The position numbers and the translations under genes are program-made. A stretch of DNA of 64,000 bases, taken from assembly GCA_021324735.1 (NCBI GenBank), contig JAJPIO010000014.1, positions 124,001 through 188,000 of the forward strand, in the 5' to 3' direction. The DNA is from Bacteroidota bacterium (lineage in GTDB: Bacteria; Bacteroidota; Ignavibacteria; Palsa-1295). Below are positions 1 to 64,000 of this stretch, in pieces. Positions within the stretch are counted from its first letter, which is position 1. The number at the start of each line of letters is the position of its first letter. Under the pieces are notes generated by a model. It saw only the letters and a list, made by a program, of their open reading frames with translations. It was not told where the DNA came from and ran no database searches.

Positions 1-319
1 CACTTTTTAGTACATGCGTAGCGGTCGCAAAGTCCGGATCGGTATTAAGCGGAGCCTGGCTCGGGCTAATGATCGTTGCCGATGCATTCGTCGCCTCTTG
101 CGTGTAGGTCTTGCCGGTGAAATCCCACGTTTGGTTTACGCCATTCGTCGCCAAAACATTAACGAATTGCGATGGGGTGCTGGCAAGGAATGACGTGACA
201 GTCCCGACTTCAGTAAATGAATTAATGTAGTCTCCCGAGCTTAGGGTAATTTGCGCATTCGAAGCTGCGCTTACGCCCATAAAGCCGAGAAATACTAAAA
301 GTGTAGCAAGGTATTTCAT
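1..319 (-). CDS. Secreted protein, N-terminal part (runs off the window)
   Basis: An open frame starts at the ATG ending at 319 and stays open to base 1, so only about 106 N-terminal residues are visible. They begin with a signal peptide (MKYLATLLVFLGFMGVSAASNAQ) and continue as a mature exported domain. The segments NQTWDFTGKTYT and DPDFATATHVL align by eye with NKAWDLTGRLYT and DTDFASATYVL of the protein at 1930-2967, so the two are paralogues. That relative carries a T9SS C-terminal domain, so this one may too, but its C-terminus is outside the window. A TAnnTTTG promoter-like element lies upstream at 392-399. The function is unknown. Confidence 0.8.
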   Translation of the reverse strand, partial: MKYLATLLVFLGFMGVSAASNAQITLSSGDYINSFTEVGTVTSFLASTPSQFVNVLATNGVNQTWDFTGKTYTQEATNASATIISPSQAPLNTDPDFATATHVLKS

Positions 320-391
320 ATTAACGGTTTTGTTTTCGGTGAGTATTTTCGCTGAGCATGACGGTAGGCTCAGCAGAGCAAATTGTGAACT

Positions 392-399
392 CAAATATA
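392..399 (-). promoter_or_regulatory. Bacteroidota-type -7 element (TATATTTG)
   Basis: On the minus strand this reads TATATTTG, matching the Bacteroidota housekeeping -7 consensus TAnnTTTG, about 73 nt before the ATG at 319. I see no good TTG at the usual distance upstream, so this is only a half match. A perfect 12-bp palindrome, GCATACGTATGC (435-446), lies further upstream and could be an operator, but that is speculation. Confidence 0.4.
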
Positions 400-455
400 A
401 CGCTTTTATAACGGAAGTGCTTGCATCGGAACCTGCATACGTATGCGTAATAATG

Positions 456-479
456 CAAAACCCCACACATTGTGCGGGG
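456..479 (-). terminator. Rho-independent terminator after the BNR-type T9SS protein gene
   Basis: On the minus strand the sequence forms CCCCGCAC-aat-GTGTGGGG (461-479) with one interior mismatch, followed directly by TTTTGC. It sits 47 bases after the stop of the gene at 526-1803, which is the right place and orientation to end that transcript. Confidence 0.7.
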
Positions 480-525
480 CTTTGAAGATCTAATGTTTTA
501 TAGAATCAGTGTGCGATCGCAGGCT

Positions 526-1803
526 TTAGTGCTGGACCGCAAGCTTTTCCGTCGCTACGCCTTCCGACGTGGTAAGCTCGACGATATAGGAGCCGTTCGT
601 GAACTGCGCCGGATCGATCTCGACCGAATTAAAGCCCGTGTTTGCCAACCCATCATACAGCGTCCGAACATTGCGGCCGAGTGCATCGATGAGCGCGATG
701 TGCACGCTGCTGCTGTTTTTTAGCGTGAATGTAAGCTCCGTCGTTGTTGCGGCAGGATTGCTTGTCAGTGAAGCCTGGAGGGCTCCGTTTGCCCGATCGC
801 TGTTTACAGATGCAAGCTGCGAGAGCGGGCGATACCATGCACCTTTACCGAACGTGCCAACCACCAGGTTATTACCCGAGATAGCGGCGGTCGTTACCCA
901 ACTACCGGAGCTAGAACTGCTGGCTAATCCCTGATTGACTTGCCGCCACGATGCGCCGCCATTGTTCGAGAACGAAACTCCGCTATCGGATGCAATCACC
1001 AATGTGTTATTGGATGCAGTGAAATATTGTGGATTGGCGAGATTTAGGCTCGTGCTCGTCATTTTCGTCCACGTATTACCATTGTCGGTAGAGGCGTAGA
1101 CGTCATACGTAGCACCATTAGTGATGAGCGCGTAAAGGGTATTGCCGGAGGAGGCTAATCGAGCGGCTAAGCCAAGCGATGCTGAACTGCTCGCAAGAAG
1201 CGACCAGTGGGCACCCATATCAGTAGAACGATAGACACCAACAAACGGCACGATCGCAAAAAGCGTATTTCCGATCGCTGTCATATCCGTAACGCTCATT
1301 CCATTTCCGTTTAAGGACATTCCGACAGTATCCGGCGTCCAAGCGGTGCCCGGCTGCGACTGTTGGTAGACGCCGGCGCCTGTTCCGGCAAAAACAGTAG
1401 AGCCAACAGTAAGCATCGAGGTGGTAAATGCCTGAGCCGGAATGCCGGTGTTATCGGGATTCCACGTATGACCGAAATCAGCAGAGTAATAGAAGCCGGA
1501 CGAACTGGAAGAACCGACAATTGCAGTCGTTCCAATAACTCCGGCAGTGGATACTTGTATCGGCACGTTGGAGCTCAACAGCGTCCAGGTCTGGCCATTA
1601 TTGGTCGAGAGCCAGACGGAGTCGGGTTTCGAAAATCCTCCGCCAGCTACCATTCCGAGTGAGGAGGAGCCTAGCGCCGAAACGATCGTGTTGCCGATAC
1701 CGCTGGCCTGAACCCATTGGGAATACGCATCACCACGATAGAGACCAATAGACGCGACGGACAGAGCAATGCCAAAAATGAGATTTCTTATCAATGATTT
1801 CAT
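526..1803 (-). CDS. Secreted BNR/Ycf48-like repeat protein with T9SS sorting domain
   Basis: The 425-residue product has a signal peptide (residues 1-28, ending in DAYSQ). Repeated motifs of the type WLSTNNGQTWT, YYSADFGHTWN, YRSTDMGAHWS, YASTDNGNTWT and FSNNGGASWR are Asp-box/BNR repeats typical of sialidase-like and Ycf48-like propellers. The last ~80 residues (VHIALIDALGRNVRTLYDG ... NGSYIVELTTSEGVATEKLAVQH) match a type A T9SS C-terminal domain, so the protein is probably exported to the surface or medium. No catalytic residues of a sialidase are recognisable; a binding or scaffold role is more likely. A good promoter lies at 1847-1876 and a terminator at 456-479. Confidence 0.85.
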   Translation of the reverse strand: MKSLIRNLIFGIALSVASIGLYRGDAYSQWVQASGIGNTIVSALGSSSLGMVAGGGFSKPDSVWLSTNNGQTWTLLSSNVPIQVSTAGVIGTTAIVGSSSSSGFYYSADFGHTWNPDNTGIPAQAFTTSMLTVGSTVFAGTGAGVYQQSQPGTAWTPDTVGMSLNGNGMSVTDMTAIGNTLFAIVPFVGVYRSTDMGAHWSLLASSSASLGLAARLASSGNTLYALITNGATYDVYASTDNGNTWTKMTSTSLNLANPQYFTASNNTLVIASDSGVSFSNNGGASWRQVNQGLASSSSSGSWVTTAAISGNNLVVGTFGKGAWYRPLSQLASVNSDRANGALQASLTSNPAATTTELTFTLKNSSSVHIALIDALGRNVRTLYDGLANTGFNSVEIDPAQFTNGSYIVELTTSEGVATEKLAVQH

Positions 1804-1846
1804 GTGAGATTAGGATTTAGAGCTAAAAAATTGACGACAATCCGTA

Positions 1847-1876
1847 CAAATATAGCATTTTCAGACGCAGTTGCAA
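1847..1876 (-). promoter_or_regulatory. Bacteroidota-type promoter (TTG - 19 nt - TATATTTG)
   Basis: On the minus strand TTG (1876-1874) is followed after 19 nt by TATATTTG (1854-1847), which fits the -33/-7 layout of Bacteroidota primary promoters. It would give a leader of roughly 35-40 nt before the ATG at 1803. It is the best promoter match I found in the window. Confidence 0.6.
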
Positions 1877-1929
1877 TAGGTACGTCCTTGCCCTTCCATG
1901 AATTATTTGTTACCGGGGCCTAGCAAGCA

Positions 1930-2967
1930 TCAACGGTCTATAAAAATTCTTTGTGATACCGAATAGGTGGGTGTTGTGATCCGAGCAAAATAAACGCCAC
2001 TCGTAAGGCCACGCACATCGATCGCTGTACTGTGTTCACCAACTTCGGCATTACGGTCGTGGATCGTCTGAACGCTATTGCCCAGAATATCGAAAATGGA
2101 AATACGGACATCACCAGGTACTTGTAGCGTGTAATGGAGCGTAATGCGTTTAGCGGCGAACTCGTATTCCGGCCATACGGAAGAAGTACTAATATCGGTA
2201 GGCTTAACGCTACTCTTCACGGGCTGGACGAAGGTTATTCCATTGGTCAGATTATGGTTGTTGTCTGACAAGGCCATTGCCCAAAAGTCCGATTTGGTAA
2301 ACCACAAGTACGTATAGTCCGAGGACGCATTGCCGCTGTATGAAATCGTGGATCTAACAGTCGTTCTTACCGCATCCATTGGCGAAGCGACGGGCAGGAG
2401 CAGGCTTCCATAGCCATCAACTTTGCCGTCGATCTCTTTTTCATATATCTCATTATACTTAAGATAGTAATAGGTCGAAGTCGATCTCCACGAAGTACCA
2501 TACAGCAGAGGAAATCGCAATTGCATCAGCGGCGGCCAGTAGCGCTCGATCTTGTGGTAGAATCCCACGCTATCCTCGCTGGTACCAAGCTGCCAGAAGC
2601 CCGAGTCATTGATCTGGTAATACTCATACCTAAGATATTGAGGGTTCAACGTATCGATAAGGACGTACGTCGCGGAGGCAAAATCCGTATCATTCGCGAG
2701 CGGCATATTGGTCGAGTACGGTAAGAGTACGGAGCCGAAAGCAGGAGGTGAAGGAAGAGTATAGAGTCTTCCGGTAAGGTCCCATGCTTTGTTCGCCCCT
2801 GAATCGGCTTCAAGGGCTCGCGCGCCCACGGTGTCGCTTGAATTCCATTGTACGGTCCGATCGTGGGTGAAATAATAACGAACGAAATCGTCGGCGGTAT
2901 ACTCGATCTGTGCGTTCGCTTGTGCGGATAGGAGACACAGGAAAAGAAAGACACAAATTCGTCTCAT
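1930..2967 (-). CDS. Secreted protein with T9SS type A sorting domain, function unknown
   Basis: The 345-residue product has a signal peptide (MRRICVFLFLCLLSAQANAQ), a middle domain of about 240 residues that I cannot assign, and a C-terminal T9SS domain (residues ~270-345: LHYTLQVPGDVRISIFDILG ... GLTSGVYFARITTPTYSVSQRIFIDR). It is a paralogue of the truncated protein at 1-319. It is followed on the same strand by the BNR-type gene at 526-1803 after a 127-base gap with its own promoter. It is divergent from the DUF72 gene, with only 45 bases between the starts. Confidence 0.85.
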   Translation of the reverse strand: MRRICVFLFLCLLSAQANAQIEYTADDFVRYYFTHDRTVQWNSSDTVGARALEADSGANKAWDLTGRLYTLPSPPAFGSVLLPYSTNMPLANDTDFASATYVLIDTLNPQYLRYEYYQINDSGFWQLGTSEDSVGFYHKIERYWPPLMQLRFPLLYGTSWRSTSTYYYLKYNEIYEKEIDGKVDGYGSLLLPVASPMDAVRTTVRSTISYSGNASSDYTYLWFTKSDFWAMALSDNNHNLTNGITFVQPVKSSVKPTDISTSSVWPEYEFAAKRITLHYTLQVPGDVRISIFDILGNSVQTIHDRNAEVGEHSTAIDVRGLTSGVYFARITTPTYSVSQRIFIDR

Positions 2968-3012
2968 GGCTGAGAAATTGATTTACTAAGGAATAGCTGT
3001 ACAATCCGAAAA

Positions 3013-3738
3013 GTGTCTGCACGTATTCATATCGGTACTTCGGGGTGGCAATACCGGCATTGGTCGGGTGTCTTTTATCCGAAAAACACTCCGCCGGCCC
3101 GGATGTTCGAAGAATACCTCAAGCATTTCGATACCGTCGAGTTAAATAATAGCTTTTACCATTTGCCGCCTCGCGAACGGTTCGAATCATGGAAAAAGCG
3201 AACGCCTCCCGGATTCTTGTTCGCGGTAAAGGCGAGCCGATACATCACTCACTTAAAACGCCTCACCGAGCCCGAAGAACCACTCGAGCGATTTGTGCAA
3301 TCGGCCACCGGGCTTGGCCGTAAGCTCGGCGTTGTGCTGTTTCAATTGCCACCATCATTAGCGATCGACTTGGAACGGCTGGAAGCATTTCTGAAATTAT
3401 TTCCGAAGCGGCTCAGGTGCACGTTTGAATTTCGCCACCCAAGTTGGATGGTAGAAGAGACCTACACTCTGCTCGAACGATTCAACAGTGCGTTTTGCAT
3501 TTATGAACTGGCCGGCTTTGAGACGCCTCACGAGGTAACGGCTGATTTCGTCTATATTCGGCTTCATGGTCCTGGCGGAAAATACAGTGGCAATTACACA
3601 AAGCATCGACTGAGGAAGTGGGCGAACGAGATAAAAATATGGGCTGAGACCGTCAAGGATATTTACGTCTATTTCGATAACGATGTGGGCGGACATGCCC
3701 CCAAGAACGCGCTTACTCTACGTTCATTGCTCGAATGA
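3013..3738 (+). CDS. DUF72 (YecE-like) protein
   Basis: The 241-residue product starts at a GTG. The opening IHIGTSGWQYRHWSGVFYP, the segment EYLKHFDTVELNNSFYHLPP, the WKKRTPPGFLFAVKASRYITH block and the late DIYVYFDNDVGGHAPKNA are hallmark stretches of the DUF72 family, a TIM-barrel fold related to Xyl-isomerase-like barrels. The biochemical role of the family is unsettled; a link to nucleic-acid or Fe-S processes has been suggested. It lies just upstream of the split ligase D genes, on the same strand, separated by 64 bases from the phosphoesterase start I favour. Co-transcription is likely. Confidence 0.9.
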   Translation: MSARIHIGTSGWQYRHWSGVFYPKNTPPARMFEEYLKHFDTVELNNSFYHLPPRERFESWKKRTPPGFLFAVKASRYITHLKRLTEPEEPLERFVQSATGLGRKLGVVLFQLPPSLAIDLERLEAFLKLFPKRLRCTFEFRHPSWMVEETYTLLERFNSAFCIYELAGFETPHEVTADFVYIRLHGPGGKYSGNYTKHRLRKWANEIKIWAETVKDIYVYFDNDVGGHAPKNALTLRSLLE

Positions 3739-3802
3739 AGCGATCATCGGTTGGCACGACTCATGCGTTTTACGGTCATCGTTTACAATACATCGTTCAA
3801 CA

Positions 3803-4447
3803 GTGGCATTAAAGCTCTACCATAAAAAGCGAGATTTTTCGAAGACCAGGGAGCCGCGCGGAAAAGAGCATCGCGGCACGAAGCACCGCTTCCTCATTCA
3901 CGAGCACCATGCGACCCGCCTGCATTTCGACCTACGGTTAGAAGCAGAGGGCGTGTTAAAATCGTGGGCGGTGCCGAAAGGCCCCTCGATGAATCCGAAC
4001 GATAAGCACCTGGCTGTAATGGTAGAGGATCATCCGATCGAATACGGGTCGTTCGAAGGAGAGATACCGGAAGGAGAGTATGGCGCGGGTGAAGTTCGCA
4101 TTTGGGATAAAGGCACGTATGAAGAGCTTGGCGATCCACTACCAGAGCAGATACGGAATGGTAAGATCACGATCGCTTTTCACGGCCGAAAACTGAAAGG
4201 CGAATTCCACATGGTGCGTATGCACGGAAGGCCGGAAGATGAAGGTAAAAGCAACTGGCTGATCTTCAAACATAAGGACGAATACGCCGATCCGAAATGG
4301 ACTCTGAGGCCGATATTAAATTATGGCTCGCGCAGTCAGGCGCCGCATCGAAAAAAAGCTAAAGAAGCGAGCGCGAACGCACTTGAAAAATTGGTGAAAC
4401 AGTCGAAGAAGAAAAAGACAGTAAAAAAGGTAAAAGTTAAAAAGTAA
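3803..4447 (+). CDS. Stand-alone LigD-type 3'-phosphoesterase
   Basis: The residues HRFLIHEHHATRLHFDLRLE ... VLKSWAVPKGPS ... GSFEGEIPEGEYGAGEV ... WLIFKHKDEYAD are the conserved core of the LigD 3'-phosphoesterase domain, which trims 3'-phosphate and ribonucleotide ends during break repair. I place the start at the GTG at 3803 (VALKLYHKKRDFSKTREP). The frame is open back to 3683, but that part overlaps the DUF72 gene and matches nothing in the family. The C-terminal ~45 residues are very Lys-rich, perhaps a DNA-contact tail. In most LigD proteins this domain is fused to ligase and polymerase; here it is its own gene. Confidence 0.88.
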   Translation: MALKLYHKKRDFSKTREPRGKEHRGTKHRFLIHEHHATRLHFDLRLEAEGVLKSWAVPKGPSMNPNDKHLAVMVEDHPIEYGSFEGEIPEGEYGAGEVRIWDKGTYEELGDPLPEQIRNGKITIAFHGRKLKGEFHMVRMHGRPEDEGKSNWLIFKHKDEYADPKWTLRPILNYGSRSQAPHRKKAKEASANALEKLVKQSKKKKTVKKVKVKK

Positions 4448-4516
4448 GAGTTAAGAGGTAATAGTTTAGAACGGCCGCGACCGAGTTATAACGTATTATT
4501 CTTAGCTCAAAAAAGA

Positions 4517-5596
4517 ATGGCAAAAGCGTCTCTCACCACTATACCAGGCGCTCATTCGGCACGAATGCCCCGGGCGATCGAGCCAATGAAGGCGGTGCTG
4601 GTCGATGATCCATTCGATCGTTCGGGCTGGATATTCGAAGATAAGTACGATGGAATTCGCGCGATCGCATACGTCGAGGATGGAGAGGTAACGCTCTATT
4701 CCCGCAACCAGAAGGAGATGACCGCACGCTATCCCGAGCTTTTGAAGCTTCCTCAGTGGATCCGAGCAAAGCAGGCTATTCTCGATGGTGAGATCATTGT
4801 GGTAAACAGACGTGGCTCGGCCAGCTTTCAGGACCTGCAGGCGCGATTCGGGGTAACCGATAAGAACACGATCGAGCGATTAGTGAAAACGCAAAAGATC
4901 ATCTATTACGTCTTCGATGTGCTGTATCTCAATGGCTATAGCCTGATGGATGCAAAGCTGCTCGACCGTAAACGGGTACTCGAACAGATCATAAAAGAGC
5001 AGCCGGAGTTCAAGTACGCACCTCACACCCTGGATAAAGGCATTAAACGATTTAAGGAAGCAGAGCGAAAACATCTGGAAGGCATTATTGCGAAGAATGG
5101 CGAAAGCAAGTACGTACAGAAACGATCGACCGAGTGGCTCAAGATAAAAACGAGTATGCGGCAAGAGGCCGTCATTATCGGCTATTCCCAGCCACAAGGT
5201 AGCCGGGAATATTTTGGTGCGTTACTTCTGGCGTTATACGACGGGCATCGGTTGGTGTCAGCGGGTAAGGTAGGCACAGGCTTCGACCGCAAACGGCTGA
5301 AAGAGATCTATGAAGCGATGAAGCCCTATAAAGTAAAGGAATCGCCCTTGCCGGAATTTCAAGCGCGAAGAGTGTATGATGTTCAATGGCTAAAACCAAA
5401 GTTGGTCTGCGAAGTAAAGTTTACCGAGCTAACCGGCGAAGGAAGCTTTCGGCATCCGGTATTCGTCGGTCTTCGATATGATAAAAAGCCGCAGGAATGT
5501 ACCTTCGAGCCGCGACGCTCTGCAAAAGAAGCAGTGAAAACCGCCGAACGCGAAGAGACCTCATTACGCAAACTCATTGCACGGAAAAGAGTATAG
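4517..5596 (+). CDS. ATP-dependent DNA ligase, LigD ligase-domain type
   Basis: The 359-residue product has the nucleotidyltransferase motifs in order: motif I EDKYDGIRA (Lys adenylation site), LDGEIIV (motif III), FDVLYLNG (IIIa), EGIIAKNGESKY (IV) and WLKIKT (V). An OB-fold follows, with VGTGFDRKRL and VCEVKFTELTGEGSFRHPVFVGLR (motif VI region). The length fits a minimal ligase core with no extra domains. It would seal nicks or breaks, with the neighbouring phosphoesterase and polymerase acting on the ends. The 3' end runs to within 4 bases of the ATG of the polymerase gene, so the genes are translationally close. Confidence 0.92.
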   Translation: MAKASLTTIPGAHSARMPRAIEPMKAVLVDDPFDRSGWIFEDKYDGIRAIAYVEDGEVTLYSRNQKEMTARYPELLKLPQWIRAKQAILDGEIIVVNRRGSASFQDLQARFGVTDKNTIERLVKTQKIIYYVFDVLYLNGYSLMDAKLLDRKRVLEQIIKEQPEFKYAPHTLDKGIKRFKEAERKHLEGIIAKNGESKYVQKRSTEWLKIKTSMRQEAVIIGYSQPQGSREYFGALLLALYDGHRLVSAGKVGTGFDRKRLKEIYEAMKPYKVKESPLPEFQARRVYDVQWLKPKLVCEVKFTELTGEGSFRHPVFVGLRYDKKPQECTFEPRRSAKEAVKTAEREETSLRKLIARKRV

Positions 5597-5600
5597 CAGT

Positions 5601-6602
5601 ATGGCAAAGGTAAGATCGAGACCAAAGCTGAACTTAAGGGCCCGTTCGATCGGGAAGATCGATGTTAAAGAGTTCTTCACTGCCGACGAGCAATCGGGCG
5701 ATAAAACAGTGACCATCGAGGGTAGTAACCTTAAGCTCACGAATCTCGACAAAGTGTATTGGCCGGATGAAGGCTACACAAAATTCGATCTCCTCAAATA
5801 TTATTACACTATTGCCGATACCATTCTGCCGTATTTAAAAGATCGCCCACTGATCTTAAAACGCTATCCGAATGGCATCGAAGGTGAGATGTTCTATCAA
5901 CACAATCTCGAGTCGCCGCCGGAGTTTCTCGATTATCACCAGCGCATCGATTCGGACGGTAAACTGATCACGTATGCTATCGCGAACGACCTGATATCGC
6001 TTTTGTATGTGGTCAATCTTGGGACGATCACTCAGAACCCCTGGTTCTCGCGGACGCAGTCCAGCTCCAATCCTGATTTCTTCGCATTCGACCTCGACCC
6101 GATGGAGAAGGCGACGTTCGACCAAGTAAAGAAGATCGCTCTCGAAGTGAAAAAAATGTTAGATGAGCTCGGACTTAAGGGCTACCCGAAGACATCCGGT
6201 TCGTCAGGCATACACATTTATGTCCCGATCAAAAGTGAGTACACCTACGGTGATATTGTCCCGTTCGCAAAAAAGATCGCCACTGAAGTTGCCGAGCGTA
6301 ACCCGAGCGATGCGACCGTTCGCCGCATGGTACGCGATCGAAAAGGGACGCAAGTGTACGTCGATTATCTTCAAAATATAGAAGGTAAAAGCCTGGCAGC
6401 GCCATACTCAGTGCGCGAGAAACCGCATGCCATGGCGAGTGCACCGCTCGAATGGAAAGAAATTAATAAGAAACTCACGCTCGAGCAATTTACCATGAAG
6501 ACAATGCCCGCTCGGATCAAGAAGAAAGGCGATCTCTTTGCAGAAGTTCTAAAGAAACGGCAAAGCCTTGCTTCCGCTATGAAAAAACTGCGCTCGTTCT
6601 AA
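5601..6602 (+). CDS. LigD-type polymerase/primase domain protein
   Basis: About 333 residues from the ATG at 5601; a TTG at 5577 in the same frame would overlap the ligase gene. The archaeo-eukaryotic primase fold of LigD is recognisable: LTNLDKVYWPDEGYTKFDLLKYY, RPLILKRYPNGIEGEMFYQ, the catalytic FFAFDLDP (DxD), the TSGSSGIHIYVPI nucleotide-binding segment (family consensus SGxKG; here SGSSG) and the late YVDYLQNIEGKSLAAPYSVR. It would add nucleotides, probably preferring ribonucleotides, at break ends. The DNA ligase gene ends 5 bases upstream. No Ku gene is seen in the window. Confidence 0.92.
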   Translation: MAKVRSRPKLNLRARSIGKIDVKEFFTADEQSGDKTVTIEGSNLKLTNLDKVYWPDEGYTKFDLLKYYYTIADTILPYLKDRPLILKRYPNGIEGEMFYQHNLESPPEFLDYHQRIDSDGKLITYAIANDLISLLYVVNLGTITQNPWFSRTQSSSNPDFFAFDLDPMEKATFDQVKKIALEVKKMLDELGLKGYPKTSGSSGIHIYVPIKSEYTYGDIVPFAKKIATEVAERNPSDATVRRMVRDRKGTQVYVDYLQNIEGKSLAAPYSVREKPHAMASAPLEWKEINKKLTLEQFTMKTMPARIKKKGDLFAEVLKKRQSLASAMKKLRSF

Positions 6603-6715
6603 TTCTTCTACTTTGCTTGTTCTCATTCTTCTTTCGAAAAGAATAGAACCGCTGAGCTTCCGTAGGTATAATCCTTGTACGATGCTTATCAGTTTAACCA
6701 AAAGCATAAAGGATT

Positions 6716-7126
6716 ATGAAGATTTTCATTGCGATAGCAGCGATCGTTTCGCTTTCGTTTTTAACGCCGTCCGCTCATGCACAATCGGCTAAGCCGATGA
6801 AACGGCATCACCGTATGCGCTCTACCATGATGCAGAGCAGCGACAGCACCACCATGATGGAATCGAATGAGTCGAGCCAGTCATCACCCGTAGGTGCGGA
6901 AGTGAGTGGTATTACTGGTGCTGCTCCCGGCGATCCATACAATTTGAATCACCCATATTTCCAGGGTGATCCGCGGTGGTCCGATGCCGACCAGCTTTAC
7001 ATGCACGGCGATTTCCCGTGGGCACTCGTCCAGCAGCATCCGGAAGCTTTCCGGTTCAATGCCGAAACGGGCAAGTGGGAGATGCTGAATACGGCAAACC
7101 TCGGCTCGATGAAGAAAATGAGGTAG
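6716..7126 (+). CDS. Small exported protein, function unknown
   Basis: 136 residues with a clear signal peptide (MKIFIAIAAIVSLSFLTPSAHAQ). A Met/Ser-rich stretch follows (MRSTMMQSSDSTTMMESNESSQSS), then a compact C-terminal part rich in aromatic residues (DPYNLNHPYFQGDPRWSDADQLYMHGDFPWALVQQHPEAFRFN). I do not recognise a family. The Met-rich segment could be a flexible linker or a metal-binding stretch, but nothing proves it. A strong terminator follows at 7151-7176, so it is probably a monocistronic gene. Confidence 0.75.
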   Translation: MKIFIAIAAIVSLSFLTPSAHAQSAKPMKRHHRMRSTMMQSSDSTTMMESNESSQSSPVGAEVSGITGAAPGDPYNLNHPYFQGDPRWSDADQLYMHGDFPWALVQQHPEAFRFNAETGKWEMLNTANLGSMKKMR

Positions 7127-7150
7127 TTCAAAAAATTGAATTTAAAACAG

Positions 7151-7180
7151 AATCACCGGCCAAAAGCCGGTGATTTATTT
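7151..7180 (+). terminator. Bidirectional rho-independent terminator
   Basis: AATCACCGGC-caaaa... pairs perfectly with GCCGGTGATT (7151-7174) and is followed by a T-rich tract on the plus strand. The minus strand has a run of A/T on the other side as well, so it can serve both the exported-protein gene at 6716-7126 and the convergent ABC transporter gene ending at 7213. Confidence 0.8.
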
Positions 7181-7212
7181 TTTGCTATGGTTTATTTAGA
7201 CGCTCTTATTTT

Positions 7213-9033
7213 TTATGCGGCTGCTATTTCTGCCGCGACCGGTTTTCCATTAGGCGTTACGCCATGATGCATAGCCGCCATCCGGTGTAAGTGCGCTCGC
7301 TCGCCGATCTGCTGGCGCCACATCGCGTAATAGAGGCCCTTCATTTCGATAAGATCGTGATGTTTACCGGATTCCACGATCTGCCCCTGCTCGAGCACAT
7401 AGATGCGATCAGCATGCATGATAGTGGAAAGCCGGTGCGCAATCATGATCGTGATAAGGTCTCTTCCGGCGGAGACTTCACGGATCGTCTCGGTAATCTC
7501 TTCCTCGGTGAGTGAATCGAGCGAGGAGGTCGCCTCATCGAACACGAGAAGATTCGGCCGGCGTAAGAGTGCGCGAGCGATCGAAAGGCGTTGCTTTTCA
7601 CCTCCCGAGACTTTTACTCCACCTTCTCCGATAACGGTATCCAACCCCTGAGGTGCGCGCGCAAGTAAGGATTGGCAGGATGCTTTCTGCAATACTTCCA
7701 TGCATTCCTCGTCCGTCGCAGCAGGATTAACGAAGAGAAGATTCTCTCGGATCGTACCGGAAAAGAGTTGTGTGTCCTGTGTTACGAATCCAATGCGCTC
7801 ACGAAGTTCATCGAAATTTATGTCACTGCCAGAGACGCAATTATAGAGAATACGCCCCGAAGGCGGCGGATACAGTCCGACGAGCAATTTAACAAGTGTT
7901 GTTTTGCCTGCTCCGGATGGCCCGACGAAGGCGATCGTTTCTCCGCGCGATGTCTCGAACGAAATATGCTGCAGTGCATAGTTCGACGCCGTGAGGTGCT
8001 TAAAGGAGACGTCCTCGAACGTAAGTGTCTCGATGTTACCGATCTTTACCGGATGTAACGGCTTGCGTTCGATCGGAGTCTTGAGGATATCCTCGAATAC
8101 ATTAAGCGAGGCTTCCGCTTCACGGAACGTGTTAATAATGTTGCCAAGCTCCTGCAGCGGACTAAAGATAAAGAACGAATAGATATAGAGCGCAAAAAAT
8201 TGTCCGTATGTGATCGCCTGTGTAAAGACCAGATACAGCATAAGGAAGAGAATTCCATTACGCAAAGCGTTGACCACCGTCCCCTGAAGGAAGCTAAGAC
8301 GCCGAACATACTTTACCTTTTGCAGCTCTAACTGTAGGATCTTATCGGTCGTCGAATTCAATCGCTCGATCTCTTGCTCGGCAAGCCCCAGGCTTTTTAC
8401 CAGTTCGATATTACGGAGCGATTCTGTTGTCGAACCAGCGAGAGCCGTTGTTTGGGCTACAATGGTCTTTTGAATGTTCTTGATCTTGCGTCCCAAGACC
8501 CAACTCATCCAGGCGATAACGGTCATACCAAGGAAATAGGCCGGCACGATCGACCAGTGGACGTAAAACGAATAGCCGATCACGAACAGAACGCCGATAA
8601 GCGTCGTAAATACAAAGCCGACTGCCGACTGAATGACCTTCTCGGTATCGTTGCGGACCTTTTGTAGTTTCCCCAGCGTCTCCCCGGAGCGCTGGTCTTC
8701 AAAGACCTGGTACGGTAACTTTAAAGAATGCTCGACACCCTGGCTATAGATCTGTACACCAAGCCGCTGAGTAAGTACGTTCGTGTAATAATCCTGAAAA
8801 TTTTTAGCGACCCGCGAGACGAATGCGGCGCCCATCATTAAGAGCACCAGTTGTCCCACGCCCCCGAAAAATTCGCTTCCGGAGATTTCTTTAAATTTAG
8901 AGACATAGTCATCGAGCACATGGCGGAAAATGAGCGGATCGATGAGCGAAAAGAGCGTATTGATCGCTGCCAGGATGAGCGTAAGCGTAACAAGCTTTTT
9001 ATAGCCCTTGAGATATTCGAACAGCAATTTCAT
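7213..9033 (-). CDS. ABC transporter, fused permease and ATPase (exporter type)
   Basis: The 606-residue product has an N-terminal six-helix transmembrane domain (~residues 1-310) and a C-terminal ATPase. The ATPase shows Walker A GPSGAGKTT with Lys377, a Q-loop (FVTQDTQLFSG), the signature VSGGEKQRL, Walker B LLVFDEATSSLD and the switch His in IAHRLST. This is the half-transporter layout of MsbA/LmrA-type exporters, which work as dimers. The substrate cannot be told from sequence; lipid or peptide export is typical. It stands alone, convergent with the exported-protein gene and bounded by the terminator at 7151-7180. Confidence 0.93.
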   Translation of the reverse strand: MKLLFEYLKGYKKLVTLTLILAAINTLFSLIDPLIFRHVLDDYVSKFKEISGSEFFGGVGQLVLLMMGAAFVSRVAKNFQDYYTNVLTQRLGVQIYSQGVEHSLKLPYQVFEDQRSGETLGKLQKVRNDTEKVIQSAVGFVFTTLIGVLFVIGYSFYVHWSIVPAYFLGMTVIAWMSWVLGRKIKNIQKTIVAQTTALAGSTTESLRNIELVKSLGLAEQEIERLNSTTDKILQLELQKVKYVRRLSFLQGTVVNALRNGILFLMLYLVFTQAITYGQFFALYIYSFFIFSPLQELGNIINTFREAEASLNVFEDILKTPIERKPLHPVKIGNIETLTFEDVSFKHLTASNYALQHISFETSRGETIAFVGPSGAGKTTLVKLLVGLYPPPSGRILYNCVSGSDINFDELRERIGFVTQDTQLFSGTIRENLLFVNPAATDEECMEVLQKASCQSLLARAPQGLDTVIGEGGVKVSGGEKQRLSIARALLRRPNLLVFDEATSSLDSLTEEEITETIREVSAGRDLITIMIAHRLSTIMHADRIYVLEQGQIVESGKHHDLIEMKGLYYAMWRQQIGERAHLHRMAAMHHGVTPNGKPVAAEIAAA

Positions 9034-9175
9034 AATCTATGACGACTTACGTATAGCGACTTGACGGCAACTGGGGGAAACACGTTAAGACGATTCGACG
9101 ACAAAATTATTATAAAGACCAGTACCGTAATTTGTCTCAACGAATATTTAGCAGGGCAGTTTCGGGAAACGGTAT

Positions 9176-9215
9176 AAAAGAAAAAGGACCTGGTACAATA
9201 GCACCAAGCCCTTTC
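9176..9215 (-). terminator. Terminator after the polyproline lipoprotein gene
   Basis: On the minus strand AAAGGGCTTGGT (9214-9203) can pair with ACCAGGTCCTTT (9194-9183) with two mismatches, and it is followed by TTTTTCTTTT. It lies about 50 bases after the stop at 9267, in the correct orientation. Confidence 0.6.
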
Positions 9216-9266
9216 CTTTGTTCTTCGCTTGCTTTCCCTGCTGTTAGTCAGGGGTGAAACAATCGT

Positions 9267-9587
9267 TTAGTGATGCAGCAGCGAATCGATGAGAATCGAA
9301 TCCAACCCGCCGCGCTTACCGGTATCCGGTGGTGGCGGAGGAGGAGGTGGAGGTGGCGGCGGCAGGGTGTCCTGCGGCGGCGGCTTCCGGATCGTATCGT
9401 GCGGTGGCGGAGGCGGCAGCTTATGATGCGTCGTGTCGCGATGGCCGCGGTGGATCGTATCTTTTCCAGTGCCACCACCCGTGCCGCCATTACCCGTACC
9501 CGGACCGGTCGGGTTAAAGCAGCTTGCCACTCCAAAGCTCAAAAGAGCCATGAACGACAAAATTGCGAGTGTCTTGATTTTTTTCAT
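9267..9587 (-). CDS. Proline-rich lipoprotein with a 12-proline run
   Basis: 106 residues. The signal peptide ends in a lipobox-like FGVASC (Cys at residue 23), so it is a predicted lipoprotein. The mature part is of low complexity: a Gly/Thr-rich segment, His-rich patches (HRGHRDTTHHK), PPPPPHD, and one run of 12 consecutive prolines before DTGKRGGLDSILIDSLLHH. Such a protein is probably an extended spacer or cell-wall/envelope-spanning peptide with no enzymatic domain. Translation of the 12-proline run would depend strongly on elongation factor P. The antisense frames also look open because of the GGN repeats, but they are not genes. Confidence 0.75.
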   Translation of the reverse strand: MKKIKTLAILSFMALLSFGVASCFNPTGPGTGNGGTGGGTGKDTIHRGHRDTTHHKLPPPPPHDTIRKPPPQDTLPPPPPPPPPPPPDTGKRGGLDSILIDSLLHH

Positions 9588-9686
9588 AGTAAATAGTTTG
9601 AAAACCCTGACCTAAGAAAGAACAGGTCACGTTCCTCCCACTATTCTAAGACACGACCTGTCGAATAGTTTAACCCATGAATGAGA

Positions 9687-9828
9687 GGTTTGTAACAAAC
9701 TTTTTTGAAAATTTTTCTTTCTTTCAGAATGCCTTCAATTAAGCCCGCTGGTCATTTTCAGGAATGGCGATAAATCCGCTGTTTAGAACGAATCCCTTCA
9801 TTAGAAAGAATTTATCCTGTTACAAACC
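9687..9828. repeat. 10-bp inverted repeats in the leader of the sigma factor gene
   Basis: GGTTTGTAAC (9687-9696) is mirrored by GTTACAAACC (9819-9828), 20 bases before the sigma factor ATG. The left copy also sits in a 13-base palindrome, GTTTGTAACAAAC (9688-9700). Such sites could bind a regulator, form a hairpin-bounded leader, or mark an ECF-type autoregulated promoter (the GTAAC core resembles some ECF -35 boxes). The pairing is seen; the role is inferred. Confidence 0.45.
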
Positions 9829-9848
9829 GTTAGCTGAAGGGTTACATC

Positions 9849-10667
9849 ATGAAACGACGATCGACCTTGAGCGAATTAGCACTACGCCTGAATGATCAGG
9901 CCATGCTGGGTTTCAAGGCGCGGGGAGGACGGGATGAGAGGATAAAGATCGAAGGTGTGCGAAATGGCACGTCTTCGTCGCTCAGCTCAGAAGCCACCAC
10001 AGCGCCGGAAGCCGCTTTGTTTTCGGTCGAGAGTCAGGTCCGGGCCGGCAGTGCTGAAGCGAAACAGCTTAAGGCCGAGCTGGCAAAGCTGGAAGATGCC
10101 GATCTCCTGCGGCGATTCCAGCAAGGCGAAGAGATAGCATTTTATGTGATCTTCGAGCGCCGTCATAAAGAGATTTATACGCATTGTTTCCGGATGTGCT
10201 CCGGTGATGCCGAGAAGGCCAATGATGCGTTCCAGGATACGTTCGTCAAAGTGTTCACACGCAAAGATCTATTTACCGATGCGACCAACGGCCGTGCGTG
10301 GCTCTATAGAATAGCCACGAACACGTGCCTGAACCAGCTGCGCTACGACCGCAGACATCCGCACGAAGCGATCGATGATAATGTGAATTCTTACGATCCG
10401 CAGATGCAGCCCGATTTCGGGACCGAGCAGGACTCCTTACGAGCCTCTCTCGAACGGGCCGTCGCCAAACTGCCGGTCGAACTACGAGAGCCTTTTTTAC
10501 TTCGCGAGCTAGAGGAATTCAGTTATGAAGACGCCGCGGCCCAGTTGGGGATCTCGATCGCGGCATGTCGGCAGAGGGTGTATCGTGCAAAACAGATCTT
10601 GCGCGAAGAACTCGAAGAAGTCGTCACCGGTGAGCCGAAAAAGAAATCATGGTTCGGGCGGAAATAA
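9849..10667 (+). CDS. ECF-family RNA polymerase sigma factor with N-terminal extension
   Basis: 272 residues. Region 2 (~residues 85-160: DADLLRRFQQGEEIAFYVIFERRHKEIYTHCFRMCSGDAEKANDAFQDTFVKVF, then GRAWLYRIATNTCLNQLR) recognises the -10 element and core polymerase. Region 4 (~residues 195-255: AKLPVELREPFLLRELEEFSYEDAAAQLGISIAACRQRVYRAKQILREEL) recognises the -35 element. About 80 residues precede region 2, longer than in usual ECF factors. The gene begins a three-gene set with a membrane anti-sigma-like protein 21 bases downstream and a lipoprotein beyond it, so it probably answers an envelope signal. The inverted repeats upstream may be its own control site. Confidence 0.92.
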   Translation: MKRRSTLSELALRLNDQAMLGFKARGGRDERIKIEGVRNGTSSSLSSEATTAPEAALFSVESQVRAGSAEAKQLKAELAKLEDADLLRRFQQGEEIAFYVIFERRHKEIYTHCFRMCSGDAEKANDAFQDTFVKVFTRKDLFTDATNGRAWLYRIATNTCLNQLRYDRRHPHEAIDDNVNSYDPQMQPDFGTEQDSLRASLERAVAKLPVELREPFLLRELEEFSYEDAAAQLGISIAACRQRVYRAKQILREELEEVVTGEPKKKSWFGRK

Positions 10668-10688
10668 CTGCCTTGACCCGAATATGCA

Positions 10689-12119
10689 ATGGACATCGCC
10701 ATGCAGAATGAAGAGAAGAATAGATTAGAAGAGAGGATCATACAGCACTTCGATGGCTCGCTTTCGGGTGAGGAATCGAAGTCGCTCCTCCGCGAAGTTG
10801 CCGAGAGCACTGAGAAACGGGCGCTCTTTAAAAGCTACGAGACGCTTAACAAAGTGATCTCTGCGGCCCGCATTCCCATGGAGTTGCCGGTCGAAGCGAA
10901 GAACTCGATCGCCGAGCGCATCCCCGGTCTTCTCGCGTTCATTCCGGGTCTTATCGGTACTGCCGAAACCTTGCCTATCGTTACACAGAGTGCCAATCCC
11001 TTTGTCGCATTTTTCACGAAGATGTCTCTTTCGACCGCCGTCTCCATCGGGACGGGAGTCGCGGTGCTTACTACGGCTGGTGTAGTCGTTAAGAACAAGT
11101 TAGACGATAACGCCGCCCATGAGAAAGCAAAGATAGCGGTCGTACACAATCAGCAGCAGGCAAACCCGAGCGCACCAATGTATGCTACGCTACCCGGCCA
11201 TGACCTGACCACGACGAATGTTGGAAGTGGTACGACGGCGGCAATCGGTGAAGGAGCTACTAAAGATATAGCGGGTAGTGCCAAAACCAATTTGTCCCAG
11301 AGGACGCATCAGTCCTTGGGGACAAGCAGTGCACACGTACCGTCTTCTAATAATGCTGTTGAAGACATTCCTTCAGCCACTAACGCTTCGCAGAGCCAAC
11401 TTCCACCGGAGGCCGCCGTTTCTGCTGTTGCAGCAAAACCGGTAGCGCCGGTTAGCGCCAATATTCCTGACTTCCACCCGACCTCATTTGCAAGCCTTCC
11501 GCTCGTTTTCAGCGAAGGGCTTGCGGTACGACCGTTCGTATCGGTTGGAGGACGAGTTCAATTTGTGAGCGCAGATCACGACATCGCCGGCTTGACGCCA
11601 AATGACGGCAATGCTGCCAGTGATCTGCGCCTCGGAGTAGATATTGCGATCATTGATAATCTTGGTCTGCGATTGCAGGGTGGGAATATGCAGATCTCGC
11701 GTCTGGTGGATCGCGCCGGAACACCGAAAGTAGCTTCGCTTTATAACGGGTTGACACAGGAGTATGTCAACTATACGACAGTGAACCTGGAGAACGCGTA
11801 TTGGGCCACTGCCGGTCTGACATACCATGTGTATGCGACCGATGCTATTCCACTTACATTCAGCGTAAGTGGTGGCGCCGCGTTCTTGTCCACGACTGCA
11901 CCAATGGCAGAGCTTGGACTTTCGACTGAATTAGCAGTCAGTAGTCATCTCATGATTTCGCCCGGTGTCAGTTACGATGCAGTATGGACAACGACCGAGA
12001 ACCTCCGGGGCTCGCAAGGTGTGCCAGGCAACGCAATTTTGGTCGATCGTGGATTTAATCGGTCAACGCTATTCAGTTCGTCGTTGGGACTTACACTCGG
12101 ATTTCAATACCACTTTTAA
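10689..12119 (+). CDS. Candidate dual-membrane-spanning anti-sigma factor with outer-membrane barrel
   Basis: 476 residues in four parts. Residues 1-110 look like a short cytoplasmic anti-sigma domain (LEERIIQHFDGSLSGEESKSLLREVAESTEKRALFKSYE) with no zinc-binding motif. Residues ~114-134 are one transmembrane helix. Residues ~140-275 are a Ser/Thr/Ala/Pro-rich disordered linker. Residues ~278-476 are alternating beta strands ending in GLTLGFQYHF, a typical outer-membrane barrel C-terminus with terminal Phe. The protein can thus reach from cytoplasm to outer membrane, as described for the Dma anti-sigma factors of Bacteroides. The sigma gene lies 21 bases upstream and the lipoprotein gene starts right at its stop codon. 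A second ATG at 10701 is also possible. Confidence 0.7.
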   Translation: MDIAMQNEEKNRLEERIIQHFDGSLSGEESKSLLREVAESTEKRALFKSYETLNKVISAARIPMELPVEAKNSIAERIPGLLAFIPGLIGTAETLPIVTQSANPFVAFFTKMSLSTAVSIGTGVAVLTTAGVVVKNKLDDNAAHEKAKIAVVHNQQQANPSAPMYATLPGHDLTTTNVGSGTTAAIGEGATKDIAGSAKTNLSQRTHQSLGTSSAHVPSSNNAVEDIPSATNASQSQLPPEAAVSAVAAKPVAPVSANIPDFHPTSFASLPLVFSEGLAVRPFVSVGGRVQFVSADHDIAGLTPNDGNAASDLRLGVDIAIIDNLGLRLQGGNMQISRLVDRAGTPKVASLYNGLTQEYVNYTTVNLENAYWATAGLTYHVYATDAIPLTFSVSGGAAFLSTTAPMAELGLSTELAVSSHLMISPGVSYDAVWTTTENLRGSQGVPGNAILVDRGFNRSTLFSSSLGLTLGFQYHF

Positions 12120-12137
12120 ATGACGTCTCCGTCGAAC

Positions 12138-13715
12138 ATGCGAAAGCTTTATTTCATATTGCTTGCTAGTTACACCGTAGCTGGCTGTACGCATCTTACG
12201 ACTCCGCCGGATCCGACGTCCACCGGTGGTACCGTTAGTTCTGGTTATTTCTGGCCGACGAAAGATACTTCTTATACGTACCATACCTATCAGGGAGCGG
12301 TACCTCTTGCTGGCACGAAAGAAATCATAAATATCTCGTCCAGCGGTAACCTGCTTAATATTTCGGATAAGGATCTGGCAAGTGGCAACGAGGTCTCTTA
12401 CGTTGACACTAATAATGGCGGTACTGAGACGGTAAACTTGCTTTCGAATCAGACGCTGTTTCGTTTGTCGGATTCGAGCGTGATCATTGGTGACTCGAAT
12501 ATCCACACGAACCCCGTTTCGCTCAAGGTCACGGCGATAACGAGTGATCTGAATAAGACCATCTATGTCGCCGCTGATAAAGGCTTTTTCGTTTTTGATA
12601 CATCCGTAAAGCGCTTCGTGCAACGAGGCTCTATCGGTTCCAGCTCTATCTTTTCGCTTCTGTATAATAATTTTGCTGGGCCGAATGGTACCTTTTATGC
12701 GGCATCGAAGCAAGATGGAATTTTCCAATCCACCGATCTTGGGGCTAACTGGACACGTATCTCCAGTGGGGCAACTGCAACGAACGTTGGGGCTATCACT
12801 CTTGCCATTCCGGGAATTTATGCCGCCGTAGGCGGACAAATATTCCAATATAATGGCTCTACCTGGAGCTCGGGTACTCCAGCATTGCCCGACAATGTAA
12901 CGCAGCTCCTTGCTTTTTCAAACTCTCATGGTTTGGGACGACTTATTGCACTTACTTCATCCGGTCGCGTGGTTCGATATAGTATCACGCCGTCACTACG
13001 CTTCAGAGATTCGAGCCTTGTATCACCTTGGGGACCCATCACGTGTATCGGTGCTTCCAATGGTGAGATATACGGAGGCACGAGCCAAGGCCTTTTATTT
13101 TTAGGCAGCCCGGACGATTATCGATGGGAAACACCAAGCAGTCAGCCCGGCGGAGGTGTGCCTATTGTTAGCATCTCGACAAATCCATTTTTCTGCTTCG
13201 CAGCCAGTTCGTTCGGCGACGTATGGGTGATTGGGGATGATCGAAACTACCGTCCCTTGTCAAAATTTACGACCGGCATTCCGATCGATCAAATTTCTTA
13301 TCTTCCAGCGGTGGAAAATTTTGCGCTCGCTGGCGGGCAAATTTGGTGGGCACACTCCGATAGTACGAATTGGCAGCCGCTCAATCAGCAGATCGGGACA
13401 GAGACTGTTTGGACTTCGGGAGGATTTACACTTCTTAAGAACGGCTCCAGCAATTGGTTTGCCGGGTACGTTGAGAATAATGGCATCGTATATCGTTATG
13501 ATGCGAATGTTGTTTATTCGGCGCCTTCGATGGTCTTAGATAGCGAGCAATTCCTCAATAAGATCATAGTGGTTCAGTATCTACCCTCCCATGGTGGTAT
13601 CGTTGAAAATTCAATGGTGCCGACATTCAACGTCTATTATGAAGACAAGGTAGGCCCTATCCGAATAGTACGAACCCAGAACCAGGCTACCACTACGACG
13701 CAGATACTTAAGTGA
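12138..13715 (+). CDS. Propeller-like lipoprotein in the sigma/anti-sigma operon
   Basis: About 525 residues. I prefer the ATG at 12138 (MRKLYFILLASYTVAGC: short signal peptide and lipobox, Cys17). An ATG at 12120 overlaps the previous stop and only adds MTSPSN. The mature part has repeats such as IYVAADKGFFVFD, FYAASKQDGIFQSTDLGANWTRI and IYGGTSQGLLFLG, suggesting a Ycf48/BNR-like beta-propeller with one clear Asp-box. It is translationally tied to the dual-membrane protein, so it may be its periplasmic or surface partner; that is inference. A hairpin at 13741-13763 follows the stop. Confidence 0.82.
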   Translation: MRKLYFILLASYTVAGCTHLTTPPDPTSTGGTVSSGYFWPTKDTSYTYHTYQGAVPLAGTKEIINISSSGNLLNISDKDLASGNEVSYVDTNNGGTETVNLLSNQTLFRLSDSSVIIGDSNIHTNPVSLKVTAITSDLNKTIYVAADKGFFVFDTSVKRFVQRGSIGSSSIFSLLYNNFAGPNGTFYAASKQDGIFQSTDLGANWTRISSGATATNVGAITLAIPGIYAAVGGQIFQYNGSTWSSGTPALPDNVTQLLAFSNSHGLGRLIALTSSGRVVRYSITPSLRFRDSSLVSPWGPITCIGASNGEIYGGTSQGLLFLGSPDDYRWETPSSQPGGGVPIVSISTNPFFCFAASSFGDVWVIGDDRNYRPLSKFTTGIPIDQISYLPAVENFALAGGQIWWAHSDSTNWQPLNQQIGTETVWTSGGFTLLKNGSSNWFAGYVENNGIVYRYDANVVYSAPSMVLDSEQFLNKIIVVQYLPSHGGIVENSMVPTFNVYYEDKVGPIRIVRTQNQATTTTQILK

Positions 13716-13740
13716 TCTCGCGAATTATTAAACTTTGATA

Positions 13741-13766
13741 GAACGCGCCCCTGTGGCGCGTTCTTC
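13741..13766 (+). terminator. Hairpin terminator closing the sigma operon
   Basis: GAACGCGCC (13741-13749) and GGCGCGTTC (13755-13763) pair perfectly around a 5-base loop and are followed by a weak T-rich tail (TTCATT). It lies 25 bases after the lipoprotein stop. The weak T-tract lowers certainty. Confidence 0.6.
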
Positions 13767-13907
13767 ATTACAGGCCCCCTGCTATAACAATTGAGACAAA
13801 AGCCCGTAACTCAACGTTATAATGCTTTCACGTAAGAAGGGGTGAACAGCCAATAGTGGCGCCTTCGAGCGTTCGTTTTCCCTCCAACTGAATAGACAGA
13901 CCGCACA

Positions 13908-15110
13908 ATGCAGATTGCCGACCGCATCGACCGCTTAGGTACCGAAACTTCGTTCGTAGTTTTAGCGCGCGCTCGCGAGCTCGAAGCTCAGGGCCGCGAT
14001 ATTGTCCACTTGGAAATTGGTGAGCCTGATTTCGACACGGCGCCAAATATTATTGAGGCGGCAAAGAAGGCGCTTGATGCCGGCTACACACATTACGGTC
14101 CGGCAGCCGGTCTTCCGGAATTCCGCAAGACCATCGCGGAGGTAGAGGGTGCTCGCCGCGGACTCGAGTTTAAGCCGGACATGGTCGTTGTGACGCCGGG
14201 TGCGAAGCCGATCATGTATTATGCGATCATGGCGATCGTAAATCCGGGCGATGAAGTGATCTATCCAAATCCTGGTTTCCCGATCTACGAAAGCGCGATC
14301 GAACTTGCCGGTGGTACCGCAGTGCCGCTTCCTCTCACCGAAGAAAAGGCATTTAGCTTCCGCATCGAGGATCTTCGCAAGCTTATCACACCGAAGACCA
14401 AGATGCTTATCATCAACTCGCCGCAAAACCCGACCGGTGGCATTCTTACGCAGGATGATCTGAAGGCAATCTCCGAGCTTGCGGTTAAGCACGACCTATG
14501 GGTGCTTACGGATGAGATCTATGGCCGCGTAGTATATGATGGCTTCCAGAATTATACGATTGCAAGCTATCCAGGTATGATGGACCGCACGATCATACTC
14601 GACGGATTTTCGAAGACCTATGCCATGACGGGATGGCGTCTCGGTTTTGGTATCATGCCAAAGCATCTGGCCGAGATCGTTGCGAAGCTACAGACGAATG
14701 TTGCAAGCTGCACCGCAAGCTTTATTCAGGTAGCTGGTATCGAGGCGCTCACCGGGCCTCAGAAGTGGGTGGATGATGTCGTCGAGCAGTTCCGCCGCCG
14801 CCGCGATCTTATTGTGGATGGTATGAACTCCATTCCCGGATTCCATTGTCATAAGCCGCTCGGCGCGTTCTATGTATTCCCGAATATCACCGCCACCGGA
14901 TTCGATTCGCGCACACTTGCGAATCGGATTTTGAACGAGGCGGGCGTGGCGTGCCTCTCAGGCGCCACCTTCGGTAAATATGGTGAAGGCTATCTCCGCT
15001 TCTCGTACGCTAACTCGATAGAGAATATCGAAAAGGCCATCGACCGTATCAAGAAGTTCATGGACCAGGTGGAAGTTGGTGCGACTGCAGAAGCTTCCGC
15101 TGTCGCCTAA
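13908..15110 (+). CDS. PLP-dependent class I aminotransferase (aspartate aminotransferase family)
   Basis: 400 residues of the fold-type I aminotransferase family. Visible marks: LEIGEPDFDTAPNI near the N-terminus, the NSPQNPTGG segment (Asn binding the cofactor), LTDEIYGRVVYDG, the PLP lysine in DGFSKTYAMTGWRLGF (Lys236) and the substrate-carboxylate Arg in EGYLRFSYANS. It would transfer amino groups between amino acids and 2-oxoacids, probably Asp/Glu-type or aromatic; the sequence does not settle the substrate. A TATAAT sequence at 13818-13823 may be part of its promoter. A terminator follows at 15131-15164, so it is transcribed alone. Confidence 0.92.
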   Translation: MQIADRIDRLGTETSFVVLARARELEAQGRDIVHLEIGEPDFDTAPNIIEAAKKALDAGYTHYGPAAGLPEFRKTIAEVEGARRGLEFKPDMVVVTPGAKPIMYYAIMAIVNPGDEVIYPNPGFPIYESAIELAGGTAVPLPLTEEKAFSFRIEDLRKLITPKTKMLIINSPQNPTGGILTQDDLKAISELAVKHDLWVLTDEIYGRVVYDGFQNYTIASYPGMMDRTIILDGFSKTYAMTGWRLGFGIMPKHLAEIVAKLQTNVASCTASFIQVAGIEALTGPQKWVDDVVEQFRRRRDLIVDGMNSIPGFHCHKPLGAFYVFPNITATGFDSRTLANRILNEAGVACLSGATFGKYGEGYLRFSYANSIENIEKAIDRIKKFMDQVEVGATAEASAVA

Positions 15111-15130
15111 GGAATGAGATTCTGAATGTA

Positions 15131-15164
15131 AGAGCCGAGCAGAATGCTCGGCTCTTTTGTTTTG
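15131..15164 (+). terminator. Rho-independent terminator of the aminotransferase gene
   Basis: AGAGCCGAGC (15131-15140) pairs perfectly with GCTCGGCTCT (15146-15155) around a 5-base loop and is followed by TTTGTTTTG. It sits 20 bases after the stop codon. Confidence 0.88.
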
Positions 15165-15189
15165 TAGTCGTTGATATACGTTATCTTTG
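15161..15189 (+). promoter_or_regulatory. Bacteroidota-type promoter for the first giant M1 peptidase
   Basis: TTTG (15161-15164) is followed after 17 nt by TATCTTTG (15182-15189), matching the -33/-7 pattern. Transcription would start near 15196, giving a leader of about 80 bases that contains the double hairpin at 15236-15272. Confidence 0.5.
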
Positions 15190-15235
15190 TGTTGCCGTTA
15201 TAATGGCCTATAATTCTTTGCATTCTTTTTATCGA

Positions 15236-15272
15236 CGGACTAAAAGTCCGCGTTGCAGGCAAGAATGCCTGC
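15236..15272. repeat. Double hairpin, REP-like element
   Basis: Two adjacent perfect palindromes: CGGAC-taaaa-GTCCG (15236-15250) and GCAGGCA-agaa-TGCCTGC (15255-15272). They end 5 bases before the ATG I choose for the M1 peptidase. The paired-hairpin form resembles REP elements spread by RAYT transposases. I found no second copy in this window, so the repeat nature is inferred. In the mRNA the hairpins would occupy the ribosome-binding region. Confidence 0.45.
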
Positions 15273-15277
15273 ACTAC

Positions 15278-18200
15278 ATGGCTCGAATTTTCTTCGTCAT
15301 ACTTTTTATTTCATCTTTCATCCCATCCGCTCATGCTTATTGGCAGCAGCACGTGAAGTACGATATTGACGTGACGCTTATCGATTCCATACACACGTTG
15401 GATGGAACGCTGAAGGTTCTTTACACGAATAATTCGCCGGATACGCTTCACGAAGTCTACTTTCATCTTTATTCTAATGCTTTCCAACCGGGAAGCATGA
15501 TGGATGAACGCGCACACGCTATCGGTTCGGCTCCTATCTTCGATCGTATTGGCAAACTGCCGCCATCCGAGTGGGGGAAGTATTGGATCAACTCTGTTAC
15601 GTGCAACGATCAGCAATCGAAGTTTGAGATCACCGGCACGATCATGCGGGTGATTTTGCCTGCGCCGTTAGCGCCCGGCACAAACGTCACCATTTCACTA
15701 CCGTTTCGCGAACAGATCCCGAGGCAGATACGCCGCAGCGGTTGGATGTCGCGAGAGGGCGTTGAATATTCAATGTCGCAGTGGTATCCCAAGATATGCG
15801 AATACGATGTCGAAGGATGGCAGCATCAGGAGTATATTGCCCGCGAGTTTTATGGAGTGTGGGGTGAGTTCGATGTGTCGATCACGCTCCCGAGTCAATT
15901 CACCGTTGGTGCGTCCGGAGAGTGTGTCAATCCGGCTGAGGCAAAGCATGGATACGAGCGCATTGCCGCTGGTGAAAAAGAAGGAGCATTCGAAAGCGAT
16001 ATTGCTGCTCCCGGAATGACCACGTGGAAATTCCACGCTTCGCCGGTACACGACTTCGCCTGGGTTGCCGACGACCGTTATATCCATGAATGGGCCACGA
16101 TGCATGATACCATCACGGTCCATGCGCTTTATAAGACCTGGGTTGCTAACTGGTGGAATCGCTCAGCCATTGCCTATTCGATGCACGCGCTCTCGACCTA
16201 TAGCGAGCTTTATGGTGCGTATCCCTATCATAACTTCTCGTGTACAATGGCGGGTGATGGAGGGATGGAGTATCCACAGCTTATTATGATAACCGGGTAT
16301 CGCCCGTCGCCATTATCGCTTGCTGGTGTTATCGCTCACGAAGCGGCGCACCAGTGGTTCTACGGGTTACTCGGCTCGAACGAGACGCGCGAAGCTTTTA
16401 TGGACGAAGGCTTCACGACCTATGCCACCACCATCGCGATGGACCGGCTCTTTGGCGATAACCAGGAAGTACCCGGCACCGAGCATTCGTGGCTCGATTG
16501 GTTCGTGCCGAAGTTCAGCAACAAACGCGATAACTATCGCGGCTACCAGCAGATCGCTTCACAGCATTATGAAGAGCCACTCGATATTCCGCATGACTGG
16601 TTTCGAGAAGATGCAACCGCCGGACAGGTATATGGCAAGACTGCAGCCATTCTTAATATGCTGGAGTACGCGCTTGGCGATTCCGTATTCGCGGCTGGCA
16701 TGAAAGAATATTATAACGAGTGGCATTTCAAGCATCCTCATCTCGTCGATTTCAAACGTGTGATGGAAAAGACCGCGCACACCGATCTCGACTGGTTCTT
16801 CGATGAGTGGTTCAAGACGACGAGGACAGTGGATTACGAAGCTGAATCTGTCACTTCACGCCCAGGTACTGGTGATTACGCTCATACGATCAATACGATT
16901 ACATTACATAACCGTGGGCTAGCGGTAATGCCCATCGATTTGTTGCTTCATTTTGATGATGGGAGTACGAATGCGGTGACGATTCCGCTCTCCGTAAATA
17001 AGAATCTTGCATATCGCAAGGACCATCGCAGCGGCTGGGATATCAAGAATGGATGGAATCCTGTTACGCAACTTCCGCCCTGGGATTGGACTTCTCCCGA
17101 CTATTCTGCGACGTTCGAAGTGATGTCATCGAAGATATTGCAATGGTTCGAGATCGACACATCCTGGCGATTGCAGGATTTGAACTGGCTGAATAACTAT
17201 AGCACTCGTTCGGGATTGTGGTCGCCTCCAGGCGAGTGGGCGGTATGGAAACAGCTTTTTGTTTTCCCGCCGATCGACAAGTATTGGGCGGTAGCGCGGC
17301 CGATTGTGTGGTATGAGGCTATCTCTGGAGTGGACGTTGGGGCCGGCATTAAGTTCGGAATGAACAACAGCTTCTCGGGCGATGCTAAAATAATTTATCG
17401 TACGCAATCGCGACCGACAGACCTCACAAGCTTACTATATTATGAAGACGCACCTACAAATTGGTACGACCAGATCGATGGAGCGATCACTTATTCTACA
17501 CCGGTAGATTGGCTTGGTCGCCTCACATCCTTTTCGGCGCACGCTGAAAAGATGTATGGGATCGGGCAGGCGGAGGTTTCGCTTTCGAAGGTATTTCGTC
17601 CGGAGTACTGGCGCCTCGGAGCAACACACGAGGCAAAGCTCTTTCTCGAGACGGATGAAGCGCTCGAGCCGAATGTTTTTCCTGTCTATCATGCGGGATG
17701 GGCCCCGGGCGTGTGCGATGTGGCAGGAATTACTTATTCGATCGAAGATGGGCGAAGCGATAGCCGGTTCGATCTTCTCGCTGAGACCAGTGTGCTTCAA
17801 TCCAATCAAAACTTTTCTTTGCTTCAAGCGACGTATCGGACTGAAGTGGGTCTACCATTCACTCTTACCTCGAAGCTTCGTTTGACGGCTGGGGCCGCTA
17901 CCAGCGGGACTCCTTTTCAGCGGCGATTCTTTTTGGATCGAGCTAATAACTTTGAGGAACAGGCGAACGGATTTTTCCGAGCGGTGACGGCGATCGATCC
18001 ACACGCTCTCGCTGCTGACGGTGATTTCTTCGTCGAGGGCGGCGCTGGTGTTCGAGGGTATAACTCATCGCATTACAACTCGTTGCTCGATACTCATTTT
18101 GTCGGGACCGATATGTACGGTGCCAGTTGGGATATCGCATTGCCGAATCCTGCCGCATCGTTAGGTAAATTTCCATCTTCGTTCTCTTTTGGTGCATTTG

Positions 18201-18454
18201 CAGATGCGGGCTGGGTTGGCCAGTCGTGGGAAGAGGCATGGGGCGGAAGTTCTAGTACGATCAAAGTGGACGCCGGTATTAAGGTTGGGGTGGATATCCG
18301 GTCCTGGCTGCCATCACAGCTTCATGGAGTTGTGGACGAATACGATGCGGTTCCAATCGTAAATCTCTATTGGCCGATGTATGAGAATGCGCCCGTCGAT
18401 GGTCGACCACCATTCGCCTGGCGGTGGGCGGTCTCGCTGGGAGCCGCATTCTAG
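15278..18454 (+). CDS. M1 metallopeptidase fused to a putative Omp85-type outer-membrane barrel (copy 1)
   Basis: About 1058 residues from the ATG at 15278, which gives a signal peptide (MARIFFVILFISSFIPSAHA); upstream frame is open to 15203 but holds the double hairpin. The M1 zinc site is HEAAH (354-358) with Glu377 after 18 residues, preceded by GGMEYP in place of GAMEN and followed by the YGKTAAILNML segment with the likely catalytic Tyr. From ~residue 680 the chain turns into alternating beta strands with VRGY at 925-928 and a terminal Phe (SLGAAF), 130 residues later. That is the layout of the Omp85/BamA-family barrel, where (V/I)RG(F/Y) lies in loop 6. I infer a peptidase anchored at the cell surface or periplasmic face. 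The next gene is a paralogue. Confidence 0.85.
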   Translation: MARIFFVILFISSFIPSAHAYWQQHVKYDIDVTLIDSIHTLDGTLKVLYTNNSPDTLHEVYFHLYSNAFQPGSMMDERAHAIGSAPIFDRIGKLPPSEWGKYWINSVTCNDQQSKFEITGTIMRVILPAPLAPGTNVTISLPFREQIPRQIRRSGWMSREGVEYSMSQWYPKICEYDVEGWQHQEYIAREFYGVWGEFDVSITLPSQFTVGASGECVNPAEAKHGYERIAAGEKEGAFESDIAAPGMTTWKFHASPVHDFAWVADDRYIHEWATMHDTITVHALYKTWVANWWNRSAIAYSMHALSTYSELYGAYPYHNFSCTMAGDGGMEYPQLIMITGYRPSPLSLAGVIAHEAAHQWFYGLLGSNETREAFMDEGFTTYATTIAMDRLFGDNQEVPGTEHSWLDWFVPKFSNKRDNYRGYQQIASQHYEEPLDIPHDWFREDATAGQVYGKTAAILNMLEYALGDSVFAAGMKEYYNEWHFKHPHLVDFKRVMEKTAHTDLDWFFDEWFKTTRTVDYEAESVTSRPGTGDYAHTINTITLHNRGLAVMPIDLLLHFDDGSTNAVTIPLSVNKNLAYRKDHRSGWDIKNGWNPVTQLPPWDWTSPDYSATFEVMSSKILQWFEIDTSWRLQDLNWLNNYSTRSGLWSPPGEWAVWKQLFVFPPIDKYWAVARPIVWYEAISGVDVGAGIKFGMNNSFSGDAKIIYRTQSRPTDLTSLLYYEDAPTNWYDQIDGAITYSTPVDWLGRLTSFSAHAEKMYGIGQAEVSLSKVFRPEYWRLGATHEAKLFLETDEALEPNVFPVYHAGWAPGVCDVAGITYSIEDGRSDSRFDLLAETSVLQSNQNFSLLQATYRTEVGLPFTLTSKLRLTAGAATSGTPFQRRFFLDRANNFEEQANGFFRAVTAIDPHALAADGDFFVEGGAGVRGYNSSHYNSLLDTHFVGTDMYGASWDIALPNPAASLGKFPSSFSFGAFADAGWVGQSWEEAWGGSSSTIKVDAGIKVGVDIRSWLPSQLHGVVDEYDAVPIVNLYWPMYENAPVDGRPPFAWRWAVSLGAAF

Positions 18455-18493
18455 GTGCGATGACGCAAGCTAAAGCATGCGCCACATTCGTTG

Positions 18494-18501
18494 TATTTTT
18501 G
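18494..18501 (+). promoter_or_regulatory. Possible -7 element (TATTTTTG) for the second giant M1 peptidase
   Basis: TATTTTTG fits TAnnTTTG and lies 24 bases before the ATG at 18526. I see no TTG at the expected spacing, so it is weak; the gene may instead be read from the upstream paralogue's promoter, whose stop is only 71 bases before this start. Confidence 0.3.
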
Positions 18502-18525
18502 CGTTATTCTTTTCGCGAATATTTA

Positions 18526-21500
18526 ATGCGCCTTATTTTTTGTCTTCTTCTTTCGTCGATTCTGCTCGGGCTTAACGCGCCGGTCGCTGCCCAGATTGCT
18601 GCCACCGGTATACCCTATTTTCAGCAGCATGTACATTACTCGTTGGCCGCTACCTTCGAGGACGATGTAAGATCGCCCGCATTGCAGGGCCATGAAAAGT
18701 TAGTGTATACGAATAACTCGCCCGATACTCTACACGAATTATATTTTCACCTCTATTGGAATCTCTTCCGCAATGGAAGCTATGGCGAAAGTGCGCCCAA
18801 CCGCGACCATCGCTCCGATGAGAAGTATGGTCATGGCGGCATCGATGTCTCGAATCTGACGCTTGTCTATCCCGGAGCCTCACCCAATGCCAATCTGGAT
18901 TACACGATCGATAATACCATCCTTCGTCTTAAACTACCTCAACCACTCTTACCAGGAGACTCTCTTAATTTCGAGTGCGAATGGCATGGAGTCTTGCCGA
19001 ACTACGGTATACGCTCGACATGGGGCTGGCACGATGGAGCCGCGCGTAATTTCTCGACGGCGCAATGGTATCCGCAAGTCTGCGTATATGATAATCATGG
19101 CTGGCATCCCGATCAGTATATCGGCATGGGTGAATTCTATACAGATTATGGTGCATTTGATGTCGCCCTTACAATACCCGAGCGATTTAATACTATTGTG
19201 ACGACCGGGTGGCTACAAAATCCGAAGGACGTTCTCACTCAGCAAGAACAAGACAAGCTTGCATTTGCCCGCTCACATCCCGATTCGATCGTTCGTATCG
19301 CGGATTACTCGAATTATCATCCGATGCCGATCTCGAAGAACGAGCCAACACGGGTGTGGATATTCCACGCCGATTCCGTTCGTGATTTTGCCTGGTGTGC
19401 AGATGAAGCATACATCTGGGATGCTGTGTACGATGACAACGTAATGCATCACGCGCTGTTTTGGAATAACTCGCGTGCGTTTTGGGGTGCAGAGGCCGCG
19501 AAGATCGTGCTCGTGACCGAGCAAACGAACTCCGCGTTCGCTGGCAAATACGCTTATCCCAATATGTTCATGTGTGAGACGTATGAAGGTGGGATGGAGT
19601 ATCCGGGAATTGTCTATGTGGGGCCGTACGAAAATGGCTCGCTCTACCATTGGCCCCAGAATACAATGATGCACGAGCTCGGCCATGAGTGGTATCCAAT
19701 GATGATGGGCTCGAACGAGACTGACTACGGATACATGGACGAAGGCTTCAATACGTTCATCACGACATTCGTACAAGAGAAATATTTTGGGCGGTGGAAT
19801 AACTCGTATGGTCCGGGTCTCGGATATAACGATGATGAGCGGACCTCGAATTATCGCGGGGCTCTCTTGCAGCAGCTTTCGGGTAATCAGGAGCCGAGCA
19901 AACAAAAGGCGGATGCCTATTTAAGTTATCATGATTATGCGGAGGCCACATACCCGCATACATCGAGCGTCTTCTTTATGCTGCGTTATACAATGGGCGA
20001 GAAGGCGTTTGCCGATTTCATGCATTTGTATTACGAGCGCTGGCGGTTCAAACATCCCTATCCGGACGATCTCTTAAATGCTGCGGAAGATATCGAGCGT
20101 AGAGAAGGGGATACGAATCGGATAAAAGTGCGTGGAGATCTCCGCTGGTTTTTCAATGAGTGGTTCGAGCAAACCTGGAAGCTCGATTACTCGATCGGCG
20201 ATTTCCATACCGACGGCACAACTACTACGGTCAAGATCGAACGTAACGAGCGAGCCGTTATGCCGCTTGACCTCGTCTTTACCTTTGAAGATGGTACCAC
20301 CGAACAAAAATGGATACCGGTGGACGATTGGCTCCGAACGGTTGCTGACGAGCGAACATACACGTATACTTTCGCGAAACGTCCGGTTCATGTGGAGATC
20401 AATCCATCGCGCGAGCTGATGGAGACGAATCGGCTCAATAACTCGAGCAGTTGGTTGCCGCCGATGGATGTAAGCCTGGTGCCACGAATATTCGGCGATG
20501 AGAAGCCCATCGATAAATACGCTATACGGTCTGCCCCATACATCTGGCCTCGCTCGGGCGATTTCAAAAAATGGGCGTTCGGCTGGACGTTATTGGGTGG
20601 TTATCTCGACCGGACCGACCGCCTTGCTATCGGTTTGCGTGGCATTATGACCGGGGCTGGCACATTACCTGGCGACCTTATCCAATACCATTCCGTTGCG
20701 GATTGGCTCTCGCCATGGACGGATATCGATATTTCGGCCATACATGCGGAGCGCACCGATTACGCCAGCGCGGCCATCAGTCAGGTAGTGACCGTGCCTG
20801 GTACAACGACTCCCCGTCACATTTTTAGCGCCGCTTATGATTTTCACATGCTCGAGTGGTTTCACGATGGTGTAGTGCCTGAGTTGCCAACGGCAACTTT
20901 GCCGCCGCTTAATCGAGGTTATGTTGCCTACACATTTCATGATGAAGCAGCGATCAATGAGTTTACTTTTGCTGCACAAGCGGAAGATGGATTAGGCGAT
21001 CCGCGCACCACATATACCAAACTTGCCGGTACGCTCAACGATCGTTTAGATTTAGGCGTAGACTGGGATGCTTACGTTCGCTTGTTCGGAGGAAGTATGC
21101 AGCCGATCGATGGGCTAATTCCTCAGGACACCAAATTTCAGCTCGCTTCATCGAGTGATATCGATCACTTTGCTGATATGTATGGCTCGAATTTCGGAAG
21201 CAGCGTTCGCGATAAGATCCGCAATGCTGCGGTATCGGGGCCGTTGGTTCGCGGATATTTAGATGAGGGCAATGATATTGGCCGCGTTGCCGTGTCGGGC
21301 TCGTTCGAGCTTAATAATCGATCGCTTTTCCCGTTCACGTTCCTTCGCGAGATCCCCTTCATCGGCCAGTTGTTCGAGCCATTTGGTCTTACAGTTTTTG
21401 CGGATGCCGGCATGGTCACCGACGCATTTTGTACATGCGAATTACCCGATCATCTAAAAAGCGATATTGGTCTCGGGCTGCGATTCTTCGGGATGGATAG

Positions 21501-21639
21501 TCGCTGGATGCGCACTACAGGCCTCGATCTCGACCGCGTTAATGCACAGATCGATTTTCCACTCTATATCGATAAACCACTTATTGGCGAAGCCAAGCTA
21601 AAATTTCGAGTCGTCGGAATGGTGCGGCAGGAATTCTAA
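18526..21639 (+). CDS. M1 metallopeptidase fused to a putative Omp85-type outer-membrane barrel (copy 2)
   Basis: About 1037 residues from the ATG at 18526 (signal peptide MRLIFCLLLSSILLGLNAPVAAQ). The open frame extends back to 18424 but that part overlaps the previous gene. The M1 site is HELGH (383-387) with Glu406, preceded by GGMEYPG. The N-terminal half aligns with the upstream paralogue (YTNNSPDTLHELYFHLYWN; MGSNETDYGYMDEGFNTF). From ~residue 680 the chain is barrel-like, with VRGY at 908-911 and a C-terminal VVGMVRQEF. The last ~130 residues after VRGY match the four to five final strands of an Omp85 barrel. Its own promoter is doubtful. It ends 4 bases from the convergent lipoprotein gene, and both stops lie in one palindrome. 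Confidence 0.85.
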   Translation: MRLIFCLLLSSILLGLNAPVAAQIAATGIPYFQQHVHYSLAATFEDDVRSPALQGHEKLVYTNNSPDTLHELYFHLYWNLFRNGSYGESAPNRDHRSDEKYGHGGIDVSNLTLVYPGASPNANLDYTIDNTILRLKLPQPLLPGDSLNFECEWHGVLPNYGIRSTWGWHDGAARNFSTAQWYPQVCVYDNHGWHPDQYIGMGEFYTDYGAFDVALTIPERFNTIVTTGWLQNPKDVLTQQEQDKLAFARSHPDSIVRIADYSNYHPMPISKNEPTRVWIFHADSVRDFAWCADEAYIWDAVYDDNVMHHALFWNNSRAFWGAEAAKIVLVTEQTNSAFAGKYAYPNMFMCETYEGGMEYPGIVYVGPYENGSLYHWPQNTMMHELGHEWYPMMMGSNETDYGYMDEGFNTFITTFVQEKYFGRWNNSYGPGLGYNDDERTSNYRGALLQQLSGNQEPSKQKADAYLSYHDYAEATYPHTSSVFFMLRYTMGEKAFADFMHLYYERWRFKHPYPDDLLNAAEDIERREGDTNRIKVRGDLRWFFNEWFEQTWKLDYSIGDFHTDGTTTTVKIERNERAVMPLDLVFTFEDGTTEQKWIPVDDWLRTVADERTYTYTFAKRPVHVEINPSRELMETNRLNNSSSWLPPMDVSLVPRIFGDEKPIDKYAIRSAPYIWPRSGDFKKWAFGWTLLGGYLDRTDRLAIGLRGIMTGAGTLPGDLIQYHSVADWLSPWTDIDISAIHAERTDYASAAISQVVTVPGTTTPRHIFSAAYDFHMLEWFHDGVVPELPTATLPPLNRGYVAYTFHDEAAINEFTFAAQAEDGLGDPRTTYTKLAGTLNDRLDLGVDWDAYVRLFGGSMQPIDGLIPQDTKFQLASSSDIDHFADMYGSNFGSSVRDKIRNAAVSGPLVRGYLDEGNDIGRVAVSGSFELNNRSLFPFTFLREIPFIGQLFEPFGLTVFADAGMVTDAFCTCELPDHLKSDIGLGLRFFGMDSRWMRTTGLDLDRVNAQIDFPLYIDKPLIGEAKLKFRVVGMVRQEF

Positions 21640-21650
21640 GTAATTACTTA
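21637..21650. repeat. 14-bp palindrome holding both convergent stop codons
   Basis: TAAGTAATTACTTA is a perfect palindrome that contains the TAA of the M1 gene (21637-21639) and the complement of the stop of the lipoprotein gene (21644-21646). It is AT-rich and too short for a strong terminator. It may be chance. Confidence 0.4.
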
Positions 21651-22003
21651 ATTGCAATTACATTGATCGTATCGACTCCGTAGGCGTTCGAGGAAATGAT
21701 GAGCGAAGTGCGGTTTGTGTCTTCACTTAATTTCGAGCGATCGATCGTTACAGGGATATTATAATGATCGCTACTAAGAGTAGCGGGGAAGTTTGTGCCA
21801 AGAACGAGCCAGTTGACGGTAGTTGATTCCGTAGCGGTCCAGGTGAAGGGGCAGGAGCAGCTATGAGTAATGTTAACTGTTTTAAAAGTGTCGGTCTGAG
21901 CAAACGTGATCGTATGTGGATCGATCACCATGTGTTCTCGAACAATAGGAGTTGTTGAGCAGCCAATGAGGAGGAGGGCTGCTCCGATTAAAAGATATCG
22001 CAT
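21644..22003 (-). CDS. Small lipoprotein with a CxC core domain (copy A)
   Basis: 119 residues: signal peptide with lipobox LLLIGC (Cys15), then a compact beta-rich domain: HTITFAQTDTFKTVNITHSCSCPFTWTATESTTVNWLVLG ... LSEDTNRTSLIISSNAYGVDTINVIAIK. The frame of the domain (a strand, CxC, W-rich turn, then a closing strand with DTINV) looks like a BACON/Ig-like fold and is shared with the lipoprotein at 58529-58939 (IKLTCGCSFSMSF ... DSAWIAIYHLYHNVTPLYDTVRVYAVY). Its ATG overlaps the stop of the membrane-protein gene upstream by one base, so the two are co-translated. Confidence 0.75.
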   Translation of the reverse strand: MRYLLIGAALLLIGCSTTPIVREHMVIDPHTITFAQTDTFKTVNITHSCSCPFTWTATESTTVNWLVLGTNFPATLSSDHYNIPVTIDRSKLSEDTNRTSLIISSNAYGVDTINVIAIK

Positions 22004-22413
22004 TAGTTCGTGATCTCTCGATGGGTTGGAGATTGCAGTGCTTCACTGGCATCAACGGTATCGAAGAAGCGAGAATGTTCTCTCCGTTTGGTACGCTTTT
22101 TCCGTTTTTGCTTCTTTATATAATAAAGTGCCTGATTTAGCGCAAGTGTAAGAACGAATGGCGCTGCAAATGATGCGATCGTTAGCCGAAGCGAGCTGTC
22201 ATCGTCAATCGTAAAATATCGCATGAAGAAATGATGCGATAAATACGTGAGAATGAGACCGCCGGCTAATGAAAATGCCCAATAGTACTGCTTGTAGTAA
22301 TGCTGATAGTAAAAGAGCCCGCAGATAAGGCCGAAGAATAAGCCAATGATAGCGGTACTTACGCTATCGGGTAAACTAAAATCTTTCCCTCGGAGAAGAA
22401 TGAATGCTATCAT
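22003..22413 (-). CDS. Small membrane protein, function unknown
   Basis: 136 residues with about three to four hydrophobic segments (VSTAIIGLFFGLICGLFYY, YYWAFSLAGGLILTYLSHHFF, LTIASFAAPFVLTLALNQALYYI), then a strongly basic stretch (KKQKRKKRTKRR) and a short acidic tail. I recognise no family. The basic patch after the last helix should be cytoplasmic. It lies between the MFS transporter gene and the CxC lipoprotein gene on the same strand, overlapping the lipoprotein start by one base. Confidence 0.7.
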   Translation of the reverse strand: MIAFILLRGKDFSLPDSVSTAIIGLFFGLICGLFYYQHYYKQYYWAFSLAGGLILTYLSHHFFMRYFTIDDDSSLRLTIASFAAPFVLTLALNQALYYIKKQKRKKRTKRREHSRFFDTVDASEALQSPTHREITN

Positions 22414-22467
22414 AATGCAGTGGACAAAGCAAAGCGAAGAGGAGGGCGCCTCTTACATCTATTAAGC

Positions 22468-23805
22468 CTAACCTTTGGAAATCTGTTCCGCAACGAAGAC
22501 CTCTTGTTCTCCTGCCAGCAGCTCCTGGACCGATTCCGCCGGGGAAGCTGAAAGCCGTGGCAGCTTGCGAACGAACAGGAAGGCCGGTACTCCAAATGCG
22601 GCCAGTATGATCGCATTAATGCGGAAAGAATCGGCAAGACCATAAGTAGAGGCGAGCCATCCGGCCAATAGGCTGCCAAATGGGAACAGGCCTGCAAAGG
22701 ATAATGAATAAATACTCATGACCCGACCACGCAGGTCATCGCGGACACGGCGCTGTAACGTGGTATTGGCAGTAATAAAGAAGGTGACGATACTCCATCC
22801 GATAAGAATAAGTAAGATCACAGCGGCGAGCGCTGTATGAATAAAGGACAACCCAAAGAGCGAGGCCATGAACACGCCTAATCCAACGAAGAGCATCTTG
22901 CGGGCATCCAGCCGTTCCGCAAACATTGCCTGACTAAGGGCCGCGAGCAACGCCCCTGCGCCGTTCGCAGAAAGCAACGCGCTGTATTCCGAAGAACCGC
23001 CATGAAGCAGATTGCTGGCAACGACCGGTAAATTCACCGTGTAACTCCAGCCAAACAGCGTCATGCCGATCACGAGGAACATCAGTGCTCTCAGTTGCGG
23101 AATGCCGTAAAGATAACGGACGCCTTCTTTCATGGCACCGATGCGTGAACCTTCACGAGTTCGCGCCGGATGCTGTCTCTTATCAAAACGCATCATTAAT
23201 AGACCAGCGATGACGGCGATGTACGAGATGCCATTTAAGAAAAAACACATCGCGATCGAAACAGTGGCGATGATAATACCCGCAAACGCAGGTCCCAACA
23301 GGCGCGCTGCATTAAAGATAGCGGAGTTTAATGCTACGGCGTTGGTCACATCCTCCTTACTTGCCATCTCGACGACAAAGGCCTGGCGTGCCGGCATATC
23401 GAAGGCGTTAACGATACCAAGAAGCACGTTAGCAATTCCAATGACGATCACCGTTGCGTTACCGGTCCATATTGCAACCGCCAGTAAGACGGCTTGAATA
23501 CCCGCGGACGTTTGAGTAATGACGAGTATCTTTCGCTTCGGATGTTCGTCCGCCATGGTACCGGCAAAAATGGAAAGAAAAAGGATCGGAATAGAGCCGA
23601 GGAAGCTCATGATACCGAGGATCATCGCGTCTTTCGTGAGGGACCAGACGAGCCAGCCGAGCGCGACGTTCTGGAGCCAGGTGCCGATAAGCGAGATGAG
23701 CTGACCGAAAAAAAACAACCTGTAATTGCGATGCCGGAGTGAACGGAACGTGCCCGAGAGCAAGCTCATGGTCGTCCGTTTGATCGCAACTGGTTGTAAT
23801 GTCAT
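22468..23805 (-). CDS. MFS transporter (EntS/MFS_3-like)
   Basis: 445 residues with about twelve hydrophobic segments. The start SLRHRNYRLFFFGQLISLIGTWLQNVALGWLVWSLTKDAMILGIMSFLGSIP and ADEHPKRKILVITQTSAGIQAVLL are typical of the MFS_3 group that holds the enterobactin exporter EntS and related drug/siderophore exporters. The substrate is unknown. The ATG at 23769 (MSLLSGTFRSLRH) is an alternative start. It is preceded on the same strand by the GH1 gene after 156 bases, so it could be part of the sugar-use unit, but the spacing also allows its own promoter. Confidence 0.9.
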   Translation of the reverse strand: MTLQPVAIKRTTMSLLSGTFRSLRHRNYRLFFFGQLISLIGTWLQNVALGWLVWSLTKDAMILGIMSFLGSIPILFLSIFAGTMADEHPKRKILVITQTSAGIQAVLLAVAIWTGNATVIVIGIANVLLGIVNAFDMPARQAFVVEMASKEDVTNAVALNSAIFNAARLLGPAFAGIIIATVSIAMCFFLNGISYIAVIAGLLMMRFDKRQHPARTREGSRIGAMKEGVRYLYGIPQLRALMFLVIGMTLFGWSYTVNLPVVASNLLHGGSSEYSALLSANGAGALLAALSQAMFAERLDARKMLFVGLGVFMASLFGLSFIHTALAAVILLILIGWSIVTFFITANTTLQRRVRDDLRGRVMSIYSLSFAGLFPFGSLLAGWLASTYGLADSFRINAIILAAFGVPAFLFVRKLPRLSASPAESVQELLAGEQEVFVAEQISKG

Positions 23806-23961
23806 TGATCAGTCATCGATAAATAGTATGTTCACGCTACTATGCTCGCGCCTTGTAGCACCAATATTCTAACAATCGGCGCACCTATAGCAAAAGGGAA
23901 TGACGAGATTCCGCACAATAGCTCTACGATTTTTCCCTTAATGGGTTTCTACCGTGTAGCC

Positions 23962-25302
23962 CTATGCGCTAACAAGTTTAGCGCTTGGCTGGGGAATATC
24001 AGCTTTAACATTTCCAACCGCCGTAAGAGGATCGGCCATTAAGGTTCTGAATTTGTCAATGAGTGCAGTGCTTTGCCACCGTTGGGAAGTTGGTGCATCC
24101 TCGGCAATATTATCGACTGCTCCGTTCAGTTTGTAGAGACCTAACTCCATTCGATACTGGTCTTTCGGTCCGCGACCGAACCGGTAGCGCCAGTCGATCA
24201 TGGTAAACATTGGAAACCAGGTATAGCCAAGTACGGGCACACCTTTCTCGCGAAGTTCTTTTACCGTGCTTACGGAGGTATTGAGCCATTTAGCTCGTAA
24301 ATCATCGGAGCCGAATGCGCTCGTTTCAGTGATCATGATCGGGCACTGATAACGGTCGTAGAGGTCATGTATCATCGTTCCGAAGCCTGCGCCATCCTGC
24401 TCGTGGGCACGGTAAGCCAAGCGGCCTTTAGAGTCGATATAAAGCTGTTGCGTTGACCATTGAGGATAAAAGTTTAATCCTAATATTTCAAATGGCCTGC
24501 CACGATCGGTGATCTCTTTCACTTCATTGACGGAAATGCCATTGCGTATAAGCCAGGAAGTAAGTGGATGATCTTTTACAAGTTTGCCGGATAACAGATC
24601 GAAGCAAAGGTTATTCTTGTATGTATCTTCCACAGCCAATGCATGCAGCTCTTCGCTTGCGGCACGGCTTAGACCGGTTGCTTCCACATGCACCATCACC
24701 GAATCCGGATCGACCTCTTTAATGGCGTCGATCGTATTCTGGATGCCGCGAGCAAGTTGCAGCATAATTCGGATGTACCCGCTGTCTCCTTTAAGATAGG
24801 GTGGCCACACGCCCCGCTTTCCGCACCATATAGCATTAACGACCGGCTCGTTCAGCGGCGTATAATACCGTACCAGCGATTTATATCGCTCCGCAAAAGC
24901 CTTCGCATAGTTCGCGACGGCAACAGGATATTCCTTATTGATAAACTCTTTATAGGGCCACTGGGGACAACCATAATGCATGAGGTCGATGATCGGTATG
25001 ATACCAAGTTCTTCGACTAGATAGGGGAGCACCTGGTCTGTCCAGGACCAATCGAACTCACCTTGTTTCGGCTCTACTTTGTACCAGGGTACCCCCCATC
25101 GAAGCGTCCGAAATCCAATATCATGGGCGAGGCGCAAGTCCTCGCGCCAAAAATGATAGTGTCCCATCAGTTCGTATTCATCGAGCGAGCGGTGGCCCTT
25201 ACGCGTCTGCACGACGAATGTATTTTCCACGCCGCTGGCCCACACGAAGTCCTGAGCACGTGGGCCAAAGATATTCCTTCTTGGATCGAGCGTACCTTCC
25301 AT
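23962..25302 (-). CDS. Family 1-like glycoside hydrolase (beta-glycosidase type)
   Basis: 446 residues with the (beta/alpha)8 fold of clan GH-A. GFRTLRWGVPWYKVEPKQGEFDWSWTDQVLPYL and the acid/base motif YTPLNEP (Glu152) are as in GH1. The likely nucleophile is Glu326 in IMITETSAFG, where GH1 normally shows (I/V)TENG. The Asn-Gly after Glu is replaced by Thr-Ser, so it is a diverged relative, and GH assignment is by pattern only. There is no signal peptide, so it should act in the cytoplasm. Its ATG overlaps the GH43 stop by one base. Confidence 0.8.
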   Translation of the reverse strand: MEGTLDPRRNIFGPRAQDFVWASGVENTFVVQTRKGHRSLDEYELMGHYHFWREDLRLAHDIGFRTLRWGVPWYKVEPKQGEFDWSWTDQVLPYLVEELGIIPIIDLMHYGCPQWPYKEFINKEYPVAVANYAKAFAERYKSLVRYYTPLNEPVVNAIWCGKRGVWPPYLKGDSGYIRIMLQLARGIQNTIDAIKEVDPDSVMVHVEATGLSRAASEELHALAVEDTYKNNLCFDLLSGKLVKDHPLTSWLIRNGISVNEVKEITDRGRPFEILGLNFYPQWSTQQLYIDSKGRLAYRAHEQDGAGFGTMIHDLYDRYQCPIMITETSAFGSDDLRAKWLNTSVSTVKELREKGVPVLGYTWFPMFTMIDWRYRFGRGPKDQYRMELGLYKLNGAVDNIAEDAPTSQRWQSTALIDKFRTLMADPLTAVGNVKADIPQPSAKLVSA

Positions 25303-27080
25303 TATGCTACAAGTTCTTTGAGGCGGACCATATCGAGAGCGATCGTGCCTGTTGTATGGATCGAGATCCGCTGGTGTGTGTGTGCCGGTATCTCGCTAAA
25401 GCATGGTGTCCCCGACATTTCGATAGTAATCAAATCACCCATTTTTTTTACAAGAAGTTGCTGATAGTGCTTACGATCGAACCGTTCGGGCCATGCGATC
25501 GAGCGAACTTCTTTACCATTGTTCATGAGTGTGATCGTCTCCATTTGCAGATCGATCGCAATAGCAAGTTCTTCCGGCTTTTCACCGAACAAGAACATTA
25601 TGCTTCCGTCATCGCTTACCGATCGCCAATTGATTGCAGCCTCATAATTGTCTATTCCGAATAGGTCCTTAGCAATATGCGACACTCGTTTTGTACCGTC
25701 AATGGTCAATTCTTTATTACGGACCTCCCAATTTCCTGCCACATCCCATCCTCCCTCGACCAAAGAATCCGATTCAAAAAGCTCTTCCCATCCTCGTGTG
25801 ATCTCGATTGGCGATAGCGCAACCGGTCCATCGCACGCGATCAGCGTTAGCTTGGGAGCATGCGATAATAGAACATCGTGATGTCGGGCGTTTCCGATAT
25901 TACAGTGAAAGTCTCGAATATCGAGATCTAACGTGACTTTTTCCCATGCTTCATCACGGGTCTCTCGCTGGTCCATATTGTATTTAAATACCGTACCGGC
26001 CTCCCCATGCAGTTCAATTTTTAGCCAGGAGCCAGACGACCGCTTACACCAGAATTGCACGAGGGCCGACGAACCGATCTCAATAGTGCGGGGGGTGCTT
26101 TCTTCTAAAACTGATTCAGTGCCAACTTCACCGCCAATTCTTCGTGGCTGATTGGGGTCTGCTTCCAGACCTGTAGTGGGTCCTCGAACCAAAAGATCGC
26201 TTCCGATCCAATCCATGCGGTCGATCGCTAAGACGCGTTCGCCCTCGTGCCATAGATGATAGATGCAAAATATTTCTCGATTATCAGGGCCGCGAATGAC
26301 CGAGTTATGTCCGGGGCCAATGACTTTACCTGGTATTGTTCGCAAGATCGGCAAAACTTTCGCACCGTCCGCATACTGCTCCCATTCATGTCCTGGTTTG
26401 ATATTATCACTGCGCGCATAACTCACACCATACGTCAGGTTTTGCCAGTTACCTCCCGAAAACATTTCGTAATAGAGCCCTTTGCGCTTTACGACGAACG
26501 GTCCTTCAACAGTATGCCATTTTACGCCTCCTTTCGACGTACGAACGGGATCATAGACTTGCCATTCATATCGCGCGCGGGTTACCGGCTCCGGCTTGCC
26601 TTCGAGCGTATGCTCGTTTAACATTCGGTCGATAACCGTACCAGTACCAATATGCGTATGAGTAAGAAAATCGGTGGCGTAAAACATGTAACGCTTGCCA
26701 TCATCATCAATAAAGACGTGGGGGTCGATCGCAAACGGTTCGTTGGTAAGCTGCACACCCGCGTCTTCAAACGGCCCCTCGGGTTTTGACGAGCGAGCGA
26801 GCCGTATATGCATGGTCTCTTCATTTCCCACGCTATAATAGAGGAAGAACATGCCGTTGTCGTAGGTCACCTCGGGCGCCCAGTAGCAGGGATGCCCCCC
26901 TTCGATCGGCATCATTGCACTACCGATGTATTGCCAATGGATGAGGTCGTGGGAATAAAGCACACCAAAGACGCCGCCATCCGGCTGAAACCCGGTCGAG
27001 TAGCCCCAATAGCCATTCCACCATTTTAAGACGAACGGATCGGGAAAGCTCTTCTGGTAGACTGGATTCTGATATGGCAT
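25302..27080 (-). CDS. Glycoside hydrolase family 43-like enzyme with C-terminal sandwich domain
   Basis: About 592 residues from the ATG at 27080 (MPYQNPVYQKSFPDPFVL); the frame is open back to 27233 but that stretch is not family-like. The five-bladed propeller residues are the Asp base (D14, in FPDPF), CYWAPEV, the Asp of IDPHVF (D119) and the Glu acid in VEGPFVV (E192). A jelly-roll/laminin-like region follows (~residues 340-590: WCKRSSGSWLKIELHGE ... DNYEAAINWRS). Such enzymes release arabinose or xylose residues from plant-type glycans. No signal peptide is seen, so oligosaccharides would be cleaved inside the cell. It is translationally coupled to the GH1-like gene. Confidence 0.86.
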   Translation of the reverse strand: MPYQNPVYQKSFPDPFVLKWWNGYWGYSTGFQPDGGVFGVLYSHDLIHWQYIGSAMMPIEGGHPCYWAPEVTYDNGMFFLYYSVGNEETMHIRLARSSKPEGPFEDAGVQLTNEPFAIDPHVFIDDDGKRYMFYATDFLTHTHIGTGTVIDRMLNEHTLEGKPEPVTRARYEWQVYDPVRTSKGGVKWHTVEGPFVVKRKGLYYEMFSGGNWQNLTYGVSYARSDNIKPGHEWEQYADGAKVLPILRTIPGKVIGPGHNSVIRGPDNREIFCIYHLWHEGERVLAIDRMDWIGSDLLVRGPTTGLEADPNQPRRIGGEVGTESVLEESTPRTIEIGSSALVQFWCKRSSGSWLKIELHGEAGTVFKYNMDQRETRDEAWEKVTLDLDIRDFHCNIGNARHHDVLLSHAPKLTLIACDGPVALSPIEITRGWEELFESDSLVEGGWDVAGNWEVRNKELTIDGTKRVSHIAKDLFGIDNYEAAINWRSVSDDGSIMFLFGEKPEELAIAIDLQMETITLMNNGKEVRSIAWPERFDRKHYQQLLVKKMGDLITIEMSGTPCFSEIPAHTHQRISIHTTGTIALDMVRLKELVA

Positions 27081-27200
27081 TTTAAAATCGCGACCTCGAC
27101 AGTTAGGCGGCCTTACGTTCAAAGCATAAGCGAACGCTGTTCCATGCGAAGCTAATAGAAGCGGGGTTTTGGTATCCGGCCGCATTTCATACAATCTTCG

Positions 27201-27208
27201 TATTTTTG
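27201..27208 (+). promoter_or_regulatory. Possible -7 element (TATTTTTG) before a lipoprotein gene
   Basis: TATTTTTG fits TAnnTTTG, 53 bases before the ATG at 27262. No TTG stands at the usual distance upstream. It is only a half match. Confidence 0.35.
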
Positions 27209-27261
27209 CCAAAGGCAAATCTCGCATCGTCATAGGAGAATTTGGTCATAGGAGAAGTTGA

Positions 27262-28071
27262 ATGCAGAAATTTTGGACTCTCACACTTTTCTCATTACTG
27301 GTGATCGGGCTCGTTTCTTTCGGGCTTGTATCTTGCGGAAAACGTTCGGAGCAGACCAGTGTCGATACTACCCAACACGTGGAAATTATTCCGGCACCGG
27401 AATCCAAGTATCCCGATGTTAAACTGACGATCGTCTCTCCGCGCGAAGGACAGGAGTTAAAGGACGTCAAGGACTCGGTACTGGTTGTGATGCAGGTTTC
27501 CGGTACGGAGCTTGGCGTGCATACTGATAACGACAGTACCAAAGGCATTGCTTATTCCAAGCAAGGGCAGCACGTTCACGTCATCGTAGATGATAAGCCC
27601 TACATGGCCAACTATAAGAACGGCCAGCCGTTCAACATTGGCGTATTAACACCCGGCATGCACACCCTTCGTGCCTTCCCATCGTTTTCATGGCACGAGA
27701 GTATTAAGTCTCCCGGTGCTTTTGCGACGCGGACCTTTTACGTAGGTACTGCAACGCACACGAACTCTGCGAATAATCTTAGCGGCCCCTTGCTAACCTA
27801 TTCTCGGCCGAAAGGAGAATACTCGGTCGCCGACGCTGCAAAAGTGTTGCTCGATTTTTATATTTCAAATGCTGAGTTAGGACCGAACTCTTATAAGGTG
27901 CGACCCTGGATCGATGGCAAACAATTGCAGGATATTACGAAATGGCAAGCTTATTATATTACTGGATTGGGACCGGGCACGCATAATATCAAGTTGCAAC
28001 TCATTGCACCGGATGGCAGTGTTGTTCCAGGACCATATAATAGCCCAAGTACTGAAATTACTATTAAATAA
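27262..28071 (+). CDS. Lipoprotein with Ig-like domains, function unknown
   Basis: 269 residues: signal peptide ending in a lipobox (FGLVSC, Cys25), then beta-rich sequence. VKLTIVSPREGQELKDVKDSVLVVMQVSGTELG and KVRPWIDGKQLQDITKWQAYYITGLGPGTHNIKLQLIAPDGSVVPGPYNSPSTEITIK look like two Ig-like/fibronectin-like halves separated by HVHVIVDDKPYMANYKNG. No catalytic motif is seen. It is divergent from the GH43 gene and lies 137 bases upstream of the cyclophilin gene on the same strand. Binding of ligand or partner is the likely role, without further support. Confidence 0.8.
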   Translation: MQKFWTLTLFSLLVIGLVSFGLVSCGKRSEQTSVDTTQHVEIIPAPESKYPDVKLTIVSPREGQELKDVKDSVLVVMQVSGTELGVHTDNDSTKGIAYSKQGQHVHVIVDDKPYMANYKNGQPFNIGVLTPGMHTLRAFPSFSWHESIKSPGAFATRTFYVGTATHTNSANNLSGPLLTYSRPKGEYSVADAAKVLLDFYISNAELGPNSYKVRPWIDGKQLQDITKWQAYYITGLGPGTHNIKLQLIAPDGSVVPGPYNSPSTEITIK

Positions 28072-28208
28072 CGCCTGCATAGTCTTAAGCTGAAGGGGAA
28101 CTGAACGGGGCGTTTCGGCTTATCTACAACGCTAATTTTTAGGCGGGCCAGTAGAGCGAGCTGCCGCCGGAAAACAGTTTTCTCGTTCGAATTCGAGCCA
28201 TTTTTAGA

Positions 28209-28880
28209 ATGCAAAAGACCCTTAGAATTTCTTTGGCGCTTGCGGCGGGCCTTCTGTGCTTCGTCGGAGCAGTTTCCATCACTAACGCTTCACACATTAT
28301 GGGCACCAGCCCCTACAAACCGCCGATCACCGGTACCAAACTCGACCAGTACACTGCACATCCAAAGCGGCACTTGGTCATCGTTACGAAGGAAGGAACG
28401 ATTAAGCTCCAGCTTTTCGAAAAAGCCGCTCCGAATCACGTCGCAAATATAATCGACCTTGCAAAGAGCCACTTTTACGATTCCACCTATTTTCATCGCG
28501 TCATTCCTGGCTTTATGATCCAGGGTGGCGATCCGAACACGAAGGATAACGATTTCTCGAATGATGGAATGGGTGGCAACGGCAATAAGCATGTCAATGC
28601 CGAGTTCAATGATGTTCATCATGCTCGCGGAATTCTATCGATGGCTCGCGCTCAGGATCCAAATTCTGCTTCATCTCAATTCTTCATTTGTCAGGCAGAT
28701 GCTGGATTTTTAGATCATCAATACACCGCATTCGGACAAGTCATTGAAGGAATAGATGTTGTTGATAAGATCGTAAATCTACCCGATGTCACGACCCGCT
28801 CAACTGCTGAGATTCAGCGTGGCGGTACCAATCCTGGACGTGCTGCAGAAATCCTGAAAATGTACGTCGAGAACGACTAA
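28209..28880 (+). CDS. Exported cyclophilin-type peptidyl-prolyl isomerase
   Basis: 223 residues. An N-terminal hydrophobic signal sequence (MQKTLRISLALAAGLLCFVGAVSITNAS) should export it. The cyclophilin core reads HLVIVTKEGTIKLQLFEKAAPNHVANIIDLAK, FHRVIPGFMIQGGDP, NAEFNDVHHARGILSMARAQDPNSASSQFFICQ and YTAFGQVIEGIDVVDKI. The R-x(5)-Q segment (FHRVIPGFMIQGGDP) carries the catalytic Arg and the binding Gln. It would speed proline cis/trans isomerisation of exported proteins, useful for beta-rich surface proteins. A hairpin terminator lies just downstream. Confidence 0.92.
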   Translation: MQKTLRISLALAAGLLCFVGAVSITNASHIMGTSPYKPPITGTKLDQYTAHPKRHLVIVTKEGTIKLQLFEKAAPNHVANIIDLAKSHFYDSTYFHRVIPGFMIQGGDPNTKDNDFSNDGMGGNGNKHVNAEFNDVHHARGILSMARAQDPNSASSQFFICQADAGFLDHQYTAFGQVIEGIDVVDKIVNLPDVTTRSTAEIQRGGTNPGRAAEILKMYVEND

Positions 28881-28902
28881 TACCGAGTTCTCTTATGTTT
28901 GC

Positions 28903-28930
28903 AAGGCCGCAGCACCCTGCGGCCTTTTTT
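28903..28930 (+). terminator. Rho-independent terminator between cyclophilin and endonuclease IV genes
   Basis: AAGGCCGCAG (28903-28912) pairs perfectly with CTGCGGCCTT (28917-28926), followed by TTTT up to 28930. It starts 23 bases after the cyclophilin stop. The ATG of the endonuclease gene follows at 28931 with no space between. Confidence 0.85.
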
Positions 28931-29818
28931 ATGTCAGCAAGTAAAACTTCGAAGTCAAAAGTCACAGAGCCACTTCTTGGCGCGCACGTCTCGACCGCCG
29001 GTGGTATTATCACAGCGTTCGAGAGGGCAGAGAAACTTGGCATTAATACCTTCCAGCTCTTCGTCAAGAATAATAAACAATGGTTTGCGCCGCAAGCCCT
29101 GACCGAAGAGGAAATCCAAGCGTTTTGCAACCGGCGAAAAGAATGGGGTGCCGGACCGTTGGTCGCACACGCCTGCTATTTACTTAATCTCGGTTCTTCC
29201 GATGCGAAGATCCAGGAGACATCTCGGCAGAGCTTTTTGAAAGAACTCGAACGGGCAAATTCCGTGGGCGTCGATTATTTTGTCTTTCATCCTGGCTCAC
29301 ACAATAGTAAGGGCGAACGCTCAGCCATCGAGAATATTGCGAAAGCACTGAACTGGATTCACGAACGAACGCCGGTCTACAAGACAAAATCCGTTCTGGA
29401 GATCACCGCCGGACAGGGCTCAGCCGTTGGTAACCGTTTTGAGCATTTAGAAGAGATCATATCGCTGGTCGATGATGCCGATCGTGTTGCGGTATGTCTC
29501 GATACGTGCCACATGTTCGCTGCCGGCTATGATATTCGTGATGCGGAATCATGGGAGAGGTCGTTCGAAGAATTTGATTCAAGGATCGGCTTTAAGAAGC
29601 TTGTATGCGTTCATACCAACGATTCGAAAAAGCCGCTCGGTAGCCGAGTAGATAGGCACGAGCACATAGGCAAAGGAGCGATCGGTATTGGCGGCTTCCG
29701 CTTGCTGATGAATGATAAGCGATTTGAGAAAATCCCCAAGATACTCGAGACGCCGAAGGACGCGCAAATGACCGAAGACTATGAGAACCTGGCAATATTG
29801 CGTGGACTTATAGAGTAA
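28931..29818 (+). CDS. nfo: Endonuclease IV (AP endonuclease)
   Basis: About 295 residues of the class II AP endonuclease family, a zinc TIM-barrel enzyme that cuts 5' of abasic sites. Visible blocks: LLGAHVSTAGGI, FVFHPGSHNSKG, VLEITAGQGSAVGNRFEHL, VCLDTCHMFAAGYDI and VHTNDSKKPLGSRVDRHEHIGKGAIG, with the metal-binding His/Asp/Glu residues in place. I prefer the ATG at 28931. The frame is open back to 28895, but that part would encode the terminator hairpin. No Shine-Dalgarno sequence can fit between terminator and ATG, so expression may depend on read-through or leaderless initiation. Confidence 0.93.
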   Translation: MSASKTSKSKVTEPLLGAHVSTAGGIITAFERAEKLGINTFQLFVKNNKQWFAPQALTEEEIQAFCNRRKEWGAGPLVAHACYLLNLGSSDAKIQETSRQSFLKELERANSVGVDYFVFHPGSHNSKGERSAIENIAKALNWIHERTPVYKTKSVLEITAGQGSAVGNRFEHLEEIISLVDDADRVAVCLDTCHMFAAGYDIRDAESWERSFEEFDSRIGFKKLVCVHTNDSKKPLGSRVDRHEHIGKGAIGIGGFRLLMNDKRFEKIPKILETPKDAQMTEDYENLAILRGLIE

Positions 29819-29927
29819 GATGGCATTTTTGATTATGGCCTCCTGTTTTTGAAAAGTATCCTAAAAATCGTCCATTCGGAATGGCACAATTATGAGCTTA
29901 GAATCGGCGTAATCCTGGTTTTAATTG

Positions 29928-30377
29928 ATGTTAACGGAATTCAGTCACGTCTTTGCCTTTGTCATCCTCGCGATCATATTTATCGCGGGTGGCCTTGTGA
30001 CGAGCAAATTGCTTCGACCGAAAAATCCGAATAAGCTCAAACTTGCTTCGTATGAATGTGGTGAGGATGCGATCGGTGGATCGTGGGTGAAGTTCAACAT
30101 CCGATATTACGTTGTTGCGCTCATCTTTATTCTATTCGATGTAGAGATCTTGTTTCTCTTTCCGTGGGCATTGGTATTTAAACCGATGGGGTGGCTTGCG
30201 GTAGCGGAAATGTTTACGTTCATCGGAATCCTTGTCGTTGGCTACATTTACGTTTGGGCAAAAGGTGACCTCGACTGGGCACGGCCCAAACCGTTCGTTG
30301 CACGCCTTCAGGATGTCGTTCAGGTAAATACGCTTAAGGTAACCGTTGGAAGCGAAGAGTTGGAGAGCGTGGGTTAG
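29928..30377 (+). CDS. nuoA: NADH-quinone oxidoreductase subunit A
   Basis: About 149 residues from the ATG at 29928; a TTG just before it adds one residue. Three transmembrane segments and the conserved [43 protein letters not shown] identify complex I subunit NuoA/NDUFA-ND3, part of the membrane arm near the quinone site. The C-terminal tail after FVARLQ is longer than usual. First gene of the nuo operon. NuoB starts 44 bases downstream. Confidence 0.95.
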
Positions 30378-30421
30378 GTATAGTCAGCTCTTCTATTTCA
30401 TTCTTATTATTAATTAGCACT

Positions 30422-30922
30422 TTGGGCTTTTTAGATAATCTCGATAAGACCGGCGAGGGCAGCGTGCTGGTAACGAGTGTCGATACGCTCTTTAATTGGG
30501 CTCGCCTTTCGAGCTTATGGCAAATGAGCTTCGGATTGGCCTGTTGCGCTATTGAAATGATGTCGACCGCCGCTTCGCATTACGACATGATGCGCTTCGG
30601 CGTTATTCCGCGCCCGAGCCCGCGGCAATCCGACGTGATCATCATTTCGGGTACGGTCACGCTGAAGATGGCGACGCGTATCAAGATGCTCTACGAACAG
30701 ATGGCCGATCCTAAGTATGTGATCTCTATGGGTAACTGCTCGAACTGCGGTGGCCCGTATTGGGAGTATGGTTACCATGTCTTGCGTGGTGTCGATCGGA
30801 TCATACCGGTTGATGTTTATGTGCCGGGATGTCCGCCACGCCCGGAAGCATTACTCGAAGGATTGATGCGATTGCAAGAGAAGGTGCGCGAACAGGGAAA
30901 GGCGGTCGATCTCGAAGTATGA
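30422..30922 (+). CDS. nuoB: NADH-quinone oxidoreductase subunit B
   Basis: 166 residues from a TTG start. The N2 [4Fe-4S] cluster cysteines are present: C41 and C42 in [10 protein letters not shown], the Cys of [16 protein letters not shown] and that of [13 protein letters not shown]. The protein sits at the junction of peripheral and membrane arms and passes electrons to quinone. The stop overlaps the nuoC ATG (ATGA, 30919-30922), so nuoB and nuoC are translationally coupled. Confidence 0.95.
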
Positions 30923-31422
30923 CACATTCGGAGATTATTGTCCTCTTACGTTCCAGGTTTGGGGATGCTATCGGCCAGTGGCATGACATGTCGAGCGATA
31001 ATGCCTATCAGCGTCAAATGGGGTCGTACCTCGATGTTACCGAGCCGGGAGTAATACAAAAGCTTGCTTTTTTTCTCCGCGACGAGAAGGGACTCGAGTT
31101 TAACAATCTCATCTTACTTTCGACGCTGGATAATAGTGATGGCTCTCTTTCTGTCGTTTATCATGTGGAGTCCACTCAATATCAGCATGAATTGACGTTT
31201 AAGGTAACATTGCCACGAGATAACGCAAAGGTGCCTACAGTATGTACTGTATGGTCACATGCAAATTGGCACGAACGCGAAGCATGGGACATGATGGGAA
31301 TTCGCTTCGAAGGGCATCCGGACCACCGCCGAATATTATTAGAGGAAGATTACCCTGGGCATCCATTGCGGAAAGATTTCAGAGAACCTGATTTTTACCA
31401 CGGCATGAAGGTGCCATATTAA
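30919..31422 (+). CDS. nuoC: NADH-quinone oxidoreductase subunit C
   Basis: 167 residues from the ATG overlapping the nuoB stop. An earlier start at 30829 would read into nuoB and is not family-like. The stretch [96 protein letters not shown] is the 30-kDa subunit signature. It docks next to NuoD. NuoD starts 13 bases downstream as a separate gene, not fused to nuoC. Confidence 0.95.
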
Positions 31423-31435
31423 AGCCTATCCTGCC

Positions 31436-32644
31436 GTGCCTGAAATACTCGAACGCCGAACGATAATCCACAGCACTCTCCATACTAGTGCGCCCATCCA
31501 GGAGCCAGAGATGGTAGAGCCGAGGCGATTGCACACGGAGGAAATGGTGCTCAATGTCGGCCCGCAGCATCCCTCGACGCATGGGGTCCTTCGTTTGGAA
31601 GTAATCCTGGATGGTGAGCTTGTCGTCGATGTCATCCCGCATATCGGTTACCTGCACCGTTGCTTTGAAAAGCATGCCGAGCATATGACCTATCCGCAGG
31701 TCATTCCGTATGTCGATCGTATGGATTATATCGCCGCGATGTCGGGCGAGCATGGCTATGTTACGGCAGTCGAGCGGATGATGAATATCGAAGTGCCGGA
31801 GAAAGTCGAATATATCCGAGTACTCTTCGCTGAACTTCAACGTATCGCTTCGCACTCGATCGCTATTGGCACCTACGGGTTGGATGCCGGTGCCTTTACG
31901 CCGTTCCTCTATCTCTTTCGAGATCGCGAAACAATACTCGAAATGTTCGAAAAGACCTGCGGTGCGCGCTTCCTGTATAATTATATGTGGATCGGCGGAC
32001 TTTCGCACGATCTGCATCCGGATGTGCTGCCGATGTGTCGCGAATTTGTGAAACAAAGCCGAGCAACACATAAAGAGATCAACAATCTTCTGACGTTCAA
32101 CCACATTTTTATGGAGCGAACGGCGGGCATCGGCGTGCTCGATCCGCAGGTCGCTATTAATGGTGGCGCCTCGGGGCCCATGCTCCGCGCCTGCGGAGTT
32201 AAATGGGATGTGCGTAAGAACGATCCTTATTCGATCTACGACCGGTTCGATTTCGATGTTGCCGTGGGTTCGAGCGAATATGCAACGCTGGGCGACTCGT
32301 TCAATCGACATTGGGTGCGTATGCAGGAGTGGGAACAGTCGCTTAACATTATTGAGCAGATATTGGAGCAGTATCCGATAAACGATACAACAGATGTGCA
32401 ATCAGCTATACCGAAGCGCATTAAGCCGGACGGCGAGATCTATTCGCGGACCGAAACGCCTCGAGGTGAACTTGGATTTTATATCGTAGGCAAAGGGGAT
32501 GTTAAACCGTGGCGTGTGAAACCACGCTCGCCAGCGTTCTCGAATCTTAGTCTGCTGCCACTTATTTCTCGTGGCTATCTTATTGCCGATCTCATTGTGA
32601 TCCTGGGCTCGATCGATATCGTATTAGGAGAGATCGATAGATAA
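31436..32644 (+). CDS. nuoD: NADH-quinone oxidoreductase subunit D
   Basis: 402 residues, 49-kDa subunit, forming the quinone-binding cavity with NuoB. Marks: [102 protein letters not shown] and the C-terminal [36 protein letters not shown] use the GTG at 31436; an ATG at 31511 is a shorter alternative. The stop overlaps the nuoH start. The genes nuoE, F and G that usually follow are absent here. Confidence 0.95.
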
Positions 32645-33735
32645 TGCAAATATTGCAAGCAATCTACGAATTCTTTGCCGGCCTCTTGAAGCCCGGCATG
32701 CTATCGCTGCTTCTCTCGATCCTGGTATATGCTGCGATCCCTCTTGTTTTTATTCTTCTCTACGCTCTTGTGGCGATTCTGGGCGAGATGAAAATATCAG
32801 CATGGTTACAGGACCGTCTTGGCCCGATGCGAACGGGGCCGAAAGGTACGCTCCAACCCATTGCCGATATTATGAAGCTTCTCCAAAAAGAAGATACCAC
32901 TCCAACTGCGGCGGACCGAACGCTGTATCAACTTGCACCCTGGGTGATCTTTATTGGTGCTTATGCGGCTTTTGCGGTATTGCCGTTCTCTGCGGTCTAC
33001 ATCGGTGCACGTATCAATACCGGCGTCTTCTACATATTGAGCATTGGCTCGCTTACTGTAGTATCGATACTACTGGCGGGATGGGGATCGAATAATAAGT
33101 ATTCGCTTATTGGCGCCATGCGTTCGGTCGCACAGATCATCTCTTACGAAATTCCTGTTGCGCTTGCCGTCCTTACGGTTGTATTAGTGGCAGGCTCGAT
33201 GGACCTGCAAACGATCGCTAATCTTCAGGGGGGTGGGATTCAAAACTGGTTCTTATTTGGGGGGCCTAAGCGCATCGCTGGTTTTGGTGGAAGCATGAAC
33301 ATTGTGCTGACCCCTGTAATGTTGATCGCGTTCGCGATCTATTTTGTCGGATCGCTTGCGGAGACCAATCGGGTGCCGTTCGATGTGCCCGAGGCCGAGT
33401 CCGAACTGGTTGCGGGCTATCATACCGAATACAGCGGAATGAAATTCGCTATTTTCTTCCTTGCAGAGTATGCCAGCATGTTTGCGGTCGGTTCTATCGC
33501 GGCTACCTTATTCTTAGGTGGCTGGCAATCGCCGTTCGGTTATACATCGGCTACAATAGGGATTTTCTGGTTCATTCTTAAAGGCCTGGCGTTTGTTTTT
33601 GTACAAATGTGGATCCGCTGGACGCTTCCTCGCCTGCGGGTCGATCAGGTCATGAATGTATGCTGGAAAGTGCTGATACCCTTCGGGCTTGTTGCCGTTG
33701 TTGCTGCCAGCGTTCTTACAGTTGCACTGAAGTAA
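32644..33735 (+). CDS. nuoH: NADH-quinone oxidoreductase subunit H
   Basis: 363 residues with about eight transmembrane helices; the subunit joins the quinone chamber to the membrane arm. Family marks: [73 protein letters not shown] and [27 protein letters not shown]. An extra stretch (~residues 195-225: [25 protein letters not shown]) is Gly-rich and variable. ATG overlaps the nuoD stop by one base. Confidence 0.95.
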
Positions 33736-33747
33736 AACTCGCTCACA

Positions 33748-34041
33748 TTGCGCGGATCTCCTCCATCATTGCAGAACCCCCGACGAAAAAGAACTCCCAG
33801 CATCATATATTTCTTTTTATTTTTCGTCGGGACTTTTATTGCTGCCATCGGGTGGTATTTTAATTTCCGGCGGATGGACCTTAGTCCTGAGATTTACCAG
33901 CTTTCGCCGTTCATTGCTATTGCCGGGCATGTGCTGCAGATCGTTGCCACGTTCGCATACCTGCTTACGCCACAGTATGAAGCGAACGAGGACAACGAGG
34001 GGCCACTGGAAGAAGAGGACATTAGGAATGGAAAATTATAA
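33748..34041 (+). CDS. Small two-helix membrane protein inside the nuo operon
   Basis: 97 residues from a TTG at 33748; a TTG at 33769 is equally possible, and no good ribosome site marks either. It has two hydrophobic helices (SIIYFFLFFVGTFIAAIGWYF and SPFIAIAGHVLQIVATFAYLL) and an acidic C-terminal tail (ANEDNEGPLEEEDIRNGKL). I do not recognise it as a complex I subunit. It sits between nuoH and nuoI, a place usually without an extra gene, so it may be a lineage-specific accessory or assembly factor. The start and function are uncertain; the reading frame itself looks real by its helices and operon position. Confidence 0.6.
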   Translation: MRGSPPSLQNPRRKRTPSIIYFFLFFVGTFIAAIGWYFNFRRMDLSPEIYQLSPFIAIAGHVLQIVATFAYLLTPQYEANEDNEGPLEEEDIRNGKL

Positions 34042-34113
34042 GATAGATAGCAGCAGGAAGGGAAGCATAGGTGTGTTTTGTGTTGTTATGCACGGTCGCC
34101 AATTCTATTTAAG

Positions 34114-34809
34114 GTGGGAAGATATTTTTCGAATATCGCTCGCGGTCTCGGAACGGCCCTTACGGGGCTGCGTATCGTCATAGCCCATCTCATCCGCCGC
34201 AAGGTAACTCGGCAATATCCAGAACCCAAAGACGAGTATATTCTCCCGGAGCGTGCGCGCAATCGGCTCTACGTTAACATGGATGATTGTATCGGCTGCG
34301 ATAAGTGCGCGCGGGCCTGTCCGGTCGATTGCATCGAGATCGAAACGGTAAAATCGGTACCAGGTGAAGACCTCGGTGTCACGACCCGCAATGCCAAGAA
34401 GAAATCGTTGTGGGTGACCAAATTCGATATCGACATGGCCAAATGCTGCTACTGCTCCCTATGTGTGTGGCCATGCCCGACGGAGTGTATCGTGATGACG
34501 GAAGTGTTTGAGTTCTCGGAGCCGAAGCGCGAAAATCTGATCTATCATTTCGCAACGATGGATGCGGCCGACGCGGAATTACACAAAGAGAATTGGAAAA
34601 AATGGGAAGCGGAGGCAACCGTACTTCGGTCGAAGCAGGCCGCAGAGCGAGCAGCCAGGGTTGCTGAACAGCAGACTGCTAGCGCGCCACCAAGTGAAGT
34701 GAAGCCACCGCCGTTCGCTGCAAAGCCTGGTATTAAACCACCACCATTCGTTGCGAAGCCACCACAGCAGCCCGATAACGAAAGCGATAATAATAAAACA
34801 ACAGAGTAG
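34114..34809 (+). CDS. nuoI: NADH-quinone oxidoreductase subunit I, with a proline-rich tail
   Basis: About 231 residues from the GTG at 34114 (VGRYFSNIARGLGTALTGLRI), where family members begin; a TTG at 34078 adds 12 residues unlike the family. Two 4Fe-4S clusters are carried by CIGCDKCARACP and CCYCSLCVWPCP, relaying electrons towards NuoB. After the core, about 65 residues form a charged helix (KKWEAEATVLRSKQAAERAARVAEQQ) and a Pro-rich stretch with the repeat KPPPFAAKPGI / KPPPFVAKP, not usual for NuoI. Stop overlaps the nuoJ GTG by one base. Confidence 0.93.
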   Translation: MGRYFSNIARGLGTALTGLRIVIAHLIRRKVTRQYPEPKDEYILPERARNRLYVNMDDCIGCDKCARACPVDCIEIETVKSVPGEDLGVTTRNAKKKSLWVTKFDIDMAKCCYCSLCVWPCPTECIVMTEVFEFSEPKRENLIYHFATMDAADAELHKENWKKWEAEATVLRSKQAAERAARVAEQQTASAPPSEVKPPPFAAKPGIKPPPFVAKPPQQPDNESDNNKTTE

Positions 34810-35444
34810 TGTCTATCTTTGATATTCTGTTCTATCTATTTGCGGCCGCGATCGTCCTCTCGGCTGCGTTCGTTTCGCTTTCACGAAACATCGTGCACGC
34901 TGCATTCTCATTGCTTTTTACGTTCTTAGGGATCGCTGGAGTCTACGTATTACTCAGTGCGGATTTCATTGCGGTTAGTCAAATACTTATATACGTCGGT
35001 GGGATTTTGGTGCTTATCGTCTTTGGCGTAATGCTGACGAACCGGGTAACGAATATCGATATTCGTGCGGCGATCCGCTCGCGTATTCCCGCTTTTATTA
35101 TTTGTGCCGGCCTTCTTGCCCTTCTTATAGCATTCATCACACAGGCGCATTGGATTCGCTACGATGAGGAGCCGTGGAAGAAGACACCGTGGGGTAAGAA
35201 TGCTGTCGAGCAAGTGACGAAGCCCCTTCAAGGTTCGGTTCGGGAAGTGATCGATCAACAGGGGAGTCAGGGTACGGCCGCGGAGATCGGAAAGCTTCTC
35301 ATGAGTGATTATATGCTGCCGTTCGAGCTGCTGTCGATCGTTCTTCTCGTTGCGCTTATTGGTGCTGCCATGATAGCGAGGCAGGAAGCGGTGCAGAAGA
35401 AACGCCCATTGTCACCGAGCCTGCCAACGGAGGTGTCACAATGA
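34809..35444 (+). CDS. nuoJ: NADH-quinone oxidoreductase subunit J
   Basis: 211 residues from a GTG that overlaps the nuoI stop. Five hydrophobic helices and SRNIVHAAFSLLFTFLGIAGVYVLLSADFIAVSQILIYVGGILVLIVFGVMLTNR identify ND6/NuoJ. A hydrophilic stretch of about 55 residues (RYDEEPWKKTPWGKNAVEQV ... GTAAEIGKLLMSDYM) precedes the last helix. ATGA overlap with nuoK. Confidence 0.94.
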   Translation: MSIFDILFYLFAAAIVLSAAFVSLSRNIVHAAFSLLFTFLGIAGVYVLLSADFIAVSQILIYVGGILVLIVFGVMLTNRVTNIDIRAAIRSRIPAFIICAGLLALLIAFITQAHWIRYDEEPWKKTPWGKNAVEQVTKPLQGSVREVIDQQGSQGTAAEIGKLLMSDYMLPFELLSIVLLVALIGAAMIARQEAVQKKRPLSPSLPTEVSQ

Positions 35445-35758
35445 CCTTCGCTCCTGTAGGACTCACACATTTTCTTGTACTCGCGGCAGTGCTGCTGGTG
35501 CTCGGCTTGCTTACAATGCTAACGCGCCGGAATGCGATCGCGGTGCTTATGGGCATCGAGTTAATACTGAACGCTGCCAATATTAACTTCGTGGCGTTTA
35601 CCAGATACGGGGCTATTAATCTTGGAGGGCAGGTTGTCGCGATCTTTGTGATCGTCCTTGCGGCCTGCGAAGCGGCAGTTGCTCTCGCGATCGTACTTAA
35701 TTTGTATAAACGGCTCGGCTCAGTGAGTGTCCGCGAAGCCAATAAACTACGCGATTAG
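35441..35758 (+). CDS. nuoK: NADH-quinone oxidoreductase subunit K
   Basis: 105 residues, three helices, ND4L type. THFLVLAAVLLVLGLLTMLTRRNAIAVLMGIELILNAANINFVAF and VAIFVIVLAACEAAVALAIVLNLYKR hold the two conserved membrane glutamates (in GIELILNA and ACEAAV) that take part in proton transfer. Overlaps nuoJ by four bases and nuoL follows after two bases. Confidence 0.95.
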   Translation: MTFAPVGLTHFLVLAAVLLVLGLLTMLTRRNAIAVLMGIELILNAANINFVAFTRYGAINLGGQVVAIFVIVLAACEAAVALAIVLNLYKRLGSVSVREANKLRD

Positions 35759-35760
35759 CG

Positions 35761-37995
35761 GTGGACCAGCTCATAGTACTTTCACTGGTTGCTCTTGGCA
35801 TTCCCTTGCTGGGGTTTGTGCTCGTTATTTTTAACCAAAAGTCTCTTGGGGAGCGGGCGCATTTAGTTAGCATTCCGACGATCGCCTTTAGCACCGCGAT
35901 CTCATTGTATGTTGCATGGGTAAAGATCAAGAACCCTGCGCTTGGTACGTTGCAGTGGAGTGCGGAGTGGATTCGCTTCGGTATTGTCCCCGGATTTGGT
36001 CCACTCGCGATCCATTTAAATATACTATTCGATAGTATGACAGCGATCTTAATGGTCGTTGTGACAGGTGTTAGTCTGCTCGTACATGTTTTTTCGAGCG
36101 AATACATGAAGCGAGATAGCCGGTATGCACGCTATTACGCTTTTCTCGGCCTCTTTACCTTCTCGATGCTTGGCATCCTGCTTTCCGGCAATCTATTCCA
36201 GATCTATATTTTTTGGGAGTTGGTCGGCTTTAGTAGCTATGCACTCATCGGGCATTGGTACGAACGATCGGGACCGCAGTATGCTTCGAAGAAGGCCTTT
36301 ATCACAAATCGAGTTGGTGATGTCTTCTTTTGGATCGGCATCTTACTCCTTTTCGCTCAATTCCATACGTTCGATCTTCGGGCGATCTTTGGATTTATTA
36401 ATGAGGGACTGCCGCTCTCGTTTAGCATACTCGGGTTTTCACCGGAGACGACACTTACGATTGCAGGTCTTCTTATTTTCGGTGGCGCAATAGCCAAGAG
36501 CGCGCAATTCCCTCTTCATATCTGGCTGCCGGATGCTATGGAAGGTCCGACGCCCGTTTCCGCACTCATTCATGCGGCCACGATGGTTGCTGCCGGGGTG
36601 TATCTCATGGCGCGTGTCTTCCCACTCCTTACGGCGGATGCAATGCTTGTTGTGGCATGTGTCGGGGCGTTCACGAGTTTCCTGGCTGCTACGATCGCTC
36701 TGACTCAACGAGATATCAAGCGAGTCCTTGCCTATTCAACGATCTCGCAGCTCGGCCTGATGATGATGAGCATCGGCGCCGGCGCGGTGGCATCGGGAAT
36801 ATTTCATTTGGTGACGCATGCAGCATTCAAAGCGTGCCTGTTTTTAGGTGCCGGCTCCGTCATTCATGCGATGCACCGTGCCATGCACGCGGTACACGAT
36901 CATGAGACCGACGCTCAGGATATTCACAACATGGGTGGCCTGCTTAAAAAGATGCCGGTTACAGGTTGGACGTATCTCATCGCTACGCTTGCGATTACCG
37001 GACTTCCACTTACAGCAGGCTTTATGTCGAAGGGAGAGATCCTTTCGGGTGTGCTGGCATACGGTAATCTGCAAACAGGTATCGCTACGGCACTACCTTG
37101 GATCGGCTTTGGTGTCACGATGCTTACCGCACTGTATATGTGGCGGCAGATATTCCTTGTGTTCTTTGGGATACCTTCAAAGCCCGATCTTTACGCGAAA
37201 ATACAAGAATCACCTCGAGTAATGACTGCTCCCCTGGTCATTCTTGCATTACTTAGTTTGTGGATCTGCTACGGAAGGAATCCGATCGATCCGGAGCATG
37301 GGTGGCTGCTAAAGAAAGGTGTAACGACCCCTGCACAGGTGATCCCACCGCAAACAGCACCAACATTCCGGCCCAAACATTATCTTTCGTATCAGACGGA
37401 GCAGGACGGCTTTGGAATTGCCGTTGCACCTTCCATAGAAGGTACGCAAGGGTGGAGTGTGCCACCGATGCCTCACCAGGTGGCTCTCATGGAGAATCGC
37501 CATGGGATCTCCGCCATTGCGGAATATTATGCGCTCGGTTCTGCTGTGCTCGGATTTCTCATTGCGTGGCTATTCTTCTCATTTCGTCCAGGGATGGCTG
37601 TAAGCGTCCGGAAAGCCTTTAAACCACTGTATACCTTTAGCTTCCGAGGTTGGTTTATCGACGATCTTTACGAATTCGTTTTTTCCGACACGATCATTTT
37701 TTCTTCCCGTGTGAGCGCTTGGGTCGATCGGGTGGTCATTGATGGCCTTGTGAATTTAGCCGCTCGCGTAGCTGTTCTTTTATCGCGTATCGTCGGATGG
37801 TTCGATAGGTATGTAGTCGATGGTCTTGTAACGCTTACAGGTGCCACAATACAATTCTTAGGGCTGATGGCCCGCTCGGTGCAATCAGGCCGAATACAAA
37901 CCTATCTTACATGGGTCGTGGCCGCCGTGGTAGCGATCTTTTTTATTGCGTGGTGGGCGCTCGCTCATCCTTTTACGCTGTCCATCTTGCCATAG
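35761..37995 (+). CDS. nuoL: NADH-quinone oxidoreductase subunit L
   Basis: 744 residues from a GTG. It is an antiporter-like proton channel at the distal end of the membrane arm, with the typical blocks FWELVGFSSYALIGHWYERSGPQYASKKAFITNRVGDVFFWIGI, AQFPLHIWLPDAMEGPTPVSALIHAATMVAAGVYLMAR and HAAFKACLFLGAGSVIHAMH, then a long C-terminal lateral helix region. Near the end there is a repeated element (DRVVIDGLVNLAARVAVLLSRIVGWFDRYVVDGLVTLTG), found in many NuoL proteins. Six bases after the stop lies the subtilisin gene, not nuoM. Confidence 0.95.
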   Translation: MDQLIVLSLVALGIPLLGFVLVIFNQKSLGERAHLVSIPTIAFSTAISLYVAWVKIKNPALGTLQWSAEWIRFGIVPGFGPLAIHLNILFDSMTAILMVVVTGVSLLVHVFSSEYMKRDSRYARYYAFLGLFTFSMLGILLSGNLFQIYIFWELVGFSSYALIGHWYERSGPQYASKKAFITNRVGDVFFWIGILLLFAQFHTFDLRAIFGFINEGLPLSFSILGFSPETTLTIAGLLIFGGAIAKSAQFPLHIWLPDAMEGPTPVSALIHAATMVAAGVYLMARVFPLLTADAMLVVACVGAFTSFLAATIALTQRDIKRVLAYSTISQLGLMMMSIGAGAVASGIFHLVTHAAFKACLFLGAGSVIHAMHRAMHAVHDHETDAQDIHNMGGLLKKMPVTGWTYLIATLAITGLPLTAGFMSKGEILSGVLAYGNLQTGIATALPWIGFGVTMLTALYMWRQIFLVFFGIPSKPDLYAKIQESPRVMTAPLVILALLSLWICYGRNPIDPEHGWLLKKGVTTPAQVIPPQTAPTFRPKHYLSYQTEQDGFGIAVAPSIEGTQGWSVPPMPHQVALMENRHGISAIAEYYALGSAVLGFLIAWLFFSFRPGMAVSVRKAFKPLYTFSFRGWFIDDLYEFVFSDTIIFSSRVSAWVDRVVIDGLVNLAARVAVLLSRIVGWFDRYVVDGLVTLTGATIQFLGLMARSVQSGRIQTYLTWVVAAVVAIFFIAWWALAHPFTLSILP

Positions 37996-38001
37996 TTGTT
38001 T

Positions 38002-41000
38002 ATGATGATGAAAATTAGAAATTCGTCCCTCGGGCTGACTGTCATTCTTTGTATTGCTCTGGCTTCTCTGGATTCATTCGCCTCGGACGGCGATAGGGCA
38101 ACACATCCTGGCATCGATGCTTCCCGATTGACACCGTATACGAAGGGAGTTGTCTATATTAAGTTTAAGAAAGGCTCCGCGATCCTTTCCAGGATCACCC
38201 CAAAGGGCGCCATTGCTCAATCGGCAGGGCCAGCGGCTTTCATGCGGGCGATCGATAAATTAAACATGCTCGAAATTGTACCGTTCGATGCTCGCGCGCC
38301 GAAAGATTCCATTACCTTCGCTCTGGGTATCGACCGAATGTATTCGCTCTATTATTCGAATCTTTCTATCGACCCGTACTCCGCACTTGACCTATTGCAA
38401 GCGACTGGCGAGATCGAATGTGGCTCACCCCGGTATCGCTTTCCGGTCTTAAACCAGCCGAACGATCCGGGCCTCAGCCAGCAATGGGCGCTTTCAAAGA
38501 TGAAAGTGCAGAATGCATGGAATACCACAACGGGAGATACATCGATCGTTATTGCAGATGTCGATGATGCTATTGCGATCGACCATGAAGATTTGACGAA
38601 TGCCATTAAGATCAATTGGGGAGAAGTTGGGCTCGACGCTCAAGGGCATGACAAGCGAACCAACGGCATCGATGACGATAGCGACGGTATTGTCGATAAC
38701 TGGCAGGGCGCGGACGTAGCAGGTGATGGCAGCCAAGCCCCGCAACTGGTACCGGCAGGTGATCCACGACCGCGTGGCAACAACGCCGACGCAACTCATG
38801 GCACGTTAACGGCCGGCTGCTTCGCAGCGACGGGCAATAACGGAAAGGGCATTGCTGGCGTAGCCTACGGCTGCAAGTTATTGGCGATCAAGGCCAGCTA
38901 TAGTAGCGATACTGTGGACGCCGGTTATGAAGGCGTTCACTACGCGGTAACACACGGAGCTAACATTGTTAATTGCTCCTGGGGTGGTTTGCTTCCTCCG
39001 GCCTCTACTTCATTTGCGACCGCTTTTACAGAAGAAGCCCGCTTGCGCGGAGTTCTTATTGTAGCGGCAGCTGCGAATGCGGCTGTAAGTAACGATCAAT
39101 ATCCCATGTATCCAGCCAATGCTCCAGGCGTTCTGAGTGTCGGCTCTACCGGTAGCTCCGATCAGGCATCTGGCTTCTCAGATTACGGGCACAATGTAAA
39201 AGTCTGGGCACCGGGCGAAGGTATCTACAGTACATACCCACCGAATACTTATAACGCGGAAAGTGGGACCAGCTTCGCTTCGCCGCTGACAGCGGGAGTG
39301 GCCGGATTAGTTTGGTCCGCACATAGAGATTGGCTGGCTCAGTTCGTTTCACGCCAGATCATTCAAACAGTAGACAATGTCGTTAATCCAAGCGATCGTC
39401 AAAATTATTGGGGCCGCGTGAACGCGAGTGCCGCCGTTACATCTCCATTAGGGCCGGGGCTGATCGTAACGGGCTATACGCTCGATGGCGTTGCATCGGA
39501 TTCTTTGAAGCCAGGTCAACACGATCTCAAGATCACCTTTAAGAACGTAGTAGGTGCGGCAAGTTCGAATATTACTGCTACACTGGTGCCGGCGGTTGGG
39601 GTGGTCTATTCAACGGCTCCTGCAAATCTGGGCACGATGGCGGAAGGAGTATCTACGACGGGGGATTATCAGATCACTCGTACTGGTGTGTTCAGCGAAG
39701 GCAATTATCCAGTAAAGATTGCCATTACGGACGGGGCCAATTATGTTGACACGTTAATATTGAATGTGCCGCTTTCTAAGCAGGCGGGATTTAAGATCGA
39801 CCGCGCCGGAATCTATGGTTCAAGTATCAAGCGAGTTTCGAATACCGTAGCGTGGGCGGCGTTCGGTAATCTTTCCCCGACGACCGGTGCAGTGCTCATT
39901 GCACAATATGCGAATCAGCAGGGAGGCCATTGGAGCGACACCTTGACGCTCAACGATGGCTCGAGCGCGCCATTCGATGTGGAATCGTGGGATTCGCTCA
40001 ATGCTTATTTCGGGACCGGGCAGTCCAACGCTGGTTCTGTTATCTATACTAATGATGGCGGCCAGAGTTTTTCTCAGGTTTACGTTTCCACTTTGACACC
40101 GTTCGTCAACAGCATTCATTTCTTCGATCCGCAAAATGGTATACTCATCGGTGATCCGAAAGGGACCAAGTGGGGTATTGGAGTAACGACGAATGGCGGT
40201 GCAAATTGGAAAGCGCTTGCGAAGCCGGTGGCTGCATTTAGTGGCTTAGCAAGTTGGAATAATGCTACCGCATGGGTTGGCGATAATGGCTGGTTTGGTA
40301 CCGACTCCAACCGCATTTATCGGACGACCGATCGTGGGCAGACATGGACTCCGGTGATAACGTCCTATCGTCATTCACTCGCCCTTGCCTTTGATGACGA
40401 TGCTCTGCATGGCATCGCATGCTTCCGGCCTGCTGCTACCAGTGGGAGTACGAGCCTCTCCGGACAGAACGGTATTATGGTAACCGCCGATGGCGGCCAG
40501 CATTGGAATATTCTCGCGACCCTGCCTACCGTAAATGTTTCTCCCGGTGGTGTGCAATTTATCCCTAAATCAGATATTGCGATCTTAACCAGCAATATGG
40601 GAGTATTTCGTACAACCGATTTTGGAGCCACCTGGTCACCGATTGGCATTCCGGTTAGTTATGTATCCGATGGTGCCGACATCAGTATTTCGAGAGGTCA
40701 GGCCCAGTTTGTGGTCAGCCTGAATTCCGGTAGCAATGGAGTTGCCACGTATCACGAGCCAATGGCTGATCCGTTGCAGGCGGTTAAGGATGCAGCATTG
40801 CCCGGCTTTGATTTCAGTGTTTCACCGAATCCGGCACAAAGTAATTTAACCGTATTGCTCACATTGTCATCGGATGAGCGTGTGCGGATCACCATCACGG
40901 ATGAGCTTGGGCGAACGATACAAACTCTTAACGATGGTTGGCTTGCGACGGGCGAGCATTCGTTTGCATTCCATGTAAGCGATCTATCACCGGGCGTCTA

Positions 41001-41064
41001 TTATGCTGTCGTAGAAACGGCTTCCGGAGCTCATGTCGCCCGTGCAATAACGCTCATTAAGTAA
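38002..41064 (+). CDS. Secreted S8 (subtilisin-like) serine peptidase with T9SS domain, inside the nuo operon
   Basis: About 1020 residues from the ATG at 38002 (TTG at 37996 is also in frame). A signal peptide (ILCIALASLDSFAS) leads to a subtilisin domain with the triad Asp188 (VDDAIAIDHEDL, where DTG/DSG is usual), His266 (THGT) and Ser424 (GTSFASP). A beta-rich region follows (~470-600), then BNR/Ycf48-like repeats (YTNDGGQSFS, VTTNNGGANWK-type, YRTTDRGQTWT, FRTTDFGATWS), and a C-terminal T9SS domain (VRITITDELGRTIQTLNDG ... SPGVYYAVVETASGAHVARAITLIK). It is likely exported to the surface or medium. It lies 6 bases after nuoL and 24 before nuoM, so it is transcribed with them. Nothing links it to respiration. 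Confidence 0.92.
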   Translation: MMMKIRNSSLGLTVILCIALASLDSFASDGDRATHPGIDASRLTPYTKGVVYIKFKKGSAILSRITPKGAIAQSAGPAAFMRAIDKLNMLEIVPFDARAPKDSITFALGIDRMYSLYYSNLSIDPYSALDLLQATGEIECGSPRYRFPVLNQPNDPGLSQQWALSKMKVQNAWNTTTGDTSIVIADVDDAIAIDHEDLTNAIKINWGEVGLDAQGHDKRTNGIDDDSDGIVDNWQGADVAGDGSQAPQLVPAGDPRPRGNNADATHGTLTAGCFAATGNNGKGIAGVAYGCKLLAIKASYSSDTVDAGYEGVHYAVTHGANIVNCSWGGLLPPASTSFATAFTEEARLRGVLIVAAAANAAVSNDQYPMYPANAPGVLSVGSTGSSDQASGFSDYGHNVKVWAPGEGIYSTYPPNTYNAESGTSFASPLTAGVAGLVWSAHRDWLAQFVSRQIIQTVDNVVNPSDRQNYWGRVNASAAVTSPLGPGLIVTGYTLDGVASDSLKPGQHDLKITFKNVVGAASSNITATLVPAVGVVYSTAPANLGTMAEGVSTTGDYQITRTGVFSEGNYPVKIAITDGANYVDTLILNVPLSKQAGFKIDRAGIYGSSIKRVSNTVAWAAFGNLSPTTGAVLIAQYANQQGGHWSDTLTLNDGSSAPFDVESWDSLNAYFGTGQSNAGSVIYTNDGGQSFSQVYVSTLTPFVNSIHFFDPQNGILIGDPKGTKWGIGVTTNGGANWKALAKPVAAFSGLASWNNATAWVGDNGWFGTDSNRIYRTTDRGQTWTPVITSYRHSLALAFDDDALHGIACFRPAATSGSTSLSGQNGIMVTADGGQHWNILATLPTVNVSPGGVQFIPKSDIAILTSNMGVFRTTDFGATWSPIGIPVSYVSDGADISISRGQAQFVVSLNSGSNGVATYHEPMADPLQAVKDAALPGFDFSVSPNPAQSNLTVLLTLSSDERVRITITDELGRTIQTLNDGWLATGEHSFAFHVSDLSPGVYYAVVETASGAHVARAITLIK

Positions 41065-41088
41065 TTTAGAGATTCGATTCACCATAGA

Positions 41089-42732
41089 ATGATAAGCGAA
41101 CTTCCGCTTTTAACTTTCATCACATTTTTGCCGGTCGTAGGTATTGTGCTTACGGCCGTCGTGGCCAAAGATCGCATACCTATCATTCGTGGTATTACTC
41201 TTGGCATTACACTGCTTCAGTTAGTTATTGCGGTCCTGATCTTTCTGAATTATAATGGATCGCTCGCTGGCGTTAACGATGCCCGCAGTTTCCAATTCGT
41301 CGAGCGCCTGCCCTGGATCCGGCTTTCCGGTCTCGGTATCTTTGGAAACCTGGCTATCGATTATTTCATGGGCCTCGATGGCCTCTCGGTGGCGATGGTA
41401 TTGCTCTCAGCTATTATTATGGTTGTTGGGGCCGTGGCCAGTTTTTCTATTCATCGCCACATCAAAGGTTACTTCATTATGTACCTCTTGCTCGACATCG
41501 GAGTGATGGGTACGTTCTGCGCACTCGATTTTTTCCTTTTCTATATCTTTTGGGAGCTGATGCTTTTGCCAATGTACTTCCTCATTGGCATTTGGGGAGG
41601 TCCGCGACGTGAATACGCCGCTATTAAGTTTTTCCTCTATACCCTGCTCGGCTCGGTTGCGATGCTCCTGGTGATGATCGGCCTTTATTTTTCCAATCAG
41701 GTCCTGCTCTTTGACGGTGCTCACCATCTTATCATGAGCCCGCTCACCCACAAACCGGAGGTCTATCATACGTTTAGTATGTTACGGATGATGGATCCCT
41801 CGGCAATGGTGCCGGGCAGCATTCTTTCCGGCTTAGGGACAACATGGCGTTATATCGCATTCTTCGCCCTCTTTTTTGCTTTTGCAGTGAAGATACCAAT
41901 GGTACCCTTCCATACGTGGTTACCGGATGCACATGTCGAAGCCCCGACCGCTATTTCGGTAGTGCTCGCGGGTGTATTGCTTAAGATGGGCGGATATGGC
42001 ATTCTGCGATTATCGCTTGGCATCTTCCCCGAGATCGCACTATCGCTCTCGTGGTATATGGCGATGTTTGGTTTTATCAATATCGTTTATGGAGCACTCT
42101 GTGCGATGGCCCAAAGCGATTTTAAACGGCTGATCGCGTATAGCTCGGTTAGTCACATGGGATTTGTACTGCTCGGTATTGCGGCTCTCAATTCGCAGGG
42201 AATGGTCGGAGCGATCATGCAAATGTTCAATCATGGTACGATCACAGCCATGCTATTTCTTATTGTAGGAGTGCTATACGACCGAACGCAAACTCGCGGT
42301 GTGCTCGAATTCGGCGGCCTCGCGAACCAGATGCCAAAATATTTTGCGATCACAGTAATAGCGTTCTTCGCTGCGCTTGGTCTTCCGGCCATGTCGCTAT
42401 TTATTTCGGAGGCGTTGGTCTTTATCGGCTCTTTCCAGACCTGGCAGACGTGGACGATCGTTTCTACGCTGGGTATTATCCTTACTGCCGCATATTTTCT
42501 CTGGACATTGCAGCGAATGTTCTTTGGAGCCACACCAGAAAAATGGAATAACCTACCCGATATCAATGGCCGCGAATTAGCATCACTCATTCCGCTTGCC
42601 GTTATAGTGTTTGCGCTTGGCATCTACCCGGCGCCGGTGATCGACCTTCTAACATCGAGTGTTAACGCGCTCGTGTCGATCGTTCATGCTCATGGCCCGC
42701 TCGAGCATGCGGCCGCAGCCTTGGTGAGGTAG
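41089..42732 (+). CDS. nuoM: NADH-quinone oxidoreductase subunit M
   Basis: 547 residues with about fourteen helices, an antiporter-like subunit (ND4). Visible marks: FWELMLLPMYFLIGIWGGPRREYAAIKFFLYTLLGSVAMLL, PMVPFHTWLPDAHVEAPTAISVVLAGVLLKMGGYGILR, MAQSDFKRLIAYSSVSHMGFVLLGI and MFNHGTITAMLFLIVGVLYDR. The conserved helix-5 Glu (in FWELMLLP) and helix-7 Lys are present. Preceded by the subtilisin gene and followed by nuoN after 7 bases. Confidence 0.95.
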   Translation: MISELPLLTFITFLPVVGIVLTAVVAKDRIPIIRGITLGITLLQLVIAVLIFLNYNGSLAGVNDARSFQFVERLPWIRLSGLGIFGNLAIDYFMGLDGLSVAMVLLSAIIMVVGAVASFSIHRHIKGYFIMYLLLDIGVMGTFCALDFFLFYIFWELMLLPMYFLIGIWGGPRREYAAIKFFLYTLLGSVAMLLVMIGLYFSNQVLLFDGAHHLIMSPLTHKPEVYHTFSMLRMMDPSAMVPGSILSGLGTTWRYIAFFALFFAFAVKIPMVPFHTWLPDAHVEAPTAISVVLAGVLLKMGGYGILRLSLGIFPEIALSLSWYMAMFGFINIVYGALCAMAQSDFKRLIAYSSVSHMGFVLLGIAALNSQGMVGAIMQMFNHGTITAMLFLIVGVLYDRTQTRGVLEFGGLANQMPKYFAITVIAFFAALGLPAMSLFISEALVFIGSFQTWQTWTIVSTLGIILTAAYFLWTLQRMFFGATPEKWNNLPDINGRELASLIPLAVIVFALGIYPAPVIDLLTSSVNALVSIVHAHGPLEHAAAALVR

Positions 42733-42739
42733 GACGCGA

Positions 42740-44431
42740 ATGCCACCCAGCTCCGTACCCGATCTTTCGAGTGTCGCTCGCCTCGTCCAGGCGTACTCCG
42801 CGTACAGTCTGAACGGTTTTGTGCCAGAGGTAATATTGGTCGGTGGATTCCTTATCGCAATTTTGCTCGATGTATTTACTCGTAGAGCGAAGTCCAAGAG
42901 CATCTCGATCTATTTTGCGATCGTGGTTCTGGCTATGGCCGGCATAGCATCTGCGTTTCAATGGCAGCCATTCGTTGCCGGGCAACCCTGGAAGCCGGGA
43001 CATCTCATTTTTCCGTATTCACAAACGCTCTTCATACCGATGGTCCATGAGAGTGTGCTCGAACGCGGATATGCGATGGCGGTCGTTGACAATTTTAGTG
43101 TCTTCTTTAAACTATTAATTTCGGTTGCGGGAATATTTATGCTGCTCATGTCCCTCGCTTCACAGGAGCTGCGAGAACGGAGCAGAAGATTGGGGGAGTA
43201 TTCATCGCTGATCATCGGGATGTGTGTAGGGCTATACCTTATGCCAGCATCACTCGATCTTACGATGATGTATATATCGCTTGAATTGGTATCTATTGCC
43301 GGATATATCCTCGCTGGTTTTTCGCGAGATACCGAGCACGGAGCCGAGGCTGCATTGAAGTACATCATGTTCGGTGCGCTCTCATCCGGCCTTATGATCT
43401 ATGGTTTCTCGTTATTTTATGGCTTGACCGGCACAACGAATATCATTGCCATTCGCGAGGTCCTCGCTTTAAATCCTGCAACGCACACCGGTGCTAATTT
43501 TTATATTCTGTGGATCGCGACGATCCTGGCTCTTGTCGGAATGGGATACAAGATCAGTGCTGTGCCGTTTCACTTCTGGACACCGGATGTTTATGAAGGT
43601 GCACCCACTCCTGTCACGGCGTTTCTTTCAGTAGCCTCCAAGGCTGCCGGATTTGGGCTTCTTATTCGCTTCCTGATCTTCGTTTTCCCGGAAGGGACCA
43701 AAACGGCAGCGCCGGTTCTCGATTGGCAGACGGCGCTGGCGATCGGCTCGATCGTTACAATGACGTTCGGTAATCTGGCGGCGCTCCTGCAAACAAATGT
43801 TCGGCGAATACTTGCCTATAGCTCGATCGCTCATGCCGGCTATATGATGGCGGCGCTCGTCGTTGGCAAAGCCGATGGTACGGTCGCGATCATGATCTAC
43901 CTAGCTACATATCTCTTTATGCAGATAGGGGTATTCTATGCCGTCATGCTCATTGCCAATAAGATCGGCTCTGAGGAGATCGATGATTACCGGGGGCTTA
44001 TGACGCGGACGCCTCTTGTGTCCTCGGCGATGGTGATCTTTTTGCTATCGCTTACCGGTATTCCTCTTACAGCCGGATTCATCGGAAAATTCTATTTGCT
44101 GGCGGCTGTTCTGACACCAGATGCGGCCACACACTCGTTGCCATGGTTATGGCTTGCGGTCGGAGTGATCGTCAATTCGGTCATTTCGCTTTATTATTAT
44201 TTACGGGTAGCTGCCGCCATGTTCCTAAAACGTCCCCTTCGCGATATGGCGCTCGAACGGGCTGGTCAGACCGCTCCGCCGTTACCTGCTATTCAGTTCG
44301 GGGTTCCGGTCTCTGCATTACTGTTGGCGCTGATTGTACCAATTCTGGTGTTAGGCGTCTACTTCCAGCCACTGGTCGATTTTGCCAGCGGCGTCGTTCG
44401 TTTTTTCAATTTCGATAATATCCGATACTAA
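42740..44431 (+). CDS. nuoN: NADH-quinone oxidoreductase subunit N
   Basis: 563 residues, ND2 type, third antiporter-like channel. Marks: LMPASLDLTMMYISLELVSIAGYILAGF, GYKISAVPFHFWTPDVYEGAPTPVTAFLSVASKAAGFGLLIRF, LLQTNVRRILAYSSIAHAGYMMAALVVG and TGIPLTAGFIGKFYLLAAVL. It closes the nuo set. The rhodanese ATG follows after 10 bases, so that gene is probably on the same transcript. Confidence 0.95.
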   Translation: MPPSSVPDLSSVARLVQAYSAYSLNGFVPEVILVGGFLIAILLDVFTRRAKSKSISIYFAIVVLAMAGIASAFQWQPFVAGQPWKPGHLIFPYSQTLFIPMVHESVLERGYAMAVVDNFSVFFKLLISVAGIFMLLMSLASQELRERSRRLGEYSSLIIGMCVGLYLMPASLDLTMMYISLELVSIAGYILAGFSRDTEHGAEAALKYIMFGALSSGLMIYGFSLFYGLTGTTNIIAIREVLALNPATHTGANFYILWIATILALVGMGYKISAVPFHFWTPDVYEGAPTPVTAFLSVASKAAGFGLLIRFLIFVFPEGTKTAAPVLDWQTALAIGSIVTMTFGNLAALLQTNVRRILAYSSIAHAGYMMAALVVGKADGTVAIMIYLATYLFMQIGVFYAVMLIANKIGSEEIDDYRGLMTRTPLVSSAMVIFLLSLTGIPLTAGFIGKFYLLAAVLTPDAATHSLPWLWLAVGVIVNSVISLYYYLRVAAAMFLKRPLRDMALERAGQTAPPLPAIQFGVPVSALLLALIVPILVLGVYFQPLVDFASGVVRFFNFDNIRY

Positions 44432-44441
44432 ACCGATTAAA

Positions 44442-44771
44442 ATGGCGATTACTATTCCGTTTGAGATCTCCGTTCAAGAATTAAAAGAGTGGATGGACGC
44501 TGGAAAAGACTTCATTCTGGTGGATGTCCGCGAACCCAATGAATATGCTGTTGCCAATATTGGCGGTAAGCTCATTCCGCTCAATTCCTTGCCGCAACAC
44601 CTTGCGGATTTCGATTCGGAAGCGGATATTGTGGTCCACTGCAAGCTGGGTGGCAGGAGTAGCATGGCGGTCGAATTCATGCGTCGCAACGGACTTCCGA
44701 AAACACGGAATTTGCGGGGTGGGATCATCGCCTGGAGCAAGGAAATCGATCCTTCGGTACCCCAATACTGA
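44442..44771 (+). CDS. Rhodanese-like sulfurtransferase domain protein
   Basis: 109 residues from the ATG at 44442. The fold is a single rhodanese domain: ISVQELKEWMDAGKDFILVDVREPNEYAVANIGGKLIPLNSLP, the active-site loop VVHCKLGGRS with Cys67, and NLRGGIIAWSKEIDPSVPQY. It can move sulfane sulfur, for instance from thiosulfate or persulfides, as in GlpE/PspE-type proteins. It has no signal peptide. It is the last gene of the nuo transcript, only 10 bases from nuoN; a role in sulfur supply for the iron-sulfur clusters is possible but not shown. Confidence 0.9.
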   Translation: MAITIPFEISVQELKEWMDAGKDFILVDVREPNEYAVANIGGKLIPLNSLPQHLADFDSEADIVVHCKLGGRSSMAVEFMRRNGLPKTRNLRGGIIAWSKEIDPSVPQY

Positions 44772-44857
44772 TTCGGTTTTCCCGGAGCTTTCCAATCCTC
44801 GCAGGAGTTCTATTACGCCTCTTTTTTGATTAGGCAGCCTCAATTCTCGACGAATTA

Positions 44858-47800
44858 ATGCAAACTAAACGCATTCACTACGGACTGACAGCGCTTAGCT
44901 TCCTCGTCCCGCTCATTACTTATTCTATCACGATGCAGCCGTCCATCCCGTTTTGGGATTGCGGAGAATTTATTGGTGCGGCTGCTCAATTAGGCATTTC
45001 CCATCCTCCGGGTGCTCCTCTGTGGATTTTGGCCGGTCACGTTGGGACCATGTTCCTGCCGTTCATCAGCGACCCAGGGGCAAGGTATAATTTTATGTCG
45101 GTCCTATGCTCCGCGACGTCAATCATGCTGCTGTATCTTATCGCCGTTCGTGTGATCAAGATATGGCGCGGTGAGCCGCAGTCGATGGGTGACGTTATTA
45201 CGCACTATGGCGGTGCCTTTATTGCGGCCCTCTGCTTCACCTGGAGTGATAGCGTTTGGTTCAATTCGAACGAGTTTATCGTATTCTCGCCGGGCCTGCT
45301 CTTTATTATGCTGATCTTGTGGCTCGGTATGATCTGGCACGAGCGCGCGAACGAGCCCCACAGTGAGCGATACCTGATGCTCATCTTCTATCTTATTGGG
45401 CTTTCGATCGGTGCACACCAGATGTCGATGCTGGCCTTTTTCCCGATCTGGGCGATCGTGTATTACAAGCACTGGCCAAAGGTGACTGCAGGTACCTGGA
45501 TAATGATGCTGGTAACCGGCATCCTGGCTTTCATTTATATTTATAAAGTTGTTCTGACCGGGGTCGTTGGCTGGGCAGAGAGCAGCGGCATTATTATGTT
45601 GATCTTCGTTCTTGCACTCATAGGCGGAACGTGGTATACGCTTAAGGAAAATAAGACGATGGGCAACCTCGTGATGTGGTCAGCCTCTCTCATCTTTTTA
45701 GGCTATACGACGTATGCCTTTGTCATGGTGCGTGCTACTCAGGATCCCCCGATGAATCAGCATAGTCCGACGACGTTTGCGGGCATGCACGAATACATTG
45801 GCCGCGAACAGTATGGCGAAGCGCGTGAATTTCCGCGCCGCAACGATGACCCGGCCGTCAAAGGGGATCCGCTTCACGCCCCAACATGGGACGAGACCAA
45901 ATACAAAGATGATTGGGACTTCTTCTGGAAGTATCAGACCGATCACATGTACCTTCGCTATATTCGTTGGAATTTCGTAGGTCGCGCGTACGACCGGCAG
46001 GATGCGCCAACGGATTGGACCAAGACGCTCGGTCTTCCTCTTTTCCTGGGACTCTTCGGCCTCTACTGGCATTTTAAGCGCGATCCAAAGCGAGCGCTTT
46101 CCTATCTTGCGGCCTTCATTATCATGGGCCTCATCACGACCTGGTTCCAGAACCAGCAAGATGCCCAGCCGCGTGAAAGAGATTACTTTTACGTCGGTTC
46201 ATTCGCCATCTATGCGATGTGGATCGGTATCGGTTTTACCGGTCTTATGGAGATGCTGCGAGTTCGCTTTGCAAAGAAGCAGGATCTACCACTACAACAA
46301 GCTGGCCCGACCGATCGCGAGGTGATCGAATCACCGGAAGACAAGACGCCGGTGCTTCGTGGCGATGGTCCCATGGGAGTGCTGGTCGGTGCATTTGCAC
46401 TTACGGTGTTGCTCATACCGATCAATCAATTGGTTGGTCTTACCGGAATGACACTGTTTGGCGAGAGCTTCCATCAGGCTTCGAAGTGGGGCGAGTATTC
46501 GCGATACCATAATAATGTACCGCTCGAATACGCCTATAACATTCTGCAAAGTTGCGAGCCGGATGCCATCCTTTTTACAGCAGGCGATAATGATACCTTT
46601 CCGCTGTGGTGTATTCAGGATCTTTATGGTGTTCGCCGAGATGTGCGTATCGTAAACCTCTCGCTCGCGAACATGGGCTGGTATGTGAAAAAACTAAAAG
46701 ATGATACGCCATGGGGTGCGAAGAAGGTCAGCCTTCCTTCTTTTACCGAACAGCAGCTCGCGAATCCGGATGAAACTCCGCAAGGCATTCACATGTCGAT
46801 CGCAGCCCCGACGATGGTTACAGTGAATGTTAGTGCCGCTGCGATGCAGCGCTTCACCGGTACCGCTCAGCCGTACTCCTTCCAATGGAAGTGGGTATCG
46901 CAGCATCCATCGCCGTACGATAAGAGCCAGTACGTCTATGAAATCGCAGATCAGTTGGTCCGCGATATCGTGGTAAACAACATCAACGATCGCCCGATCT
47001 ACTTTGCGGTCGCGGTGCCCCCAAGTTATTGGACGGGTCTCGATCAGCATGCCGTGTATGAAGGTTTGGCGGCTCGTATCGTTCCGACGACTCATCCGAT
47101 GGTTCGCGGCCAATTTTTGGAAGGTGATATTAACGAAGCTGCTTATACGCAGCTTGCATATCGCCTTTCACCGAAAATTGATTCGAAGCCGGACCGTGCA
47201 ATGATGATGAACAGCTACCGCGATCCTGAATCAAATCGTAGTGGCCTGGATGAGCAGTACGGTACAACGACCTATCTCGAGTTGTACGGGCGACTTGCGA
47301 ACTACTATTTGAATCATGGCCAAATGCAGGAGGCGCATCGAGCACTCGATACGCTCGTTGCTCGCGTCCCACCAAAGTTGGTGGATTATGATTACAATCT
47401 GCTGCAGTTGATCGGTCAGCTTTACCAGGCGGCCGGAGACCAGAACGCTTCAAAGCAGTTCGTAAAATTAGCGGCAGAAAAGCTTAGCAAATCTGCCCCA
47501 GAAGAGAATCAGGGTGATGAGACTTCCTACCTTCAAGGGCAGGTACGCCGCGCTGATCTTTACATGTCTGCTGAAATGTATGATTCTGCTCGAGTGATCT
47601 ATTCGGCCTTACGTGCGCAGACCGAAGGCGGTAACCAACTCTTTATGGATTTCCGTCTGGCTCAGATCGATGCGAAAGTCCTGGAGCAGAAGGGGCAAAA
47701 ACAGCAGGCGCTTGATAAATACAATCAAATACTTGCAAAGTTTTCGCAGTTGAATCAAATGGGAGCGGGCAATGAACTTGCTGCTGTTGCTCAAGAACGC

Positions 47801-47929
47801 GATCGAATTGCACAGCAGCTTGGGCATATCGATTCGATCAAGGGGCGACCGGCACCCGGTCTGCCGGCCGTTGAGGATCGAACAAAAACGGCTGTCGGTG
47901 ATTCGGCTAATGTGAACGCGGCTAAGTAA
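44858..47929 (+). CDS. DUF2723 membrane protein (protein O-glycosyltransferase-like), with TPR-like tail
   Basis: 1023 residues. The N-terminus with TMQPSIPFWDCGEFIGAAAQLGISHPPGAPLWILAGHVGTMFLPFISDPGARYNFMSVLCSA is the DUF2723 signature, a GT-C fold family with many helices that is thought to transfer sugars to proteins or lipids from a polyprenyl carrier. A soluble periplasmic part follows (AGDNDTFPLWCIQDLYGVRRDVRIVNLSLANM), and the last ~220 residues are helical repeats of TPR type (ELYGRLANYYLNHGQMQEAHRALDTLV). It starts a four-gene plus-strand operon of envelope glycan proteins with gaps of 13, 15 and 2 bases. Confidence 0.9.
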   Translation: MQTKRIHYGLTALSFLVPLITYSITMQPSIPFWDCGEFIGAAAQLGISHPPGAPLWILAGHVGTMFLPFISDPGARYNFMSVLCSATSIMLLYLIAVRVIKIWRGEPQSMGDVITHYGGAFIAALCFTWSDSVWFNSNEFIVFSPGLLFIMLILWLGMIWHERANEPHSERYLMLIFYLIGLSIGAHQMSMLAFFPIWAIVYYKHWPKVTAGTWIMMLVTGILAFIYIYKVVLTGVVGWAESSGIIMLIFVLALIGGTWYTLKENKTMGNLVMWSASLIFLGYTTYAFVMVRATQDPPMNQHSPTTFAGMHEYIGREQYGEAREFPRRNDDPAVKGDPLHAPTWDETKYKDDWDFFWKYQTDHMYLRYIRWNFVGRAYDRQDAPTDWTKTLGLPLFLGLFGLYWHFKRDPKRALSYLAAFIIMGLITTWFQNQQDAQPRERDYFYVGSFAIYAMWIGIGFTGLMEMLRVRFAKKQDLPLQQAGPTDREVIESPEDKTPVLRGDGPMGVLVGAFALTVLLIPINQLVGLTGMTLFGESFHQASKWGEYSRYHNNVPLEYAYNILQSCEPDAILFTAGDNDTFPLWCIQDLYGVRRDVRIVNLSLANMGWYVKKLKDDTPWGAKKVSLPSFTEQQLANPDETPQGIHMSIAAPTMVTVNVSAAAMQRFTGTAQPYSFQWKWVSQHPSPYDKSQYVYEIADQLVRDIVVNNINDRPIYFAVAVPPSYWTGLDQHAVYEGLAARIVPTTHPMVRGQFLEGDINEAAYTQLAYRLSPKIDSKPDRAMMMNSYRDPESNRSGLDEQYGTTTYLELYGRLANYYLNHGQMQEAHRALDTLVARVPPKLVDYDYNLLQLIGQLYQAAGDQNASKQFVKLAAEKLSKSAPEENQGDETSYLQGQVRRADLYMSAEMYDSARVIYSALRAQTEGGNQLFMDFRLAQIDAKVLEQKGQKQQALDKYNQILAKFSQLNQMGAGNELAAVAQERDRIAQQLGHIDSIKGRPAPGLPAVEDRTKTAVGDSANVNAAK

Positions 47930-47942
47930 TAGCCGATCATTC

Positions 47943-48680
47943 GTGTTCCTTTCACTTATTATTCCGGCCTATAATGAGGCCGACCGTGTCGGGCCTTCTA
48001 TCGAGAAGGCCTATCGGTATTTTGATAGCGTTGATTACGACGTTGAACTGATCGTCGTGGACGACGGCTCTTCCGACCAGACGATCGAGGCGGTTCACGA
48101 TGTCTTTGCACGAAAACCCGAGAACCTAACGAGACTGACAACGCGGCTTGTCCCTCTGGGAAAAAATGCCGGCAAAGGAGCAGCCGTCCGACGAGGAATG
48201 CTCGAAGCGACCGGGCAAATTCGAATCTTTACCGACGCTGATTTTTCGACGCCCATCCATGAGGTAGAAAAAATTACTTCGCTTATTGCCTCTGGCCAAT
48301 ATGATGTCGTGATTGGCAGTCGAGCTGCTGAAGGACGGCGATTGGTGAAAAAGCATCAGCCCTGGTATCGCGAAATGATGGGACGGTTCTATAATGTTCT
48401 CGTTCAAATGTTCGTTTTTAAAGGGATCCGCGATACTCAATGTGGCTTTAAGGGTTTCAGTGCGGATGCTGCGTCAAAGCTTTTTTCGAAGCAAAAGGTG
48501 GATGGTTTTTCGTTCGACGTTGAAATTCTGTTCCTTGCCCATCGCTACGGCTATCGCATTCGTGAGGTCGCGATCGAATGGTATAATGATGAGCGTTCGA
48601 CGGTCGGTGCCGTAACAGATTCTGCCAAAATGTTTTGGGAATTGCTCCGGATTCGCAAGCTTCACAAAAACGACCGATAA
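47943..48680 (+). CDS. Family 2 glycosyltransferase (polyprenyl-phosphate sugar synthase type)
   Basis: 245 residues from a GTG. The GT-A fold of family 2 shows LSLIIPAYNEADRVGPSIEKAYRYF, LIVVDDGSSDQT, the NAGKGAAVRRGML segment and the DADFSTP metal motif, then DTQCGFKGFSADAASKLF, as in Alg5/DPM1-type enzymes that load a sugar onto dolichyl/undecaprenyl phosphate. It would make the sugar donor for the neighbouring DUF2723 and YfhO proteins; that coupling is inferred from the gene order. Confidence 0.92.
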   Translation: MFLSLIIPAYNEADRVGPSIEKAYRYFDSVDYDVELIVVDDGSSDQTIEAVHDVFARKPENLTRLTTRLVPLGKNAGKGAAVRRGMLEATGQIRIFTDADFSTPIHEVEKITSLIASGQYDVVIGSRAAEGRRLVKKHQPWYREMMGRFYNVLVQMFVFKGIRDTQCGFKGFSADAASKLFSKQKVDGFSFDVEILFLAHRYGYRIREVAIEWYNDERSTVGAVTDSAKMFWELLRIRKLHKNDR

Positions 48681-48695
48681 ATCCATCAAACGGTA

Positions 48696-51035
48696 ATGGC
48701 AACTACTGCTGCAACACGAAAGCAACCAATGAAAACTGCTTCCGGTGGGCGTATGCAACCAGCACGCAACTCCGTAGTTGTAACATTGCGGAATTTCCCG
48801 ATCTGGCAGATCGCCATAGCGTTTCTTGTCCTTACGCTTGTTTTCTATTCTGACATTCTTTTGGGTGGTAAATTCCTGTGGGAAGATTTTGTAGAGCAGG
48901 AATTTCCGTTTCGAACACTTGCGGCTACTTCCTTAGCGCAAGGCACTCTTCCGCACTGGAATCCCTACGTCTTCGCAGGAATGCCATTCATGGCGGATGT
49001 GCAGGTTGCATTCTGGTATCCCTTTAATCTTCTTCAATCGCTGTTCGTCTCCGGTGGTTTTCTTTCGCCGGTCGTGATGGAGTGGTTCATCCTGTTGCAC
49101 TACGCCATTGCAGGATTTGGGATGTATTGGTTTTCGAAGAAGATATTCGATCTCGATGATTGGTCCGCAGCGTTTGCAGGCATTGCCTACGGATTTGGTG
49201 GCTATATCACAGCGCAGGCGATCCACCAGATGATCGTCTATCATATAGCGCTTTTTCCATTCGTTGCTTACTTTTTTATTCGTGGCATCGATTCCTGGAA
49301 GCATGCAATAGCGGGAGGGCTGATACTTGGCGCAATGTACCTGGCAGGGCACCCGCAATCGACGCTCTATTTTACGTTTTTCCTTGCCTTGCTCGCGCTT
49401 TATGAGATCGTTCATCGCCTGCGGCATAAGAGTGGGCAACTTGGTATCAGCAATATTCTTCGAATGGCGTTGCCGGTTGTGATCGGCTTTGGAATATTTG
49501 CGATCCAGTATTTGCCGTCGCAGGAATTAGCGGACCTCTCTCGCCGCGAAACGATCACATATGAAAAATCACTCGATGGATCCCTTACCTGGGGACATTT
49601 GCTTACGTTTATTATGCCGCGCCTTTTTGGCGTGACGAACGGAGCCGCTGATGCCAAAGTACCATATTGGAATGGGCCATACTATCTGTCATGGGAGACA
49701 GCGATCTATATTGGTGTACTACCGCTCTTTTTTGCGATCATGGCGGCGCTCATGGACCGAAAAAAGAAATATGTGCCGCTCTTTGCCGGTATGGGATTGC
49801 TTGCGGTCCTTTTCGCTTTGGGCGACCACTTCTTTATCTATAAGATATTCTTCCAACTTCCGCTTTTTGATAAATTCCGTACGCCTGCACGTATGATGAT
49901 GCTTTTTAGCTTTGCAGCATCAGCACTTGCCGGTGTTGGCCTTTCGGATGCGTTGAGGACGACAGAAAGCAAGTGGGGAAGTACGAAAGGTCTTATTACT
50001 CGTGCGATCCTGATCCTTCCGTGGCTTGCCGCTCTTGTTGGGATGATGCATGCCTCTTCATTCCTTAAAGGCGTACCTGATGAAGCTAATGCTTCCATCT
50101 CCTGGGCTGCAAGTTTGGCCACACTACCGGTCTTGGCCCTGATCGTTCTTACGGGCCTACATTATCTTGGTAAGCTGAACGGGCAATTCTTCGCAGGACT
50201 TGTCATTGTCGCGACCGTTATTGAGCTTTTCACTTACGGAATGTCTCTTAATGCGAGTCCCGATGATCCGCGTGAGGCTTATCGTTCTCAACCAGAGCTC
50301 ATTTCTACGCTCAAGCAGGACCAATCAAAAGAACTATCGCGAGCGCGTACCAGGCTTGGTAACCAGATGCTGTTAAAGCGCAATCAGGGCGCTTACGATC
50401 GCATTCAACTTATCGAGGGATACGACCCATTGGTATTGCAGCGTGTATTCCCCGATATGGCAAATCCGGAAGCCAGTATGGATCTCATGAACGTGAAGTG
50501 GTCTATCACTACTGGTTCGGCGCCAGGATTTGCAATGCGGCCAACCTACATGCCACGGGTCAAGCTATATTATCAAGCCGATATTTTGCCGGATTCTCAA
50601 GCTTTTACCAGGCTTAAAACGGATGCCTCCTACGATTATCGTAATCGTATGTTGTTGGAAGAGCCGCTGGAGCAGCCACTCGGTGTACCCGATGCAAACG
50701 CAACTGCCACGGTCACAAAATATGGTGACAACGAGATAACTACATCCGTAAAGACGTCTTCCAATGCGATACTCTTCTTCTCGGAAGTTTATTATCCATC
50801 CTGGCGCGCGTATATCGATGATAAACCTGCAAAACTTTATCGCGCCTTCACATCGTTGCGTGCCGTCGAAGTCCCGGCAGGCAATCACACGGTAACGTTA
50901 CGATATGAATCAAAGGCGTTTGCGACAGGGAGCCTGATCACAATCATTACATTGGTGTTGAGCTTGGGTGGCCTCACAGTCATTGTAGTTCGTGGGCATC
51001 GCTCGAGCGAAACACCAACTCCGCCCGCCGCATAG
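48696..51035 (+). CDS. YfhO-family multi-pass membrane glycosyltransferase
   Basis: 779 residues with about a dozen transmembrane segments. LVFYSDILLGGKFLWEDFVEQEFPFRTLAATSLAQGTLPHWNPYVFAGMPFMADVQVAFWYPFNLLQSLF and the C-terminal SNAILFFSEVYYPSWRAYIDDKPAKLYRAFTSLRAVEVPAGNHTVTLRYE identify the YfhO family, which has a GT-C fold and decorates wall or lipid glycans using a polyprenyl-phosphate sugar. It lies 15 bases after the GT2 gene, its likely donor supplier, and 2 bases before the GT9 gene. Confidence 0.9.
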   Translation: MATTAATRKQPMKTASGGRMQPARNSVVVTLRNFPIWQIAIAFLVLTLVFYSDILLGGKFLWEDFVEQEFPFRTLAATSLAQGTLPHWNPYVFAGMPFMADVQVAFWYPFNLLQSLFVSGGFLSPVVMEWFILLHYAIAGFGMYWFSKKIFDLDDWSAAFAGIAYGFGGYITAQAIHQMIVYHIALFPFVAYFFIRGIDSWKHAIAGGLILGAMYLAGHPQSTLYFTFFLALLALYEIVHRLRHKSGQLGISNILRMALPVVIGFGIFAIQYLPSQELADLSRRETITYEKSLDGSLTWGHLLTFIMPRLFGVTNGAADAKVPYWNGPYYLSWETAIYIGVLPLFFAIMAALMDRKKKYVPLFAGMGLLAVLFALGDHFFIYKIFFQLPLFDKFRTPARMMMLFSFAASALAGVGLSDALRTTESKWGSTKGLITRAILILPWLAALVGMMHASSFLKGVPDEANASISWAASLATLPVLALIVLTGLHYLGKLNGQFFAGLVIVATVIELFTYGMSLNASPDDPREAYRSQPELISTLKQDQSKELSRARTRLGNQMLLKRNQGAYDRIQLIEGYDPLVLQRVFPDMANPEASMDLMNVKWSITTGSAPGFAMRPTYMPRVKLYYQADILPDSQAFTRLKTDASYDYRNRMLLEEPLEQPLGVPDANATATVTKYGDNEITTSVKTSSNAILFFSEVYYPSWRAYIDDKPAKLYRAFTSLRAVEVPAGNHTVTLRYESKAFATGSLITIITLVLSLGGLTVIVVRGHRSSETPTPPAA

Positions 51036-51037
51036 CT

Positions 51038-52144
51038 ATGGCCCGCGAGAAGATCATCCTGCTTGCTCTCCCAGGAATCGGCGATGCCCTCCTGGCCACG
51101 CCGATGATCGAGCTACTCCGGAAAGCAAAGCCTGACGCGGAAATACACGCGTTTGTGATGTTCACGAGCACGAAAGAGATGTACGAACATGATCCCAATA
51201 TCGATGCTGTACATCATTATGACTTTCTGAATGCGTCTAAGTCCGGCGCACTGAAGTTCGTCTCCGATCTTCGAAAACAGCGATTTGATATTTCTATTAA
51301 CACCTATCCGCAAAACCGACGAGAATACAATCTTATTGCATTCCTTATTGGGGCTAAGCGGCGTATTGCGATCCGCTATCGGCGTCGAGACCCGCAGAAC
51401 CTGAGTTGGCTAAATACGGAAACGGTCCTCGAAGATGATACGCTACATTGTGTGGAAGAGAATGTTCGATTGTTGTCGCTCATTGGAATTCAGCATGAGC
51501 TAAAAGAGTCCTCTCTTCCTAAATTGCGGTTGCCGCTCAGCGAGGGCCATTCTCAGTTCGCAGAACGTTGGATCGCAAGTCAGGGATTTACCAACTCCGA
51601 TCTGCTTATTGGCTTTCATGCTGGTACTGCGCTCTTTAAGAATCACATCAAGCGACGTTGGGCACCTGAGAAATTTGCACTGCTGGCAGAGCGGTTGACC
51701 AAGGAATTGAATGCAAAGGTGTTACTCTTTGGCGGCCCTGATGACGTTGATGCGAACGCGATCATTCGTGAGCGGGCAGGCCAGTATGTGATTCCGGTCG
51801 AGACGAAGAGCATCCTCGACTCTGCTGCTGTGATGAAGAATCTGAATTTGTTTGTCTCCAACGATTCCTCGCTTATGCACATTGCTGGAGCGCTGGAGCT
51901 TCCAACGGTCGCGATCTTCGGCCCTACGAACGAAACCTACGTTCATCCCTGGAAGACGAAATACAAGATCGTCCATACCGATATTGATTGCCGGCCTTGT
52001 TTTGTCTACTCGCCGAAGCCACTCACGTGTTATCGGCTAAATCCCGACGAACATTTCTTGTGTGTTCGGGCGATCGAGGTAGAACAGGTGTTTAATGGAG
52101 TAAAAGAATTGCTTGGGAAGCACCTCACGCTACCTGTGGTTTAA
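51038..52144 (+). CDS. Family 9 glycosyltransferase (heptosyltransferase type)
   Basis: 368 residues. Opening LLALPGIGDALLATPMIELLRKAKPDAEIHAFVM, the GFHAGTALFKNHIKRRWAPEKFALLAERL segment and SNDSSLMHIAGALELPTVAIFGPTNETYVHPW match ADP-heptose:LPS heptosyltransferases. A Cys-rich end (CRPCFVYSPKPLTCYRLNPDEHFLC) is usual in the family. It would add sugars to an LPS-like core or related glycan on the cytoplasmic side. Its 3' end overlaps that of the convergent NrnA-type gene by 20 bases. Confidence 0.92.
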   Translation: MAREKIILLALPGIGDALLATPMIELLRKAKPDAEIHAFVMFTSTKEMYEHDPNIDAVHHYDFLNASKSGALKFVSDLRKQRFDISINTYPQNRREYNLIAFLIGAKRRIAIRYRRRDPQNLSWLNTETVLEDDTLHCVEENVRLLSLIGIQHELKESSLPKLRLPLSEGHSQFAERWIASQGFTNSDLLIGFHAGTALFKNHIKRRWAPEKFALLAERLTKELNAKVLLFGGPDDVDANAIIRERAGQYVIPVETKSILDSAAVMKNLNLFVSNDSSLMHIAGALELPTVAIFGPTNETYVHPWKTKYKIVHTDIDCRPCFVYSPKPLTCYRLNPDEHFLCVRAIEVEQVFNGVKELLGKHLTLPVV

Positions 52145-53165
52145 GAACCCCGGCTTCAGCCAATATTTTGCCGGCATTCTCGACGATAGCATTGTGCATT
52201 TCCTCATAAGTGCGAGGACCATGCACTCGTGCACCGGCGGCATGAAAATGTCCATTGCCACCAAACGATTGTGCGAAGCGTGCTGCTGAAACATCATTCT
52301 TAGAGCGTGTTGAGACCTTCCAGCCTTCCTTAAGCTCGAGCAGGAAAACGGACATCACAATACCTTTAACCTGAAAGGGCATTTGCACGAGGCCATCGAC
52401 GTCCTCCTCCATTGCATCGGCAGCTCGCAAATTGGCTTGCGAAATATGCTGGAAGGCCATCAGGCCATCGTAGTGGTATTCGAGTGAATTGAGCGCATCC
52501 CGAATGAGAAGTAAACGGCCGGCTGGGGATGTGTTATAGACCTCATTGTAGGTTGCAACAGGATCTGCTCCGAGTTCTATAAGATCAGCACACATTCGCA
52601 TTACTGTTGCCGTTGTTCTGGGGAAGCGGAAACTACCGGTGTCGGTCATAATTGCAACGTAAAGTGCCGTTGCGCCTTTGGAAGAGATTGTACCACCCAA
52701 CACTGGTTTTGCAGCATCGATCAGCCGCATAATAAGTTCGCCGGTCGAGCAGGCTTCCGTATCAATATAATACTGCGAAGCGAATTCTTTTGGATTGAGG
52801 TGATGATCGATCACAATAACCGGTAGCTTCCCTGAGGTCACGAATGGTCCTAACGATCGTGTTCGCTCCGGATCGTTTACGTCCAGTACCATTATCATCT
52901 CCGCCTGACGTATCGACTCCGTATGTTTTGCTTCATCAAATTGCTCGATGGTCGGACGTTCGTGGTCCAGGAACAGATAATTATAAGGGGTTGGCGAATG
53001 ATTGATAATGCGCACCTGCTTCCCGATGGAGAGAAGCCATTCTGCTAAGCCAATTTCAGAGCCCAATGCATCACCATCCGGATTGACGTGGGTGGTGATA
53101 ATAAAGGACTCATGCCCAGAAACCTGATGAATAAACGACGAAAAATCGAGCTTATTGTTAACCAT
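52125..53165 (-). CDS. DHH-family phosphoesterase, NrnA type
   Basis: About 346 residues from the ATG at 53165 (a GTG at 53189 is possible). The DHH domain shows TTHVNPDGDALGSEIGLAEWL, MIMVLDVNDPERTRSLG and VIVIDHHLNP. The DHHA1 domain ends with GGNGHFHAAGARVHGP. Such bifunctional oligoribonuclease/pAp phosphatases degrade short RNA pieces and 3'-phosphoadenosine 5'-phosphate. The gene is divergent from the M1 peptidase at 53246, with 80 bases between them. The last 20 coding bases overlap the GT9 gene tail to tail. Confidence 0.9.
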   Translation of the reverse strand: MVNNKLDFSSFIHQVSGHESFIITTHVNPDGDALGSEIGLAEWLLSIGKQVRIINHSPTPYNYLFLDHERPTIEQFDEAKHTESIRQAEMIMVLDVNDPERTRSLGPFVTSGKLPVIVIDHHLNPKEFASQYYIDTEACSTGELIMRLIDAAKPVLGGTISSKGATALYVAIMTDTGSFRFPRTTATVMRMCADLIELGADPVATYNEVYNTSPAGRLLLIRDALNSLEYHYDGLMAFQHISQANLRAADAMEEDVDGLVQMPFQVKGIVMSVFLLELKEGWKVSTRSKNDVSAARFAQSFGGNGHFHAAGARVHGPRTYEEMHNAIVENAGKILAEAGVLKPQVA

Positions 53166-53245
53166 AAGGAGCGACCAACAGGGGAGCACGATGAGAGATT
53201 CACATGAGGATGAATTATTTTGCTAGGGGCATTATTTAGTTTATC

Positions 53246-55153
53246 ATGCGCCTCGCAATTCTCGTTTTTATACTGAGTCTGGCTCGTGTAAGCTATGGCC
53301 TTCCAGTAATGGTCACCGATACCATCCCGTTCGATACGGATTCTTCGTTCGACGTAAATTACATGAAGCTCGATCTCTTCGTGCGACCTGATACGGAATA
53401 TATTGCCGGCAACGTTGAGCTTTTGTCTCACGCGAATATTTTAAGAGGCGACAGAACTATCCAACTGAGCCTTCGCGAGCAGCTACAGGTCGATACGATT
53501 ACCGAGAATGGAAGCCCAGCCACATTCTCGCATATCGGTGACAAGCTATTCGTAACCTTGAGCAGAATCTATGCGCCGGGAGAGCGATTTATTCTTAAGG
53601 TTTACTACCATGGCTTCTCAACGACACCGGACCGAAGGGGATTTATTCATACGACGCAACTTATGCCGGCTCCTGGCAACTTCACTTCATGGTCTAGTAG
53701 CGAGCCGTTTAATGCCAAAGATTGGATCCCTTGCAAAGATAATCCCGCCGATAAACTCGATTCTGCCGATCTAATATTCACTTGTCCAAAACCTAATAAT
53801 ATCTCTTCGAATGGAATATTAACTCGCGTTGTCGAGCATGACACAACGACGACATTTTATTGGCATGAATCGTATCCGATCGATCACTATTTGCTGGCTT
53901 TTCAGTGTACTATTGCAGATACCATCTCTCATTGGCATCATTGGGCCGATGGTGACAGCACTTATATTATGCATTGGGTATATCCCGTTTCGATGGATAC
54001 CATGCCCGACCGATTAAAGATTATCGATACAATCCTCGACTTATACGATCGTTGGTTCGGACCGTATCCTTTCCGGCATGAGAAATATGGTTTTGCACAA
54101 TGGGAAGGAGGTGGAATGGAAAATCAAACCCTCTCTTTCTGCAATTCTGCCGATCCTGGGTTAGTAGCCCATGAAACGGCCCACCAGTGGTTTGGAGATG
54201 CTATTACCTGTAAAACATGGAATGACTGTTGGCTCAATGAAGGCTTTGCTACGTACATTGCAGACGAATACAATGGGTATTTTCGTCACTTGGTAAGCTT
54301 TGATACTATTATGAAAGGGCACGAACGCGATGTGACCTCACAACCGGGTGGGACTGTGCACACACCAGATAGCCTTCTCGTTCCGAATACGCTCAATGGC
54401 CGATTGGTCTATAGCAAAGCGGCGCTACTACTGCACATGTTGAATTTTATTCTAGGCAGCGATTCTGCTTTTTTCCGATGTATTCGTGAGTATATAACGG
54501 GGCCGCTTCGGTATCATGTTGCATCGGCTGAAGATTTTCGGGCGGCGGTCGAGAAAGCAAGCGGACGTGATCTCAAGTGGTTCTTTAACGAATGGGTATA
54601 TGGCGACGGTTATCCTATCTATTCTGTGACGTGGGCCGCAAAGGATAGCTTGCACCCCGTAGTTGCAATATCCGAGCGAGGCTCGACGGAATACAGCCCA
54701 TTCTTTACAATGCCGATCGAATTAGAATTTAAAGGTGTCGGTATCGACACAATCGTTCAAGTATGGGACGATCAAGCCCTCAAGGCGTTTCAATTTTCGT
54801 TTTCGAAGCCGGTCCAGGTAATGGTCTTCGATCCTCATAATTGGCTTTTGGACGGGGAAGAACCAAGAACGCTCGCTGTTCGAATATCTCAGTCTCAAGC
54901 GATGCCTTTTACTGTAAGTAAGGAAGTAAGTGGTTATGACTTCATGTTCTCGACTTCAAGCGCAGGGGACACTCATATTGCGATTTACGATATGCTTGGA
55001 CGAGAGGTTTGCATCATCCCTCTCGGGATGCTGGATGAAGGCGCTCATTCGATTCCTTACCAATTTCCGGCGCTTATAAACGGGATGTATATCTGTCAGT
55101 TGTTTGTAAATGACAGAGCCACCGCCAGTTCTCGCTTTATCGTAACGCAGTAA
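53246..55153 (+). CDS. Secreted M1 metallopeptidase with T9SS sorting domain
   Basis: 635 residues: signal peptide (MRLAILVFILSLARVSYG), M1 peptidase with the canonical GGGMENQTL substrate loop and HETAH (309-313) plus Glu332, LVYSKAALLLHML with the catalytic-Tyr region, then a C-terminal type A T9SS domain (DTHIAIYDMLGREVCIIPLGM ... LINGMYICQLFVNDRATASSRFIVTQ). It is a shorter and different design from the two giant M1 proteins at 15278-21639: secreted by T9SS instead of carrying a barrel. The stop codon abuts that of the DUF5723-like gene (TAATTA). Confidence 0.93.
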   Translation: MRLAILVFILSLARVSYGLPVMVTDTIPFDTDSSFDVNYMKLDLFVRPDTEYIAGNVELLSHANILRGDRTIQLSLREQLQVDTITENGSPATFSHIGDKLFVTLSRIYAPGERFILKVYYHGFSTTPDRRGFIHTTQLMPAPGNFTSWSSSEPFNAKDWIPCKDNPADKLDSADLIFTCPKPNNISSNGILTRVVEHDTTTTFYWHESYPIDHYLLAFQCTIADTISHWHHWADGDSTYIMHWVYPVSMDTMPDRLKIIDTILDLYDRWFGPYPFRHEKYGFAQWEGGGMENQTLSFCNSADPGLVAHETAHQWFGDAITCKTWNDCWLNEGFATYIADEYNGYFRHLVSFDTIMKGHERDVTSQPGGTVHTPDSLLVPNTLNGRLVYSKAALLLHMLNFILGSDSAFFRCIREYITGPLRYHVASAEDFRAAVEKASGRDLKWFFNEWVYGDGYPIYSVTWAAKDSLHPVVAISERGSTEYSPFFTMPIELEFKGVGIDTIVQVWDDQALKAFQFSFSKPVQVMVFDPHNWLLDGEEPRTLAVRISQSQAMPFTVSKEVSGYDFMFSTSSAGDTHIAIYDMLGREVCIIPLGMLDEGAHSIPYQFPALINGMYICQLFVNDRATASSRFIVTQ

Positions 55154-56656
55154 TTAGAAAAGAATCTTTAGTCCGAAGACCACATCACTATGGCTATCGC
55201 TTTTAAAGAGCGACGTAAGCCCTGCGGTACCAACGTCGAATTGGACGATATTAGCGATTCCCAGTCCTGCAGCCAGAGTTAGATCGCTGGTACCGTCCTG
55301 CGTGGTAAACCCGAGAGCGGTATGATAGGAAAAAGCGCTGCTGGGATGGTCGAGAATGACAGCGATTCCAAGCCGTCCGTGATTGGGTGATCCGACAACA
55401 TCCGTAAGTCCTAAAGCGTATTCTGCAGCAGCTTCTACATCGCTACCGGCAATGGAAAGTCCAATTTGAGAAAAATCGATCGCGCCGGCGATATGTAAGG
55501 TGGTCGGTAGTGAACTTGAGAAGGCTGCTGCGTTTGTATCGAGTTTACCACCCAATGTCTGAAGCTTGGAGTTAACGGTATCTCTGCTGCCGAGAGAGCC
55601 GAATCCAACGTTGATCGAAGTATCGGCCGACCTTACATAAGTGTTTTTATTCCAGGTAATGCTGCCAATATCAGTGACACTGATCGCGCATTGCCACGGG
55701 GAGTGCTGTACGCTATCATAAAAGCCGAGGGTAAAACCGATGTCTCCTCCAATACCGGAACCGGCAGAAGCATTCACAAGAAGATCCGAAGAAAACCCAT
55801 TGGGAAGATGATTCGGATTAAAAATATCCGGATAAGAGGAAGTAATCTTATAATTGACGGAAAATCGTGCGCCACCATTGGGCTGGTACTGCTGACCATT
55901 CATATCGTTGATCGCGAACGTGGAATTAGGGTCCATCCGCAAATAACCGATACCCATCAGGTATTTTAAGGCAGCACCACCTAATAATTGCAAATCCCCA
56001 GATCCGTTCTCTCCAACAAGACATTTTGCATAACTCAGGGAGTAGTCTCCGTACCAGATCGCTTGCAGGTCCACCTGCTGGGTGGGAAGATGGAAACCTT
56101 GGATGAGTCTGCTAATAAAACCAAGAGAAACATAATTTAAAAATGCATCAGGAATATCCGACCGAACGGCTGCATGCAGTGACCCAGTAAGAGCCAGCGT
56201 TCCAAAATTGGGATTGTAATAAGAGAGTCCGAAAATTCTGAGGTCGGCGGTACTGGAAAGTTTATTACCACCTAAAAGATTGGCAAGCGAAATGCGAACG
56301 GAATCGCCCCGTGTGATCGAATCCGCAGTGAGCACCTGTGATGCAAGAGCAGAGTCGGTGAAGCCGCTCGCAATAGCATTGATCTGAGAAAAGCTTGGGC
56401 CGGCGTTGATACCAAAAGAAGATATAGGAACGATCGAAAGCTCCCAGGTACGAGGCGTGCCAAGAGCAAGAAGCGAAGGGTTAAGTCCTACAGCATCCAA
56501 ACCACGGCTGGTAATTGCATACGTACGCCCGGCACCATGTGCAAATGGGGACGTATGCTCAATGCTTTCCTGAGCGTGAACGATCGTCGAGCAGAGAAGA
56601 AGTACAGTGGCGAATCCACCGATCCGGCTTATAACTTTATGAAAAGAGGCCGTCAT
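55154..56656 (-). CDS. Outer-membrane barrel-type protein (DUF5723-like)
   Basis: 500 residues. Signal peptide (ending TIVHAQ), then AHGAGRTYAITSRGLDAVGLNPSLLALGTPRTWELSIVPISSFGINAGP, an opening seen in DUF5723-type outer-membrane proteins of Bacteroidota, where it resembles FadL-like or PorV-like barrels. Alternating strands continue to the terminal Phe (VVFGLKILF). The family function is not established. It is the last gene of an overlapping minus-strand set: the ATG overlaps the aminopeptidase P stop by four bases. Name by pattern, moderate confidence. Confidence 0.78.
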   Translation of the reverse strand: MTASFHKVISRIGGFATVLLLCSTIVHAQESIEHTSPFAHGAGRTYAITSRGLDAVGLNPSLLALGTPRTWELSIVPISSFGINAGPSFSQINAIASGFTDSALASQVLTADSITRGDSVRISLANLLGGNKLSSTADLRIFGLSYYNPNFGTLALTGSLHAAVRSDIPDAFLNYVSLGFISRLIQGFHLPTQQVDLQAIWYGDYSLSYAKCLVGENGSGDLQLLGGAALKYLMGIGYLRMDPNSTFAINDMNGQQYQPNGGARFSVNYKITSSYPDIFNPNHLPNGFSSDLLVNASAGSGIGGDIGFTLGFYDSVQHSPWQCAISVTDIGSITWNKNTYVRSADTSINVGFGSLGSRDTVNSKLQTLGGKLDTNAAAFSSSLPTTLHIAGAIDFSQIGLSIAGSDVEAAAEYALGLTDVVGSPNHGRLGIAVILDHPSSAFSYHTALGFTTQDGTSDLTLAAGLGIANIVQFDVGTAGLTSLFKSDSHSDVVFGLKILF

Positions 56657-58119
56657 TTTTTCGTATGCAATTGAAGGCGCGATTCCGACAGGAGCCGCTC
56701 GAGAGCGGCAATAGTGCGGGGCGAATTAGAAGAAAGATTTTCAGGTCCGTGAGCGGTCACGAGAATATCATCTTCAATACGGCAACCAATGTTCCACCAC
56801 TTTGGGTCGCAGGGGCTGCCGGCCGGTATGTAAATACCGGGCTCTACGGTAAGCACATTGCCAGGCTCTAATGGCCCGTAAAGGCCAGCATCGTGCACGT
56901 CCAAGCCCAGATAATGTGATGTACCGTGCATAAAGTATCGGCGGTAATCGGCTGAATCATAAATAATACCCAGTTTTAGGAGACCATCCGTAATGACCTT
57001 TACTGCTGCAAAATGGGCAGCCCGAAACGGTGCTCCGGTAACGCAGGCCTTAATGCCGCTATCTTGTGCGGCCAAAACAATCTCATAGATCTTGCGCTGT
57101 TCCGGAGTAAACGTGCCGTTAATGGGGAAGCTACGGGTAACATCGGCTGAGTAGCCGTGATACTCCGCCCCCATATCCATTTCGATAAAATCTCCTGATT
57201 CGGTCTTGCGGCGGTTCGTCTCATAATGTAAAATGGTAGAATTAGGCCCGCTGCCGACAATACACGGATAGGCAGTATACTCAGCCCCATTCTTAGTGAA
57301 GATATCTTCAGCTTCCGCCTGAATTTGGTACTCATACCATCCCGGCCTGGCGTCCCGAATGACCGCATTATGCGCTTCGTTCGAGATAGAGATTGCCTTG
57401 CGCATAAGCCGAAGCTCTTCCGGAGTTTTAACGGCACGAAATCGCGCAAGGAGTTGGTGTAGTGTGGTTAATATCGAGAGGTTAGGAAAATTATTGTGGA
57501 CGATCGCTCGTGCCTCGGTATCAGATAGCAATAAAGTATCCCGAATCAATTCGCGAGGTTTTCCATAATGTGGATTATAATATAGTATCTGGGTATTGGG
57601 CAATATTCTTGTGAGAAGATCAGGCAAGCTATCGATCGAGTATGCTGAAGCAACGTGTAGGGCGGATAACGCTCCCTGAGGCCCTAACCGGTAGCCGGTC
57701 CAGGTCTCGGCTGCTGGATTACGATCTCGCACGAACAGCATCTCATGCACCGTTTGACCGTTTGCTAACGCAATACCGTCTTTACTTAAAACTAAAGCAG
57801 AGCCGGGTTCCCAGCAACCTGTCAAGTAATAAAAGTCAGGGTCTTGATGATATTCGTATGTAATATCGTTTGATCGAGTTTTTTCCGGAGTCGCAAAGAG
57901 AACTGCAACGGAATGTGACGCCATGGAGTCGAGTAAAAGCGCTCGACGGCCGGCATGAAACGAGGGAGGAAGCCGGTCGCCATCATAGACTCCGTATTTG
58001 ATAAGCGTATCGTGAGGAACCTCGCTCGCAAGGTCCTGTGCGCGCACAGGACCGAAGGAGAGCAACAATAACGAGAGAGTAACAGCAATCTTGGTGCTAC
58101 TGTAATTTATCAATTTCAC
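56653..58119 (-). CDS. Exported Xaa-Pro aminopeptidase (M24B)
   Basis: About 488 residues from the GTG at 58119, which gives a good signal peptide (VKLINYSSTKIAVTLSLLLLSFGPVRAQ); a TTG at 58131 is an alternative. The pita-bread fold binds two metals through EMDMGAEYHGYSADVTRSFP (two Asp), MHGTSHYLGLDVHD (His), LTVEPGIYIP (Glu) and CRIEDDILVT (Glu), all present. It would cut N-terminal residues before proline in the periplasm or outside. The start lies inside the pterin dehydratase gene (23-base overlap). Confidence 0.9.
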   Translation of the reverse strand: MKLINYSSTKIAVTLSLLLLSFGPVRAQDLASEVPHDTLIKYGVYDGDRLPPSFHAGRRALLLDSMASHSVAVLFATPEKTRSNDITYEYHQDPDFYYLTGCWEPGSALVLSKDGIALANGQTVHEMLFVRDRNPAAETWTGYRLGPQGALSALHVASAYSIDSLPDLLTRILPNTQILYYNPHYGKPRELIRDTLLLSDTEARAIVHNNFPNLSILTTLHQLLARFRAVKTPEELRLMRKAISISNEAHNAVIRDARPGWYEYQIQAEAEDIFTKNGAEYTAYPCIVGSGPNSTILHYETNRRKTESGDFIEMDMGAEYHGYSADVTRSFPINGTFTPEQRKIYEIVLAAQDSGIKACVTGAPFRAAHFAAVKVITDGLLKLGIIYDSADYRRYFMHGTSHYLGLDVHDAGLYGPLEPGNVLTVEPGIYIPAGSPCDPKWWNIGCRIEDDILVTAHGPENLSSNSPRTIAALERLLSESRLQLHTKK

Positions 58120-58390
58120 GTGCAAGTTCAAAATCCTTTTGAGTCACACCTCCTGCGGAGTGAGTCGAAAGCATGATCGTTACTTTCTTATAGTCCGAAA
58201 GTAAAATGTCGGGATGATGATCGTTCTTTTCAGCGATCGGTACGATCGCTTGTATAAAGCTCACAGCATCCACAAAATTTTTTCGAGTATAGGATTTCTC
58301 TATTGTGTTATTTGATGGATCGAAATGCCACCCAGCGAGTTCTCTTAAACTGTTCGAAATGTTTTCAACTGATAACCGGACTTCTTCCAT
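58097..58390 (-). CDS. Pterin-4a-carbinolamine dehydratase
   Basis: About 97 residues from the ATG at 58390; a TTG at 58405 adds five residues. The family marks are LAGWHFDPSNNTIEKSYTRKNFVDAVSFIQAI and AEKNDHHPDILLSDYKKVTIMLSTHSAGGVTQKDFELAREID, with the catalytic His pair HHPD. It regenerates the pterin cofactor of aromatic amino acid hydroxylases, or acts as a transcription co-factor in some organisms. No hydroxylase gene is present nearby. It is the first gene of the minus-strand trio. Confidence 0.93.
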   Translation of the reverse strand: MEEVRLSVENISNSLRELAGWHFDPSNNTIEKSYTRKNFVDAVSFIQAIVPIAEKNDHHPDILLSDYKKVTIMLSTHSAGGVTQKDFELAREIDKLQ

Positions 58391-58528
58391 AGACGACTTA
58401 AACAATGAATTCTAATTAATTCTGGATGTTACTCTTGTAACCAAAGCCGGTTCAGACGTTTTCTATTCATTGGAATAACCTCGTTTTCGGGAGAAAAATC
58501 CGATTTATTGTTCTCATTCCCATTTAGT

Positions 58529-58939
58529 ATGAAGAATACCCTGGGTGCCTTGTTGATCGCTGCATTTGCATTTTTAGTTGTCATAAGCTCGAACTCGTGC
58601 ACTCCAAGCGCGACCACCGAAGTGGATACGACAAAATTGGTCTCGGACAATGCAACCCTTAATTTAACGAGAACAGATTCCTCCAAAACGACCGCTATCA
58701 AACTTACGTGTGGATGCTCATTCTCTATGAGCTTTACTACCGGCGGCGATACTAACCTGATACATTTTAGCTTTTTAGAGTCAGTAAATTCTACTATAAA
58801 CAGCCATACGCTGCAAGCGACGATAATTCCTTCCAGTATTAAAACATCGGGACGAGATAGCGCCTGGATCGCGATCTATCATCTCTACCATAATGTTACG
58901 CCGCTGTACGATACTGTACGCGTGTATGCCGTCTATTAA
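58529..58939 (+). CDS. Small lipoprotein with a CxC core domain (copy B)
   Basis: About 136 residues from the ATG at 58529. Signal peptide with a lipobox-like SSNSC, then a beta-rich domain: VSDNATLNLTRTDSSKTTAIKLTCGCSFSMSFTTGGDTNLIHFSFLESVNSTINSHTLQATIIPSSIKTSGRDSAWIAIYHLYHNVTPLYDTVRVYAVY. The CGC motif, strand order and D(T/S)xxV ending align with the lipoprotein at 21644-22003 (SCSC core). The function is unknown. It is convergent with the hydroxylase-like gene, the stops overlapping by four bases. Confidence 0.75.
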   Translation: MKNTLGALLIAAFAFLVVISSNSCTPSATTEVDTTKLVSDNATLNLTRTDSSKTTAIKLTCGCSFSMSFTTGGDTNLIHFSFLESVNSTINSHTLQATIIPSSIKTSGRDSAWIAIYHLYHNVTPLYDTVRVYAVY

Positions 58940-59703
58940 AACCGCCGGAACGCGAAGGTGTGTTGTAAAAAATAGTTAGTAGGGAAGCCGATATCTCCAA
59001 GACCGTAAGATGTCGGCTTTTTCGCTGTTGGTAGGTAGGCGGTACCAAATAACCAGTCCCAGACTGCCAGTTTTGTCGAGTAGTTGCGATTATGTGCTTC
59101 CGCATCGGTCGCATGGTGCCAGCGGTGCATCTCCGGTCCGTTGATCAGGCGCTGCCATTTGCCGGAATGGACATCAAAATTGGAATGAATGTACATTCCC
59201 CACACGGCATCCATCGCTCCCTTGATCACTATTACAGCCGGCGACGCTCCCAGGACTATTAACGCTCCGAACTCGATCCCCTGATTGATCAGGATCTCGA
59301 TCGTATGCGATCGCGCTCCGGAGAGCCAGTCCACTTCATCCGTTGCATGGTGAGCCTCATGGATCCGCCAGAGAACGGAGGAGTGATGCTGCCACCGATG
59401 AAACCAGTAGATATAAAGGTCGTGCTCGACCAGGAAAAAGCCTAACTGCGCCATTATCGGCCAATTAGAGACCAGACCAAGTTTTGAAATATGAGTAAAG
59501 AATGGAATATGTTCAATGACCCAGGAAATGATAAGAGCGCACACATAACTTTGTGCGATACCATACATAATAAGATCGTTGAAAAATTGCTTACGGAGAA
59601 ATCGCTGGCCTTTGTCATACGGTCGCCATCGTTCGAGAGCAACGATAGTGAGTGCCCCGATCACAATGGAGGCCGTAGAGATCCAACGAATATTTCCTGT
59701 CAT
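58936..59703 (-). CDS. Sterol desaturase / fatty acid hydroxylase superfamily membrane protein
   Basis: 255 residues, four or five membrane segments and three His clusters that bind a di-iron centre: HDLYIYWFHRWQHH, HEAHHATDEV and HRWHHATDAEAH. The family adds hydroxyl or double bonds to lipids, ceramides or carotenoids. Nine bases separate its start from the NeuB gene, so it belongs to the surface-sugar operon. It may hydroxylate a fatty acyl group or membrane lipid linked to that glycan. Substrate unknown. Confidence 0.88.
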   Translation of the reverse strand: MTGNIRWISTASIVIGALTIVALERWRPYDKGQRFLRKQFFNDLIMYGIAQSYVCALIISWVIEHIPFFTHISKLGLVSNWPIMAQLGFFLVEHDLYIYWFHRWQHHSSVLWRIHEAHHATDEVDWLSGARSHTIEILINQGIEFGALIVLGASPAVIVIKGAMDAVWGMYIHSNFDVHSGKWQRLINGPEMHRWHHATDAEAHNRNYSTKLAVWDWLFGTAYLPTAKKPTSYGLGDIGFPTNYFLQHTFAFRRF

Positions 59704-59712
59704 ACCATTAAG

Positions 59713-60648
59713 CTATGATGCGCGAGGAATCGCTGTTCCGCTGGCGCTCACGAGCGCCGGCTCGAAGACCGATGGCTGACGGCGAAGCTTCTTACGTTGA
59801 GACAACTCGCTATCATAAACGCGCTTAACGCCATCGCCGAGCGCTTGCTCGATATCGCGAATATTTTCGACAAGCCGCTTGAAACCGATAAGTTCGACGG
59901 AGGCCGCTTGATCGGATCCCCATAAGGCGCGGTCCAGCGTGATATGGCGCTCTACAAATGTGGCACCCATTGCTACCGCCGCCCATGTTGGAGAAAGACC
60001 GACCTCATGCCCCGAATAACCGATCGGACACATAGGAAAGCGATCGCGAAGCGTAGTGATCATCCGAAGATTCAACTCTTCAAGCGGGCACGGATATGTT
60101 GATGTCGCATGAGCAAGCAATAGCTTGCGGGTACCTAATTGCGAGACGGCCATTTCGATCTCTTGCATGGTCGACATGCCGGTCGATAGCATGACGGGTT
60201 TGCCTGTCGATCGGGTTTTTTCCAACAAGGCAGCATCGCTTAAGGATGCGGATGCGATCTTATAACACGGAGGATCGAACGTTTCGATGAAATCCACGCT
60301 CGGTTCATCCCAACAGGACGCGAACCATGCAATCTTCTTTTCCCGGCAATAACGATCGATCTCGGCATAATCCGCAAGATCGAATTCAACGCGGTGCCTG
60401 TAGTCGATATACGTCATTCGCCCCCAGGGCGTGTCACGTTCGATATACCACTGATCGTGTGGAACGCAAAGCTCGGGCGTGCGCTTTTGAAACTTTACGG
60501 CATCGCAGCCTGCTGCGACAGCGCCATCGATCATCTTCTTGGCCAGATCGAGCGAGCCATTATGATTGATCCCTATTTCAGCAATAATATATACCGGTTC
60601 TCCATCACCAATCAAATGCTTACCTATTTGGACTACTGGGCGTTGCAT
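59713..60648 (-). CDS. neuB: N-acetylneuraminate synthase (NeuB-like)
   Basis: About 311 residues from the ATG at 60648 (MQRPVVQIGKHLIGDGEPVYIIAEIGINHNGSLDLAKKMIDGAVAAGCDAVKFQKR); the open frame extends to 60744 but is not family-like there. The barrel holds YKIASASLSDAALLEKTRSTGKPVMLSTGMS, the LLLAHATSTYPCPLEELNL block and GYSGHEVGLSPTWAAVAMGATFVERHITLDR. The enzyme joins phosphoenolpyruvate to an amino-hexose to give a nonulosonic acid (sialic, legionaminic or pseudaminic type). A C-terminal SAF antifreeze-like domain is missing: the protein ends soon after the barrel. That is unusual for NeuB. Confidence 0.87.
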   Translation of the reverse strand: MQRPVVQIGKHLIGDGEPVYIIAEIGINHNGSLDLAKKMIDGAVAAGCDAVKFQKRTPELCVPHDQWYIERDTPWGRMTYIDYRHRVEFDLADYAEIDRYCREKKIAWFASCWDEPSVDFIETFDPPCYKIASASLSDAALLEKTRSTGKPVMLSTGMSTMQEIEMAVSQLGTRKLLLAHATSTYPCPLEELNLRMITTLRDRFPMCPIGYSGHEVGLSPTWAAVAMGATFVERHITLDRALWGSDQAASVELIGFKRLVENIRDIEQALGDGVKRVYDSELSQRKKLRRQPSVFEPALVSASGTAIPRAS

Positions 60649-60682
60649 ATTCCGATTCCTCCTTGATATTATTCGGACAAAC

Positions 60683-61234
60683 TTACTTTCTGCTCCGCTG
60701 GAGCATGATCCATTCTGCAAAATCTCTGAAGGCGCCATTACCACCTGGCGCTTTAGCGACGTAGTGTGCGGCTTTCCGCGCTATAGGCATAGCATCGCCG
60801 GGACACCCGGTTAAACCTGCCGTAGCGATCTTATCCATGATCTCGAGATCATTCACATCATCGCCGATGTAGGCAAGTTCGTGAAGTTCGAGCCCCGTTT
60901 CGCGCATGATCGCCGGTAGTTTTTCGAGCTTATTATAGGTGCCGGGAAAGTAGTACGGCAATCCTAATTTTTTTGATCGCGCAGTAACCCGTGAAGAATT
61001 TTCGCGAGTCAGCATTGCGGTGTCGATACCTTGCTCGCGCAACAGGTCCATACCCATACCGTCGCGAATGCTGAACCGCTTCAGCTCTTCGCCGCGGGAG
61101 GAATAATAGACTCCCGTATCTGTTAGGACGCCATCCACGTCGGTTAATACTAGTTTGATTTGTTTTGCGCGCCGTCTGATTTCGGCCTCTGTTAATTTTT
61201 TCACTCGTGTCTTACCAGGCGGTCCATCCGCCAT
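60683..61234 (-). CDS. HAD-family phosphatase, KdsC type
   Basis: 183 residues; start at 61234 overlaps the SDR gene by 23 bases, and a GTG at 61204 is another choice. It is a C0-type HAD protein: [37 protein letters not shown] (catalytic Asp pair), [10 protein letters not shown], then [15 protein letters not shown] (Mg site). KdsC dephosphorylates 3-deoxy-D-manno-octulosonate 8-phosphate; a close relative removes the phosphate of Neu5Ac 9-phosphate. Next to NeuB the latter fits better, but either is possible. Confidence 0.9.
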
Positions 61235-62066
61235 CTACGATCAAATTCGCTCCGGTCATATAACTCGAAGCATCACTGGCTAAAAAGATTAGGGCACCCC
61301 GATAATCTCCCGGTTGTGCCATGCGTCCGAGCATCGTCCGCCGAGAATAATTTTGCTGGAAATACTCTTCCTGTCCATTCTCGACTCCGCCGGGAGAAAG
61401 GGTGTTCACTCGCACACCACTACTTCCCCAATAGGCTGCAAGATAGCGCGTAAAAGCGATGATCGCTCCTTTGGTCGTTGAATAGGATGGCGATTTGTAA
61501 AATGGCTGTGAGCCATCGGGCCGCTGATACAGGGACTGATCGGGGCCGGCAATGCCATACGTTGAAGCGACGTTGATAATGCTGCCATTACCACTCTTCG
61601 CCATTTCGACGCCAAAGACCTGCGAGGCGAGGAACGTCCCTGTGATATTTACGGCAAGTGAGGTATTCCACGCTTCCAACGGGTAATGTTCGAAGCGAGA
61701 AAGCTCTCCGGCCATGGCCGGATCTTCAAACTTATCGTTAACCGCAGCATTATTTACAAGCACATCAATGTGCCCGAATTCAGCGAGCACATATTCGCAA
61801 GCTTTTGTCAGCGAGGCCTTGTTGGTAATATCGGTACCGATACCCATTGCAGCTGTTTGTTCCGAAAGCTCCGAAGCAAAAACTTCGCATCCATCGTCGT
61901 CCAAATCAAGGGCGATCACATGAGCACCGGCACCGGATAGGGCAATACAATGCTCTCGGCCAAGTAGGCCAAGAGCCCCCGTGACCACCGCTACTTTCCC
62001 TTCCAAAGAAAACAACCGGTTAACTTCGGCAAGTGGTGTATGGATAATGCTCTCAAATTCACTCAT
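61212..62066 (-). CDS. Short-chain dehydrogenase/reductase
   Basis: 284 residues, Rossmann fold with [16 protein letters not shown] (TGxxxGxG-like, here TGALGLLG), NNAA in [12 protein letters not shown]-type context, the catalytic Ser in NVASTYG, the YxxxK site SYSTTKGA, and [12 protein letters not shown] near the end. It would reduce or oxidise a sugar intermediate. The GSA-type aminotransferase stop overlaps its ATG by four bases. Substrate unknown; relation to the nonulosonic route is by operon. Confidence 0.92.
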
Positions 62067-63403
62067 ACGGAAAGCTTCTTTGGCTTTGTGTTGAAGTTGC
62101 TGGTTTTGCGAAATACCGGTTCTACCGGCGTCCCATGTAATTCATTGCGCACGGTGCCCCGCTCAACCGCACTATGTACGATCGGCAATACCTCGCGATA
62201 AGCAGAAAGTGTGTAAGCAATATCGTCATCGGTATGTGAGAACGAGACGACGTGCATGCCGCTCCACAAGATGCCGCGCTTGATAAGCTCCTGCTGCATC
62301 AGCGATTTGATCTCGAGCGGATTTCCGGCGGATGCATCGAATGAAACTAAGGAGCGGCAATCCATTCCGGACGCGCGAGTATACGCCATTTCTAATTCTA
62401 TCGCGATCTCGTTGTATCCGGTTATTAGCTTGCGCCCCTGACGTGCGATATATTCCGATACATTCTTCTCACGCATTTCCTCGATCGTTGCTTTTGCTGC
62501 CGCAAGCGAAAGGGCTTCGCCGCCAAAGGTAGTAAAGAAGAAGACGTCTTTATCGCATAGTGACATGATCTCTTTGCGGCCAGAGAGGATCGAGATCGGC
62601 ATCCCATTCGCCACTGCTTTAGAGAAGCATTGCAGATCAGATTTGACACCGAAATATTCTTGTGCACCACCTATGGCAAGGCGGAAGCCGGTCCACATTT
62701 CGTCGAATATTAAAAGAGTACCGTTGGCTACACAGACCTCTTTTACACGTTGCAGAAAATTATCGCGGGGTGCTTCGAAGACCACCGGCTCTAGGATCAC
62801 GCAGGCCGTATCGCTATCGATCGAGTCGATTAACGATTGAATATCATTGTAATTGAAAGTGTACGTTAGATCTCGAACCTCATTGGGAATGCCACGATTG
62901 CGATCGGTCACCGAAATATACCAATCATGCCATCCATGGTATCCACAGCACAGGACTGTATTTCGCCCTGTATATGCGCGTGCCAACCGTACCGCAGCAG
63001 AAGTGACGTCGCAGCCGGTCTTGCTATATCGCACCATTTCTGCATTCGGCACTACATCGCGAATAAGTTCAGCGACCTCTATTTCGAGTCGATGTGACTG
63101 CGAGAAGGTGATGCCACTCTCCAACTGCTTCCGTATCGCCTCATCAACGCGTGGATAGCAATATCCCAGGCTTAGAGGGCCAATTCCCATATTGTAGTCG
63201 AGATACTCGTTGCCATCGACGTCCCAGACGTGAGAGCCTCGACCTCGTTCCAGGTATTTGGGTGCGACGCCGTTTACGTATTGCCCAGGTCCTTTTGCGA
63301 GCGTTTGGGTGTAAGCCGGAATAAGTCCCGTTGCACGGTTATAGAGAGCATCACTTTCAGTGATGATGGGATAATTTGCATTCGATCGAACCGTATTTGC
63401 CAT
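62063..63403 (-). CDS. Class III PLP aminotransferase, glutamate-1-semialdehyde mutase-like
   Basis: About 446 residues from the ATG at 63403 ([17 protein letters not shown]); the frame runs on to 63514 inside the transketolase gene and is not family-like. Family marks: [70 protein letters not shown] and the PLP lysine in [15 protein letters not shown]. It resembles GSA aminomutase, yet the sugar operon suggests it aminates a keto-sugar. No glutamate-tRNA route genes are near. Confidence 0.9.
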
Positions 63404-63404
63404 A

Positions 63405-64000
63405 CTACACTTCAGAAAAAGATTGAGCTTTCGTTTTTGAGGATCGCACTGTAAGGCGACTGGCGATCCGAGCAGCAATTTGTTTACCGGTGAAACCTTC
63501 GTATTCCAGGGCATCCGGAAGAAGTGCGGGTTTGAACCAACGTTCTTCCAGAGCGATCGGAAGTACTTGCGATATTATTGATTTACTGACCAGCAGTTCT
63601 GATAAGATCGAAAAGAGTCCTCCCGTAAGGAAGTGATCCTCCAGGGTGACAATGAGTCCGCTACGACTTACTGCATTAAGTACGGTATCGACATCCAGCG
63701 GCTTCAGCCAACGAATATCGATCACACCGGTGGAAATGCCTTGCTGTTCTAATAACTCACGAGCTACGATCGCTTCCCGTACGAGTAAGCCGTATGTAAG
63801 AATGGTTACGTCAGAACCGGCGGCAATGACTTCCGCCTCTCCAATTCCACGGCGAACACGCTCGATGTTGGTTGGCGTTGGAGCAGGATAGCGAATATAG
63901 CAAGGAGCAGGCGACTCGAAAATCAGTGGCAACGTCGCCGCTAAGTCTTCAATATCGGCAGGAGCGAAGACCTGCATGCCGGGAATTCCACGCATCAGTG
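63405..64000 (-). CDS. Transketolase C-terminal subunit (5' end outside the window)
   Basis: About 198 C-terminal residues are visible; the frame is open to base 64000 and the codon before the internal ATG at 63995 is CTG, as in the family pattern LMRGIPGMQVFAPAD. VFAPADIEDLAATLPLIFESPAPCYIRYP and DVTILTYGLLVREAIVARELLEQQGISTGVIDIRWLKPLDVDTV are the pyrimidine/C-terminal transketolase folds, as in split transketolase pairs. The N-terminal subunit should lie outside the window. The stop is one base away from the aminotransferase ATG. It would supply a ketose or deoxy-sugar precursor. Confidence 0.9.
   Translation of the reverse strand, partial: LMRGIPGMQVFAPADIEDLAATLPLIFESPAPCYIRYPAPTPTNIERVRRGIGEAEVIAAGSDVTILTYGLLVREAIVARELLEQQGISTGVIDIRWLKPLDVDTVLNAVSRSGLIVTLEDHFLTGGLFSILSELLVSKSIISQVLPIALEERWFKPALLPDALEYEGFTGKQIAARIASRLTVRSSKTKAQSFSEV

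Follow-up and report, generated by a model that had tools for sequence, protein, structure and literature searches.

Two genes lie in tandem on the forward strand of the window, namely the whole stretch of 64,000 nt that was analysed and to which all coordinates refer. Gene 1 (P0001; 15278..18454, +) encodes a protein of 1058 residues and gene 2 (P0002; 18526..21639, +) one of 1037 residues; as read from the sequence and the PF01433 model, both comprise a signal peptide, an M1 peptidase domain and a predicted Omp85-type barrel. The putative signal peptides, deduced from the sequence, are MARIFFVILFISSFIPSAHA (15278..15337, +) for gene 1 and MRLIFCLLLSSILLGLNAPVAAQ (18526..18594, +) for gene 2, and no lipobox was seen at either N-terminus when both proteins were inspected by eye. 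An earlier note on this DNA had placed two tandem open reading frames of these lengths, with signal-peptide-like N-termini, at the same positions, and they are present there.

The genes are separated by 71 bases on the same strand (+), with no terminator-like site found between them by the terminator scan, and the frequency of promoter-like sites in the promoter scan is not above that in shuffled sequences. Of the seven congeneric genomes, at least four (G000, G004, G005 and G006) have the pair side by side. At the protein level, BLASTP aligns the two products with 31% identity from the M1 half into the beginning of the tail, and the remainder of the tails is not linked by plain BLASTP.

The M1 peptidase domain and its junction with the tail

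Both products match the Peptidase_M1 family (PF01433) above its curated cut-off (27.7), with 74.0 bits (E 1.7e-20) for gene 1 and 47.5 bits (E 2.2e-12) for gene 2. The complete M1 zinc site reported for both proteins in the earlier note is indeed seen, as HEAAH-18-E in gene 1 (residues 354-377; 16337..16408, +) and as HELGH-18-E in gene 2 (residues 383-406; 19672..19743, +). In gene 1, the pentapeptide GGMEY (residues 328-332; 16259..16273, +) stands where M1 enzymes have the GxMEN exopeptidase motif; in gene 2, it lies upstream of the zinc site (residues 355-359; 19588..19602, +). Compared with the classical GxMEN, the Glu is retained and the Asn replaced by Tyr, in both window proteins and in most homologues. 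HExxH-18-E, GGMEY and a downstream Tyr are kept in nearly all homologues, a statement to be read knowing that the zinc-site regular expression matched a wrong upstream motif in L050-L052, L059 and L161. Typically, M1 enzymes that carry a GxME motif act as aminopeptidases rather than as endoproteases. Among solved structures in the PDB, the gene 1 domain is most similar to the cold-active aminopeptidase 3cia_A (E 8.2e-9), and the gene 2 domain has no match at E 0.001. Since the catalytic residues are retained, both proteins are likely to be active zinc (amino)peptidases.

The boundary of the enzyme is given by M1 relatives of the same class that have no tail. Their alignment with gene 2 extends to about residue 632, and they stop 9-39 residues past the aligned M1 core, about where the tail starts. 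A D(V/I)NRxNN motif marks the fusion joint and is also found at the end of several of the tail-less relatives. Between the M1 domain and the first predicted strand, only a linker of ~22 residues remains, and the Pfam scan gives no POTRA match in either window protein. The POTRA-like fold for which the earlier note proposed a search between the two domains is thus absent, the tail-less relatives ending about where the tail begins. Omp85 proteins of the ‘noNterm’ and ‘Metallo’ subfamilies need no POTRA domain.

The C-terminal tail as a predicted Omp85-type barrel

In gene 1, profile comparisons assign residues 641-1058 (17198..18451, +) to the linker and a putative Omp85-type barrel; in gene 2, the model and the fold search place a predicted 16-strand barrel of this type at residues ~663-1037 (20512..21636, +). 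The tetrapeptide VRGY, corresponding to the loop-6 motif (V/I)RG(F/Y), is found at residues 925-928 of gene 1 (18050..18061, +) and at residues 908-911 of gene 2 (21247..21258, +), here in the loop that joins predicted strands 11 and 12. It precedes the terminal Phe by 130 residues in gene 1 and 126 residues in gene 2, exactly as the earlier note had stated.

Detection of the tail by library models is marginal. When the full proteins are compared with Pfam and NCBIfam, only M1-type models are significant and the tail goes undetected; the two window tails on their own do not reach PF01103 either. The profile check proposed earlier is therefore negative for the window tails and positive for part of their homologues, PF01103 being matched by 7 of 36 aligned homologous tails (best 3.7e-6) and every other Pfam family by at most one of them. 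Likewise, a relative from the same family (L050, genome G007) passes the PF01103 cut-off in the genome scan and lacks this family in the Pfam scan of the full-length protein at E 0.01, which indicates that detection from single sequences is marginal.

Profiles are more informative. Searched against 177,635 PDB sequences, the profile of the 36 tails yields 44 matches, all of them (44/44) to BamA. In hhalign, the Omp85 barrels score 98% (P 2.9e-13) and their RGY motif aligns with that of the tails; TonB-dependent barrels score 2.4% and are ruled out on this ground (both barrel sets were drawn from the source genome and its relatives). Taken separately, tails of the gene 2 type reach 97%, those of the gene 1 type 88% and phylum-wide tails 89%, and control alignments with reversed sequences or shuffled columns produce no Omp85 match. 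In addition, a C-terminal Phe ends 30 of 56 fused proteins versus 2 of 24 tail-less ones, which fits a membrane-barrel signature.

Structure prediction points in the same direction, with low confidence. The AlphaFold models, built on an alignment of only 9 sequences taken from the window and its related loci, reach a pLDDT of 43.9 for gene 2 at full length, too poor for domain placement, and a pLDDT of 52 with a pTM of 0.55 for its tail alone. Both low-confidence models display 11 strands, a long loop bearing VRGY and 5 further strands, which is the Omp85 topology, so that VRGY would occupy the loop-6 slot between strands 11 and 12. The best 50 VIA-align matches all belong to the Omp85 superfamily (BamA, Sam50, TamA, FhaC and CdiB), with Z scores of 15.4-18.2 over about 300 residues. 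Foldseek ranks TamA first and places further outer-membrane barrels, OprD/Occ porins among them, below it; another barrel class such as OprD/Occ was rejected on account of this lower rank and of the exclusively Omp85 content of the best 50 VIA-align matches. A soluble beta-sandwich or propeller, the alternative named in the earlier note, was rejected as well, the top fold matches being all membrane barrels. Taken together, profile, hhalign and fold matches support the assignment of the ~390-residue tail to a divergent Omp85 superfamily barrel and, with it, the fusion of M1 peptidase and Omp85-type barrel that the earlier note had proposed.

Spread of the fusion in the phylum

Far from being restricted to this locus, the fusion turns up in numerous lineages of the phylum, to which the homologue search was confined. 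Matches to the tail profile occur in 196 of the 392 genomes, M1 fusions being counted there together with barrels that stand alone and with other Omp85 proteins; in many of the matching lineages, inspection of the open reading frames confirmed the fused M1 proteins. The search for other M1 proteins with this tail, suggested earlier, is answered by 58 barrel-bearing homologues on the M1 tree, distributed over 22 family-level groups. The family accounts for many of the ~1000-residue ‘M1 metallopeptidase’ proteins of the phylum, most of whose tails are unrecognised by the library models tested. Proteins of the gene 1 and gene 2 types form separate deep clades, both represented in families f1 and f16, and the duplication is thus old.

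It is possible, if somewhat improbable, that an M1 peptidase took any available barrel as a membrane tether and that the Omp85 ancestry of the tail is functionally meaningless. Tail-less M1 relatives occur in the same class, the barrel is also found alone (a stand-alone form of ~420 residues without M1 is common in family f39), and the loop-6 motif is often lost, all of which would suit a mere anchor. The motif is found in 35 of 59 barrel-bearing homologues and missing in 24, so the family does not depend on VRGY to function. However, the fusions cluster strongly on the M1-core tree, where the presence or absence of the barrel needs just two label changes (the tree stems from a quick search and has several long branches), and the tail is conserved over its full length between the deep clades (2.7e-44 for tails of the gene 1 type versus the gene 2 type). 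This clustering and conservation suggest that barrel and enzyme work together.

Placement, possible roles and comparison with known systems

In Omp85 proteins, the N-terminal domains are on the periplasmic side, and the patatin domain of PlpD was shown in 2024 to stay periplasmic (PMC11116518). The ‘surface aminopeptidase’ of the earlier note accordingly finds no support, and the M1 domain probably lies under the outer membrane and not on the cell surface. The periplasmic orientation of Omp85 N-termini, the PlpD precedent and the loss of the loop-6 motif together favour a periplasm-facing M1 (amino)peptidase tethered to the outer membrane, with the divergent Omp85 barrel, devoid of POTRA, serving as anchor or portal, a reading that we consider reasonably probable. 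Each protein would be exported via Sec and inserted in the outer membrane by its own C-terminal 16-strand barrel. With the N-terminus of the barrel on the periplasmic face, the peptidase would most likely hang in the periplasm directly beneath it, where it may trim peptides or unfolded chains arriving at or leaving the outer membrane. The barrel would serve as an anchor and may also let peptides through, but would be neither an assembly machine nor a secretion pore; the presence of the loop-6 motif in only 35 of 59 homologues argues against a strictly conserved translocase and fits an anchor better. We infer this orientation, substrate and role from the comparisons above, and both nutrient trimming and outer-membrane quality control fit as roles. 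A linker of ~22 residues could in principle thread through the barrel, which counts against the periplasmic orientation. Further points against this reading are the low confidence of both models, the failure of the window tails to reach PF01103 unaided and the Tyr that stands for the Asn of GxMEN.

Display in the manner of type Vd proteins, with the barrel helping the M1 domain outside and the tethered surface aminopeptidase supplying amino acids, is unlikely. It would agree with the loop-6 position of VRGY in both window proteins and with at least one M1 paralogue in the genome that carries a T9SS sorting domain above cut-off (L008, PF18962), which makes extracellular use of peptides plausible. 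Other barrel-tethered surface aminopeptidases also exist, such as the Pseudomonas aeruginosa autotransporter reported to have arginine-specific aminopeptidase activity. However, the PlpD precedent has been overturned by the periplasmic location of its enzyme domain (PMC11116518), a folded M1 domain of ~70 kDa would have to cross a narrow barrel, and 24 of 59 homologues lack the loop-6 motif. Little credence is likewise given to a self-contained unit for peptide import and cutting, or a surface enzyme, in which the barrel would conduct peptides or the peptidase across the outer membrane. Were import or display true, a new functional Omp85 class would extend across Bacteroidota-type bacteria.

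It is also doubtful that the barrel acts like BamA or TamA while the M1 domain clears stalled or misfolded chains. The tail is homologous to Omp85 proteins, and a precedent is offered by BepA, an M48 peptidase of E. coli that works at the BAM complex, where stalled outer-membrane proteins are its reported targets (PMC8423444; PMC13067283). A second, separate peptidase-Omp85 fusion in the source genome (PF13485, propeller and barrel) would be in line with such a role. Nevertheless, POTRA is absent, separate BamA and TamA-like genes exist in the genome, VRGY is degraded in many homologues and M1 enzymes of the GxME type are not typically the endoproteases that this role suggests.

BamA, TamA, Sam50 and FhaC share with the window proteins the 16-strand barrel and the loop-6 (V/I)RG(F/Y) motif, but bear POTRA where the latter bear an enzyme. 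Omp85 proteins are usually treated as assembly or secretion machines; a widespread lineage with a zinc peptidase in place of POTRA would represent an Omp85 scaffold reused as enzyme carrier. On the side of the enzyme, 3cia, leukotriene A4 hydrolase and other M1 enzymes have the same catalytic domain, and none of the solved M1 proteins among the matches listed is described with an outer-membrane barrel.

WD40-Omp85 proteins, with a TolB-like propeller and a barrel, occur in the same genome and class, and their local copies carry an N-terminal zinc-peptidase-like PF13485 domain (L175); they differ by the peptidase family and by the propeller that sits between peptidase and barrel. In the ‘Metallo’ Omp85 proteins, the enzymatic domain belongs to PF00149, which we take to be the calcineurin-like phosphoesterase family, and not to PF01433. 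In the passages found of Heinz and Lithgow 2014, ‘Metallo’ (PF00149) stands beside the patatin, WD40 and noNterm subfamilies, and M1 is not named (PMC4104836). As described there, the ‘Metallo’ proteins resemble the window proteins by their enzymatic N-terminal domain (a ‘metalloprotease’) and by a barrel related to noNterm barrels, but are reported as conserved at the genus level only (PMC4104836).

A close likeness exists with PlpD (formerly type Vd), in which an N-terminal hydrolase and a C-terminal 16-strand Omp85 barrel are likewise joined in one chain. PlpD differs by its patatin phospholipase, by the POTRA before its barrel, which limits the analogy, and by its homodimeric state (PMC11116518); its hallmark of patatin plus POTRA is absent from the window proteins, which have M1 instead. 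The source genome also encodes a patatin-Omp85 protein (L004). The ‘new architecture’ suggested in the earlier note is therefore new in part: enzyme-Omp85 fusions are already known, but the pairing with M1 appears undescribed, no description of it having been found in the open-access literature searched. The M1 fusion adds a peptidase class beside PlpD and, with it, a clear means of deciding between transport, sensing and mere anchoring as the function of such barrels.

Further enzyme-linked Omp85 proteins in the same genome

A second zinc-peptidase-like Omp85 fusion, separate from the M1 fusions, is encoded outside the window at 318-3467 of locus L175, equivalent to approximately 248517-251666 of contig C11 of the window's own genome (G000). 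It combines an N-terminal Peptidase_MA_2 domain (PF13485), in which HExxH is present, with a TolB-like propeller and an Omp85 barrel, part of which exceeds the PF01103 cut-off. Similar proteins are encoded by loci L167, L172 and L173, and this type probably corresponds to the WD40-Omp85 class of the literature. The same genome also encodes a patatin-Omp85 protein (L004; G000:C11:27394-31347) matching PF01103, which is of the same type as PlpD, its patatin part being read by eye.

M1 enzymes and barrels encoded separately

An M1 paralogue lacking the barrel is encoded in the window at 53246-55153 (+ strand), and L008 and L009 are further such paralogues. The T9SS sorting domain PF18962 is over the cut-off in L008 and weak in L009. 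By eye only, the C-terminus of the window copy is sorting-domain-like. Within a single genome, the M1 enzymes thus appear to be exported in different ways.

In family f39, copies of the M1-fusion barrel of about 420 residues stand alone without M1 (L114-L134); the single copy scanned (L131) did not reach PF01103. The genes most commonly found next to them resemble, by eye, those for acetate kinase and NUDIX proteins.

A sigma factor and a putative barrel-bearing anti-sigma factor

At 9849-12119 of the window (+ strand), a gene for an ECF-type sigma factor precedes one encoding a 476-residue protein, for which a Pfam search returned no match. The N-terminus of this protein is anti-sigma-like. 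One apparent transmembrane segment and a long linker come next, and the C-terminal part, whose last residues are YHF, has the appearance of a small outer-membrane barrel. The protein is similar to the dual membrane-spanning anti-sigma factors described from Bacteroides (PMC13088901).
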